The translations under genes and the position numbers were made by a program. Shown piece by piece: positions 1 through 49,002 of a stretch of DNA of 49,002 bases (positions are counted from its first letter, which is position 1; each line of letters opens with the position of its first letter). The DNA is from Clostridia bacterium (GTDB lineage Bacteria > Bacillota > Clostridia > Christensenellales > Borkfalkiaceae): assembly GCA_017887095.1 (NCBI GenBank), contig JAGHIT010000047.1:1-49002 (forward strand), read 5' to 3'. The notes below the pieces were generated by a model. It was not told where the DNA came from and did not search any database. It saw only the letters and a program-made list of their open reading frames with translations.

Positions 1-411
1 AAGCTGCCGCAGCTCAATGCTCGTCTGAAAGAAATCGAAGCCGGCATACAGAATATGCTCAATGCCATCCAGCAGGGCATCCTCACGCCCTCCACGAAGG
101 AGAGGTTGGAAGCGTTGGAGCAGGAAAAGGAAGAACTAAAAGTCGCCATTTACAGCGAGGAACTGCAAAAGCCAAAGATCACGAAGGAGCACATTGCATT
201 TTGGATAAGTAAATTCCGCGATACCGATCTGACGGACGTTACAAGCCGAAAGCGGCTCGTCGAGAGCTTTGTGAACGCCGTATTCGTCTATGATGACAAA
301 GTAGTGTTCACGTTTAACTATAAAGACGGCTCAAAGACGGCCACGATAGACGAAATTAACGCAGAATTAGGTTCGGATTTGGACGGAACAACTCCACCAA
401 AGTATGGCTGA
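1..411 (+). CDS. C-terminal fragment of a large serine recombinase (site-specific recombinase), 5' end outside window
   Basis: Open in frame 1 from base 1 (KLPQLNARLKEIEAGIQNMLNAIQQG...); coiled-coil LEALEQEKEELK, then RKRLVESFVNAVFVYDDKVVFTFNYKDG, typical of the C-terminus of recombinase-family proteins. Confidence 0.85.
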   Translation, partial: KLPQLNARLKEIEAGIQNMLNAIQQGILTPSTKERLEALEQEKEELKVAIYSEELQKPKITKEHIAFWISKFRDTDLTDVTSRKRLVESFVNAVFVYDDKVVFTFNYKDGSKTATIDEINAELGSDLDGTTPPKYG

Positions 412-780
412 GAGTGGGCTTTTTTGCCTGTTTTCAGCCCTTTTTTTATGTTTTTTGCTGGTTTTGTATTTCTGTCTTTGCGATTTTGGGGGCAAATTTG
501 GGGGCAAATTCTAAACTTTTGGCAGCTTATAGCGTATTTTTGCCGCTTCGAGCATGAGGTACTCGTCTGGCAAGTCTATATAAGCGTTAAGACAAAATTC
601 GATTGAGGAATGTTTTGTTGGAAAGGTTTGAACTATTCTTGAATCAATTAAATTATCTTTTTCTGTCAGAAAAACACATTTTTCTTGTATGAAAAAGATT
701 TTTTGTGATTTGTCAATCTTGACGCCGGGTTTATGGTATAATGAAAATGTGTTAGTTTATTCCGCTGATAGGAAGCAATT

Positions 781-1605
781 ATGAAAACTTTGTATGTGTC
801 TGACTTGGACGGCACTTTGCTGACAAAAAATGAATGTGTGTCTGCATATAGTATCGAACACATCAATGCCTTACTGGCAAGAGGCCTTCCGCTTACATTT
901 GCGACCGCGAGGTCTGTGCATGGTGCAAAGGGAGCGCTTAAAGGACTTAATCTTCAGCTCCCGGCTGTATTTTATAATGGAGCACTGGTCTATGATTTTG
1001 TCCATAATAAGACATTGGTGTTCCATTGCTTTGACGATACGCTTAAACAGGATCTTTTTGCTGTACTGGAGAGCTTTGAGATAGTTCCTCTTGTATTCGG
1101 TGCGGTACCCGACCGTGAGCGTGTTGTATGGCTGGAGGGGAGAGAGTCTCCCGGAATGCAGCGCTATCTTGCATGGCGTAAAGGTGATAGTCGCCTTACT
1201 GCAGCGCATTCGGTAAAAGAGCTTTTCGACGGATACATTTTTACTTTTAAATGCGTCGGTCCACGTGAGAAAATGGAGCGAGCATGGAATGTTCTTAAAT
1301 ATGATCCGCGCATCATTTGTATCTATCATAAGGAAACATATCAGGAAGATTACTGGATAGATATTTCTGTACGAAATGCAACAAAAGCGAACGGCGTTCG
1401 ATTTTTGAAAGAGCACTTTGGCTGTGAAAAGCTTGTGTGTTTCGGGGATTCTTCCAATGACTCGGATATGTTTGATGTCTGTGACGAAAAATATGCTGTC
1501 ATGAATGCGGACAGTTGGCTGAAAGAAAAAGCGACGGGTGTGATAGGTTATTGTGAAGAGGATGGCGTTGCAAAGTGGCTGGATGAGAAAGCATTCAGTG
1601 ACTGA
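781..1605 (+). CDS. HAD superfamily hydrolase, Cof-type phosphatase
   Basis: MKTLYVSDLDGTLL N-terminal motif; GDSSNDSDMF motif IV; extended -10 TGGTATAAT upstream (734-742). Confidence 0.93.
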   Translation: MKTLYVSDLDGTLLTKNECVSAYSIEHINALLARGLPLTFATARSVHGAKGALKGLNLQLPAVFYNGALVYDFVHNKTLVFHCFDDTLKQDLFAVLESFEIVPLVFGAVPDRERVVWLEGRESPGMQRYLAWRKGDSRLTAAHSVKELFDGYIFTFKCVGPREKMERAWNVLKYDPRIICIYHKETYQEDYWIDISVRNATKANGVRFLKEHFGCEKLVCFGDSSNDSDMFDVCDEKYAVMNADSWLKEKATGVIGYCEEDGVAKWLDEKAFSD

Positions 1606-1950
1606 TCACCAAAATATAAAGATGCTGCGGTATCCCAAATAAAAACAATAGATGTTGACTACGGCAAGCAGAGGAAGTACGAGCATCAGCAGCATACTGT
1701 CCAAACGATAGCGGAACGCAAACATAGAGGCAAAAATAGTGATGGCTCCGCCCATTGCAGAAACAAGAAGCAGTTTGCCGTCGCCGTCGCCGATGTTTAG
1801 TTCGCCGATATCTGTATCGTCCCGTTGTTTACGCAGCAGACGAAAGGCGTAGAAATTGATGGCAAGAATATAGGTTGACAGCAGTACAGTCAGCAAAATC
1901 ATATACGATAAGTATGTGCGAAATATAATTTTTTTCAGGCGGTAGTGCAT
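1606..1950 (-). CDS. DUF1294-like small membrane protein
   Basis: MHYRLKKIIF...LLLVSAMGGAITIFASMFAFRYRLDSMLLMLVLPLLAVVNIYCFYLGY resembles the DUF1294 layout (GG...G/Y-x-F-RH...); the ORF track extends further upstream, but that part overlaps purH and is unlikely to be coding. Confidence 0.6.
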   Translation of the reverse strand: MHYRLKKIIFRTYLSYMILLTVLLSTYILAINFYAFRLLRKQRDDTDIGELNIGDGDGKLLLVSAMGGAITIFASMFAFRYRLDSMLLMLVLPLLAVVNIYCFYLGYRSIFIFW

Positions 1951-3486
1951 ATGAAAGCAAAAAAGAGAGCTTATGTAAGTGTATATAATAAGGAACGCAT
2001 TGTGGATTTCTGTCAGTACCTTGTGGAGTATGGATATGAGATCGTGGCAACGGAGGGGACATGCAAAGTATTGCGGGAAGCCGGGATCGCTGCGCTTTCT
2101 GCGCATGATCTGACGGGGTATCCCGAGCCGCTCGGAGGCAAGGTGCGTGCCATGCATCCTGCAATCTATACAGGGATCATTGCCAATGAATTGTCGGATG
2201 AGCAGCTTCGGGAACTTAATGCCTCAGGAGCACAGATTTTTCCGATCGAGCTCGTCGTAATCAATCTCTATCCGTTCCGCGAGGATATGGAAGAAGGGGT
2301 GCCTTTTGAGGAGGCCGCATCGCATATCGATGTCGGTGGATCTGCACTCCTGAATGCCGCTGCCCGCAATTTTATGCATACCGTCGCGGTTTGCGATCCC
2401 GATGACTATGACAGGGTTCTGTGCGATCTCGCAGCAGGCGTTATTGCTGAAGACGAGCGTAAATATCTGATGTACAAGGCATTTGCATATACTGCTTCCT
2501 ATGATGCGCTGGTTGCACAGTATCTTTCTTACAGTTTGAAGATCGCGTTCCCTAAGACGCTCACTGTCACATACGAAAAAACACAGGATATGCTCTATGG
2601 GGAAAATCCGCATCAGCGCGCTGCGGTATATCGTGAACCTCTTTTAAAGGAGGGGTCTATCGCGCGCGCCAAACAGCTTGCTGGGGCTGATCTCACATAT
2701 AGTAATATTCATGATGCAAACGCCGCACTGGAACTGATCAAAGAATTTGACGAACCGACAGTTGTTGTGTGCAAGCATTGCATGCCTTGTGCGGCAGGTA
2801 CGGGGTCTGATTTGTATGAGGCTTTTGAACGCGCCAAGAGAGCCGATCCCGGTCGTTTGCGTGGCGGAATCCTTGCCATCAACGGCATTGTTGATGCACG
2901 CGTGGCGGCGGCACTGCGCGATACCGGTGCGGAAGTCGTCGTGGCCGTCGGATTTACACCGGAAGCAATGACGGAACTCAGGTTTCAGAAAGCCATTATC
3001 TTGCTGGAGATGCCTGATATTCGCAGCAAAGTGCAATTCAGTACTTTTGATATGAAGAAGATATACGGTGGGTTGCTCGTACAGACGTATGATACTGCGT
3101 TGGCAGACGGTGCGGCCTGTGTGACGGCGCGTAAGCCTTCTGACACGGAACTTCTTGCCTTGGAATTTAACTATAAAGTTGTTAAACATGCGCATTCGAG
3201 TGCGGTTGTGATCGGTAATACAGGCGAAACGCTTGGTATTGGAGCGGGACAATCTAATCGTCTGCTTGCTCTTCGCTTTGCATTCGAACTTGCAGGCGAA
3301 CGTGCAGCGGAAGCCGTGATTGCCTCTGACTCGGGGTTGCTGACGATCGAAACGCTGGAGGAATGTAAAGAAAACGGTATAACTGCTGTCATTCAGACCG
3401 GCGTTCCGGAGAAAAAGGTGTTGCGGCTCTGTGATAAGTACGGTATTGCGGTGGTTTGTACGGAGCTTCGGCACTTTAAAGCTTAA
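1951..3486 (+). CDS. purH: bifunctional AICAR formyltransferase/IMP cyclohydrolase (divergent PurH)
   Basis: AYVSVYNKERIVDF..VEYGYEIVATEGT, VVINLYPF, IDVGGSALLNAAARN, MLYGENPHQRAA, LTYSNIHDANAALELIKEFDEPTVVVCKH, GIGAGQSNR; ATG at 1951 preferred over GTG at 1945. Confidence 0.88.
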   Translation: MKAKKRAYVSVYNKERIVDFCQYLVEYGYEIVATEGTCKVLREAGIAALSAHDLTGYPEPLGGKVRAMHPAIYTGIIANELSDEQLRELNASGAQIFPIELVVINLYPFREDMEEGVPFEEAASHIDVGGSALLNAAARNFMHTVAVCDPDDYDRVLCDLAAGVIAEDERKYLMYKAFAYTASYDALVAQYLSYSLKIAFPKTLTVTYEKTQDMLYGENPHQRAAVYREPLLKEGSIARAKQLAGADLTYSNIHDANAALELIKEFDEPTVVVCKHCMPCAAGTGSDLYEAFERAKRADPGRLRGGILAINGIVDARVAAALRDTGAEVVVAVGFTPEAMTELRFQKAIILLEMPDIRSKVQFSTFDMKKIYGGLLVQTYDTALADGAACVTARKPSDTELLALEFNYKVVKHAHSSAVVIGNTGETLGIGAGQSNRLLALRFAFELAGERAAEAVIASDSGLLTIETLEECKENGITAVIQTGVPEKKVLRLCDKYGIAVVCTELRHFKA

Positions 3487-3506
3487 GATAACAATGGAAT
3501 TGTACA

Positions 3507-3538
3507 GAAAAAAACGCGCCATTGGCGCGTTTTTTTTG
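3507..3538. terminator. bidirectional intrinsic terminator between purH and rplI
   Basis: AACGCGCC-ATT-GGCGCGTT stem flanked by A and T tracts, between convergent genes. Confidence 0.85.
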
Positions 3539-3550
3539 AATGGGCTCGAG

Positions 3551-3997
3551 TTAAGCGAGCGGAACGACTTCGACTTTAATTTTGGCTGAGACGCCTTCCA
3601 TAAAACGGATGTCGGCATCAAATAATCCGGTCGTTTTGATCGCTCCGTCAAAGGAAATTTTCTTCTTGTCAACGTCATATCCCTGTTCGGCAAGCGCAGC
3701 GGCGATCTGTGCCGTTGTAACCGAGCCGAATACTTTGCCGTTTTCTCCTGCGCGGATAGAGACCCTTATCGTCTTTCCGTTGACAGATTTTGCAAGTTCG
3801 CGGAGTTGTTTTTCATTCTCTGCTTTGTGGTAGGCGTCAGCGGTACGTCGTTGCGAGATTTCATTCAGTCCGCTTGCGGTTGCCGGTTCAGCAAGTCCTT
3901 TCTTTAAAAGGAAATTTTTTGCGTAGCCGTCAGACACTTCTATGACGTCGCCCTGTTTTCCACTGCCTTTTACATCTTTTTTGAGGATAACTTTCAT
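3551..3997 (-). CDS. rplI: 50S ribosomal protein L9
   Basis: MKVILKKDVKGSGKQGDVIEVSDGYAKNFLLKKGLA is a canonical L9 N-terminus; RBS aggaggc upstream. Confidence 0.97.
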   Translation of the reverse strand: MKVILKKDVKGSGKQGDVIEVSDGYAKNFLLKKGLAEPATASGLNEISQRRTADAYHKAENEKQLRELAKSVNGKTIRVSIRAGENGKVFGSVTTAQIAAALAEQGYDVDKKKISFDGAIKTTGLFDADIRFMEGVSAKIKVEVVPLA

Positions 3998-4108
3998 ATG
4001 TGCCTCCTATTCTTATTTCTATTGTACTTGCTATAACGTGGTTTGTCAATGCGCTTTGGGATATTTTCCGGAAAAATTGCGGATAATGAATGCGTAAGGA
4101 GGTGGCAG

Positions 4109-4258
4109 ATGAACAACATCAACAGCGGCGTGTCCTGTTGCGTGACTGATTGTAAGCACAATTGCGACGGCATGCATTGCACGCTTACTACCATTCAGGT
4201 CGGGAATACTTGCGACTGTGAACATTGTACTTGCTGCGACAGTTACAGTAAGCGCTAA
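4109..4258 (+). CDS. small Cys-rich DUF1540 domain protein
   Basis: MNNINSGVSCCVTDCKHNCDGMHCTLTTIQVGNTCDCEHCTCCDSYSKR; strong RBS aaggaggt at 4096-4103. Confidence 0.85.
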   Translation: MNNINSGVSCCVTDCKHNCDGMHCTLTTIQVGNTCDCEHCTCCDSYSKR

Positions 4259-4263
4259 ATCCA

Positions 4264-4290
4264 AAGAGAGAGGGAAACCTCTCTTTTTTT
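4264..4290 (+). terminator. intrinsic terminator after DUF1540 gene
   Basis: AGAGAGG-GAAA-CCTCTCT followed by a T tract. Confidence 0.85.
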
Positions 4291-4383
4291 GTATATTTCA
4301 ATGAAAAAGAGTAACACTGTATACAGCGCTCAGGCGCTTTCAGATAGAGGCTTTTTCGGGCGCCGTGCGCGCGGGAGAGCTGC

Positions 4384-4415
4384 GGGAGAGGCTGAGGCCT
4401 CTCCTAACTTTTTCT
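4384..4415 (+). terminator. putative intrinsic terminator/hairpin
   Basis: GGAGAGGC-TGAG-GCCTCTCC then aactttttct. Confidence 0.55.
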
Positions 4416-4450
4416 GTATTTTTCAGCGTTGTGCAGCATATGATAAACGG

Positions 4451-5344
4451 ATGAGCGTTCATTTTAAGCGGATCATACCATTTTTATTGCTGGCAGCTCT
4501 TGTATTATCCGTTCTGATCTATCCGCGGGGATCGCCGACTGAGGCTTCTCAATCGATTGTTGTACGTATTTGGAATGTAGATACTTTTGAAGGCGGAAAG
4601 GGTTCACGAGCATCCTTTCTCAAGCGTGTTGCCGGACGTGCGGAACAGGAACAGAACGGCGTATTTTATCATGTGACTGTCTACACGTTGCATGGAATCC
4701 GCGAAGCGTTTGCCAAAGGGGAAAGACCGGATATTTTGTCATTCGGCGTCGGGATCGGGTCGATTGACGGCATGATTCCTCTTGGAGAATCGTTTGGAGG
4801 GCGAGATATAGCTGTACCCTGGTGCCGCGGGGCATATTACTTATTTTCTCTTTCCGATAATCTGCCGGAGCAGGGGGCACCGGATGGAAGAACCGTATTG
4901 TCCTCAGGCGGGACCAATCTTGTGGAAGCAAGCGCTTATTTTGCGGGAATTTCCGGTACAACGGAGGAAGCGTTGACGGCTTATCTGAGTTTTCTTTCGG
5001 GGAGATATGATTTCATGCTCGGAACACAGCGAGATATCTGTCGGTTTGCAAGCCGCGGGGTTAACTTCTATTCCCGGTTGCTTCCGGTATATTGTGATTT
5101 GTATCAGTATATAAGTATTTTGTCAGAAGATAAGCTGGATGTCTGTCAGGCGTTTGTGGAACTCCTTCTATCAGAGGAAGTACAGAACTCGCTTTATGAG
5201 ATAGGCATGTATCCTGCAAAAGGCGCGCAGGGCAGATCGGTGGATTTTTTCTCATCGGCAGAACGGTTGTCTGAAGTCAGATCCATGCTTCGCGACGGAA
5301 CGGCGGAACGACAGCTGGATATGCTTTTTCCCATGATTGGGTAA
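4451..5344 (+). CDS. exported extracellular solute-binding-like protein
   Basis: N-terminal hydrophobic segment MSVHFKRIIPFLLLAALVLSVLIYP; DILSFGVGIG, PWCRGAYYLFSLSDNL and a LLSEEVQNSLYEIGMYPAKG-like C-terminus typical of solute-binding proteins; the ORF opens earlier (4289), but a hairpin precedes 4451. Confidence 0.6.
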   Translation: MSVHFKRIIPFLLLAALVLSVLIYPRGSPTEASQSIVVRIWNVDTFEGGKGSRASFLKRVAGRAEQEQNGVFYHVTVYTLHGIREAFAKGERPDILSFGVGIGSIDGMIPLGESFGGRDIAVPWCRGAYYLFSLSDNLPEQGAPDGRTVLSSGGTNLVEASAYFAGISGTTEEALTAYLSFLSGRYDFMLGTQRDICRFASRGVNFYSRLLPVYCDLYQYISILSEDKLDVCQAFVELLLSEEVQNSLYEIGMYPAKGAQGRSVDFFSSAERLSEVRSMLRDGTAERQLDMLFPMIG

Positions 5345-5387
5345 ACTCGGGCTGCTGAAAAAAGTAGGAGAATTTTTCTGAAAACAT

Positions 5388-5416
5388 TTGAAATATAGCG
5401 TAAAGTATGGTAAAAT
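5388..5416 (+). promoter_or_regulatory. sigma-A-type promoter for murB
   Basis: TTGAAA (5388-5393), 17-bp spacer, TAAAAT (5411-5416); predicted start site only ~9 nt before ATG 5432. Confidence 0.65.
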
Positions 5417-5431
5417 AGGCAGGTAAACGTA

Positions 5432-6313
5432 ATGCAACTATTTACACGTTTGAAAGGGCGATTTCCTGCCTTAAGATTGGAAAAGGAATTCAGCTTTTCA
5501 CACCATACGACGATCGGCTGCGGCGGCACAGCTGCGGTTGCCGCTTATCCCGCTTCATTGGAAGAAAGTGCGTGCCTCATTGCCTATCTGATACGCGAAC
5601 GAATACCGATGTGTCTGCTTGGCGCGGGAGCAAACGTGCTTCCTTCCGAAAGATATTTCGAGGGAGTCGTCGTACTGTTTCGCTTGCTCAACGCACTGTA
5701 TGCGGATGGGGCAGAAGTCTATGCCGGTGCGGGTGTGACGGGCGGAAGCCTGCTCCGGTTTGCCTGCCGTAACGGGATCGGAGGTTTTTCTCCTTTTTCC
5801 GGGATTCCCATGACGGTCGGTGGCGGAGTAGCCATGAATGCGGGAGTCGGGGATCTTCACTTTTCAGATATTGTCCGCCGCGTTGTATGTGTAGAGCGCG
5901 GCAGATTGTGTATATTGGATACGGCTGCATGCGCGTTCGGAGAAAAGAGCAGCATTTTCCTTCAGGGCATCGCTGTACTTGGCGTGTATTTGCGTGGGCG
6001 ATATGCAGAACTTTCGTCAATTGTACAAGAAAGTTGCTACTATCGTACTTTGCGCGCCCGCCTTCCCAAAGAGAGAAGCATGGGGTGTGTATTTGTAAAC
6101 CCTCCGGGTGAATCGGCAGGACGGCTTATCGAAGCATGTGGTCTTAAAGGAAAACGTATCGGCGGAGCTGTCGTTTCTGTCCTGCATGCAAACTTCATTT
6201 GTAATGAGGGAGGAACGTCAGACGATATTGCGGCTTTAATCTCCCTGATCAAAGAGACTGTTTTGCGACGTACCGGAATAATGCTTCGCGAAGAAATCAG
6301 ACGTATCCCTTAA
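5432..6313 (+). CDS. murB: MurB-like UDP-N-acetylenolpyruvoylglucosamine reductase (atypical active-site motif)
   Basis: HTTIGCGGTAAVAAYP, LGAGANVL, GGFSPFSGIPMTVGGGVAMNAG, GCVFVNPPGESAGRLIEACGLKGKRIGGAVVS. Confidence 0.85.
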   Translation: MQLFTRLKGRFPALRLEKEFSFSHHTTIGCGGTAAVAAYPASLEESACLIAYLIRERIPMCLLGAGANVLPSERYFEGVVVLFRLLNALYADGAEVYAGAGVTGGSLLRFACRNGIGGFSPFSGIPMTVGGGVAMNAGVGDLHFSDIVRRVVCVERGRLCILDTAACAFGEKSSIFLQGIAVLGVYLRGRYAELSSIVQESCYYRTLRARLPKERSMGCVFVNPPGESAGRLIEACGLKGKRIGGAVVSVLHANFICNEGGTSDDIAALISLIKETVLRRTGIMLREEIRRIP

Positions 6314-6337
6314 GAGAAATTATAATTACAAAGGCTT

Positions 6338-7111
6338 ATGAGACTGACGGCAGATTATCATACACACACCGTCTATTCGGACGGGAAAAATACTTTTATT
6401 GAAAATTTCCGCCGCGCTAAGGAAGTGGGACTGGAAGAGATCGGTTGCACCGAGCATGGATTCTCGCATTTATTCCGCGGGCTTCATCGTACGGAGTTGC
6501 ATAGATATATCCGTGAACTTCGGGAGGCGGAGCGGGAGATCGGAATCCGTGCACTTCTCGGTTTGGAGAGTAATATTCGCGGTATATCCGGTCTGTGTGA
6601 TCTTTCGGAGCGGGATTGTGAGACGTTTGATCTCTATGTCGTCGGGATCCATGTGCTCGTACGTTATGAGAAGCTGACAGACAGCAAGCTGGGGCTTGGA
6701 AGCTGGCTCAGGACGCAACTGCAGATGAAACCTTCTAAGTCTCTCGTTCGTTTTACAACGAAGGCGTACATCAATTCGATTGAACGAAACCCTGTAGACA
6801 TTCTGGCGCATTTAAATTATTGTTGTTTCGCAGATCCGGTCGAAGTTGCAAAATGCTGCCGCGATTGTGGTACGTATATTGAAATCAGTTCGAAAAAACA
6901 GCATTTGTCTGATGAAGAACTTGCAAAAGTCGCGGATACGGGGGTACGCTTTGTAATTGATTCTGATGCGCATTCGCAAGATCGTATCGGAGACCTGAAG
7001 CTTGCAATGCAGCAGGTGGAACGTGTGGGAATTCCGCTTGATCGGATCGATAACCTCAACGGACGACTTCCCGTGTTCCGGCTGCGGCAATGGAAGCAAG
7101 AACATATGTGA
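6338..7111 (+). CDS. PHP domain metal-dependent phosphoesterase
   Basis: ADYHTHTVYSDG, EHGFSH, HLNYC, VIDSDAHSQDRIGDL. Confidence 0.92.
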   Translation: MRLTADYHTHTVYSDGKNTFIENFRRAKEVGLEEIGCTEHGFSHLFRGLHRTELHRYIRELREAEREIGIRALLGLESNIRGISGLCDLSERDCETFDLYVVGIHVLVRYEKLTDSKLGLGSWLRTQLQMKPSKSLVRFTTKAYINSIERNPVDILAHLNYCCFADPVEVAKCCRDCGTYIEISSKKQHLSDEELAKVADTGVRFVIDSDAHSQDRIGDLKLAMQQVERVGIPLDRIDNLNGRLPVFRLRQWKQEHM

Positions 7112-7121
7112 GGGGGAAGAT

Positions 7122-8018
7122 TTGGCAAATTTTACCAACGAGATCAAGCGAGATCTGGTCGCTTTTTTTCCTACGACGCGCGCAGGTTCGCTTGCTGCAA
7201 TGGCGGCGTTTCTTTCAACAAGCGGGACTCTTACTGACGATGGCTTCGAGATCGTCAGCGAAAACGAACGTGTTGCAGAATATTTCCAGCGCCTTGCAGA
7301 AGGACTTGGCATTCAACCTCAAATCCTGGAAGTTACGCGTGATCCGAAACGAAAGCGGGACAAGCTTACTTTTTATTGCGGCGGGACGAGTGCCGAACAT
7401 ATACTTCGCGAGACGCGCTCGCTTCGCGAACATTTAGAAGAGGATGAGGATGCGGCACTCTGTTATCTCAGAGCGGCGTTTCTCGGAGGGGGAAGCTGTA
7501 CGCTTCCAAGGGACGGCGCATCTACGGGGTATCACCTCGAATGCGTCTTTTTCACGCAGCAAAGGGCAGAAGAATTCTGCAATCTGCTTTCAGGCTTTGA
7601 ATTGTTCGGTAAGCTTGTGGCACGCGGCGATACCTTTGTGGCATATGTAAAGAGCCGCGAGGCAATTTCTGATGTGCTTTCCGTATTGGGCGCGGATCAT
7701 GCGCTCAAAAAACTGGATGCAGTGTCGGCTGCGCGCGCCCGCAGCAATAATAGAAACCGGATTCAGAATTGTATGGCGGGAAATGCCGATAAAGCCGCCA
7801 TCGCATCTGCGGCGCAGACGGTTGCGGTGAAGCAATTGCAGGCGAGCGGAAAATTGCAAACTCTTCCGGAGCAACTTCGGATCACGGCGCTGGCAAGGCT
7901 GGAAAACCCTACCCTTTCGCTTTCAGAACTGGCCGAGCTTCTCGGCGTCAGCAAAGGCGGACTCAATCATCGTATGCGCAGGCTTATGCAACTTTACGGG
8001 GAGAATACTCATGACTGA
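7122..8018 (+). CDS. whiA: WhiA DNA-binding protein/sporulation-type regulator
   Basis: LANFTNEIKRDL...; AAFLGGGSCTLP; ARARSNNRNRIQNCMAGNADKAAIASAAQ; LSELAELLGVSKGGLNHRMRRL; TTG start with GGGGGAAG upstream. Confidence 0.93.
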   Translation: MANFTNEIKRDLVAFFPTTRAGSLAAMAAFLSTSGTLTDDGFEIVSENERVAEYFQRLAEGLGIQPQILEVTRDPKRKRDKLTFYCGGTSAEHILRETRSLREHLEEDEDAALCYLRAAFLGGGSCTLPRDGASTGYHLECVFFTQQRAEEFCNLLSGFELFGKLVARGDTFVAYVKSREAISDVLSVLGADHALKKLDAVSAARARSNNRNRIQNCMAGNADKAAIASAAQTVAVKQLQASGKLQTLPEQLRITALARLENPTLSLSELAELLGVSKGGLNHRMRRLMQLYGENTHD

Positions 8019-11000
8019 TTTTGTACATCTGCATCTTCATACGGAATACAGCCTTCTTGACGGTGCCGTCAAGGTGGATGATCTTGTCCGACATTGCGTG
8101 GAGAACGGGATCGATGCTGTTGCCGTGACAGATCACGGTAATATGTATGCTTCCTTGAAATTTGCCGAAAAATGTAAAAAAAATAAGATCAAAGCAATCA
8201 TCGGCTGTGAGTTTTATGTAGTGGACGATTATCGCCGGCACATCGATCAGAAGGCAGATCACCTCATTCTTCTTGCTAAAAATAAAGCAGGTTATGTCAA
8301 TCTCGTGCAGCTTGATTCGCTTGCTTTTGTGGATGGATATTATTATCGTCCCCGTATTGATTACCAAGTTCTGAAAGAACATACAAACGGTGTGATTTGT
8401 CTCTCAGCCTGCCTTGCGGGACGTATTCCGCGCCTTCTGCTTGCGGGAGAGTACGAAAAGGCAAAGGCGTTTGCGCTCGAAATGAAACAGGCTTTCGGGG
8501 AAGATTTCTATATTGAGATACAGGATCACGGTATTCCCGAACAGAAGCACATTCTGCCATTGCTTATAAAACTAGCCCAAGAGACGGGGATAGGCTTGGT
8601 CGCGACAAATGATGTACACTACCTCAAGAAAGAGGACTGGGAAATGCAGGATGTTCTCATGTGCATTCAGACCAAACGTACGCTCGACGATCCTTCTCGC
8701 ATGAAAATGCAGACGCATGAGTTTTACATGAAATCGGGCGACGAAATGGCTGCTCTCTTTCCCAGCCTGCCGGAAGCGATCTCCAATACGCGTGTCATTG
8801 CAGACAAGATCTCCGACACCGATACTCCATTCAATCTGAAGGATAACGGTCAGCCCGTTTATGACAAGTCGTTGATTCCGCTGTATACGGCGGATGACGG
8901 TACGCCGTCTCCTGAGTTTTTGCGTCGGTTGACAATGGAGGGACTTCCAAAGCGCTACAATCCCGTCACGGATGAGATCATGCAGCGCGCGGAGTATGAG
9001 CTTGGCATAATCATCAAGATGGGGTTTGCGGATTATTTCCTCATTGTATGGGATTATATCAACTGGTCACGGATGAACGGCATTCCGGTCGGGCCCGGAC
9101 GAGGATCAGGGGTCGGAAGCATTGTCGCCTATTCGATCGGAATAACCAATGTTGATCCGTTGCGTTATGACCTTCTTTTTGAACGCTTTCTCAATCCGGA
9201 CCGAGTTTCCATGCCGGACTTCGACGTTGACTTTTGTACGGCAAGAAGAGGGGAGACCATAGAATATGTGCGCAGACGTTATCACCCTGAGAACGTTGCG
9301 CAGATCGTTACATTTGGTACGCTTGCATCGCGCGCTGTCATTAAAGATGTCGGACGTGTTATGAGTGTTCCGTATTCGGATACCGACCGCGTTACCAAGC
9401 TGATGGACGGAAAATCGACGATCCGCGAACTGCTTGGACTGAATATTGAAAAGTGTCGCAGGAAAGTCGCGGAGACCGAAAACGATCCCGATCAGCATGA
9501 CGAAGCTCTGAAAAAACTTGCAGATCAGGAGAGTAAACGGAATCCGGAATTCATAGAGATGTATGAGTCGGATGAGCAGCTAAAGCGCGTCATCGACATG
9601 GGGCTGAAACTTGAGGGAATGCCGCGAAATACGTCTATGCATGCTGCCGGTGTTGTCATATGTCGTAAAAAGATTGCGGATAACGTTCCGCTTTCCAGAA
9701 ACGGTGAGGACATAACAACACAGTTCGATATGAAGGAAGTTGAGTCAATCGGCATGCTCAAGATGGACTTTCTTGCCCTCACAACGCTCACGGATATCAA
9801 AAAAACGCTTGACTATATTCTCGAGGATACCGGAAAAACGGTTACATTCAATCAGGAATGCAATGATCCAGGCGCATACCAGCTTATTTCGGAGGGGGAT
9901 ACGGATGCTGTATTCCAGTTGGAACAAGGCGGCATGAAGCGCTTTATGAAGCAACTGCAGCCTACCTGTCTGGAAGATCTGATCGCAGGTATTTCGCTCT
10001 ACCGTCCGGGGCCGATGGACTTTATTCCGTCGTATCTCAAGAATCGTGCCGAACCTGAAAAAATCACATATCTGACGCCTTTATTAAAGCCGATCCTTGA
10101 AAAGACATACGGTGTCATTATCTATCAGGAACAGGTCATGCAGATCTTTCAGAATCTTGCCGGCTACTCTTTGGGGCAAGCTGACCTTGTGCGTCGCGCA
10201 ATGGCAAAAAAACACCGCTCTGAACTGATGGCGCAGAAAGATAAGTTCATTTACGGGGATATTCAGCAGGGCGGAAACATTACAGGTTGTATTTCGAAGG
10301 GCATTCCTCCCGAAGTCAGCGCCGAGCTTTTTGCACAGATGGAAAGCTTTGCCTCCTATGCGTTTAATAAATCGCATGCGGCGGCGTATGCGGTTGTCAC
10401 CTATCAAACCGCATATCTTAAGAAGTATTTTCCCAAGGAATTCCTTGCAGGTGTTCTCAACAACCGTATTGATAAAATCGATGAGATCGCAAAGTATGTT
10501 GTGTACATGAAGGAAAAGAATATTGCGGTCTATCCTCCCGACGTCAATAAATCCAAAGCATACTTCTCTGTTCAGGGCGACGGGCTTCGCTTTGGGCTGT
10601 GTGCGTTGCGCGGGGTTGGCATCGGCGCAATGGAGAAAGTCATCGAGGAGAGGGAGAAGGGCGGTCTGTTTAAAGATTTTCCTGACTTTCTTATGCGATG
10701 CATCCGCTTTATCAACAAGAAGATGGTAGAGAGCCTAATTTTCGGTGGCGCATTTGATTCAATGGGGCAGAAACGCTCGCAGTATGAAGCCGTCTATGAA
10801 GAGCTGATGCGTCGTCTGGCGGCGATCGATAAGCAGAAAACAAGCGCACAGATGTCTCTTTTCGGCGACATTATTCAGGATGAGGCACCTAAAGCAAACT
10901 ATCCGAATATACCGGAATGGGATACAACGGAAAAACTTTCGCGTGAAAAATCCGTTTTGGGAGTTTATGTCAGCGGTCATCCGTTCGGCGCCTATGCCGC

Positions 11001-11589
11001 TCATTTTACCGACTGCAATTTTCATACCGGAATGCTTGCAGACTTTGAGGAAGATGAGGAGACAGGAGACAGAACGTATCATCAGATCAAGGTGGACGAT
11101 AAGGTCACGATGGGCGGCATTGTTGCAGCCGTGCGCAAGATCAATACCAAGGGCGGTACGATCATGGCGTTTGTGACCGTTGAAGATCTTTACGGAAGTG
11201 TGGAATGCGTTGCTTTTCCCCGTATTTACGAAAAAATAAAACCATATCTGAAACACGATGGAGTGGTACGTCTGTCGGGTAAAATTGACATTCCGTCCGA
11301 AAAGTTGCCATGCATCATTCTCGATCATCTTACTGAGTTTGTGCCTCCTGAGGCACCGCAGCAAGAGTGTGTCAAAGAGACGAAGGAACGCGTCCTGTGG
11401 CTGGATGCACGGAAACTGCCGGAGGAAGATTTCAGTGAAATGCTGGAAACTATTCTGTCTTATGAGGGTGACGTACGGACTAAGATTTTACATGCGGACA
11501 AGCGCTTTGAATATTCGGTGCATATATCCCGCGCTTTGATGGCAGAGCTTCGTACGTTTTTGCCTGAACAGTGTATCAAGCTTGTATAA
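8011..11589 (+). CDS. dnaE: DNA polymerase III subunit alpha
   Basis: FVHLHLHTEYSLLDGA, PVGPGRGSGVGSIVAYS, MPDFDVDFC, LYRPGPMDFIPSYL, FNKSHAAAYA; 1192 aa. Confidence 0.98.
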   Translation: MTDFVHLHLHTEYSLLDGAVKVDDLVRHCVENGIDAVAVTDHGNMYASLKFAEKCKKNKIKAIIGCEFYVVDDYRRHIDQKADHLILLAKNKAGYVNLVQLDSLAFVDGYYYRPRIDYQVLKEHTNGVICLSACLAGRIPRLLLAGEYEKAKAFALEMKQAFGEDFYIEIQDHGIPEQKHILPLLIKLAQETGIGLVATNDVHYLKKEDWEMQDVLMCIQTKRTLDDPSRMKMQTHEFYMKSGDEMAALFPSLPEAISNTRVIADKISDTDTPFNLKDNGQPVYDKSLIPLYTADDGTPSPEFLRRLTMEGLPKRYNPVTDEIMQRAEYELGIIIKMGFADYFLIVWDYINWSRMNGIPVGPGRGSGVGSIVAYSIGITNVDPLRYDLLFERFLNPDRVSMPDFDVDFCTARRGETIEYVRRRYHPENVAQIVTFGTLASRAVIKDVGRVMSVPYSDTDRVTKLMDGKSTIRELLGLNIEKCRRKVAETENDPDQHDEALKKLADQESKRNPEFIEMYESDEQLKRVIDMGLKLEGMPRNTSMHAAGVVICRKKIADNVPLSRNGEDITTQFDMKEVESIGMLKMDFLALTTLTDIKKTLDYILEDTGKTVTFNQECNDPGAYQLISEGDTDAVFQLEQGGMKRFMKQLQPTCLEDLIAGISLYRPGPMDFIPSYLKNRAEPEKITYLTPLLKPILEKTYGVIIYQEQVMQIFQNLAGYSLGQADLVRRAMAKKHRSELMAQKDKFIYGDIQQGGNITGCISKGIPPEVSAELFAQMESFASYAFNKSHAAAYAVVTYQTAYLKKYFPKEFLAGVLNNRIDKIDEIAKYVVYMKEKNIAVYPPDVNKSKAYFSVQGDGLRFGLCALRGVGIGAMEKVIEEREKGGLFKDFPDFLMRCIRFINKKMVESLIFGGAFDSMGQKRSQYEAVYEELMRRLAAIDKQKTSAQMSLFGDIIQDEAPKANYPNIPEWDTTEKLSREKSVLGVYVSGHPFGAYAAHFTDCNFHTGMLADFEEDEETGDRTYHQIKVDDKVTMGGIVAAVRKINTKGGTIMAFVTVEDLYGSVECVAFPRIYEKIKPYLKHDGVVRLSGKIDIPSEKLPCIILDHLTEFVPPEAPQQECVKETKERVLWLDARKLPEEDFSEMLETILSYEGDVRTKILHADKRFEYSVHISRALMAELRTFLPEQCIKLV

Positions 11590-11607
11590 TTGCAAAAAAC
11601 TTTTCTA

Positions 11608-11645
11608 AAAAAATTTAAAAAAGGGATTCCCTTTTTTTAAATTAT
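11608..11645 (+). terminator. putative intrinsic terminator after dnaE
   Basis: AAAAAAGGGATTCCCTTTTTTT palindrome with T tract. Confidence 0.6.
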
Positions 11646-11693
11646 TTGATATAATAAGAAACGTGCGTAATAACAGGATGATGGAGGAAGTCG

Positions 11694-12656
11694 ATGAAAC
11701 GAATCGGACTCTTAACGAGCGGCGGTGATGCCCCCGGCATGAATGCGGCAATCCGTGCGGTTGTGAGAACGGCAATTTATTTCGGTATGGAAGTATACGG
11801 AATCGAACGCGGTTATGCAGGGCTAATTGAGGATAAAATGATGCCCATGGAGATGCGTTCCGTATCGGATATCGTGCAGAGAGGCGGTACCAAGCTGCGT
11901 ACTGCCCGCTGTTTGGAAATGCTGACCGTGGACGGGCAAAAGCAGGCAGTCGCAACGCTCGAACGCCGCGGGATCGAAGGGCTTGTCGTCATCGGCGGAG
12001 ATGGTTCTTTCCGCGGGGCGAAGTGCCTTACGGAGGATTACGGCATCCCGACGATCGGGATCCCCGGAACGATCGATAATGACCTTGAATATACCGACTA
12101 TACGCTCGGTTTTGATACGGCGGTCAATACCTGCCTTGAAATCATTAACAAGCTGCGCGATACGATGAATTCCCACGAACGGATCTCGGTCGTAGAAGTT
12201 ATGGGGCGGCATTGCGGTGATATTGCGCTCTATGCGGGAATTGCGTCGGGCGCAGAGATTATTGTTGTACCTGAGATTTCTTATAACCTCGACGATATCG
12301 TTATGCGCATCAATCGTTCCCGCGCCAACGGAAAGCATTCCAATATTATTATCGTTGCGGAAGGCGTAACAAGTGCAGAAAAGTTTGCTCGCGAATTGCA
12401 GGAAGTTACCACATATTCCGTACGGTCTACTTGTATCGGTCATGTTCAACGCGGCGGTTCTCCGTCTATGGCGGACAGAATGCTAGCGGCACAGTTCGGC
12501 AATAAAGCGGTGCGCCTTCTCAAAGACGGTATTGGCAACCGTGTTGTCGGCATCCACAAAAACGAAATCATTGATATGGATATCATCGAGGCGGTCTCGA
12601 TGAAAAAGAAATTCAATTATGAGCTTTATGAGACTCTGCAGATGATTTCCATGTGA
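11694..12656 (+). CDS. pfkA: ATP-dependent 6-phosphofructokinase
   Basis: MKRIGLLTSGGDAPGMNAAIRAVVR, GGDGSFRGA, GIPGTIDNDLEYTDYTLGFDTA, VEVMGRHCGDIAL. Confidence 0.98.
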   Translation: MKRIGLLTSGGDAPGMNAAIRAVVRTAIYFGMEVYGIERGYAGLIEDKMMPMEMRSVSDIVQRGGTKLRTARCLEMLTVDGQKQAVATLERRGIEGLVVIGGDGSFRGAKCLTEDYGIPTIGIPGTIDNDLEYTDYTLGFDTAVNTCLEIINKLRDTMNSHERISVVEVMGRHCGDIALYAGIASGAEIIVVPEISYNLDDIVMRINRSRANGKHSNIIIVAEGVTSAEKFARELQEVTTYSVRSTCIGHVQRGGSPSMADRMLAAQFGNKAVRLLKDGIGNRVVGIHKNEIIDMDIIEAVSMKKKFNYELYETLQMISM

Positions 12657-12802
12657 CTTACTTGTTCTGAAAAGAGCAATTTTTCCGCAATTATTTTTGT
12701 GCCCGCTCTTGAAATTTATACAAAACCATATTATAATAGTATCATGCATGATTTTGCATAAACTACCGTCCGAAAGCGGACGGCTGTCAGGGGGATCCAT
12801 CC

Positions 12803-13729
12803 ATGATTTTAACAGTTTGCATGAGTCCTTGCGTAGACGTCACGATCGAGCTGGATTCGCTGAATATCGGTAAGGTCAACATTGTCAAGAATAAGACACT
12901 TTCCTTTGCGGGCAAGGCGCTCAACGTTGCGATCGGCGTAGCGAGACTTGGCGGACAAGCATATGCCACGGGCTTTATGTACAATGAGAACGGTTCCATG
13001 TTTGAACGCGCGTTGGACCGGGAGGGCGTACCTTTTGCGTTTGTCTGGAACAGCGGCCGTGTACGCGAAAACTATAAGTTCATCGATAAAAAATCGATGC
13101 TAACGGAAGTCAACGATGTCGGCGGACAGGTGGCAGGAGAAAAACTCGGTGAACTTTTGCATATGATCCGTAATTTCTCGTCCAGGTCGGATGTAACGGT
13201 GATTTCCGGAGGATTGCCGCGGGGCGTTGAAACAAGTTATTACCGTGAAATTTTCCGGACGGTCGATCCGAAATCGCTTCGCATCGTCGATACCGAGGGC
13301 GCTAAAATGTTTGCAGCACTGGAAGCGGGAGTGGATCTTGTAAAGCCTAATCTGGAGGAATTGCAGGAAACGCTCGGCAGAGAATTCAAAGACAGAGACG
13401 ATATGCTTTCCGGTTGTCATGAGCTGCTTGACCGCGGCGCAAGGATTGTTCTTTTGTCGCTCGGTAAGGACGGCGCTGTCATTACAGATGGTACACATAG
13501 CTATTATTGCAAGAGCATTAACGTTGCCGTCAATTCTACGGTCGGTGCGGGTGACGGCATGGTCGCCGCGGCAGCGACCATGCTTCGACAGGGGGCTGAT
13601 CTTCCCGATATTCTGCGCGCAGGCGTTGCGGCCGGAACGGCAACAGTTACAACGTTTGATACGATCTCTTTCACGAAAGCAAAGTATGACGAGATCTACG
13701 CAAGCCTGAATGTAACCGAATTGAAATAA
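12803..13729 (+). CDS. 1-phosphofructokinase-family sugar kinase (PfkB superfamily)
   Basis: MILTVCMSPCVDVTIEL, KALNVAIGVARLG, GGLPRG, VKPNLEELQ, NSTVGAGDGMVA. Confidence 0.9.
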   Translation: MILTVCMSPCVDVTIELDSLNIGKVNIVKNKTLSFAGKALNVAIGVARLGGQAYATGFMYNENGSMFERALDREGVPFAFVWNSGRVRENYKFIDKKSMLTEVNDVGGQVAGEKLGELLHMIRNFSSRSDVTVISGGLPRGVETSYYREIFRTVDPKSLRIVDTEGAKMFAALEAGVDLVKPNLEELQETLGREFKDRDDMLSGCHELLDRGARIVLLSLGKDGAVITDGTHSYYCKSINVAVNSTVGAGDGMVAAAATMLRQGADLPDILRAGVAAGTATVTTFDTISFTKAKYDEIYASLNVTELK

Positions 13730-13859
13730 GGCACAATATGCCGTAAATTTGCGTTATGGCGCAGGGCGTTGATCTGATCTATACCACAGGTTTCCGCAGA
13801 AACATCTTTCGGACGTGAAAAATTAGCGCCGACTGTTTCACGATTGTTTTGTCTACTTT

Positions 13860-13895
13860 TTCCCATTGGACACAATATATTGTGTCCAATGGGAA
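13860..13895. promoter_or_regulatory. 36-bp perfect palindrome centred on an NrdR-type box
   Basis: TTCCCATTGGACACAATATATTGTGTCCAATGGGAA; central ACACAATATATTGTGT (13870-13885) fits the NrdR-box pattern and lies upstream of nrdD. Confidence 0.75.
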
Positions 13896-13923
13896 TTTTT
13901 TTCCAAAATATTGTGAGAAGGGG

Positions 13924-13952
13924 TTGACAAATGCTACAAGATGTAGTATGAT
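13924..13952 (+). promoter_or_regulatory. sigma-A-type promoter for nrdDG with palindrome in the spacer
   Basis: TTGACA - 17-bp spacer (containing CTACAAGATGTAG) - TATGAT. Confidence 0.8.
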
Positions 13953-14023
13953 AAAAGTGTTCCCGCAATTCAGGGAACAGCATATGCATTACGCGGGGAA
14001 AAGAATAAGGCAGGTAGGGTTAT

Positions 14024-16195
14024 ATGAAAATCATTAAAAGAAACGGTACGGAAGTCGATTTTGATCTGGAGAAAATCGAAAACGCGATCCGTAAAGCGAA
14101 TAATGAGGTGAGCGAATCAAATCGACTCACGGAAAAACAGATCATGCTCATTACGAACAGAGTTACGGGACTTGCGGGCGATTTGAACCGTGCGGTCAAC
14201 GTTGAAGAGATCCAGGATTTTGTTGAAAATCAGATTATGGATCAAAAGGCATTTGCGGTTGCGAGAAAGTATATCACATACCGTTATACTCGTGCGCTCG
14301 TGAGGCGTTCCAACACAACGGACGCGCAGATTCTTACCCTCATTGAGTGCAATAACGAGGAGGTCAAACAGGAAAATTCCAACAAAAATCCTACCGTCAA
14401 TTCAGTTCAGCGAGACTATATGGCGGGAGAGGTTTCCAAAGATCTGACGCGCCGTATTCTTTTGCCGCGCGATATTGTAGAGGCGCACGACGCGGGACTT
14501 ATTCATTTCCATGACGCCGACTATTTTGCGCAGCACATGCATAATTGTGATCTTGTAAATCTCGAAGATATGCTGCAGAACGGAACGGTCATCTCGGGTA
14601 CTTTTATCGAAAAACCGCATTCCTTCTCGACGGCGTGCAATATTGCTACGCAGATCATCGCGCAGGTTGCCTCCAATCAATACGGAGGGCAGAGTATTTC
14701 TCTGACGCATCTTGCTCCTTTTGTTGAGGTCAGTCGACGGAAAATCCGGGCGGATGTTGCAGAAGAATTGGCAGGTCTCGGCATTACGGATGAGGAACAT
14801 ATTGCCAAAATTGCGGAAAAGCGTCTGAAAGCAGAAATCGCGAAAGGAATCCAAACCATCCAGTATCAGGTCGTAACTTTGCTTACGACAAATGGGCAGG
14901 CGCCCTTTGTTACGGTGTTCATGTATCTGGGTGAGGCACGCAGCGAGCAGGAGCGTGCCGATCTCGCGCTTATTATCGAGGAGACGCTTAATCAGCGCAT
15001 CCGCGGCGTCAAGAATGAGTCCGGGGTATGGGTTACGCCTGCATTCCCTAAGCTTATCTATGTTTTGGAAGAGGATAATGTCCGCAAAGGCAGCAAGTAC
15101 TGGTATCTTACAGAGCTTGCCGCAAAATGTACGGCAAAACGCATGGTGCCCGACTATATCTCTGAAAAGAAAATGCTTGAATACAAGGTCGATAAAAACG
15201 GCGAGGGACATTGTTATACCTGCATGGGTTGCCGGAGCTTTTTAACGCCTTACGTTGACGAAAACGGGAAGCCCAAGTATTATGGCAGATTCAATCAGGG
15301 GGTCGTTACGATCAACCTTGTAGATGTTGCGCTTTCTTCCAAAGGGAATGAAGAGAAATTCTGGGATATTTTCGACGAGCGTCTTGAACTTTGTTACAGA
15401 GCGCTCATGTATCGTCATAACAGACTTAAGGGAACGCTTTCCGACGCAGCTCCCATTCTTTGGCAATATGGCGCTTTGGCGCGCCTGAAGAAAGGGGAGA
15501 CCATTGATAGGCTGCTGTACGGCGGCTATTCCACCATTTCTCTTGGATATGCGGGGTTGTACGAGTGCGTTAAGTACATGACAGGCAAGAGTCATACCGA
15601 TGAAGAGGCGAAGCCGTTCGCGCTCGCCGTCATGCAGCATATGAATGACAAGTGTAAGGAGTGGAAGGCAAAGGAGAACATCGACTTCTCGTTGTATGGC
15701 ACGCCGCTTGAGAGCACGACGTATAAATTTGCGAAGTGCCTGCAAAAACGCTTCGGCGTCATTCCCGGCGTGACGGACAAGAACTATATCACAAACAGCT
15801 ATCATGTGCACGTCTCTGAGCAGATCGATGCGTTCACAAAGCTCAAGTTTGAGAGTGAGTTCCAGCAACTCTCGCCCGGCGGCGCGATCTCCTATGTGGA
15901 AGTCCCCAACATGCAGGACAATATTCCCGCCGTGCTCGCTGTCATGCAATACATTTATGACAATATCATGTACGCGGAGCTGAATACAAAGAGCGATTAC
16001 TGCCAGGTGTGCGGATATGACGGGGAGATCCAGATTGTGGAAGAGGACGGCAAACTTATCTGGGAATGCCCGCATTGCCACAACCGCGATCAGAACAAGA
16101 TGAACGTCGCACGTCGCACATGCGGATATATCGGAACGCAGTTCTGGAACCAAGGCAGAACGCAGGAGATCAGGGACAGGGTTCTGCATCTTTGA
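14024..16195 (+). CDS. nrdD: anaerobic ribonucleoside-triphosphate reductase
   Basis: N-terminal ATP-cone (KIIKRNGTEVDFDLEKIENAIRKA); CMGCRSFLTPY; C-terminal zinc/glycyl-radical region CQVCGYDG...CPHCHNRD...RRTCGYIGTQFWNQGR. Confidence 0.98.
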   Translation: MKIIKRNGTEVDFDLEKIENAIRKANNEVSESNRLTEKQIMLITNRVTGLAGDLNRAVNVEEIQDFVENQIMDQKAFAVARKYITYRYTRALVRRSNTTDAQILTLIECNNEEVKQENSNKNPTVNSVQRDYMAGEVSKDLTRRILLPRDIVEAHDAGLIHFHDADYFAQHMHNCDLVNLEDMLQNGTVISGTFIEKPHSFSTACNIATQIIAQVASNQYGGQSISLTHLAPFVEVSRRKIRADVAEELAGLGITDEEHIAKIAEKRLKAEIAKGIQTIQYQVVTLLTTNGQAPFVTVFMYLGEARSEQERADLALIIEETLNQRIRGVKNESGVWVTPAFPKLIYVLEEDNVRKGSKYWYLTELAAKCTAKRMVPDYISEKKMLEYKVDKNGEGHCYTCMGCRSFLTPYVDENGKPKYYGRFNQGVVTINLVDVALSSKGNEEKFWDIFDERLELCYRALMYRHNRLKGTLSDAAPILWQYGALARLKKGETIDRLLYGGYSTISLGYAGLYECVKYMTGKSHTDEEAKPFALAVMQHMNDKCKEWKAKENIDFSLYGTPLESTTYKFAKCLQKRFGVIPGVTDKNYITNSYHVHVSEQIDAFTKLKFESEFQQLSPGGAISYVEVPNMQDNIPAVLAVMQYIYDNIMYAELNTKSDYCQVCGYDGEIQIVEEDGKLIWECPHCHNRDQNKMNVARRTCGYIGTQFWNQGRTQEIRDRVLHL

Positions 16196-16196
16196 T

Positions 16197-16718
16197 ATGA
16201 ATTACGCAGAGATCAAAAAGACAGATATTGCAAACGGAGAGGGGGTTCGCGTGTCCCTCTTCGTCTCCGGATGCAGACGGCGCTGTAAAAATTGTTTCAA
16301 TCAGATCGCGTGGGACTTTGATTATGGCAATCCTTTTACGGAGGAAGTGGAAGAGGAGATCATATCGGCGCTTACTCCCTATTATATTGCGGGGTTGACA
16401 TTGCTTGGCGGTGATCCGATGGAACCGGAAAACCAGAGAGCGCTGCTTCCTTTTGTCAGAAAGGTGCGTGCGCGGTTGCCGGAAAAAAACATCTGGTGTT
16501 TTACAGGCTATACCTACTCAGACGGCACGCTTGAAGAGGATGCGGTGCGTCTGTCCGAGACAAAAGAGCTGATCTCGCTTTTTGATGTCCTTGTAGACGG
16601 ACGGTTCGTCGAAGAACTCAAGGATATCCGCCTTAAGTTCCGTGGTTCAGCCAATCAACGCGTGATCGACGTGCAGAAGAGTTTGCAGTCGGGACAGATT
16701 GTCCTATATCTTTCATAG
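16197..16718 (+). CDS. nrdG: anaerobic ribonucleotide reductase activating protein (radical SAM)
   Basis: NGEGVRVSLFVSGCRRRCKNCFN, LLGGDPMEPEN. Confidence 0.96.
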   Translation: MNYAEIKKTDIANGEGVRVSLFVSGCRRRCKNCFNQIAWDFDYGNPFTEEVEEEIISALTPYYIAGLTLLGGDPMEPENQRALLPFVRKVRARLPEKNIWCFTGYTYSDGTLEEDAVRLSETKELISLFDVLVDGRFVEELKDIRLKFRGSANQRVIDVQKSLQSGQIVLYLS

Positions 16719-16724
16719 CAACAT

Positions 16725-16756
16725 AGCCTGCGGGGATCCCTGCAGGCTTGTTTCTT
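16725..16756 (+). terminator. intrinsic terminator after nrdG
   Basis: AGCCTGC...GGGATCCC...GCAGGCT then TTGTTTCTTT. Confidence 0.75.
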
Positions 16757-16833
16757 TCCAAATCATTGACTTTTTTCGCAAAACGGCTATAATAGAAGGA
16801 CAGGTATTTGTGAAAATCAACGGAGGAATCGAT

Positions 16834-18060
16834 ATGAATAAATTACAGCTTAAGCGCTATGCAAAATTGCTTGCAAAGGTTGGCATCAATCCAAAAAAGG
16901 GACAGTGGGTCATCGTCTATCCCGAGCTTGATCAGCCCGAATTCACGGAATGGGTCGTGGAGGAGCTGTATCGAGCCGGCGCGGGGAAGGTTACGGTTCA
17001 GTGGGCGCATCAGCCCATTTCCAAACTTAAATATAAGTACGAAAAGGAGGAGACGCTCTCTGCGACGGCAGACTGGGAAGTGGAGCGGCTCAAGCTCTAT
17101 GCAAAGGAGCTGCCCGCCATGCTCTACCTGCTCTCCGAAGATCCCGACGGGCTCTCGGGCATCGATCAGGACAAGGCGACCCGCATCCGCATTGCGCGCA
17201 GCAAGGTCTCCAAGCCCTATCGCGACGCGATGGACAATCACTACCAGTGGTGCATTGCCGCCGTTCCCGGGAAGGCGTGGGCAAAGAAGGTATTCCCCGA
17301 GCTTCAGGTCAACCGTGCCATGGAAGCGCTGTGGGACGCCATTCTCAAGGCATCCCGCGCGGACGGTCCCGATCCCGTTCGCGAATGGGCGCGACATAAC
17401 GACAACATTGCCTCCCGCTGCGATTATCTCAACAAGCTCGGGCTTATCGCGCTGGAGTATAAGGCGAGCAACGGTACCGACTTCCGCGTCGGATTGATGA
17501 ACGAGAGTCTCTTCCTCGGCGGTGGGGAGACGACGCTGGAAGGCAGATACTACAACCCTAATATCCCCTCGGAGGAGATCTTTACTTCGCCCAAGGCGGG
17601 GGATGCAGAGGGCATCGTCTATTCGACCAAGCCGCTCTCTTATCAGGGCGAACTCATTGAAGGCTTTTCGGTCCGTTTTGAAAAGGGGAAGGTCGTCGAG
17701 GTCAAGGCAAAAAAGAATCAGGAACTTTTAGAGAAGATGATCTCCATGGACGAGGGCGCGGCGATGCTCGGGGAATGCGCGCTGATTGCGGACGATTCGC
17801 CCATCAACAATGCGGGCATCCTTTATTACAACACGCTGTTTGATGAAAATGCAAGCTGCCATTTGGCGCTCGGCAGAGGATTTTCCAATTGTGTACGCGG
17901 ATATGAAGCGCTTTCGCAGGAAGAGCTTGCCAAACTCGGTCTCAATGACAGTATGATCCATGTCGATTTTATGATCGGCTGCAAGGATATGCAGATCACA
18001 GGTGTCACGGCTAAGGGTGAGCGCGTTGCGATCTTCAAGGACGGAAATTGGGCGTTTTGA
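16834..18060 (+). CDS. aminopeptidase, M29-like family
   Basis: LQLKRYAKLLAKVGINPKKGQWVIV, RADGPDPVREWARHN, FTSPKAGDAEGIVYSTKPLSYQGELIEGF, LGECAL, FDENASCHLALGRGF; RBS ggagga. Confidence 0.9.
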   Translation: MNKLQLKRYAKLLAKVGINPKKGQWVIVYPELDQPEFTEWVVEELYRAGAGKVTVQWAHQPISKLKYKYEKEETLSATADWEVERLKLYAKELPAMLYLLSEDPDGLSGIDQDKATRIRIARSKVSKPYRDAMDNHYQWCIAAVPGKAWAKKVFPELQVNRAMEALWDAILKASRADGPDPVREWARHNDNIASRCDYLNKLGLIALEYKASNGTDFRVGLMNESLFLGGGETTLEGRYYNPNIPSEEIFTSPKAGDAEGIVYSTKPLSYQGELIEGFSVRFEKGKVVEVKAKKNQELLEKMISMDEGAAMLGECALIADDSPINNAGILYYNTLFDENASCHLALGRGFSNCVRGYEALSQEELAKLGLNDSMIHVDFMIGCKDMQITGVTAKGERVAIFKDGNWAF

Positions 18061-18114
18061 TGTCCGTTGTTTCGGGTATATAAAATAGAACGAAACATCG
18101 GAACGAGGTTATAT

Positions 18115-19218
18115 ATGATCAAGATCGATATTTTTTCGGGATTTTTGGGCGCAGGGAAGACGACGCTCATTAAGAAGCTGATCAAAGAAGTGTATCAGGG
18201 CGAGCAGGTCGTGCTGATTGAAAATGAGTTTGGCGAGATCGGCGTGGACGGCGGATTTTTGCAGGATGCAGGCATCCGCATCACCGAGATGAATTCCGGT
18301 TGCATCTGCTGCACGCTGGTCGGAGATTTTGCAAAGGCTTTAAAAGAGGTCGCGGCGAAGTATTCACCCGATCGCATCATCATCGAGCCTTCGGGTGTCG
18401 GCAAGCTCTCGGATGTCATCCGTGCCGTTCAGCAGGCGGGCGTCGTAGGCGCGCAGCTCAATGCCTTCTGCACCGTCGTGGACGCGAAGAAATGCAAGAT
18501 GTACCTCAAAAACTTCGGGGAATTTTTCCTCGATCAGGTCGAGCATGCAAGTTGTATCGTGCTCTCGCACACATTCGATGAATCGAAGGTGGAAGAGGCG
18601 GTCAGACTTCTGCGCGAGCACACCGACGTTACCATTGTGACGACCGACTGGAACGCGATCAACGGCAAGGAGATTCTTGCTGCCATGGAGCAAAAAGATT
18701 CCCTGAAAGAGGAGCTTGAAAAGCTTGCCGCCGAGGTGGTGCATGATGACGAGCACGAACACTGCCACCATGATCATGACCATGACGACGGAGACGAGCA
18801 CCACGATCATGAGCACGGGCATTGCTGTCATGACGACGATGATGAACACCACGAACATCACCATGATGAGAATGACGGGCTTGATCATTCGCATTGTGAC
18901 CACGAACACGGACATTGCTGTCACAATCATGAGCACCATCACCATGCTGACGAAGTATTCGCAAGCTGGGGCGTGGAGACGAGCAGGAAATTTACCAAAG
19001 AGGAGCTTGAGCGTGCGCTTACCGCACTTGGCTCGGGTGAATACGGGCAGATTCTGCGTGCCAAGGGCATTGTAGACGGTGTCGAGGAGTGGATCTACTT
19101 CGACTATGTTCCCGGCGAGCCGGATATCCGTGCAGGGTTGCCCATGGTCACGGGCAGGCTCTGCGTCATCGGCTGTGATCTGAAAGAGGATGCGCTCAAT
19201 CATTTGTTCTTAGGATAA
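18115..19218 (+). CDS. CobW/COG0523 family GTPase metallochaperone with His-rich metal-binding segment
   Basis: FSGFLGAGKTTLIKKL, ENEFGEIGVDGGFL, NSGCICCTLVGDF; His/Asp/Glu-rich tract encoded at ~18743-18954. Confidence 0.95.
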   Translation: MIKIDIFSGFLGAGKTTLIKKLIKEVYQGEQVVLIENEFGEIGVDGGFLQDAGIRITEMNSGCICCTLVGDFAKALKEVAAKYSPDRIIIEPSGVGKLSDVIRAVQQAGVVGAQLNAFCTVVDAKKCKMYLKNFGEFFLDQVEHASCIVLSHTFDESKVEEAVRLLREHTDVTIVTTDWNAINGKEILAAMEQKDSLKEELEKLAAEVVHDDEHEHCHHDHDHDDGDEHHDHEHGHCCHDDDDEHHEHHHDENDGLDHSHCDHEHGHCCHNHEHHHHADEVFASWGVETSRKFTKEELERALTALGSGEYGQILRAKGIVDGVEEWIYFDYVPGEPDIRAGLPMVTGRLCVIGCDLKEDALNHLFLG

Positions 19219-19222
19219 AACC

Positions 19223-20161
19223 ATGCAGGAAGTTCCCGTATATCTCTTTCTCGGCTTTTTAGAGTCGGGCAAGACAAAGTTTATTCAGGAAACGCTGGAA
19301 GATGCGCGCTTTGATTCGGGCGAGCGCACCCTGCTGCTTGTTTTGGAGGAGGGGGAAGAGGAGTACGATCACTCCAAGTTCGCCAACCCGTCTTATGCCG
19401 TGGAGTTCCTCGAGCCTGCGGACATGACCGAAAAAAATCTCTCCGCACTTGCAGAAAAATATTCGACGGAGCGCGTCGTCGTCGAATACAACGGCATGAG
19501 CATGCTACAGGACTTCTTTGATGTAATGCCAGAGGGCTGGGCGATCGCGCAGGTCATGACCTTCTTTGACGCGACTACCTTTCTTGCTTACAACAAGAAT
19601 ATGCGCCAGCTCGTCTTTGACAAGGTGCAGTACGCCGATATGGTGGTATTCAACCGTTTTAAGGGCGAATACTCCAAGGAAGAATTTCACAAAGTTATCC
19701 GCGGCATGTCCCGTCGTCCGGGGATCGTGTACGAATATCTGGGCGGGAAAGCGGAATATGATGAGATCGAGGATCCTCTTCCCTATGATATCGACGCGCC
19801 GATCATCATGATCGAGGACAAGGACTACGCCTTTTTCTATCGTGACCTGGTCGAGGAAATGGACAAATACAACGGAAAGACCGTGCATTTCAAGGGGCTT
19901 GTCGCCGTTGATAAGTCGTTGAAAAAGGGGACGATCGTGGTCGGACGGCACATCATGACGTGCTGTGAAGCGGATATCGCCTACAGCGGGCTGGTCTGTG
20001 AGCAGGTCACGGGACAATACAGGACGCGCGACTGGGTGGAAGTCACGGCGCGCATTGAGGTGCGCTATCACGCCGTCTACGGGCAGAAAGGTCCTGTCCT
20101 GAAGGCATCGAGCGTTACGCCTGCCGCGCCGCCCGAACAAGAACTTGCAACTTTTTATTGA
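19223..20161 (+). CDS. CobW-like P-loop GTPase with C-terminal YcgQ/DUF1980-like segment
   Basis: YLFLGFLESGKTKFIQETLED P-loop; C-terminus VHFKGLVAVDKSLKKGTIVVGRHIMTCCEADIAYSGLVCE resembles the CCAAD-type motif of TIGR03943/YcgQ; 4 nt after the preceding CobW gene. Confidence 0.7.
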   Translation: MQEVPVYLFLGFLESGKTKFIQETLEDARFDSGERTLLLVLEEGEEEYDHSKFANPSYAVEFLEPADMTEKNLSALAEKYSTERVVVEYNGMSMLQDFFDVMPEGWAIAQVMTFFDATTFLAYNKNMRQLVFDKVQYADMVVFNRFKGEYSKEEFHKVIRGMSRRPGIVYEYLGGKAEYDEIEDPLPYDIDAPIIMIEDKDYAFFYRDLVEEMDKYNGKTVHFKGLVAVDKSLKKGTIVVGRHIMTCCEADIAYSGLVCEQVTGQYRTRDWVEVTARIEVRYHAVYGQKGPVLKASSVTPAAPPEQELATFY

Positions 20162-20162
20162 G

Positions 20163-20189
20163 AAAAAGCCGCCTCAGGCGGCTTTTTTC
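20163..20189 (+). terminator. intrinsic terminator
   Basis: AAAGCCGCC-TCA-GGCGGCTTTTTT. Confidence 0.9.
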
Positions 20190-20199
20190 ATTTGAAATG

Positions 20200-20229
20200 T
20201 TGGAATTTTTGCCCTATTTATGGTATAAT
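20200..20229 (+). promoter_or_regulatory. promoter for RsmB-like gene, predicted leaderless transcript
   Basis: TTGGAA - 18 bp - TATAAT (20224-20229), ATG at 20236. Confidence 0.65.
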
Positions 20230-20235
20230 TATTGC

Positions 20236-21105
20236 ATGATTCCTGAAAGCCTGCTTACGCGAATTCAAACCGTTTATCCTAAACATGCCGCCGTGATTGA
20301 AGCGGGATTGCAAGTCCGACGTTTCGTTACATTGCGTGTTAACAGGATAAAACTGTCTTCGGAAGCTTTTGCAGAGATCTTGATGCAAAGAAAGGTCTCC
20401 TTTGAGCGGATCGCCTATGACAGGGATGCGTTTTTGCTGCGCGATGTGCGGGAGGATGCCGTCATGCAGATGCCGGAATATGCGGACGGGGCGCTCTATA
20501 TGCAGAGCCTCTCATCCATGCTGCCGCCGCTCTTTCTTGCGCCGCAAGCGGGGGAAAATATCCTCGATATGACGGCAGCGCCCGGCAGCAAGACGACGCA
20601 GCTCTATGCGCTTTCGCAGGGCAGGGCGCTCATTACGGCGTGTGAGCGCGATGCGGGAAGATTTGAGCGCCTCAAATATAACCTGGAAAAACAGGGCGCG
20701 ACCCGTGTCAATGCGCTCAGGACGGACGCCCTTCAGCTCAGCAACTTTCTTCGGTTTGATAAGATATTGCTTGACGCGCCGTGTACAGGGACGGGGACGA
20801 TCGAAGAGGGGAGCCGCGTACGCTTTTCGGAAGAGTATCTCGCGAAATGCGTCAAACTGCAAAGAAAACTCATTGAAAAGGCGCTGCGTCTGCTCAAAGG
20901 GGGCGGGAGCCTCGTCTATTCCACCTGTTCCATTCTGCCCGAGGAGAATGAGGAAGTCGTACGGCATGCGGAGAAGTTGGGCGGGAAGATCGTGTCCGTC
21001 ACGGCGCCCGCAGGCGTGCCGCAGCTTCCCGCAATGGACGGAACGATCTGCGTCTGCCCGAATGAATGCTATGAGGGATTCTTTTTCGCGAAACTGACCA
21101 AATAG
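20236..21105 (+). CDS. RsmB/RsmF-type rRNA (cytosine-C5) methyltransferase
   Basis: ILDMTAAPGSKTTQL, DAPCTGTGTI, LVYSTCSILPEENEEVV. Confidence 0.93.
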   Translation: MIPESLLTRIQTVYPKHAAVIEAGLQVRRFVTLRVNRIKLSSEAFAEILMQRKVSFERIAYDRDAFLLRDVREDAVMQMPEYADGALYMQSLSSMLPPLFLAPQAGENILDMTAAPGSKTTQLYALSQGRALITACERDAGRFERLKYNLEKQGATRVNALRTDALQLSNFLRFDKILLDAPCTGTGTIEEGSRVRFSEEYLAKCVKLQRKLIEKALRLLKGGGSLVYSTCSILPEENEEVVRHAEKLGGKIVSVTAPAGVPQLPAMDGTICVCPNECYEGFFFAKLTK

Positions 21106-21139
21106 AAATAAGGCAAGCCGATGTGTGGCTGCCTGTTTT

Positions 21140-22348
21140 TTACTTAAGAAATGCCTGAAATTTGGCGGCGTGTTCCGCGGGAATGATGACCTCCAATTCC
21201 GTTCCCTGTTCGGTATAGTTGACGCTCTTTTCCGCAACGAGGGAACGCAGCGCCGCGTATTTTGCCGATTGCGCATAGGGCACGAACAGGTTGGCGCGAA
21301 CATAGCGCGATTGCAGCTCTTGGAAGATGCGGCGTTTCAGCTCGTCCAAACCCTGTCCCTCCTTGGCGGAGATCATGACGCAGTCGTGCGGCAGGCGGGC
21401 ATCTTCGGCGAGCAGATCGCACTTGTTCATGACGATCAGATAGGGGGAAGAGAAGTGCATGTCCTGCAAGGTAGCGAGCGTCGTCGTAAGCTGCGTCTGA
21501 TAGTCGCCGCATGCGTCGCAGACGATGAGCGCGAGATCGCAATGCAATGCGCTCTCTAACGTTGACTTGAAGGCGTCGATCAAATGATGAGGAAGATCTT
21601 GTAAAAAGCCTACAGTATCGGTCAGGAGAAACTTCATGTCATCAATCGAAAAGGCTCTGGAAGTCGGATCAAGCGTCGCAAAGAGAGCATCTTTAACGAG
21701 GACGTCCGCACCCGTTAGTGCATTCAGAAGCGTTGATTTTCCAGTATTTGTGTAGCCGACCAGTGCAATCGATCGGACGCCGTCCTTTTGCCTGCGCTGG
21801 GTAAGAAGTCCCCGCCGAAGTTCTGTTTTTTCAAGTTTCTCTTCTAAAGAACGGATGCGCGTACGAATGTGACGGCGGTCCGTCTCCAGCTGCGTTTCGC
21901 CGGGGCCTCGCGTACCGATGCCGCCGCCGAGGCGCGAAAGGGCGCTTCCTTTGCCCTTGAGCCGAGGATACATATATTTGAGCTGCGCAAGTTCGACCTG
22001 CAGCTTTCCTTCGCTGCTCTGCGCGCGCAGGGCAAAGATGTCAAGGATGAGCGTCGTACGATCAATGACCTTTACGCCGCCGAGCGCCTCGGAGAGATTA
22101 ACGGTCTGGGAAGGGGAGAGCGTACCATTGAACAGTACGGTCAGATCAAGCCCTTCGATGCGCTCGCGCAGTTCTTCAACTTTGCCTTCACCGAGAAAGG
22201 TTGAGGGATTGATCTCGCGGATCCTGACCTTTATCGTCCCAGCGTATGCTGCCCCTGCGCTCTCGATCAGCGCGATCGCCTCGCAGTGGAGCTCATCATC
22301 CTTAGCTTCATTCAGAATCGGTTGCACAACATAGACGTTCTCAGTCAT
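21140..22348 (-). CDS. hflX: ribosome-associated GTPase HflX
   Basis: GPGETQLETDRRHIRTRI, VGYTNTGKSTLLNALTGA, DTVGFLQDLPHHLIDAFKSTLE. Confidence 0.97.
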   Translation of the reverse strand: MTENVYVVQPILNEAKDDELHCEAIALIESAGAAYAGTIKVRIREINPSTFLGEGKVEELRERIEGLDLTVLFNGTLSPSQTVNLSEALGGVKVIDRTTLILDIFALRAQSSEGKLQVELAQLKYMYPRLKGKGSALSRLGGGIGTRGPGETQLETDRRHIRTRIRSLEEKLEKTELRRGLLTQRRQKDGVRSIALVGYTNTGKSTLLNALTGADVLVKDALFATLDPTSRAFSIDDMKFLLTDTVGFLQDLPHHLIDAFKSTLESALHCDLALIVCDACGDYQTQLTTTLATLQDMHFSSPYLIVMNKCDLLAEDARLPHDCVMISAKEGQGLDELKRRIFQELQSRYVRANLFVPYAQSAKYAALRSLVAEKSVNYTEQGTELEVIIPAEHAAKFQAFLK

Positions 22349-23418
22349 TGGTCGTCCTCCTGCTTGTGCAGTTTGACGGCGCTTGCGACCGAACGACGGT
22401 GGTCTTCGGTGATCGCAGCATAGTGCTTTCTGGTCGTATTGACGTCACGATGCCCGAGAACGTCGGCAACGATGTAGATGTCGCCTGTTTCGCGGTAGAG
22501 CGCCGTGCCATAGGTCGAGCGAAGTTTATGCGGCGTAATTTTTTTGAGCGGCGTCACGATTTTTGCATACTTTTTTACAAGATTTTCTACAGCGCGGACC
22601 GTAATGCGTCGGTACTGGAGAGATAAAAAGAGGGCATGCTCTTCAGATGATACGCGAGGATCGTTTTCCTTCTGGGCGAGATATGCCGCCAGCGCGTCTC
22701 CGACTTCCTCAGAGAAATACAGGATTGCCTGATTGCCTCCTTTGCGTGTCACAACAAAAGAATTATTGGAAAAATCTATACTTTCATTGTTGAGTCCAAC
22801 CAGTTCTGAAATACGGATACCTGTCCCCAAGAACAGTGTAAGAATCGCAGTGTCACGGATCTTCGTTTTTTCATGATATCCTGTCGCGTGTTTTGATAGA
22901 CCGTTTCCGTCTTCCGCGACATCAAGGATAGAGGAGATTTCATTTCCCTCCAAGCGTATAATTTCCTTTTCATGAAGCTTAGGCGTAGCAACCTTTGTCG
23001 TCTGATTGATTTCAATCAATCCTTTGTTAAAAAAATATTTGTACATCGATCGTACCGTAGAAAGCTTACGCGCCTTTGCTCGTTCATCACAAGATAACCG
23101 CTTATTATGAAAGATATAATTGGAAAGATAACTTAGAAAAATTTCAAGGTCGGTATCAGATACCTGCTCCAAATCTTCCAATGTCAGAGCCGGAATAGTT
23201 TTTGAATTACGAAATTTTTTCCTGCAAAGAAAATCAAAAAAAATGCGAAGATCATAGACATAATTAAGACGAGTTAAAGTGCTCGTGCGGTTTTCCACAC
23301 CCCGCAAATAATCCTCACAGAAGGGAGGTAATTCCTGCAAGATCAGATCGATTTTATCTAAATTTTTGATATTCCGATCCTGATAATAATCAGAACCATC
23401 TGTTTTGATTTTTGCCAT
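22345..23418 (-). CDS. tyrosine recombinase, XerS-like/XerCD family
   Basis: SAM-like N-terminal domain; LGTGIRISELVGL (catalytic R), ITPHKLRSTYGTALY (HxLR), LGHRDVNTTRKHYAAI (GH..Y); start MAKIKTDG just after TTGACT-17-TATACT. Confidence 0.9.
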   Translation of the reverse strand: MAKIKTDGSDYYQDRNIKNLDKIDLILQELPPFCEDYLRGVENRTSTLTRLNYVYDLRIFFDFLCRKKFRNSKTIPALTLEDLEQVSDTDLEIFLSYLSNYIFHNKRLSCDERAKARKLSTVRSMYKYFFNKGLIEINQTTKVATPKLHEKEIIRLEGNEISSILDVAEDGNGLSKHATGYHEKTKIRDTAILTLFLGTGIRISELVGLNNESIDFSNNSFVVTRKGGNQAILYFSEEVGDALAAYLAQKENDPRVSSEEHALFLSLQYRRITVRAVENLVKKYAKIVTPLKKITPHKLRSTYGTALYRETGDIYIVADVLGHRDVNTTRKHYAAITEDHRRSVASAVKLHKQEDDQ

Positions 23419-23424
23419 AGAATA

Positions 23425-23453
23425 AGTATAGCACAAAAAAAAAAGAAAGTCAA
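23425..23453 (-). promoter_or_regulatory. promoter of the Xer-type recombinase, spacer contains A10/T10 tract
   Basis: Minus strand TTGACT (23453-23448), 17-bp spacer, TATACT (23430-23425), ATG at 23418. Confidence 0.75.
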
Positions 23454-23480
23454 TTTTTGCGAATAGTTTCTATCCTATAC

Positions 23481-23506
23481 CTCGTTTTTATATAAAATGA
23501 CTGTCT
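23481..23506. repeat. 26-bp direct repeat, copy 1
   Basis: CTCGTTTTTATATAAAATGACTGTCT, identical to 23619-23644. Confidence 0.97.
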
Positions 23507-23552
23507 GATGCTTTTAATGGAACAGCAGAAAAATAGGAGGGTGGATTAACAT

Positions 23553-23586
23553 AACTATTCGCAAAACACAGCTTTTACGAATAATT
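23553..23586. promoter_or_regulatory. candidate dif-like recombination site
   Basis: AACTATTCGCAAAA-CACAGC-TTTTACGAATAATT: inverted arms with a 6-bp centre; core 23556-23583 is 11-6-11. Confidence 0.55.
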
Positions 23587-23618
23587 TATCAAAAAACAAT
23601 AATTAAACAATCCATAAT

Positions 23619-23644
23619 CTCGTTTTTATATAAAATGACTGTCT
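23619..23644. repeat. 26-bp direct repeat, copy 2
   Basis: CTCGTTTTTATATAAAATGACTGTCT. Confidence 0.97.
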
Positions 23645-23734
23645 CATCTAATGAAATGAAACGATAATTGCACGACATTATATTATACATTGCACGGCAT
23701 ACAACGATTCCAGGATTCCTGGCAAACAGACAGA

Positions 23735-23779
23735 AAAATCGGAAAAACAAAACCAACTGCCTGATTTGGCAGTCGGTTT
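23735..23779 (-). terminator. intrinsic terminator downstream of the amylase/glycogen gene cluster
   Basis: Minus strand AAACCGACTGCC-AAATCA-GGCAGTTGGTTT (one G.U) followed by TGTTTTTCC. Confidence 0.8.
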
Positions 23780-23819
23780 CAGTCGGTGCGAAAGTTCTTT
23801 TAATACTATGTCAGACATA

Positions 23820-25649
23820 CTATTTTAATTTTACGAAGATACCATATGATTTTGCGCCGCACGTCGTTGATCCGGTTATTTCTGTTCCGGATAACAAATC
23901 AAGAAATGTTCCACTGAACCTGATTGTGTACGAAGCAAAGGAATTATTCACATAAATATATACAGATTCTTCAGGATGTTCATTGGTTCTGGAATACATT
24001 AGAAAACCGCTATCTGCGAAGATTTCCTTATATTCTCCATTCATAAATACAGAATGCGCTTTGCGAATCTTGCCTAATTTTCTGTAGAAAATTAATAGTT
24101 CTTCATCTGTGTTAATCCAGTCAAAACATCTGCGGCAAAACGGATCCTGAAAACCTTCCATGGCATTTTCATCGCCATAATAGATGCACGGAACACCCGG
24201 TAACGTATATTGCAGTACGGCAGCCATCATCAGCCTCTGTTTTGCTGTCGATTTTTCGCGTTCCGTCAAAAACGTTACGGCCATCTCATTTTTGTTGTTA
24301 CATGTCTTTCCGCTCAGAACCGTCAATATACGCGCCGTGTCATGTGTTCCAAGGATATTCATCAAGACATCCAACGTCTGTTTGGGATAATGATCGATGA
24401 GAAGATAAATGGTCTCTCGTAATTGATTAGTGTTTCCGCTTAAAACATAACTGATAATTGCATCTTTCAGCGGATAGTTCATTACGCTGTCCAACTCATG
24501 TCCCTGCAGATACTGTCGCCGCTGACTATATGCTATTTTGTTGGATGCATCTTCCCAAACTTCACCGATAATAACGGCATCCTGATTGTATTCTTTGACA
24601 GCAGAACGCAACTTTTTTAAAAAGAAATCCGGTAGCTCGTCAGCGACATCTAATCGATACCCTCCGATTCCGTGGCGAAGCCAAGTTTTTAATACTCCGT
24701 TTTCTCCAAAAATAAATTCCTGATAGGATGGTGAAGTTTCATTGACAGCAGGAAGCGTCTCAATCCCCCACCAGCTGTCATATGAGTTCGGGTAATCATG
24801 AAATGTATACCAATCGTAATACGGTGAATAAGGCGACTGATATGCACCGATACTGTCATAATGACCGTATCGATTAAAGTATCGACTGTCGCTTCCCGTA
24901 TGGTTAAATACACCGTCTAAAATTATGGTTATGCCACGTTTTTTGGCTTCCTGAACAAGTTTATCAAAATCCGCGGTTGAGCCAAGCAGTGGATCGATTT
25001 TTAAATAATCTCCCGTATCATAGCGATGATTGGAGTAAGCTTCAAAAATGGGGTTAAAATAGATAACAGTTATACCTAATTGTTGTAAATAGTCAAGTTT
25101 CTCCGTGACACCTGCTAGATTTCCGCCAAAAAAATCATTATTTAGTACTTTTCCAAATTCATTGGGACGATAAGACGGAAGTCCTCCCCAATCATCCCGC
25201 AGGATTTTTCCGTTTCCAATTGGAATATCTCCGCTTCTGTAAAACCGATCGGGAAAAATTTGATACATCACGCCGCCTTTTAACCAATCCGGAGTTCGGT
25301 ATTGTTGGTCGAAAACGGTGATTTGCCAACTATTCAGGTTAACAGATTTACAAAATGTCCCGTTTCTAAAGCTACCGCATCCGAAAAAGTCATCCTCGAT
25401 CCGGAAATAATAAAAGTATAGTCCCGGCTGATGAAAACGGAGCGTGACGGAGAAGCCGTATGTCTGACGATCCATAGAAATCGGTGTACGATCTTCACCG
25501 TCCCGACTGAGAACCAGTCTCGCATCTATGGAATCAGGCATATCTCCATCCTCATTCCATAGAAGACGAAACGTGACCGTTTTTTCGGTTGGTATTGCAC
25601 CCGTCAAGCTTTTGCAGGAGCGATCCAAAGGATTGTAGTAAAATTGCAT
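23820..25649 (-). CDS. GH13 alpha-glycosidase (neopullulanase/alpha-amylase-like)
   Basis: MYQIFPDRFYRSGD, IYFNPIFEAYSNHRYDTGDY, IILDGVFNHTGSDS, GYRLDVADELP, IIGEVWEDAS, ILGTHDTARI. Confidence 0.94.
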   Translation of the reverse strand: MQFYYNPLDRSCKSLTGAIPTEKTVTFRLLWNEDGDMPDSIDARLVLSRDGEDRTPISMDRQTYGFSVTLRFHQPGLYFYYFRIEDDFFGCGSFRNGTFCKSVNLNSWQITVFDQQYRTPDWLKGGVMYQIFPDRFYRSGDIPIGNGKILRDDWGGLPSYRPNEFGKVLNNDFFGGNLAGVTEKLDYLQQLGITVIYFNPIFEAYSNHRYDTGDYLKIDPLLGSTADFDKLVQEAKKRGITIILDGVFNHTGSDSRYFNRYGHYDSIGAYQSPYSPYYDWYTFHDYPNSYDSWWGIETLPAVNETSPSYQEFIFGENGVLKTWLRHGIGGYRLDVADELPDFFLKKLRSAVKEYNQDAVIIGEVWEDASNKIAYSQRRQYLQGHELDSVMNYPLKDAIISYVLSGNTNQLRETIYLLIDHYPKQTLDVLMNILGTHDTARILTVLSGKTCNNKNEMAVTFLTEREKSTAKQRLMMAAVLQYTLPGVPCIYYGDENAMEGFQDPFCRRCFDWINTDEELLIFYRKLGKIRKAHSVFMNGEYKEIFADSGFLMYSRTNEHPEESVYIYVNNSFASYTIRFSGTFLDLLSGTEITGSTTCGAKSYGIFVKLK

Positions 25650-25693
25650 ATTATTTTCTCTCAGCGCAGACAGATCCCAAATTCGAAAACACT

Positions 25694-28120
25694 TTATTTT
25701 TTAAGCGCTTTCAGATTCCAAATATTGTTTGCATAGTCACGGATACTTCTGTCTGCCGAAAAATATCCCGCAGCGGCGATGTTCATCAATGACATCCTGT
25801 TCCAACTCAGTTTGTCATTACGATATAATTCTATGATACGCTTATGTGTTTTACAGTAGGATTCAAAATCGGCCAGGCACATATACGGATCAGCAACGGG
25901 TGCGTTGCGGATCAAATAATTCGCAATGTCTCCAAACGATGTTCCGTTAAACCCGACGATCAAGGATTCAATTATCTTACGGAGTCCCAAATCACGGTTG
26001 TAATAAACGCTTGAATTATATCCGCTTGACCAAATTTCATTCACCTCGTCTGCTGTTAAACCAAAGATAAAGATGTTTTCATCCCCGACGCGCTGTGCCA
26101 TTTCAACATTTGCACCATCGAGGGTGCCTATCGTCAGGGCTCCGTTGATCATGAATTTCATATTGCCGGTTCCGGAAGCTTCTTTTCCTGCAAGGGAAAT
26201 CTGTTCGGAGACTTCGCTTGCAGGCATAAGAGCCTCAGACATAGTGACATTATAATTTTCCATGTACACTACGTTAAGCTTTTCGTTGATCTTCGGATTC
26301 TTTTTTATGTCCTCTGCAAGGAAACAGATAAGCTTGATAATTTGTTTTGCCATATCATAGCCGGCAGCGGCCTTTGCCCCGAAAATATATGTCTTCGGCT
26401 GAACATCAAGCTCCGGATTTTCCTTCAGCGCATTATATTCTGCAATGATATGCAATGCATTGAGCAACTGTCGCTTATATTCATGCATTCGTTTTGCCTG
26501 AACATCGAACATAGATTCCGGATCAATAATCACGCCCTGATGTTTTTTGGCAAAATCAGCGAATTGCTTTTTCTTAATTGCTTTTATTTCTCCGAGTCGC
26601 TTTAATACGCTTTCGTCCCCTGCATATTTGCGCAGTTCTTCCAGTTTGGAAGCATCTTTATCGTATCCTGTACCAATGCAATCTGTGATCAGTTCGCAAA
26701 GCTCCGGATTTGACTGATTCAGCCAACGTCTGTGGGCGATACCATTGGTAACATTGCAGAACTTTTCAGGGGTATAATCGTAGAAATCACGGAAAATACT
26801 GTCCTTAATAATGTTACTGTGCAATTCTGAGACACCGTTTACGCTGTGTGAGCCCATGACGCAGAGATTTGCCATACGAACAGTATTATTGGCAAGAATT
26901 GCCATATGAGAAATTTTGTTCCAATTTCCGGGAAAACGCGCCCAAAGATCTTCACAAAATCTTCGATTGATTTCGACGAGAATATTATGGATTCTAGGCA
27001 ATCTGCGCGCAACAAGATCCTCTGCCCATGTTTCGAGTGCCTCAGCCAAAACCGTATGATTTGTGTACGCACATGTAGCGGTAGTAATATTCCATGCGAC
27101 TTCCCAGCTGAAATAATTCTCATCGACCAGGATTCTCATAAGCTCAGGGATCGCAAGAGCCGGATGCGTATCGTTTATGTGAATCGCAGCCATCTGTGGA
27201 AGCAGCGAAAGAGAGCCGTAGCGACGCTTATGATCAGATACGATACACTGAAGCGATGCAGATACAAGAAAATATTGTTGCTGAAGACGCAGAGATTTCC
27301 CTTCGTAATGATTATCCGAGGGATACAAAACCTTGGTCAAAAGCTGTGCTTCCGTATCATCCCGCATGACTTCTGCATAGTTTCCCTGTGAAAAAAGCTG
27401 CATGTCAAACTTCTGCACCGCTCGCGCACGCCAAAGCCTGAGCGTACTGACGGAATCGGAATCTTTCCCGGAGACCATCATGTCATATGCAACAGCCTCC
27501 ACTTCGCGCGCATTATGGTAGACGGTTTCCATACCGTGATCTGTCCATTTCTCTTCAAGAGTTCCATCAAAGCGGACGATAAAGCGTTTGTCGCTGCGCT
27601 GAATCAACCACGCTTCCCCTCCCGGCAGCCATACATCCGGCATTTCGATCTGCCAGCCGTCAACTATTTTTTGTTTAAACAGCCCGTACTGATAACAGAT
27701 AGAAAATCCCATGGCGGGATAATTTTGTGTTGCAAGCCCGTCAAGGAAGCAGGCGGCAAGTCTACCAAGTCCGCCGTTTCCAAGTCCGGCATCCGGTTCC
27801 TCGTCATAGAGCTCTTCTAAGGTAATGTGGAAACTCTTGAGCGCATTTTCCAATGCATCATGAATGCCGAGATTATAAACGCTGTTTTTAAGAGAGCGAC
27901 CCATCAAAAATTCCATACACAGATAATAAACGCGTTTTGCGCGCGCGTTCTTTGTCCTGAGATGAAATTTCTGATGTTTTTCTGCCATGATGTCTCTAAC
28001 GCTCATGACAACAGCTTTGTAAATTTGTTCGCGGGATGCTTCCTGGGGAATTACGCCAAAATAACGTGATAATTTCCCCGCAATGAGGCGATGTGCCTCC
28101 TGTTCCGTCAACTTGCTCAT
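25694..28120 (-). CDS. glgP: glycogen/starch phosphorylase
   Basis: VYYLCMEFLMGRSLKNSVYNLG, DAGLGNGGLGRLAACFLDG, HINDTHPALAIPELMRIL, EASGTGNMKFMINGALTIGTLDGANVE (PLP site). Confidence 0.98.
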   Translation of the reverse strand: MSKLTEQEAHRLIAGKLSRYFGVIPQEASREQIYKAVVMSVRDIMAEKHQKFHLRTKNARAKRVYYLCMEFLMGRSLKNSVYNLGIHDALENALKSFHITLEELYDEEPDAGLGNGGLGRLAACFLDGLATQNYPAMGFSICYQYGLFKQKIVDGWQIEMPDVWLPGGEAWLIQRSDKRFIVRFDGTLEEKWTDHGMETVYHNAREVEAVAYDMMVSGKDSDSVSTLRLWRARAVQKFDMQLFSQGNYAEVMRDDTEAQLLTKVLYPSDNHYEGKSLRLQQQYFLVSASLQCIVSDHKRRYGSLSLLPQMAAIHINDTHPALAIPELMRILVDENYFSWEVAWNITTATCAYTNHTVLAEALETWAEDLVARRLPRIHNILVEINRRFCEDLWARFPGNWNKISHMAILANNTVRMANLCVMGSHSVNGVSELHSNIIKDSIFRDFYDYTPEKFCNVTNGIAHRRWLNQSNPELCELITDCIGTGYDKDASKLEELRKYAGDESVLKRLGEIKAIKKKQFADFAKKHQGVIIDPESMFDVQAKRMHEYKRQLLNALHIIAEYNALKENPELDVQPKTYIFGAKAAAGYDMAKQIIKLICFLAEDIKKNPKINEKLNVVYMENYNVTMSEALMPASEVSEQISLAGKEASGTGNMKFMINGALTIGTLDGANVEMAQRVGDENIFIFGLTADEVNEIWSSGYNSSVYYNRDLGLRKIIESLIVGFNGTSFGDIANYLIRNAPVADPYMCLADFESYCKTHKRIIELYRNDKLSWNRMSLMNIAAAGYFSADRSIRDYANNIWNLKALKK

Positions 28121-28187
28121 GGATAGTTGTATGATTCTCCTGAAAAGATTTTGCTAAGCAATAAAACATGACATCAACGAAAAGAAA

Positions 28188-28223
28188 CGAGGGGCAACGT
28201 CGCGAAACGTGAGCTGCCCCTCC
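28188..28223 (-). terminator. hairpin/probable terminator between glgA and glgP
   Basis: GAGGGGCA...TGCCCCTC stem with inner ACGT/ACGT, followed on minus strand by GTTTCTTTTC. Confidence 0.55.
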
Positions 28224-28265
28224 TTTCTTACTGTCTGTTAAGAAGGATGCTGTTCCTTTCGTGTG

Positions 28266-29882
28266 TCAATTTAACATACCGAGATACAGACCGATGTAAT
28301 ATTGTGCTGATTTCGCCCAAGAGAAATCGGTCTCCATTGCCTTTTTCTGAAGTGCGCTCCATGCCTCTTTATTGTGGTATACGCCAAGCGCCTCGTTAAT
28401 GACGTACAGCATATCATATGCATTATAGTCATGGAAGGTAAATCCGTTTCCGCCCGCGCCGTACGGCTGGATGCTATCACGCAGACCGCCCGTTTCGCGA
28501 ACGATAGCGACTGTGCCGTAACGGGAGGCGATCATCTGCGAAAGCCCGCAAGGCTCGCTCTTAGAAGGCATCAAGAAGAGATCAGCGCCCGAATAAATCT
28601 TACGGGAAAGATCGGAGTTGAATGATATGATGGATACCACCTTTCCCTGATACCTGCGGGCAAGATCGCTGAAATAGTTTTCATATGCGGAATCACCCGT
28701 GCCGAGGAGCACGAACTGGACATCCTGCCGGAGAACCTGTTCGATCACTTCCTTAACGAGATCAAGCCCCTTATGAGAAACAAGACGGGAAATCATCGCG
28801 ATAATAGGCGTATCTGCCTTTACCGGAAGATTAAGCATGCGTTGCAATTCCTCTTTGCAAATCGCCTTGTTGGAAACATCTTCCGCATCATAATTAGCAA
28901 AGAGTGATTGGTCAGTTTTCGGATTGTAGTAATCAGTATCGATGCCGTTTAGGATGCCGCAAAGTTTGAATTCATTGCGTCTGACAATGGGATCCAAACC
29001 ATGTGAATAATATGGATCCTTGATTTCCCCGGCATAAGTCGGACTTACTGTTGAGAACCGTTCACAGCATTCGATCGCACCCTTCATCAAGTTGATACAG
29101 CGATCATACTCAACGAGATAACGATAACGGTTGGAGATTCCAAAAAGATCTTCAAGAATATCCAGTGAATATTTTCCCTGATATTCAATATTATGAATGG
29201 TAAATACCGCACGGATAAACTGATATTCGGGGCGGAAACAGTAAATCGTTTTAAGGTAGATCGCTGCCAAAGCCGCTTGCCAGTCGTGACAGTGCAGAAT
29301 ATCGGGATAGAATCCGAGGAAGGACAAAATTTCCATAACGCTGCGACTGAAGAAAGCGAAGCGCTCTCCGTCGTCATAATAGCCGTAGCACCCCGGACGC
29401 TTAAAGTAGTACTCGTTATCCACGAAATAAAACTTTACATTATTGGCTTCGTATTCAAAGATTCCGCAGTATTGATTTCGCCACGAGAGCGGAACAAAAA
29501 TATTGCCAATAAACTTGAAATCCTTGCGGTATTCCTTTTTTATATCCTGATAGAGCGGGATAATAACCCGTACGTCATATCTTTCGTCAGCTGCGATTGC
29601 TTTAGAAAGGGATCCGATGACCTCGGCAAGGCCTCCCGTCGCAATGAAGGGAGCTGCTTCGGATGCGACAAACATGATTTTCTTTTTCGGTTCGACATAA
29701 ACCTCAGGGGCTGTGTCCTCCTGTGGCGCCGGAACCGGTTCGTTCACCACTTCAACAGGAGAAACATTGAGCTCCTTTGTTTCCGAAGTCGGCTGTTCCG
29801 ATTTAATTTCCGTCTCAGGATCTAGTGTAGCCGTCGTTTTTTTTGTCGAATTCTTTTTTGATGTGCTTTTTGTTGCAGCCAT
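28266..29882 (-). CDS. glgA: glycogen synthase with Lys/Thr/Ser-rich N-terminal extension
   Basis: KKIMFVASEAAPFIATGGLAEVIGSLSKAIA, CHDWQAALAA, TIHNIEYQG, MPSKSEPCGLSQMIASRYGTVAIVRETGGL. Confidence 0.97.
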   Translation of the reverse strand: MAATKSTSKKNSTKKTTATLDPETEIKSEQPTSETKELNVSPVEVVNEPVPAPQEDTAPEVYVEPKKKIMFVASEAAPFIATGGLAEVIGSLSKAIAADERYDVRVIIPLYQDIKKEYRKDFKFIGNIFVPLSWRNQYCGIFEYEANNVKFYFVDNEYYFKRPGCYGYYDDGERFAFFSRSVMEILSFLGFYPDILHCHDWQAALAAIYLKTIYCFRPEYQFIRAVFTIHNIEYQGKYSLDILEDLFGISNRYRYLVEYDRCINLMKGAIECCERFSTVSPTYAGEIKDPYYSHGLDPIVRRNEFKLCGILNGIDTDYYNPKTDQSLFANYDAEDVSNKAICKEELQRMLNLPVKADTPIIAMISRLVSHKGLDLVKEVIEQVLRQDVQFVLLGTGDSAYENYFSDLARRYQGKVVSIISFNSDLSRKIYSGADLFLMPSKSEPCGLSQMIASRYGTVAIVRETGGLRDSIQPYGAGGNGFTFHDYNAYDMLYVINEALGVYHNKEAWSALQKKAMETDFSWAKSAQYYIGLYLGMLN

Positions 29883-29972
29883 TATAATTTATAATTCCTC
29901 CTTATCATTCCCCATTTGATCGGAAGCTATCCCGCGATCTGAAGTTGCAGACCGCGGGTTTCCTCTCCGGCT

Positions 29973-31091
29973 TTAAATCATTCTGCCTTTTCCGATAAAG
30001 AACGGAAGTTCCGCGCATCCCACCAGGTGACGCCTGTCGCGAATAACGACATTTTTATCGGTGATCACACTGTCAAGCTCAACGCCCGACCCGATCACAC
30101 TGTCCTGCATAATGATGGAATTTTTTATCACGCTCCCCTTTCCGATTTTTACGCCGCGGAACAGAATGCAATTTTCAACCGTCCCCTCAATAACACAACC
30201 GTCGGAAATAAGAGAGTTCTTTACGATGGCGCTGTCCGTATATTTGCTGGGAGCAGAATCACGGACTTTCGTGTAAATGTCACGACCGCCAAACAACTCA
30301 TCGCGTGTTGGCTTGCTCAGAAGTTCCATGCTGTGCTGATAATATTTTTGAATGGAATTGATCCCGGCATAATATCCGCCGAAGCGGTATGCGTACAATT
30401 TGAGCGCATCCACCTGTTTGGTTAGAATATCTTTGCCGAAACTTGTGAGTCCTCTTGTAACCGCATCCTGAATAATATTGAGCAGAAATTCGCGGTTGAT
30501 GACCATAATGTTAATGTAGACGTTGGATTTACTGGTAGCCGTCGTTTTAGGACTGATCTGAACCTCTTCAATACGTCCGTCCTCGTTGGCAGCAAAGGTC
30601 AGGAAATAGCTCTGCTCAATTTTTCCGGCTTCCTCATGGTATGCCATTGTGATATCGGCACCCTTTGCTTCATGATATGCTATAATGTCGGCAAGATCGA
30701 TATGGGCAATTCCGTCACAATCTGAAATAACGACATATTCCTCATTACGGTGATTCAGAAAACCCGTAATGCCCTTAAGCGCCTCAAGACGGTTACTGTA
30801 AGGTGTATCTGTTTCATCGGAATAAGGCGGGAGAAGAATGATGCCGCCATCCTTTCTTGCCAGATCCCAATCCTTACCGCTTCCGAGATGATCAAGAAGA
30901 GACTGATAATTATACTTCGTTACAACACCGACCGTCGTGATTCCCGCGTTTACCATATTGGAAAGCGCAAAATCAATGAGTCGATAACGACCGCCGTACG
31001 GAATGGAAGCCATCGTTCTATGGCGGGAGAGCTCCGGGATATTTTCATCATGTATGTTAGAAAAAATTACTCCTACAGCAGAATGTGCCAT
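29973..31091 (-). CDS. glgD: glucose-1-phosphate adenylyltransferase regulatory-type subunit GlgD
   Basis: MAHSAVGVIFSNIHDENIPELSRHRTMASIPYGGRYRLIDFALSNMVNAGI; upstream part of the ORF overlaps glgC and is not coding. Confidence 0.93.
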   Translation of the reverse strand: MAHSAVGVIFSNIHDENIPELSRHRTMASIPYGGRYRLIDFALSNMVNAGITTVGVVTKYNYQSLLDHLGSGKDWDLARKDGGIILLPPYSDETDTPYSNRLEALKGITGFLNHRNEEYVVISDCDGIAHIDLADIIAYHEAKGADITMAYHEEAGKIEQSYFLTFAANEDGRIEEVQISPKTTATSKSNVYINIMVINREFLLNIIQDAVTRGLTSFGKDILTKQVDALKLYAYRFGGYYAGINSIQKYYQHSMELLSKPTRDELFGGRDIYTKVRDSAPSKYTDSAIVKNSLISDGCVIEGTVENCILFRGVKIGKGSVIKNSIIMQDSVIGSGVELDSVITDKNVVIRDRRHLVGCAELPFFIGKGRMI

Positions 31092-31095
31092 TATT

Positions 31096-32292
31096 TTACT
31101 CCCCCTTATAGTCCTTATCCAAAATTTGACCGCCGGCAACCGTTGCCCCGCTGCCGATTGTAATGTTTCTGCCGAGAACGGCAATTCCTTTTCCGGATTC
31201 CTTTTCCTCGCCGACGCGTGCACCGCCTTCGATAATCGTGTTTTCATCCACAATGGAATAAATGACTTTTGCACCAGCCTTCACTACAGTACCCGCCATC
31301 AAAACACTGTCCACGACTTCGGCACCTTCCTCAATTACGACATTGCTGGAAAGAACGGAATTTACAACAGTTCCTTCAATTTCGCAACCAAGCGATATCA
31401 AAGAATTGTTGACGTGAGCCTTGTCTCCGATGTATTCGGGAGGTGCAAGCGGATTCCGGGAATGTATCTTCCAGTCAGGATCGCTTACATCGAATGCGGG
31501 ATCGTCTCCCAAAAGATCCATGTTGGATTCCCAAAGCGAGGAGATCGTTCCGACATCCTTCCAATAGCCACTGAAGCGGTAAGAGAACATCTTTTCACCT
31601 GCATTGAGCATTGCAGGCAACACATCTTTGCCGAAGTCCTTGCTGGAATTTGGGTTAGCGTCATCCTCCGTGAGATATTTAAAAAGCTTGCTCGCTGTAA
31701 AGATATAGATACCCATGGAAGCAAGATTGCTCTTAGGTTGCTTGGGTTTCTCCTCAAACTGATAGATCGAACCGTCCTCATTGGTATTGAGGATGCCGAA
31801 ACGCGACGCTTCCTTCATCGGAACTTCGATCGCTGCGATCGTACAGTCTGCACCGGTCGCTTTGTGTGCTTTGAGCATAGCAGCATAGTCCATCTTGTAA
31901 ATATGGTCACCCGAAAGAATGAGCACATATTCCGGATTATACTTCTGCATGAACGCCATGTTTTGATAGATTGCGTTTGCAGTGCCTTCAAACCAGGAAG
32001 ATTTTTTCTTTGCCTGATAAGGCGACAAAATATGTACGCCGCCAAAGGCGCGGTCCAAATCCCAAGGCTGACCGTTTCCGATGTACTCATTGAGTTCGAG
32101 CGGCTCATATTGTGTGAGGACACCCACCGTATCGATACCTGAGTTGATGCAATTTGAGAGCGGGAAATCAATGATACGATATTTGCCGCCAAATGCAACC
32201 GCAGGTTTTGCAATGTTGTTTGTCAGTGCGTACAGTCGGCTTCCCTGCCCGCCTGCAAGCAGCATTGCAACACATTCCTTCTTTCTTTGCAT
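31096..32292 (-). CDS. glgC: glucose-1-phosphate adenylyltransferase
   Basis: [62 protein letters not shown]. Confidence 0.97.
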
Positions 32293-32327
32293 AAAGAACC
32301 CCCTATCTGATCTTCTAAATTTGCTTG

Positions 32328-34352
32328 TTATTTCTTCGACGTTGCCGTCGCAGATGCTGATTTTTTGGCTGAAGTCTTTTTGGCAGATGTTTTCTTTTCC
32401 GTTACAGGCTTCTCTGGTTTCGGTGCTTCCGGTTCTTTCACGAGATACACGCAAGACATCTTAGGCATAGCAAGCGGAATGGAGTAAGTTTTTCCGTGGC
32501 TGAGTTTCTTCGTCGCATTAAGAACTTTCTTGCTGATCTTACCGTCGCCGCCGTATTTTTTATCATCCGTGCAGAAGATAATACGGTATTTTCCACGAGA
32601 AGGAACGCCAAGGCGATAATCCGGCATATCGATTCCCGAAAAGCAGGCCGCAACTATGATTTCATTGCCCGCTCTGTCTCTACGGAGAAAGGCGACAATA
32701 TTCTTATCTGCATCATCGGGCGCAATCCATTCAAAACCGTCCCATGAGTCCTCTATCTCATACATTGCAGGCGTCGAGAGATAAAACTCATTCAATTCTT
32801 TGACCATAAGCGAGAGCTTTCCGTGTAACTCGTAGCTGTCGCGCAGGAAAAATTCCAGTCCCTCATGATAATCCCACTCTTTGAACTGACCGAATTCGTA
32901 TCCCATAAAGTTTAGCTTTTTGCCGGGATGCGCCATCATATACCCGAGGAAAGATCTTACCCCTGCAAACTTTTCTTCGTATGTGCCCGGCATTTTGTTG
33001 ATGAGCGAACACTTGCCGTGTACAACTTCATCGTGCGAAATTGGAAGCACATAGTTTTCCGAGAAAGCATACATCATGGAGAAAGTCAGCTTACTGTGAT
33101 TGTACATGCGGAAATAAGGGTTAAGACAAAGATAAGATAACATATCGTTCATCCAGCCCATATTCCACTTAAAGTTGAACCCGAGGCCGCCGACCGACCC
33201 GGGCTTGGTGACAAGCCCCCATGCCGTAGACTCTTCCGCGATCATCAGCGCATAAGGATAGCGAAGGAATACAGCCTCGTTGAGCTTTCTCAGAAAAGCG
33301 ATCGCCTCGAGGTTCTTATTCTCACCGTAAATATTGGGCACCCATTCCCCGGGGCGCTTGTCATAATCCAAATAAAGCATGGATGCGACGGCATCCACAC
33401 GCAGTCCGTCGATATGATATTTGTCGAAGAAGAAGCATGCGTCTGAAATAAGGAAAGACAGTACCTCGTTTCTGCCATAATCAAAACGCCTGGTTCCCCA
33501 ACTCTTATGTTCCATTCTGTCCCATTGGCTGCTCTCATAGAGAGGCTGACCGTCAAATTCATAAAGCCCTTGAGCGTCCTTGGGGAAATGCGCAGGAACC
33601 CAGTCGAGTATGACGCCGATTCCTGCCGCATGGAAAGCATCGACGAGCGCCATAAAGTCTTTGGGTGTGCCCATACGCGATGTCACGGCATAATATCCCG
33701 TTACCTGATATCCCCAAGAACCTTCAAAGGGAAATTCCGTTACGGGCATAAACTCGACATGCGTGTACCCCATATCTTTGACATATGGAACAAGCTCGCG
33801 CGCCAGATCCTGATATGAATAATAGTTGCCATCATCATGACGGCGCCAAGACAACAGATTGACCTCGTAGATGTTCATCGGCGATGCGAAAATATTACGC
33901 TTTCCGATTGCCTCGAAATAATCTCTGTCTTTCCAGTCGTATCCGTCCAAATCGTACAGTTTAGAGGCAGTAGCCGGCGGCGTTTCCGTATGAAATCCTA
34001 CCGGATCCGCCTTTAAGAGCTGTCTCCCGTCTGCGGTCGTGATACAGTATTTATACGTATCATATTGTTTGACACCGGGAATAAACAATTCGAAGCTTTC
34101 GCCGTCTATCATGCGGTACATGACATTCCCGTTCACATTCCATCCGTTGAAATCGCCCACGACGGAAACGCTGCGTGCATGCGGTGCCCATACACGGAAA
34201 ATATATCCCTCCTCGCCGTCACGCACTTCTTTATGCGCACCGAAGAGTTCATAGATTCTGTCATTTTTTCCGTGATGATACAAATAGAGCGGGAAATCTG
34301 TCAGATTTCCTTTTGTTTCGCCCGTCATTTGCTGGTTCAACTTCTTCTGCAT
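32328..34352 (-). CDS. glgB: 1,4-alpha-glucan branching enzyme with Lys/Ser/Ala/Thr-rich C-terminal tail
   Basis: [11 protein letters not shown]-like region, [77 protein letters not shown]; tail [23 protein letters not shown]. Confidence 0.97.
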
Positions 34353-34424
34353 TATGCACTCCTTTTGAACCGAAGTTCCCCCTTGTCTTTGCAGAACGGC
34401 ATATAGCCGTCATACATCGGTTCT

Positions 34425-34455
34425 ATTATACTATATTTTGCGTCGGGTTTCAATA
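34425..34455 (-). promoter_or_regulatory. promoter for the glg cluster
   Basis: Minus strand TTGAAA - 17 bp - TATAAT upstream of glgB. Confidence 0.65.
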
Positions 34456-34512
34456 CCCCTTTCGCATTTTTTTCCGGAAAATAAAAAAATTTTCTTGGAA
34501 AAATGCGGTCGA

Positions 34513-34547
34513 GAATAAAAAAAGTCCTTTGTCAAACAACAAAGGAC
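34513..34547 (-). terminator. intrinsic terminator of ilvC
   Basis: GTCCTTTGT...ACAAAGGAC followed by T7 on the minus strand. Confidence 0.85.
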
Positions 34548-34578
34548 AAGTTCTTTACAATATGTCTGAAAGAACGGT

Positions 34579-35628
34579 TTATTTCGTTTCGCTGTATTTG
34601 TCTTCCTTGTTCCAGGAATAGAGTTCACGAAGCTCCTCGCCAACTTTTTCCAGCATATGCGATGCTTCCATTTCACGGCATGCATTGAAATGCGCTCTGC
34701 CGCCGCTCTTGTTCTCTGAGATCCACTTGGAAGCAAACGTTCCGTCCTGAATCTCGTGAAGAACCTTTTTCATTTCGGCTTTTGTCTCTTCGGTGATGAG
34801 CCGTTTTCCCGTCTCATAGTCGCCAAATTCAGCCGTGTCGGAAATGGAATAACGCATCTTTTTGAAGCCGCCGTTGTAGATGAGATCAACGATCAGTTTC
34901 ATTTCATGAATGCATTCAAAATAAGCGTTGCGGGGATCGTATCCGGCTTCGACAAGCGTTTCGAATCCTGCCTTCATGAGCGCCGTTACGCCGCCGCAGA
35001 GAACAGCCTGTTCGCCGAAGAGGTCGGTTTCCGTCTCGCACTTGAACGTGGTCTCCAGAACGCCCGCCCGCGCTCCGCCGATACCGAGGGCGTATGCAAG
35101 TGCAATATCCATCGTGTCGCCGGAAGGATCCTGATAGACCGCAACGAGATCCGGAACGCCGTGTCCTTCTACATATTCACTGCGTACTGTGTGACCGGGA
35201 CCCTTGGGTGCGATCATGAACACATTGACGTCGGCAGGAGGAACGATCTGCTTAAAGTGGATATTGAACCCATGTGCAAAAGCAAGGTATTTGCCCTCGG
35301 TAAGAACGGGAGCGATATTTTCTTTATAAATATCCGCCATCTTTTCGTCGGGAGTAAGCATCATAATAATGTCTGCTTTTTCTGCGGCTTCTTTGACGGG
35401 ATATACCGCAAAGCCGGCCTCCTCCGCGATGGGCCATGTCCTCCCGCCTTTGTTGAGTCCGATGATGACATTGACCCCGCTGTCTTTCAGGTTGAGCGCA
35501 TGTGCATGCCCTTGACTTCCGAAACCGATTACGGCAACCGTTTTCCCCTTCAGACGTTTCAGATCGCAATCTGCTTCATGGAAGATGCGGGCTTCCTGAG
35601 TTGCGGGGTCAAAAATCTTATGTGCCAT
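34579..35628 (-). CDS. ilvC: ketol-acid reductoisomerase
   Basis: [71 protein letters not shown]; start [16 protein letters not shown]. Confidence 0.97.
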
Positions 35629-35651
35629 GATAAAGCCTCCGTTTGTTTTCT

Positions 35652-35693
35652 TTCTTACAATTATACCCCTGTTTGCTTGCATCAGTCAAGCAA
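35652..35693 (-). promoter_or_regulatory. ilvC promoter with overlapping inverted repeat
   Basis: Minus strand TTGACT - 18 bp - TATAAT; TTGCTTG-7-CAAGCAA inverted repeat (35673-35693) overlaps the -35. Confidence 0.65.
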
Positions 35694-35810
35694 TCAACGG
35701 AAAAATTTATGCAAAATCCATGATTGTGGCTTTCAGTTTCTCCGATTGTTGCATTTTCAGAGGAATTGTGATATGATAATCCCGACTTCTCACGATGTAC
35801 GGAGCAGACC

Positions 35811-36959
35811 ATGAGCGAACTCAGATCTTTAGCAGTTTTAAATATCTTGTCCGATCCGCTGATAGAGGCGTTCGCCGATCGGAAAGACGGCGATGTGAAT
35901 ACAAGAACTCATTTTTTGCGACTTCTATATGAACAAGGTGCGGAAGAGAATTTCGCCGCATACGTTGCCGATGCTGTTCTCACAGACGACAATGCATTCT
36001 CTCGCGCCTGTGCGGGGGGAAAACATATATCGTCTTACCTTTGGCAAGCTTATATCGAGGATCTTAAAAAAGTTGCAAATGCCCTGCAGTTCTCCGACGC
36101 GGCTCTAAATCTCGGCGAGGTGCCGTTTCCAGTTGCATCATGGGACGAAGAAACGGCTGCCCGACTGCAAAAATATTATGCTGACAACGGATACGGGCAG
36201 TATTTGCGCTATCGCGCTTTTCGATATGAGGGGGGCGAACTTTGTCCTGTTCGTGCCCTATCCCCCGTCACGCTTGACGATCTGAAAGGTTACGAAAGTG
36301 AAAAAAAAGAGGTCCGTGACAATTTTGAAAATTTTCTTGCCGGATTACCTTATGCGGATATGTTGTTATACGGTGACCGAGGAACAGGAAAGTCCTCCAC
36401 AGTTCATGCAATGATCAATCTGTTTTCGGACAAAAAGCTTCGGCTTGTGGAAATTGATAAAGAAAATATCCTCACCCTTCCCGCACTCAAATCAATGCTT
36501 GCTTCTGTGCCAATGAAATTTGTTGTCTTTATCGATGATTTTTCCCTGCGTGAGAACGATGACCGGGTCTCCACACTCAAGGCGGCCCTGCAAGGCAGCA
36601 TGGAAGGAAATGTTGGAAACGTCATGATCGTTGCGACCAGCAACCGACGTCATATTGTCGAAGAAAATTTTGCGACGCGTATGGACAGTGTGCATGTAGG
36701 CGACAGCGAAGAAGAACTTCTGTCTCTCTCGGACCGATTCGGAATAACTGTGCTGTTTGCCTCAGTCAATAAACAGAATTATCTTTCAATTGTTCATGCC
36801 ATTGCCGAAGAAATGAAAATTACGACCCCGGCGGAAACACTTGATCTCCTTGCCGAACGTTGGGCAATCCTTCGCGGCGGCAGATCCCCCCGCCGCGCTC
36901 GTCAATTTGTGGATTATATCTATGCCTGCGAGCAAAAAGGCGTGTCTGTCGAGGTTTGA
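35811..36959 (+). CDS. DUF815-type AAA+ ATPase
   Basis: YADMLLYGDRGTGKSSTVHAM (Walker A), FVVFIDDFSLRENDD (Walker B), VMIVATSNRRHIVEENF. Confidence 0.92.
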   Translation: MSELRSLAVLNILSDPLIEAFADRKDGDVNTRTHFLRLLYEQGAEENFAAYVADAVLTDDNAFSRACAGGKHISSYLWQAYIEDLKKVANALQFSDAALNLGEVPFPVASWDEETAARLQKYYADNGYGQYLRYRAFRYEGGELCPVRALSPVTLDDLKGYESEKKEVRDNFENFLAGLPYADMLLYGDRGTGKSSTVHAMINLFSDKKLRLVEIDKENILTLPALKSMLASVPMKFVVFIDDFSLRENDDRVSTLKAALQGSMEGNVGNVMIVATSNRRHIVEENFATRMDSVHVGDSEEELLSLSDRFGITVLFASVNKQNYLSIVHAIAEEMKITTPAETLDLLAERWAILRGGRSPRRARQFVDYIYACEQKGVSVEV

Positions 36960-38275
36960 TCGAGCAGAGAGCGTATTGTGTCATCGATATCCCCCGCGCC
37001 CAGTACAAGAATGAGATCTTCCGGTTGCGCGAGCAATAAGATACGGCGTTTCAGATCGTCCGGCGTCTGACAATAAATTGCTTCGGGAATGCGGCTCACA
37101 AGCGAAACTGCGCTGCCCCGAAAGTCAAAAGATTCTCGTGCCGCATAAGTCCGATAAATGACGGGATTTTCGGCATTCTTCAGAACGCTGACAAACTCCG
37201 TCATCAGATCGCGGGTCCGGGAATAGGTATGCGGCTGGAAGATCACGCGCACGGTGCCGCGGCAAATGCGCTCCGCTGTCGCAAACGCCGCCGCGATCTC
37301 GGTCGGATGATGAGCATAATCGCAGATTACAGGCACTCCATGCAGTGTTCCGGCAAACTCAAATCTTCTTTTTACTCCATGGAATTGCGCTAAGCCGTCT
37401 GCAATTTTGCGCGGAGCGATGCCGCACAGCCGCGCTGCACTGTACGCGGCAAGTGCATTATAAATCTGAACTTTTCCCTGTGTATTTAACCGCACCTGAA
37501 CGATTGGCGTCCCTTTCTCGGTGACGGTAAAACAATAACGTTCTCTGTCCGCTACGATCCGTTCAGCACGGATATCCCCCGCATGCAAGCCGAAAGAAAC
37601 ACCATGCGGAATTTTTTGTGCTTCGCAGTCGTCAGCATTTACAATGACGCGGCGCGCCTGTTTTGCAAAGAGATGGTATGAGGTCAGTAACTCCTCGCGG
37701 CTGCCATAACAATCGGTATGATCGAGTTCGGTATTCAAAATGACTGCAATATTACTATTCAATGAAAGAAAACTGCGTTTGAACTCACATGCCTCTGTTA
37801 AAAAGTATCCGTGACCTGTGTTGCGATAATTGCCGAAATCAATGTCTTCTCCTCCGATATGGCAAGTGACGGAAAGACCTGAGCCAAACAGAATATGCGC
37901 AAGCATGGCTGTGGCGGAAGTCTTTCCATGACATCCTGCAATCGACAGCACGCGCGGATATTCTTCGGCAATCTTACCCAAAAATTCAGCACGGGAATAC
38001 AGCTGTTTTCCCGACAGCCTTAACTGTTCAAGCAGGTCGGCATGGCGATCCACTGCCTCAGTATAGACGATCGTGTTTTCATATATCTGTTCCGAGCCGA
38101 TCTTTACCGGAATCCCGAGTTTGCGTAGTTTTTTTGTGTAAATGCTTTCACGTGCGTCGCATCCACGTACGAGAATTCCGGAGTCATACACAAGCTGTGC
38201 GAGCGCGCTCATACTCACGCCGCCTATTCCCACAAAATACACTCCTCTCGGCTGATTTTTGAGAAAAGAAACCAT
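36920..38275 (-). CDS. murC: UDP-N-acetylmuramate--L-alanine ligase
   Basis: VYFVGIGGVSMSALAQL, SIAGCHGKTSATAMLAHIL, VILNTELDHTDCYGS, CDYAHHPTEIAAAFATAERI. Confidence 0.95.
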   Translation of the reverse strand: MVSFLKNQPRGVYFVGIGGVSMSALAQLVYDSGILVRGCDARESIYTKKLRKLGIPVKIGSEQIYENTIVYTEAVDRHADLLEQLRLSGKQLYSRAEFLGKIAEEYPRVLSIAGCHGKTSATAMLAHILFGSGLSVTCHIGGEDIDFGNYRNTGHGYFLTEACEFKRSFLSLNSNIAVILNTELDHTDCYGSREELLTSYHLFAKQARRVIVNADDCEAQKIPHGVSFGLHAGDIRAERIVADRERYCFTVTEKGTPIVQVRLNTQGKVQIYNALAAYSAARLCGIAPRKIADGLAQFHGVKRRFEFAGTLHGVPVICDYAHHPTEIAAAFATAERICRGTVRVIFQPHTYSRTRDLMTEFVSVLKNAENPVIYRTYAARESFDFRGSAVSLVSRIPEAIYCQTPDDLKRRILLLAQPEDLILVLGAGDIDDTIRSLLDQTSTDTPFCSQA

Positions 38276-38419
38276 GTCTTATTGTATGCTCTCGAACAAA
38301 ATAATGCCACTTACCGCAAATTTAATGAAAAAATTGTATCTTTTTTCTTCAAACCACTTGCCAGTGTCAGTAAAATGTGATAATATAATGAGCGAGGAAG
38401 GGTATAAGGGGGCATAAAT

Positions 38420-38692
38420 ATGAAAATTGATGACATCCGCATTCGGGAAGTCCGTAATATGGACGGTAAATTAAAAGCTGTGGTGTCCATAACCATTGAT
38501 GATTGTTTTGTGGTGCATGACATTAAAATCTTTGAGCGGGAAGAAGGTTATGCAATAGCAATGCCCAGCCGCAAGACGACGGACGGAAAGTACAAGGATA
38601 TTGCTCACCCGCTGAACTCAGAGACCCGTGAAATGCTACAATCGATCATCCTTTCCTGCTATCGAAGGTATCTTGAAAATAATCCTGATTAA
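38420..38692 (+). CDS. spoVG: SpoVG family protein
   Basis: MKIDDIRIREVRN..GKLKAVVSITIDDCFVVHDIKIFEREEGYAIAMPSRKT. Confidence 0.95.
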   Translation: MKIDDIRIREVRNMDGKLKAVVSITIDDCFVVHDIKIFEREEGYAIAMPSRKTTDGKYKDIAHPLNSETREMLQSIILSCYRRYLENNPD

Positions 38693-38694
38693 AA

Positions 38695-38728
38695 CAAAAA
38701 AAGCGCGCTGATGCGCGCTTTTTTTGTT
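38695..38728. terminator. bidirectional intrinsic terminator
   Basis: AAAGCGCGC-TGAT-GCGCGCTTT between A and T tracts, between convergent spoVG and csp. Confidence 0.9.
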
Positions 38729-38730
38729 TT

Positions 38731-38943
38731 TCAAGATACGGGAACTACGTTAATCGCACGCAGCTTTCCACTGTCCTTAGGATCGGGTTCCGTTTCAAAA
38801 GTGACTTTTTGGCCCTCTTTCAGCGTACGAAAGCCTTCCGTCTGGATCGCAGAGAAGTGAACAAATACATCGTCCCCTCCTTCATCATTAGCGATAAAGC
38901 CGTAGCCTTTCCCGTCGTTGAACCATCTAACGGTTCCGTTCAT
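38731..38943 (-). CDS. cold shock protein (CspA family)
   Basis: [33 protein letters not shown]. Confidence 0.97.
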
Positions 38944-39076
38944 ATAATTACCTCCTATCGGCGCGCAGTAAACGTACGCACTTACCGCACCGATGCGTCA
39001 CGAGTCATGCTATTCACGCCATTGTTATTATACTCTTGCTTATACACAATGTCAAGAGTCGTTTCGGAAATAACAT

Positions 39077-40888
39077 TTATTTTTTCAAATAATTTTGTAT
39101 CAACAGATTCCCGGTCGCAATGAATTTTTCCAATTCATTTGGTTTCAGCGGACGATAGCTCATCAGAGCGAGATAATACAGATACTGCGCTGACTGCGTA
39201 CAAGCCTGCTTCTCAGCATCTTTTAAAGAACGTACCGCTTCATTTGCCGTATTCACGACGAGAGTCAGATCGGCCGGAGATTCTCCCATGCCGTAGAAGG
39301 AATGCATTTCACTCATTCTGCGTGCAAATTCCGACACATTAATCACAGCAGGGACATTGCTGTCCTTTAGTTTTTCCGTTTTAACGGTAACCCCTTCGCC
39401 CTCCAGCGCCTCTTCAAAAATTTTTTTAAGTTCGCCGTCCTCTTCGCTGTCCTCTTTGAGTGCGCCGGCAACATCGGCATCGATACGCAGAAAACGCACG
39501 CGACGGGGATTTTTATATTCAAGATAACTCAGAAAATGCGGATCGATATACGTATCACAGAAAACGGCATCCATCCCTGCGTCGCGGAACATCTTGATAT
39601 ACTGCGCTTGCTTGTCCGGATCTGATACATAATAGATGGCTTGCGCCTCCTTTCCGGATTTCTCGTCTTCCTCGGAAAGTTCCTCTCCGTACAGGGAAGT
39701 AACGGGAACAAATTCTCCGGAAAGATTTTTATAGATGACAATGTCTTCGACTTTTTTGTAAAAATCGTCGTCTTTGATACAGCCAAATTTGACAAATGTT
39801 GCAATATCCTGCCAGCATGTCTCATACTTCGCTTTATCGTTTTTGTACAGTTCGATAAGTTTATCGGCGACCTTTTTTGTAATATGCTTTGCAATTTTCT
39901 GTACCTGCCGATCATTTTGCAGGAAGGAGCGGGAAACGTTCAGCGGAATGTCGGGACAATCAATTACGCCGTTTAGAAGCATCAGAAATTCCGGGATTAC
40001 TTCTTTTATGTTATCCGCAATAAAGACCTGATTGCAATACAGCTTGACCTTTCCCCGCTCCAATTCTACCTGTTTTCTGACCTTGGGAAAGTATAGAATT
40101 CCCTTCAGGCGGAACGGATACTCCATGTTGAGATGGATCCAGAATAACGGCTCATTAAAATCGGCGAAGGTATCGCGGTAGAAGTCTTTGTATTCTTGCT
40201 CCGTGCAATCCTTCGGCTGCTTCAGATAGAGCGGTACGGTTGTATTGACGGGTTTTTCGTCCTCTTTACCTTTTGGATTGAGATAGATCTCATAGGGCAT
40301 AAATGAACAGTACTTTCTGAGCAGCTGCCGAATCGTTCCCTCTTTTAGGAATTCTTTTTCCTCATCGGCAATATGCATTACGATTTTTGTTCCGCGCTCT
40401 GTTTTATCGCAGTCTCCGATTGTATAAGTCGAATTTCCGTCTGATTCCCAACGGATCGCAAGGGCATCTTCCCGATAAGATTTTGTGTAGATCTCAATAT
40501 CGGAGGAGACCATATATGCTGAATAGAATCCCAGACCGAAATGTCCGATGATTCCATCGCCGCCGGCTTTTTCATACTTGTCAACAAAATCGGCAGCTCC
40601 GGAGAAAGCGATCTGCGTAATATACTTCTCCACTTCCTCTTCAGTCATACCGATGCCGTTGTCCTCTACGGTCAACGTTTTTGCGGCTTCGTCAAGAATT
40701 ACATTCACTCTGTAATGCTCTTCGTGAGGCGTTTCCCCAAGATCGGCAAGTTTCTTGTGTTTCGTGATCGCATCCTGCGCATTGGCAACGATTTCTCTGA
40801 TAAAAATATCCTTCTCTGAATACAACCATTTTTTAATGATCGGCATCATATTTTCACTCGAAATGCGGATATTGCCCTGCTTTTCCAT
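39077..40888 (-). CDS. htpG: molecular chaperone HtpG (Hsp90)
   Basis: REIVANAQDAITKHKKLA, LTVEDNGIGMTEEEVEKYI, GHFGLGFYSAYMV, NVSRSFLQND. Confidence 0.95.
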   Translation of the reverse strand: MEKQGNIRISSENMMPIIKKWLYSEKDIFIREIVANAQDAITKHKKLADLGETPHEEHYRVNVILDEAAKTLTVEDNGIGMTEEEVEKYITQIAFSGAADFVDKYEKAGGDGIIGHFGLGFYSAYMVSSDIEIYTKSYREDALAIRWESDGNSTYTIGDCDKTERGTKIVMHIADEEKEFLKEGTIRQLLRKYCSFMPYEIYLNPKGKEDEKPVNTTVPLYLKQPKDCTEQEYKDFYRDTFADFNEPLFWIHLNMEYPFRLKGILYFPKVRKQVELERGKVKLYCNQVFIADNIKEVIPEFLMLLNGVIDCPDIPLNVSRSFLQNDRQVQKIAKHITKKVADKLIELYKNDKAKYETCWQDIATFVKFGCIKDDDFYKKVEDIVIYKNLSGEFVPVTSLYGEELSEEDEKSGKEAQAIYYVSDPDKQAQYIKMFRDAGMDAVFCDTYIDPHFLSYLEYKNPRRVRFLRIDADVAGALKEDSEEDGELKKIFEEALEGEGVTVKTEKLKDSNVPAVINVSEFARRMSEMHSFYGMGESPADLTLVVNTANEAVRSLKDAEKQACTQSAQYLYYLALMSYRPLKPNELEKFIATGNLLIQNYLKK

Positions 40889-40950
40889 ATCAAAATCTCC
40901 TTACAATGTATTTCATTTAAGTATATAAACGCAACCAGTAAACAATAAAC

Positions 40951-40979
40951 AAAAAATCCGCTCTATGAGCGGATTTTTA
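40951..40979 (-). terminator. intrinsic terminator after ispH-S1 gene
   Basis: AAAAATCCGCTC-TAT-GAGCGGATTTTT. Confidence 0.9.
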
Positions 40980-40993
40980 AGGAGACAAATAAT

Positions 40994-43231
40994 TTACTTG
41001 TCGTCGTTACCAAGGAGATCGGCAATGGAGGCACCGCTGAAACCGCTGTCGCTCCATTCCTTATACTCTTCCTCATCGGCATAATCGCTCGCAGTATTGC
41101 GACGACCGCCTTTGCGGTTGCGGGATCTTCTCTGTTGTGTACCCTCTTCCTCTCTTTCACGGGGTTCCTGCCAAGGACGAGGCTGAAGCGCTTTGATGGA
41201 AAGCGTGATCTTGTGAGCCTCAGGATCAAAAGCAAGAACTTTCGCGTCGATCTCCTCGCCGATCGTCAGAACGGATGTGGGGTTCTCCAGCCACTCATGG
41301 GAGATCTGGGAAACATGAACGAGACCGTCAATGCCCTTTTCCAATTCCACAAAAGCACCGAAGGGAACGATGCGAACAACCTTGCCGTGAACAATATCGC
41401 CCTCAGCATAGCGTTCTGCTGCTGTATCCCAAGGACGGGGCTGAAGCTGTTTGTAACCGATGGAAACTTTCTTGTTTTCACGGTCGATCTTGAGAACCTT
41501 AAACTGATAACGCTTACCGATCTCAAGAACATCAGTCACTTCTTTCACGCCGGTCCAGGACAAATCGGAAATATGTGCGAGACAATCAAATCCGTTGACG
41601 GAAACAAATGCACCGAAGGAAGTAACTCTCTCTACCTTTCCCTCCACAATATCTCCGACCTGAATAGAATCGAAGAAAGCCGCTTCTTTCTCAGCCTTAG
41701 CCGCCTCTCTTGCTGCTTTCTCCGCCTCAAGGATAACGCGCTGGGAAGCAATGATTTCCTTTCTGCGTTCGCGACGGATCTCCAGCATTTTCAGGCGAAG
41801 CTTTTTGCCCACCATTTTATCCAGTTCTTTCACATAACCGGAACGAATCTCTCTTGCCGGAACGAACACCGCATAGGTACCAAGCTCTGCCGTAAGGCCT
41901 CCCTTGTTGAATCCGGTGCAGACAACGGAGAATTCATTCCCCTCTTCAATGCCCTTGAGCATCGCTTCTTCTTCTTTAACTTTTCTGACCTGTTTTTCAG
42001 AAAGTTTTACAGGCGACTTGGTATCGACGACCATAACATCGATATTTTCGCCGATCTTATCCGCATAAAGTTCGCGGCTGTACTCTTCGCAATCAAGTTC
42101 AGACTTATCGATCAAAATATCCGCCTTGCCGGAACCGGAAACATACACGCCTTCGTCTGTTGCCGAAACGATTTTCACCGTGAGAAGCTGGCCTCTTTTA
42201 TAATGGGACCCCTTATCCATTTCCGCAATAATCTCGTCCATAGCGGACTTCTCCTGCGCGGGCGCTGCTTCCTGAACGGACTCCGCTGCGGGTTCTGCCG
42301 CAGGCTCAGCAGCAGGAACTGCTGCAGACTCCGCCGCAACATCTGCCACGGGCGTCTCGACCGTTTCTTCGGAGACCTGCGTCTCCACCTGTACTTCCGC
42401 GTTGTTTTCTGCCATTTTTTTGAGAACCTCCGAGGTCTGCCAATCGGGAGTGCTCGCTCCCGCTACAATGCCGACCCTTTTACAAAATTTAATTTTTTCA
42501 TATACGAAATCGTCGGCGTTTTTGAGACGAATAACCGTCTTGCAATAAGGCGACGCGATTTCCGCAAGTTTGTTGGTATTGCTGCTATTGAGTCCGCCGA
42601 TCACCAGAATCGCATCGGATCGTTGCGCAAGGCGTACGGTCTCTTTTTGCCTGCGTACAGTAGTATAGCAAATTGTCTCAAAAATCTCAACTGTTTTTGG
42701 ACATACTTTTTTTATTTTTTCCGCAATTTTTGAAAATCTTTGCGTTGAAAAGGTAGTTTGCGAAAGCAAAACGACGTTTTTATCTGAAAGGCATGTGAAA
42801 TCGTCCTCTTCTGAGGAAAAGACATACACTTCACCTTTGCACCATCCGATCAGACCGATGACCTCCGGATGTTCGCGGTGCCCCGTTATCGCGATCGTTT
42901 TTCCTGCCCGGGATTCCCGCTCTACAATACGCTGTGTATTTGCAACAAATCTGCAGGTGCAGTCAATTACTTCGATCCCGCGCGCGGCACACTGTTCATA
43001 GAGAACTTTCGGAACGCCGTGAGAACGGATCAGCAGCCGGGCGTTGTCCGGAACTTCAGATAAAGATTCTACCGTCGGGATTCCGCGCTCACGAATACGC
43101 GTATTTACGTCCTCGTTATGGATCAATTCCCCAAGGATATATGTGTTTTCTGCCGGTACATTCAGTGCCTTATCAACAGCTTTTCTGACGCCGGAGCAAA
43201 AACCGCAGTGATTGGCAAGATAAACTTTCAT
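40994..43231 (-). CDS. ispH: HMBPP reductase (IspH) fused to S1 RNA-binding domains
   Basis: CGFCSGVRKAVDKAL, RSHGVPKVLYEQC, DCTCRFV, GLNSSNTNKL, GASTPDWQT; then A/E/P-rich linker and four S1 domains (e.g. GDIVEGKVERVTSFGAFVSVNGFDCLAHISDLSW). Confidence 0.95.
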   Translation of the reverse strand: MKVYLANHCGFCSGVRKAVDKALNVPAENTYILGELIHNEDVNTRIRERGIPTVESLSEVPDNARLLIRSHGVPKVLYEQCAARGIEVIDCTCRFVANTQRIVERESRAGKTIAITGHREHPEVIGLIGWCKGEVYVFSSEEDDFTCLSDKNVVLLSQTTFSTQRFSKIAEKIKKVCPKTVEIFETICYTTVRRQKETVRLAQRSDAILVIGGLNSSNTNKLAEIASPYCKTVIRLKNADDFVYEKIKFCKRVGIVAGASTPDWQTSEVLKKMAENNAEVQVETQVSEETVETPVADVAAESAAVPAAEPAAEPAAESVQEAAPAQEKSAMDEIIAEMDKGSHYKRGQLLTVKIVSATDEGVYVSGSGKADILIDKSELDCEEYSRELYADKIGENIDVMVVDTKSPVKLSEKQVRKVKEEEAMLKGIEEGNEFSVVCTGFNKGGLTAELGTYAVFVPAREIRSGYVKELDKMVGKKLRLKMLEIRRERRKEIIASQRVILEAEKAAREAAKAEKEAAFFDSIQVGDIVEGKVERVTSFGAFVSVNGFDCLAHISDLSWTGVKEVTDVLEIGKRYQFKVLKIDRENKKVSIGYKQLQPRPWDTAAERYAEGDIVHGKVVRIVPFGAFVELEKGIDGLVHVSQISHEWLENPTSVLTIGEEIDAKVLAFDPEAHKITLSIKALQPRPWQEPREREEEGTQQRRSRNRKGGRRNTASDYADEEEYKEWSDSGFSGASIADLLGNDDK

Positions 43232-43237
43232 GTGAAA

Positions 43238-44002
43238 TCAGTTCTTTTTTACCTTCCGACTCTCCCGGAAAGCGGTGCGAAGATCATACATGCGCTGCCG
43301 GATCTGCTCATCCATGGCGGCATAGTCTTCCTGTGAAGGCTTTTTCCCATAGTATTCGGACAGTTCAAACGGTTCTCCTACAATAACGTGGGTCATACGG
43401 AATGGCTTGGTTCTGTTACAGATGACGACGGGAACGATCGGTGTCCGCGTCCTTACTGCAAGCAACGCTGCGCCCGCATGGAAAGGCAGAAATTCTTCGT
43501 CTGAAATTCTGTTGCGTGTCCCTTCGGGATACAATGAGATTTTTTCACCCTGTTTTAAGACCTTGATGGACTCCATGACCGTCTTAACGTCCGAGCCGTC
43601 ACGCATTGCGCTGATGGCGCCGACTTTCCGTGCAAAATACCCGAGAACAGGAGTTTGGAAAACAGAGTCCTTTGCAAGAAAATGAATGCCCTCCCATGTT
43701 GTATGTGCCGGGAAAAATACATCAAAAATGGAATAGTGATTGCCTACATAAATATATGCACCCTTTCCGACTTTGCTGAAGCCATGCAGACGGAACGGAA
43801 AGATCAGGTAGTGAATAGGATACAGCAGGATGCGCAGAAAATTCATGAGATGACTGACGCGCCTTCCATCCTTTGTCGGCTTAAATAACAGCCGCCTCTG
43901 CCTCTCCTGCCGTTCTCTCTTTTTTTGTTCTTTATGCGTGGCGCGTTCCTCTTTGGTCTGCGTGGCAACGCCGGCGTTGGTGTGTTCCGCACGGTCTTCC
44001 AT
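43238..44002 (-). CDS. plsC: 1-acyl-sn-glycerol-3-phosphate acyltransferase
   Basis: YVGNHYSIFDVF (degenerate HX4D: NHYSIFD), LYPEGTRN, PIVPVVIC. Confidence 0.9.
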   Translation of the reverse strand: MEDRAEHTNAGVATQTKEERATHKEQKKRERQERQRRLLFKPTKDGRRVSHLMNFLRILLYPIHYLIFPFRLHGFSKVGKGAYIYVGNHYSIFDVFFPAHTTWEGIHFLAKDSVFQTPVLGYFARKVGAISAMRDGSDVKTVMESIKVLKQGEKISLYPEGTRNRISDEEFLPFHAGAALLAVRTRTPIVPVVICNRTKPFRMTHVIVGEPFELSEYYGKKPSQEDYAAMDEQIRQRMYDLRTAFRESRKVKKN

Positions 44003-44004
44003 TG

Positions 44005-45012
44005 TCAGATTTTCTCCTGCATTTTATTTTTGATCGTACGAAGGACCTGATCAATCGTCATATCCGAAGTATCGATCAGAACGGCATCATCAGCCTTCTT
44101 CAAGGGCGCGATCGCTCGCGTGGCATCCTGTTCGTCCCGCGCCAAGATATCGTGCTTGAGGGTCTCAAAATCCACACGATGCCCTTTGGCGACGAGCTCG
44201 TCATACCTGCGCTGTGCGCGCACCTCGGGAGATGCCGTAAGGAAAAACTTAAAATCTGCATCGGGAAGTACAAATGTCCCGATATCCCTTCCGTCCAAAA
44301 CGCAAGACATTTTTCCTGCGATCTCCCGCTGCTTCTCGGCCATCTTCATACGCACACTCTCATGTTTGGAAATCGTGGAGGCTGCCATGGATATCTCAGG
44401 TTCGCGGATGACATCGGAAACATCTTCGCCGTTAAGAAAAGTGTGCTGGATCCCGTCCTCATAAACCACGTTGAGAGATACGGTACGCATGAGATCGCAT
44501 ACGCCGGCTTCATTATCGATATTGATACCTGCACGCAATGCCGCAAGCGCACACGCACGATACATTGCGCCGGTATCGAGATATAGTATCTTCTGATCTT
44601 TCGCGAGCAATCTGGCGATTGTGGATTTTCCGCTGCCGGCAGGCCCATCAATTGCAATATTGAATTTTTCCGTCAGATCTTTCCGCAAAACCCGCGCTCC
44701 CTTCAAATAAACATGATGGGGCGAAATATTTTTTTCCACGAAAAGCATGACGCGTATGCACAAGGCAAGACTGCCGTCTATTTCAGGTTCCTGTGCGGAA
44801 AAAAGCGAACAGCTTGCGAAGCCGGCTTCCCGTGCCGCCTTTGCCGGATAGTACGAATGAATGTCCGAAGTGCTGGAAAATACGATGCTCAGAATTTCAT
44901 CTCGTTTTAGTTGATTCCGACTTTCAATTTGTTCCAGCAGTTCTCTGACTGCATTGCGGATTTCTTCCGGTTGATCCGCACCGATTGTCGTAGCGCCTCG
45001 GATTACTGTCAT
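44005..45012 (-). CDS. AroH-type chorismate mutase fused to cytidylate kinase
   Basis: N-terminus MTVIRGATTIGADQPEEIRNAVRELLEQI...FSSTSDIHSYYPAKAAREAGF...QEPEIDGSLALCIRVM...HHVYLKGARVLRKDL matches the AroH fold family; C-terminus KFNIAIDGPAGSGKSTIARLLA...YLDTGAMYRACALAAL...LDGRDIGTFVLPDADFKFFLTAS is Cmk. Confidence 0.92.
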   Translation of the reverse strand: MTVIRGATTIGADQPEEIRNAVRELLEQIESRNQLKRDEILSIVFSSTSDIHSYYPAKAAREAGFASCSLFSAQEPEIDGSLALCIRVMLFVEKNISPHHVYLKGARVLRKDLTEKFNIAIDGPAGSGKSTIARLLAKDQKILYLDTGAMYRACALAALRAGINIDNEAGVCDLMRTVSLNVVYEDGIQHTFLNGEDVSDVIREPEISMAASTISKHESVRMKMAEKQREIAGKMSCVLDGRDIGTFVLPDADFKFFLTASPEVRAQRRYDELVAKGHRVDFETLKHDILARDEQDATRAIAPLKKADDAVLIDTSDMTIDQVLRTIKNKMQEKI

Positions 45013-45090
45013 ATGTTCTTACTCCTCAAACTTCAAAATTACACGATTAAAGTCATATAAATTAATTACTATGTCTGACATAGTATATGT

Positions 45091-46308
45091 CTATGCATTA
45101 GATCCGGCCAAAAAGCCGGTGCTGAAGGCGATCTGCATGTTAAATCCACCTGTAAAAGCATCACAATCTAATACTTCCCCGCAAAAAAAGACTCCTTTTA
45201 TAATTTTACTTTCCATTGTAGCCGGATCTATCTCTTTTACCGAAACTCCACCCGAAGTCACAACCGCTTCCTGAAATCCCCGCAACTTTATCGGGGTAAG
45301 CGGCAAACTCTTCAGCGCGGAAACCAGACGTCTACGCTCTTCTTTCGTGACAGAGTTGGCTTGTTTCTCTGCAGAGAAAGATACTGTATTAAGAACGAGA
45401 GGAATTACTCCGGCAGGCAGTAAACCGCGCATTACATTTTTCATTTGTTCGTTCTTTCGCGCGGCAAAATCACGAAGAAGCCGTTCTTCCAAAGATAATT
45501 CGTTTAAGGCAGGTTTAAAATCGAGAAAAAGTGAAACATCCCGCAGCGAGAGACGGTTGATAAGCGCGGAAAGCGATAAAACCAACGGTCCGCTTATTCC
45601 ATAATGCGTGAAAAGAAGCTCGCCTTGTTCCTGGAACAGCATCTTTTTTGCATATTTTGCGGTAAGTTTCACATTTTTCAACGAAACCCCTTGTGCGGCT
45701 CCGATATGCTCTGCAAGTTCGATTCCCACAAGCGAAGGCGTACACGGAGTACAGGTATGTCCGATTATTCGCGCAAAGGTGTAACCATCCCCCGTAGAGC
45801 CTGTGGAGGGATAAGAAAGTCCGCCCGTCGCGACAATAACAGAGTCGCAGAAATACTCGCCGCTATCAGACAAAACTGAACATATGCGACCCTGCCTGCA
45901 AACAATTGAGCGTACCGTTTCATTTAGCTTTATGGTAACGCCGGTTTCATGACAGAGACGTTCAAGCGTTTTTGTCACATCGCTTGCATGATCGCTGACA
46001 GGAAAAACTCGATTTCCGCGTTCTACTTTCAGCGCAAGGCCATGACTTTCAAAAAAACGAATGGTATCGGAGGGAGAAAAGTTGTAAATAGAGCGGATGA
46101 GAAATTTTCTTCCGTTGACAACATGGAACAGAAATTCATCGGGTGTACAGTCATTCGTCAGATTACAGCGGCCTTTCCCTGTGATATAGATTTTTTTTCC
46201 GAGCTTTTCATTTTTTTCCAGCAAAAGCACCCTTTTCCCCATCGACGCAGCCGCACACGCTGCCATCAGACCGGATGCCCCGCCGCCGATGACGATTACT
46301 TCTCGCAT
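45091..46308 (-). CDS. NAD(P)/FAD-dependent oxidoreductase, BaiN/HI0933-like flavoprotein family
   Basis: MREVIVIGGGASGLMAACAAASMGKRVLLLEKNEKLGKKIYITGKGRCNLTND; GGVSVKEIDPATMESKIIKGVFFCGEVLDCDAFTGGFNMQIAFSTG. Confidence 0.95.
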   Translation of the reverse strand: MREVIVIGGGASGLMAACAAASMGKRVLLLEKNEKLGKKIYITGKGRCNLTNDCTPDEFLFHVVNGRKFLIRSIYNFSPSDTIRFFESHGLALKVERGNRVFPVSDHASDVTKTLERLCHETGVTIKLNETVRSIVCRQGRICSVLSDSGEYFCDSVIVATGGLSYPSTGSTGDGYTFARIIGHTCTPCTPSLVGIELAEHIGAAQGVSLKNVKLTAKYAKKMLFQEQGELLFTHYGISGPLVLSLSALINRLSLRDVSLFLDFKPALNELSLEERLLRDFAARKNEQMKNVMRGLLPAGVIPLVLNTVSFSAEKQANSVTKEERRRLVSALKSLPLTPIKLRGFQEAVVTSGGVSVKEIDPATMESKIIKGVFFCGEVLDCDAFTGGFNMQIAFSTGFLAGSNA

Positions 46309-46404
46309 TTTCTTTCCTCATGTTTAACCATATCGTTACCATTATAAACTACAATACTAAAAATTGCAAGAAAATGGGCATATTTTTCGTGAAATCCGAC
46401 AAAA

Positions 46405-46432
46405 AATACGCCGTGCGGTTAGCACGGCTTAA
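46405..46432 (-). terminator. intrinsic terminator after TVP38-family gene
   Basis: GCCGTGC-ggtta-GCACGGC with T tract on minus strand. Confidence 0.75.
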
Positions 46433-46433
46433 A

Positions 46434-47468
46434 TTATTTTTCCTTATTTTTCGAGCTGGAATTGGAAACGGTGTTATGTTTTTCTACACCTTTCGTGACC
46501 ATGGAGCCGTCCGCGTCGACGATACTCACTTCGAATTCCCCATGCTTGGGTCTTTGTTTGACGCGAGTTTCGCGGTGTAATGTACGATCGATCCATGCAA
46601 GGATCGCATCTGACTTTTTGTATAAAACAACGAACAATGTAATTACAGCCAAAGCAAAGACACACCAAATAAGAATTCCCCACCATGTCGTAAATGGAAT
46701 CAAAGCAATTGCATAGCTTGTTACAAAAATAGCAAGAATGCGTGAGATGAAAATAATGACGAGAAAAAACAGCAATGACATTGAGGATAGCCCCGCTATA
46801 AAGCATAGCACGTCGTCCGGAAATACGGGGAGTAAAAACATTGCTGAAAGAAACAGTTTATCCTTCCCCTTTATCTTTTTCAGCCATCCATCCAGCGTCT
46901 CCTTCCCCACCATCCATGAAACAACGCGGTAACCCGCATAACGTCCGATCAGAAAGGCCGCCAATGACCCGATCATAATACCGATCAGACTGTATACGCT
47001 GCCGAGAAATGGTCCAAAAAGAGCCGTCCCTGCAACCACGGTAACGGTGCTGGGGATCGGAAGAAGGACGACTTGAGAAAACTGTAGCAGAATAAAGACA
47101 ATCGCCATCCAATTGCCAGACCTTTCAAGATAGGCTTCCAGTTTTTCTGCGTCGCGGATAACTTCGAGAAACCCCGTCTCAATCAGAGCATATGCAATTG
47201 CGGCAATAAAAATTGCAAGAACATATGCTATGATGCAAAATCTGTATATTACCTGTTTACCGAGAAAGTAGGTAACATATTCAACTGAAAGCAGAGTTGC
47301 ATTGAGCACGGTACCGCTTGTCAGGATGAGATAATATAGCCCTTCTGTCCATATGCCGTGAAATGAAACGATCGTCAGCACAAACAATGTTTGCGTGATC
47401 GCCGCTAAGATCGCCAGGCAAATGACATGTGCGATATCTTTTTTGACTGAACGCTTTCTTTCTTTCAT
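46434..47468 (-). CDS. TVP38/TMEM64 (DedA-like) family membrane protein
   Basis: Multiple hydrophobic helices; LPIPSTVTVVAGTALFGPFLGSVYSLIGIMIGSLAAFLIGRYAG; start MKERKRSVKKDIAHV. Confidence 0.88.
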   Translation of the reverse strand: MKERKRSVKKDIAHVICLAILAAITQTLFVLTIVSFHGIWTEGLYYLILTSGTVLNATLLSVEYVTYFLGKQVIYRFCIIAYVLAIFIAAIAYALIETGFLEVIRDAEKLEAYLERSGNWMAIVFILLQFSQVVLLPIPSTVTVVAGTALFGPFLGSVYSLIGIMIGSLAAFLIGRYAGYRVVSWMVGKETLDGWLKKIKGKDKLFLSAMFLLPVFPDDVLCFIAGLSSMSLLFFLVIIFISRILAIFVTSYAIALIPFTTWWGILIWCVFALAVITLFVVLYKKSDAILAWIDRTLHRETRVKQRPKHGEFEVSIVDADGSMVTKGVEKHNTVSNSSSKNKEK

Positions 47469-47506
47469 GATCGCCTCTGTTCTATTATACCCGGAACAAT
47501 AACCGA

Positions 47507-47947
47507 TTAGTCGTTTTTTGAAAGAATCGCTGCTCGCGCCAATTCGTCGCATCTATTATTCAATTGGTTATCGGAATGTCCTTTTACTTTATGAAAGGTG
47601 ACCTGATGCTTGCGGACCAATGAAATGAGCTCCTGCCAAAGATCGGCATTCAGAACGGGCTTTTTATCTGCTTTGATCCAGCCCCCCTTTTCCCAGTTTC
47701 TGACCCACCCCTCTTGAAACGCGTTGACTGTATAGGCGGAGTCGCTGTAAATATCTACAATGCATGGAAATTTAAGTCTTTTCAGCCCTTCAATGACGGC
47801 GGTAAGTTCCATACGATTGTTCGTCGTGGAAGTTTCTCCTCCGGAAAGTTCTTTTTTTATCTCACCGTAAATCAGTATAGCACCCCATCCTCCGGGACCC
47901 GGATTTCCCGAACATGCGCCATCGGTATAGAGCAGGACTCGCTTCAT
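47507..47947 (-). CDS. rnhA: ribonuclease HI
   Basis: LYTDGACSGNPGPGGWGAIL, TTNNRMELTAVIEGL, IYSDSAYTVNAF, VKGHSDNQLNNRCDELA. Confidence 0.97.
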   Translation of the reverse strand: MKRVLLYTDGACSGNPGPGGWGAILIYGEIKKELSGGETSTTNNRMELTAVIEGLKRLKFPCIVDIYSDSAYTVNAFQEGWVRNWEKGGWIKADKKPVLNADLWQELISLVRKHQVTFHKVKGHSDNQLNNRCDELARAAILSKND

Positions 47948-48741
47948 TTTGACAGCTCCTCAGAGCGCCGTACTGCCGCATCTACCGCTCGCTTAACACT
48001 GCCCATAAAGTCGTCCGCTTCAAAACTGTTAAGTGCTGCGACAGTTGTTCCCCCTTTGGAAGATACCGCCGCAATAAGCGCTTCCGGCGAGCTTCCCGTA
48101 CTACGAAGCATCTCCATGCCGCCCATAATTGTTTGAAAGGCAAGTTTAGATGCCTGCGTCTCAGAAAGACCCTGTCCCATTCCTGCCTGTACCAAGGATT
48201 GGTAAAAAAGGTAGACATATGCAGGTCCGCTACCAGAGATGCCCGTGACGGCATTGAGCAATCTTTCCTCGACTTCCACGATTTCACCGACCGATGAGAA
48301 AAGACCGCGGGTAAAGATACGATCTTGTTCTGAGAGCATGGAATCGTCGATTCCGGACATTCCCGCGCCGACGGAGCATGGAAGATTTGGCATGATACGC
48401 GCAACATGTTTTGCCCCAGTTGCCTGCAAGATGCTTGCGATAGTCTTCCCAGCCATGATACTAATCAGAACGGGAAGCGGTTCTCCTTTAAGTTCTTCCG
48501 CGACGGAAGGAAAAACTTGCGGCTTGATCGCAAGCAACAAATAGTCGCAAAAATGACAGATCATGCGATTGTCATTACAGGCGTTAATTCCACGTTGCAA
48601 AAAGAGCGTTCTTTTGGACTCATCAGGTTCGCTGACGATAACGTCATCCGGATTCAAAAAACCGGTCTGTATAGCGCCATTGACAATTGCCTGCGCCATA
48701 AAGCCTCCGCCTATCACCCCAAGTTTCACTTTTTTTTGCAT
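47944..48741 (-). CDS. proC: pyrroline-5-carboxylate reductase
   Basis: LGVIGGGFMAQAIVNGAIQTG, RIMPNLPCSVGAGMSGI, AVTGISGSGPAYVYLFYQSLVQAGMGQGL; start MQKKVKLG. Confidence 0.95.
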   Translation of the reverse strand: MQKKVKLGVIGGGFMAQAIVNGAIQTGFLNPDDVIVSEPDESKRTLFLQRGINACNDNRMICHFCDYLLLAIKPQVFPSVAEELKGEPLPVLISIMAGKTIASILQATGAKHVARIMPNLPCSVGAGMSGIDDSMLSEQDRIFTRGLFSSVGEIVEVEERLLNAVTGISGSGPAYVYLFYQSLVQAGMGQGLSETQASKLAFQTIMGGMEMLRSTGSSPEALIAAVSSKGGTTVAALNSFEADDFMGSVKRAVDAAVRRSEELSK

Positions 48742-48780
48742 AATTTTATCTCCTTTTTCCCGATTACCCTCTGAAAATTC

Positions 48781-48809
48781 TTGACGAATCACAGCGAATA
48801 AGCTATAAT
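48781..48809 (+). promoter_or_regulatory. promoter of tRNA-Trp
   Basis: TTGACG - 17 bp - TATAAT (48804-48809). Confidence 0.8.
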
Positions 48810-48837
48810 ATAATCCACTTGCGTTATTTAAATATAC

Positions 48838-48912
48838 AGGGGAGTGGCTCAACGGTAGAGTAGCGGTCTCCAAAACCGTAGGTTGCGTGTTCGAATCGCG
48901 TCTCCCCTGCCA
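48838..48912 (+). tRNA. tRNA-Trp (anticodon CCA), 3' CCA encoded
   Basis: Acceptor AGGGGAG/CTCCCCT, D-arm GGCTCAACGGTAGAG, anticodon loop CTCCAAA, TGTTCGAATC T-arm, terminal GCCA. Confidence 0.95.
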
Positions 48913-48920
48913 AAAGTATA

Positions 48921-48957
48921 TTCCCGTATTCCCGAAAAGGAGTACGGGAATATTTTA
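48921..48957 (+). terminator. intrinsic terminator after tRNA-Trp
   Basis: ATTCCCGTA...TACGGGAAT then ATTTTATT. Confidence 0.8.
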
Positions 48958-49002
48958 TTAAACGTGAACGGCAGAGTAAAACGATTCGAATTCTTCAGTA
49001 CA

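Follow-up and report, generated by a model that had tools for sequence, protein, structure and literature searches.

A probable single-recombinase chromosome dimer resolution module of Clostridia, with an XerS-like gene and a dif-type site at the replication terminus

The recombinase gene and the adjoining 28-bp site

The window, which is the whole stretch of 49,002 nucleotides analyzed here, contains a tyrosine recombinase gene whose neighbors are hflX and glycogen genes (Table 1). Its product matches both tyrosine recombinase domains in Pfam, PF00589 (1.3e-29) and PF02899, and contains the catalytic residues R202, K226, H297, R300, H323, and Y333. These six positions are kept across 30 aligned relatives, including E. 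coli XerC and XerD, the tyrosine nearly so. The structure model of the protein has a mean pLDDT of 74.9 and is poor over 294-341; its PDB matches, XerA, XerD, and XerH, all have low TM-scores and confirm only the tyrosine recombinase fold.

Among the NCBIfam models, XerS (NF003462) ranks first for this protein, and the XerC, XerA, and XerD models rank lower. The earlier note had called the recombinase XerS-like; its length and its best model agree with that name, but it is not XerS itself, since its 193.8 bits lie below the curated NF003462 cut-off of 267 bits, which was passed in 0 of 293 Clostridia genomes. In the tree, where Paenibacillaceae sequences represent XerS, the XerS-like proteins of Clostridia group in a single clade (97/99) that joins the Paenibacillaceae XerS (98/95) and is distinct from E. 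coli XerC/XerD as well as from the clostridial XerC/D-type proteins. Judged by its sequence, the recombinase is an XerS-like protein and a member of a deep clostridial clade that is sister to the XerS of Bacilli as sampled in this tree.

Table 1. Coordinates of the proposed module in the window
Feature	Position	Strand	Remarks
XerS-like tyrosine recombinase gene	22345..23418	-	357 aa; translation, Pfam, NCBIfam, aligned residues
Recombinase promoter, TTGACT-N17-TATACT	23425..23453	-	extended -10 TG
Promoter-proximal half-site, AACTATTCGCAAAA	23455..23468	-	same as one site arm; likely autoregulatory operator
dif-type site (11-6-11), TATTCGCAAAA-CACAGC-TTTTACGAATA	23556..23583	.	sequence, conservation, copy number, skew
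Same site read on the minus strand, TATTCGTAAAA-GCTGTG-TTTTGCGAATA	23556..23583		
Left arm, TATTCGCAAAA	23556-23566		
6-bp center CACAGC, proposed strand-exchange region	23567..23572	.	varies between species while arms stay
Right arm, TTTTACGAATA	23573-23583		

Upstream of the gene lies an inverted 11-6-11 site, present exactly where and as the earlier note had described it, with a single mismatch between its arms at arm position 7. A third copy of the half-site, claimed to lie upstream of the promoter, is there as well: its plus-strand sequence TTTTGCGAATAGTT matches 23553-23566 in inverted orientation without mismatch over 14 nt, and on the minus strand it abuts the -35 box (AACTATTCGCAAAA-A-TTGACT-N17-TATACT). 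Only 6 nt separate the end of the -10 box from the ATG, and the recombinase mRNA is therefore probably leaderless. The dif-type site is also flanked by 38-bp direct repeats (87%) at 23472-23509 and 23610-23647, with no other copy in the window's genome; since they are restricted to this locus and none was noticed by eye upstream in the relatives inspected, they were left out of the module.

Conservation of the site and of the promoter arrangement

In GTDB genomes, 80 orthologous loci with identities of 70-91% were found, several of them labelled Candidatus Gallimonas, and 78 have enough upstream DNA for a site call (at least 18 of 22 arm positions, no more than 1.3 kb upstream). The site was found upstream of the orthologue in 72 of these 78 loci and in 0 of 69 downstream control stretches, in which the best score was 15. 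Six loci lack a site inside 1.3 kb, and contig ends or divergence are possible there. In the close loci, the arms are nearly symmetric except at position 7. The 72 sites contain 31 different centers, with the length fixed at 6 bp while the sequence varies freely.

Similar conservation was observed at greater distance. Of 25 genera sampled in the order, 24 have an orthologue (G052 is counted on a weak, probably unrelated match), with identities of 46-58% outside the genus, and most other families of the order have an 11-6-11 site upstream of the recombinase. Two families (G047, G059) have the recombinase, and no site was found in them. The distant arms are often changed yet symmetric, in TATGCG, TCTTCG, TTTGCG, and TTTTCG forms, and the outer hexamers are symmetric in 16 of 19 distant sites. 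Such joint change of both arms is the selection that a dimer of one protein would be expected to impose.

The single copy and the conservation upstream of orthologues, by which the earlier note had proposed to judge its reading, were both observed. With up to 3 mismatches allowed, the 1.84-Mb assembly contains no second copy of the full site, and relatives mostly have one copy. Because the site is unique in its assembly, is found beside close orthologues and never in the controls, and recurs in distant families, it is not a product of chance. One MAG (G031) has two full sites with different centers, at C3:3536 and C43:463, which reflect either contamination (7%) or a second integrated site.

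The order of half-site, -35 box, 17-18 bp, and -10 box occurs in 53 of 79 loci and has no match in 1.23 Mb of control DNA taken from these loci. The half-site can track the full site, as at L187 (TATGCGTAAAA in both) and L096 (CTTTTCGCAAAA in both), and is diverged in L080-L083. Many loci of the window's genus have a half-site that abuts the promoter, but the order as a whole does not always have one; at 4 of the 19 distant loci, it is the full site whose end lies 3-5 bp ahead of a -35 box. The arrangement suggests that the recombinase may occupy the half-site and block its own promoter, and the half-site is best read as a putative recombinase-bound operator at the -35 box, outside dif. In several loci (L056, L065, L066, L067, L074, L075, L076, L077), the dif-type site and the recombinase gene are separated by a small gene of the XRE helix-turn-helix type; by eye, the two genes seemingly form one transcription unit in some of these.

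XerS-like genes outside the order (L184, L186, L189, L210) have other symmetric sites upstream, such as TATCGGATAAA-TATCTG-TTTTTCCGATA, and further dif classes probably exist in Clostridia.

Position at the terminus and the number of recombinases

The earlier note had also looked to the GC-skew switch and to other xerC/xerD genes, and both lines of evidence bear out a single-recombinase Xer/dif system. Cumulative GC skew, taken for the window's own genome from the 49,002-nt window, has its maximum at 22685, and the site at 23556 is 0.9 kb away. In three single-contig chromosomes, the peak and the site are similarly close: 2269332 and 2270631 in G060 (1.3 kb), where dnaA at 911 kb is roughly opposite the site; 772943 and 771591 in G189 (1.4 kb); and 2530558 and 2527958 in G095 (2.6 kb), which is outside the order and has a weaker site with 9 of 11 arm pairs. 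The switches are blurred in some MAGs, being 10 kb off in G006 and weak in G022 and G024.

Two genomes separate the site from the gene. In G038, the site (64309) is 54 kb from the gene (118016), and the switch to negative skew falls at about 50-64 kb, close to the site and away from the gene. In G023, site and gene are on different contigs; the skew of contig C8 peaks at 20133, 258 bp from the site at 19875, and the gene's contig has no comparable switch at the gene. Since the switch follows the site and not the gene, the site marks the terminus independently of the gene. By position and conservation, the site behaves as a putative dif rather than as an operator.

These separated sites speak against another explanation, in which the palindrome would be only an operator controlling the recombinase gene, like an integrase autoregulatory site. 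Such a role would agree with the location of the site, upstream of the gene, and with the additional half copy at the promoter. However, in G038 and G023 it is the site that the skew switch accompanies, single-contig chromosomes have the site at the terminus, the center varies freely at a fixed 6 bp, as is typical of strand-exchange regions, and a microvirus is located between two such sites. An operator alone is thus very unlikely, and was rejected on the separated sites of G038 and G023. Another possibility is that the gene encodes a mobile-element integrase with the 28-bp site as its att site, as the protein is a tyrosine recombinase and two other integrases in the window's genome look mobile, one of them adjoining a probable replication protein (judged from sequence). 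We regard this as scarcely credible and rejected it, because an orthologue is present in 24 of 25 sampled genera; moreover, the site is single-copy and at the terminus, and no flanking element surrounds the gene and its hflX and glycogen neighbors in the window.

A further question is whether the protein acts together with a second, undetected recombinase as an XerCD-like pair. None of 61 genomes yielded a PRK00283 XerC/XerD-type gene above the curated cut-off, which is so strict that only 5 of 14 controls pass it, and for the window's genome, an 84%-complete MAG, the absence is drawn from its relatives. In most of the 61 genomes the best PRK00283 match is the XerS-like gene itself, and 8 have a weaker XerC/D-like gene of 200-262 bits. 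No classical dif of B. subtilis type was detected, at 3 mismatches, among 11 genomes of the order, in a search for which other Clostridia gave no clear positive control. The weak XerC/D-like genes of a few relatives, and the slight asymmetry of arms that differ at position 7 in most species, would fit a pair; however, the arms are otherwise nearly identical, as one protein would need, and most genomes are without a second candidate. A pair is therefore improbable.

Very probably, then, the locus is a chromosome dimer resolution module in which a single XerS-like recombinase serves a dif-type site at the terminus. In the mechanism that we infer, each arm of the 28-bp site would be bound by one of two protomers of the protein, and a dimeric chromosome would bring two sites together at the septum. 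A tetramer would then cleave and exchange strands across the 6-bp center, restoring monomers. The FtsK translocase would probably control this exchange; an FtsK gamma domain is encoded in 9 of 9 genomes tested, and in four of them about 10-58 kb from the site. The lone half-site at the -35 box is probably a second target of the XerS-like protein, which would thereby repress the promoter of its own gene.

Relation to known Xer systems and to phages

The single-recombinase Xer systems surveyed are XerS, XerH, XerA, and XerL (PMC5357621, PMC2731167, PMC9765430), and the hosts described are streptococci and lactococci, some Epsilonproteobacteria, Legionellales, and archaea. Closest is XerS/difSL, which shares a single recombinase of about 356 aa and a site beside the gene at the terminus; XerS is also the nearest NCBIfam model and the sister clade in the tree. 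The difSL of streptococci and lactococci, however, has 31 bp, unequal arms, and an 11-bp center (Le Bourgeois et al. 2007, reviewed in PMC5357621), whereas the site described here has 28 bp, an 11-6-11 layout, almost perfect symmetry, and another arm sequence. The protein is only about 30% identical to Paenibacillaceae XerS, and the promoter half-site is a further difference.

XerH/difH of Helicobacter and Campylobacter also combines a single recombinase, a site usually near the gene, and a 6-bp variable center (PMC2731167, PMC5357621), but sequence similarity is weak (5jjv, E 5.8e-6), and the phylum and arms are different. XerL/dif of Legionellales has a single recombinase, perfectly symmetric arms, order-wide conservation, and a mobile element at the site (PMC9765430); unlike the present site, its dif is more than 400 kb from xerL, and its arms were reported to be unlike any known Xer-binding motif (PMC9765430). 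The 28-bp 11-6-11 architecture at a skew maximum is shared with XerC/XerD (CodV/RipX) and the classical dif, but two recombinases act there and no such pair over the curated cut-off was found here. The dif prediction of Kono et al. was restricted to XerCD-bearing genomes (PMC3025954).

Thus, the single-recombinase kind, of XerS, XerH, and XerL type, is already known. Its Clostridia version appears to be without an earlier description in the open-licence literature, in which none was found of such a system for Gallimonas or of a Clostridia XerS/dif; an earlier report elsewhere is possible. Chances seem about even that the Xer lineage of these Clostridia is a separate one, that its distinct symmetric dif class extends over the order and into other orders of Clostridia, that half-dif binding represses a probably leaderless promoter of the recombinase, and that microviruses and tailed phages exploit the system to integrate or to resolve dimers.

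The single-recombinase Xer systems would gain an entire order of gut Clostridia, most of them uncultured, and probably further members of the class, in genomes where curated models would not name the recombinase gene XerS. The site may provide a sequence marker of the terminus in fragmented MAGs and an attachment site for linking phages to hosts. The module may also serve as a compact, symmetric one-protein recombination tool, and is a testable case of an Xer recombinase that may regulate itself.

The exact site was also found in 17 viral contigs, and the reversed control pattern in 0. In at least five of them (L166, L171, L173, L175, L177), the site adjoins a terminase large-subunit gene. Through the host recombinase, phage-borne sites perhaps serve to integrate the phage or to resolve dimers.

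One viral contig, L181 (8661 bp), contains genes for methionine gamma-lyase, LexA, and an XerS-like protein, followed by microvirus genes. Its microvirus replication (Rep) and capsid (Phage_F) genes are located between two sites, an intact one (3570) and a degenerate one (8477, 19/22), and the right arm is directly repeated over 18 nt at a distance of 4953 bp. The stretch L181:3570-8556 looks like a microvirus provirus at an XerS-type dif. This layout resembles the published pattern of gokushovirus prophages at dif in enterobacteria, in which the downstream motif is a variable phage copy (PMC7062461).
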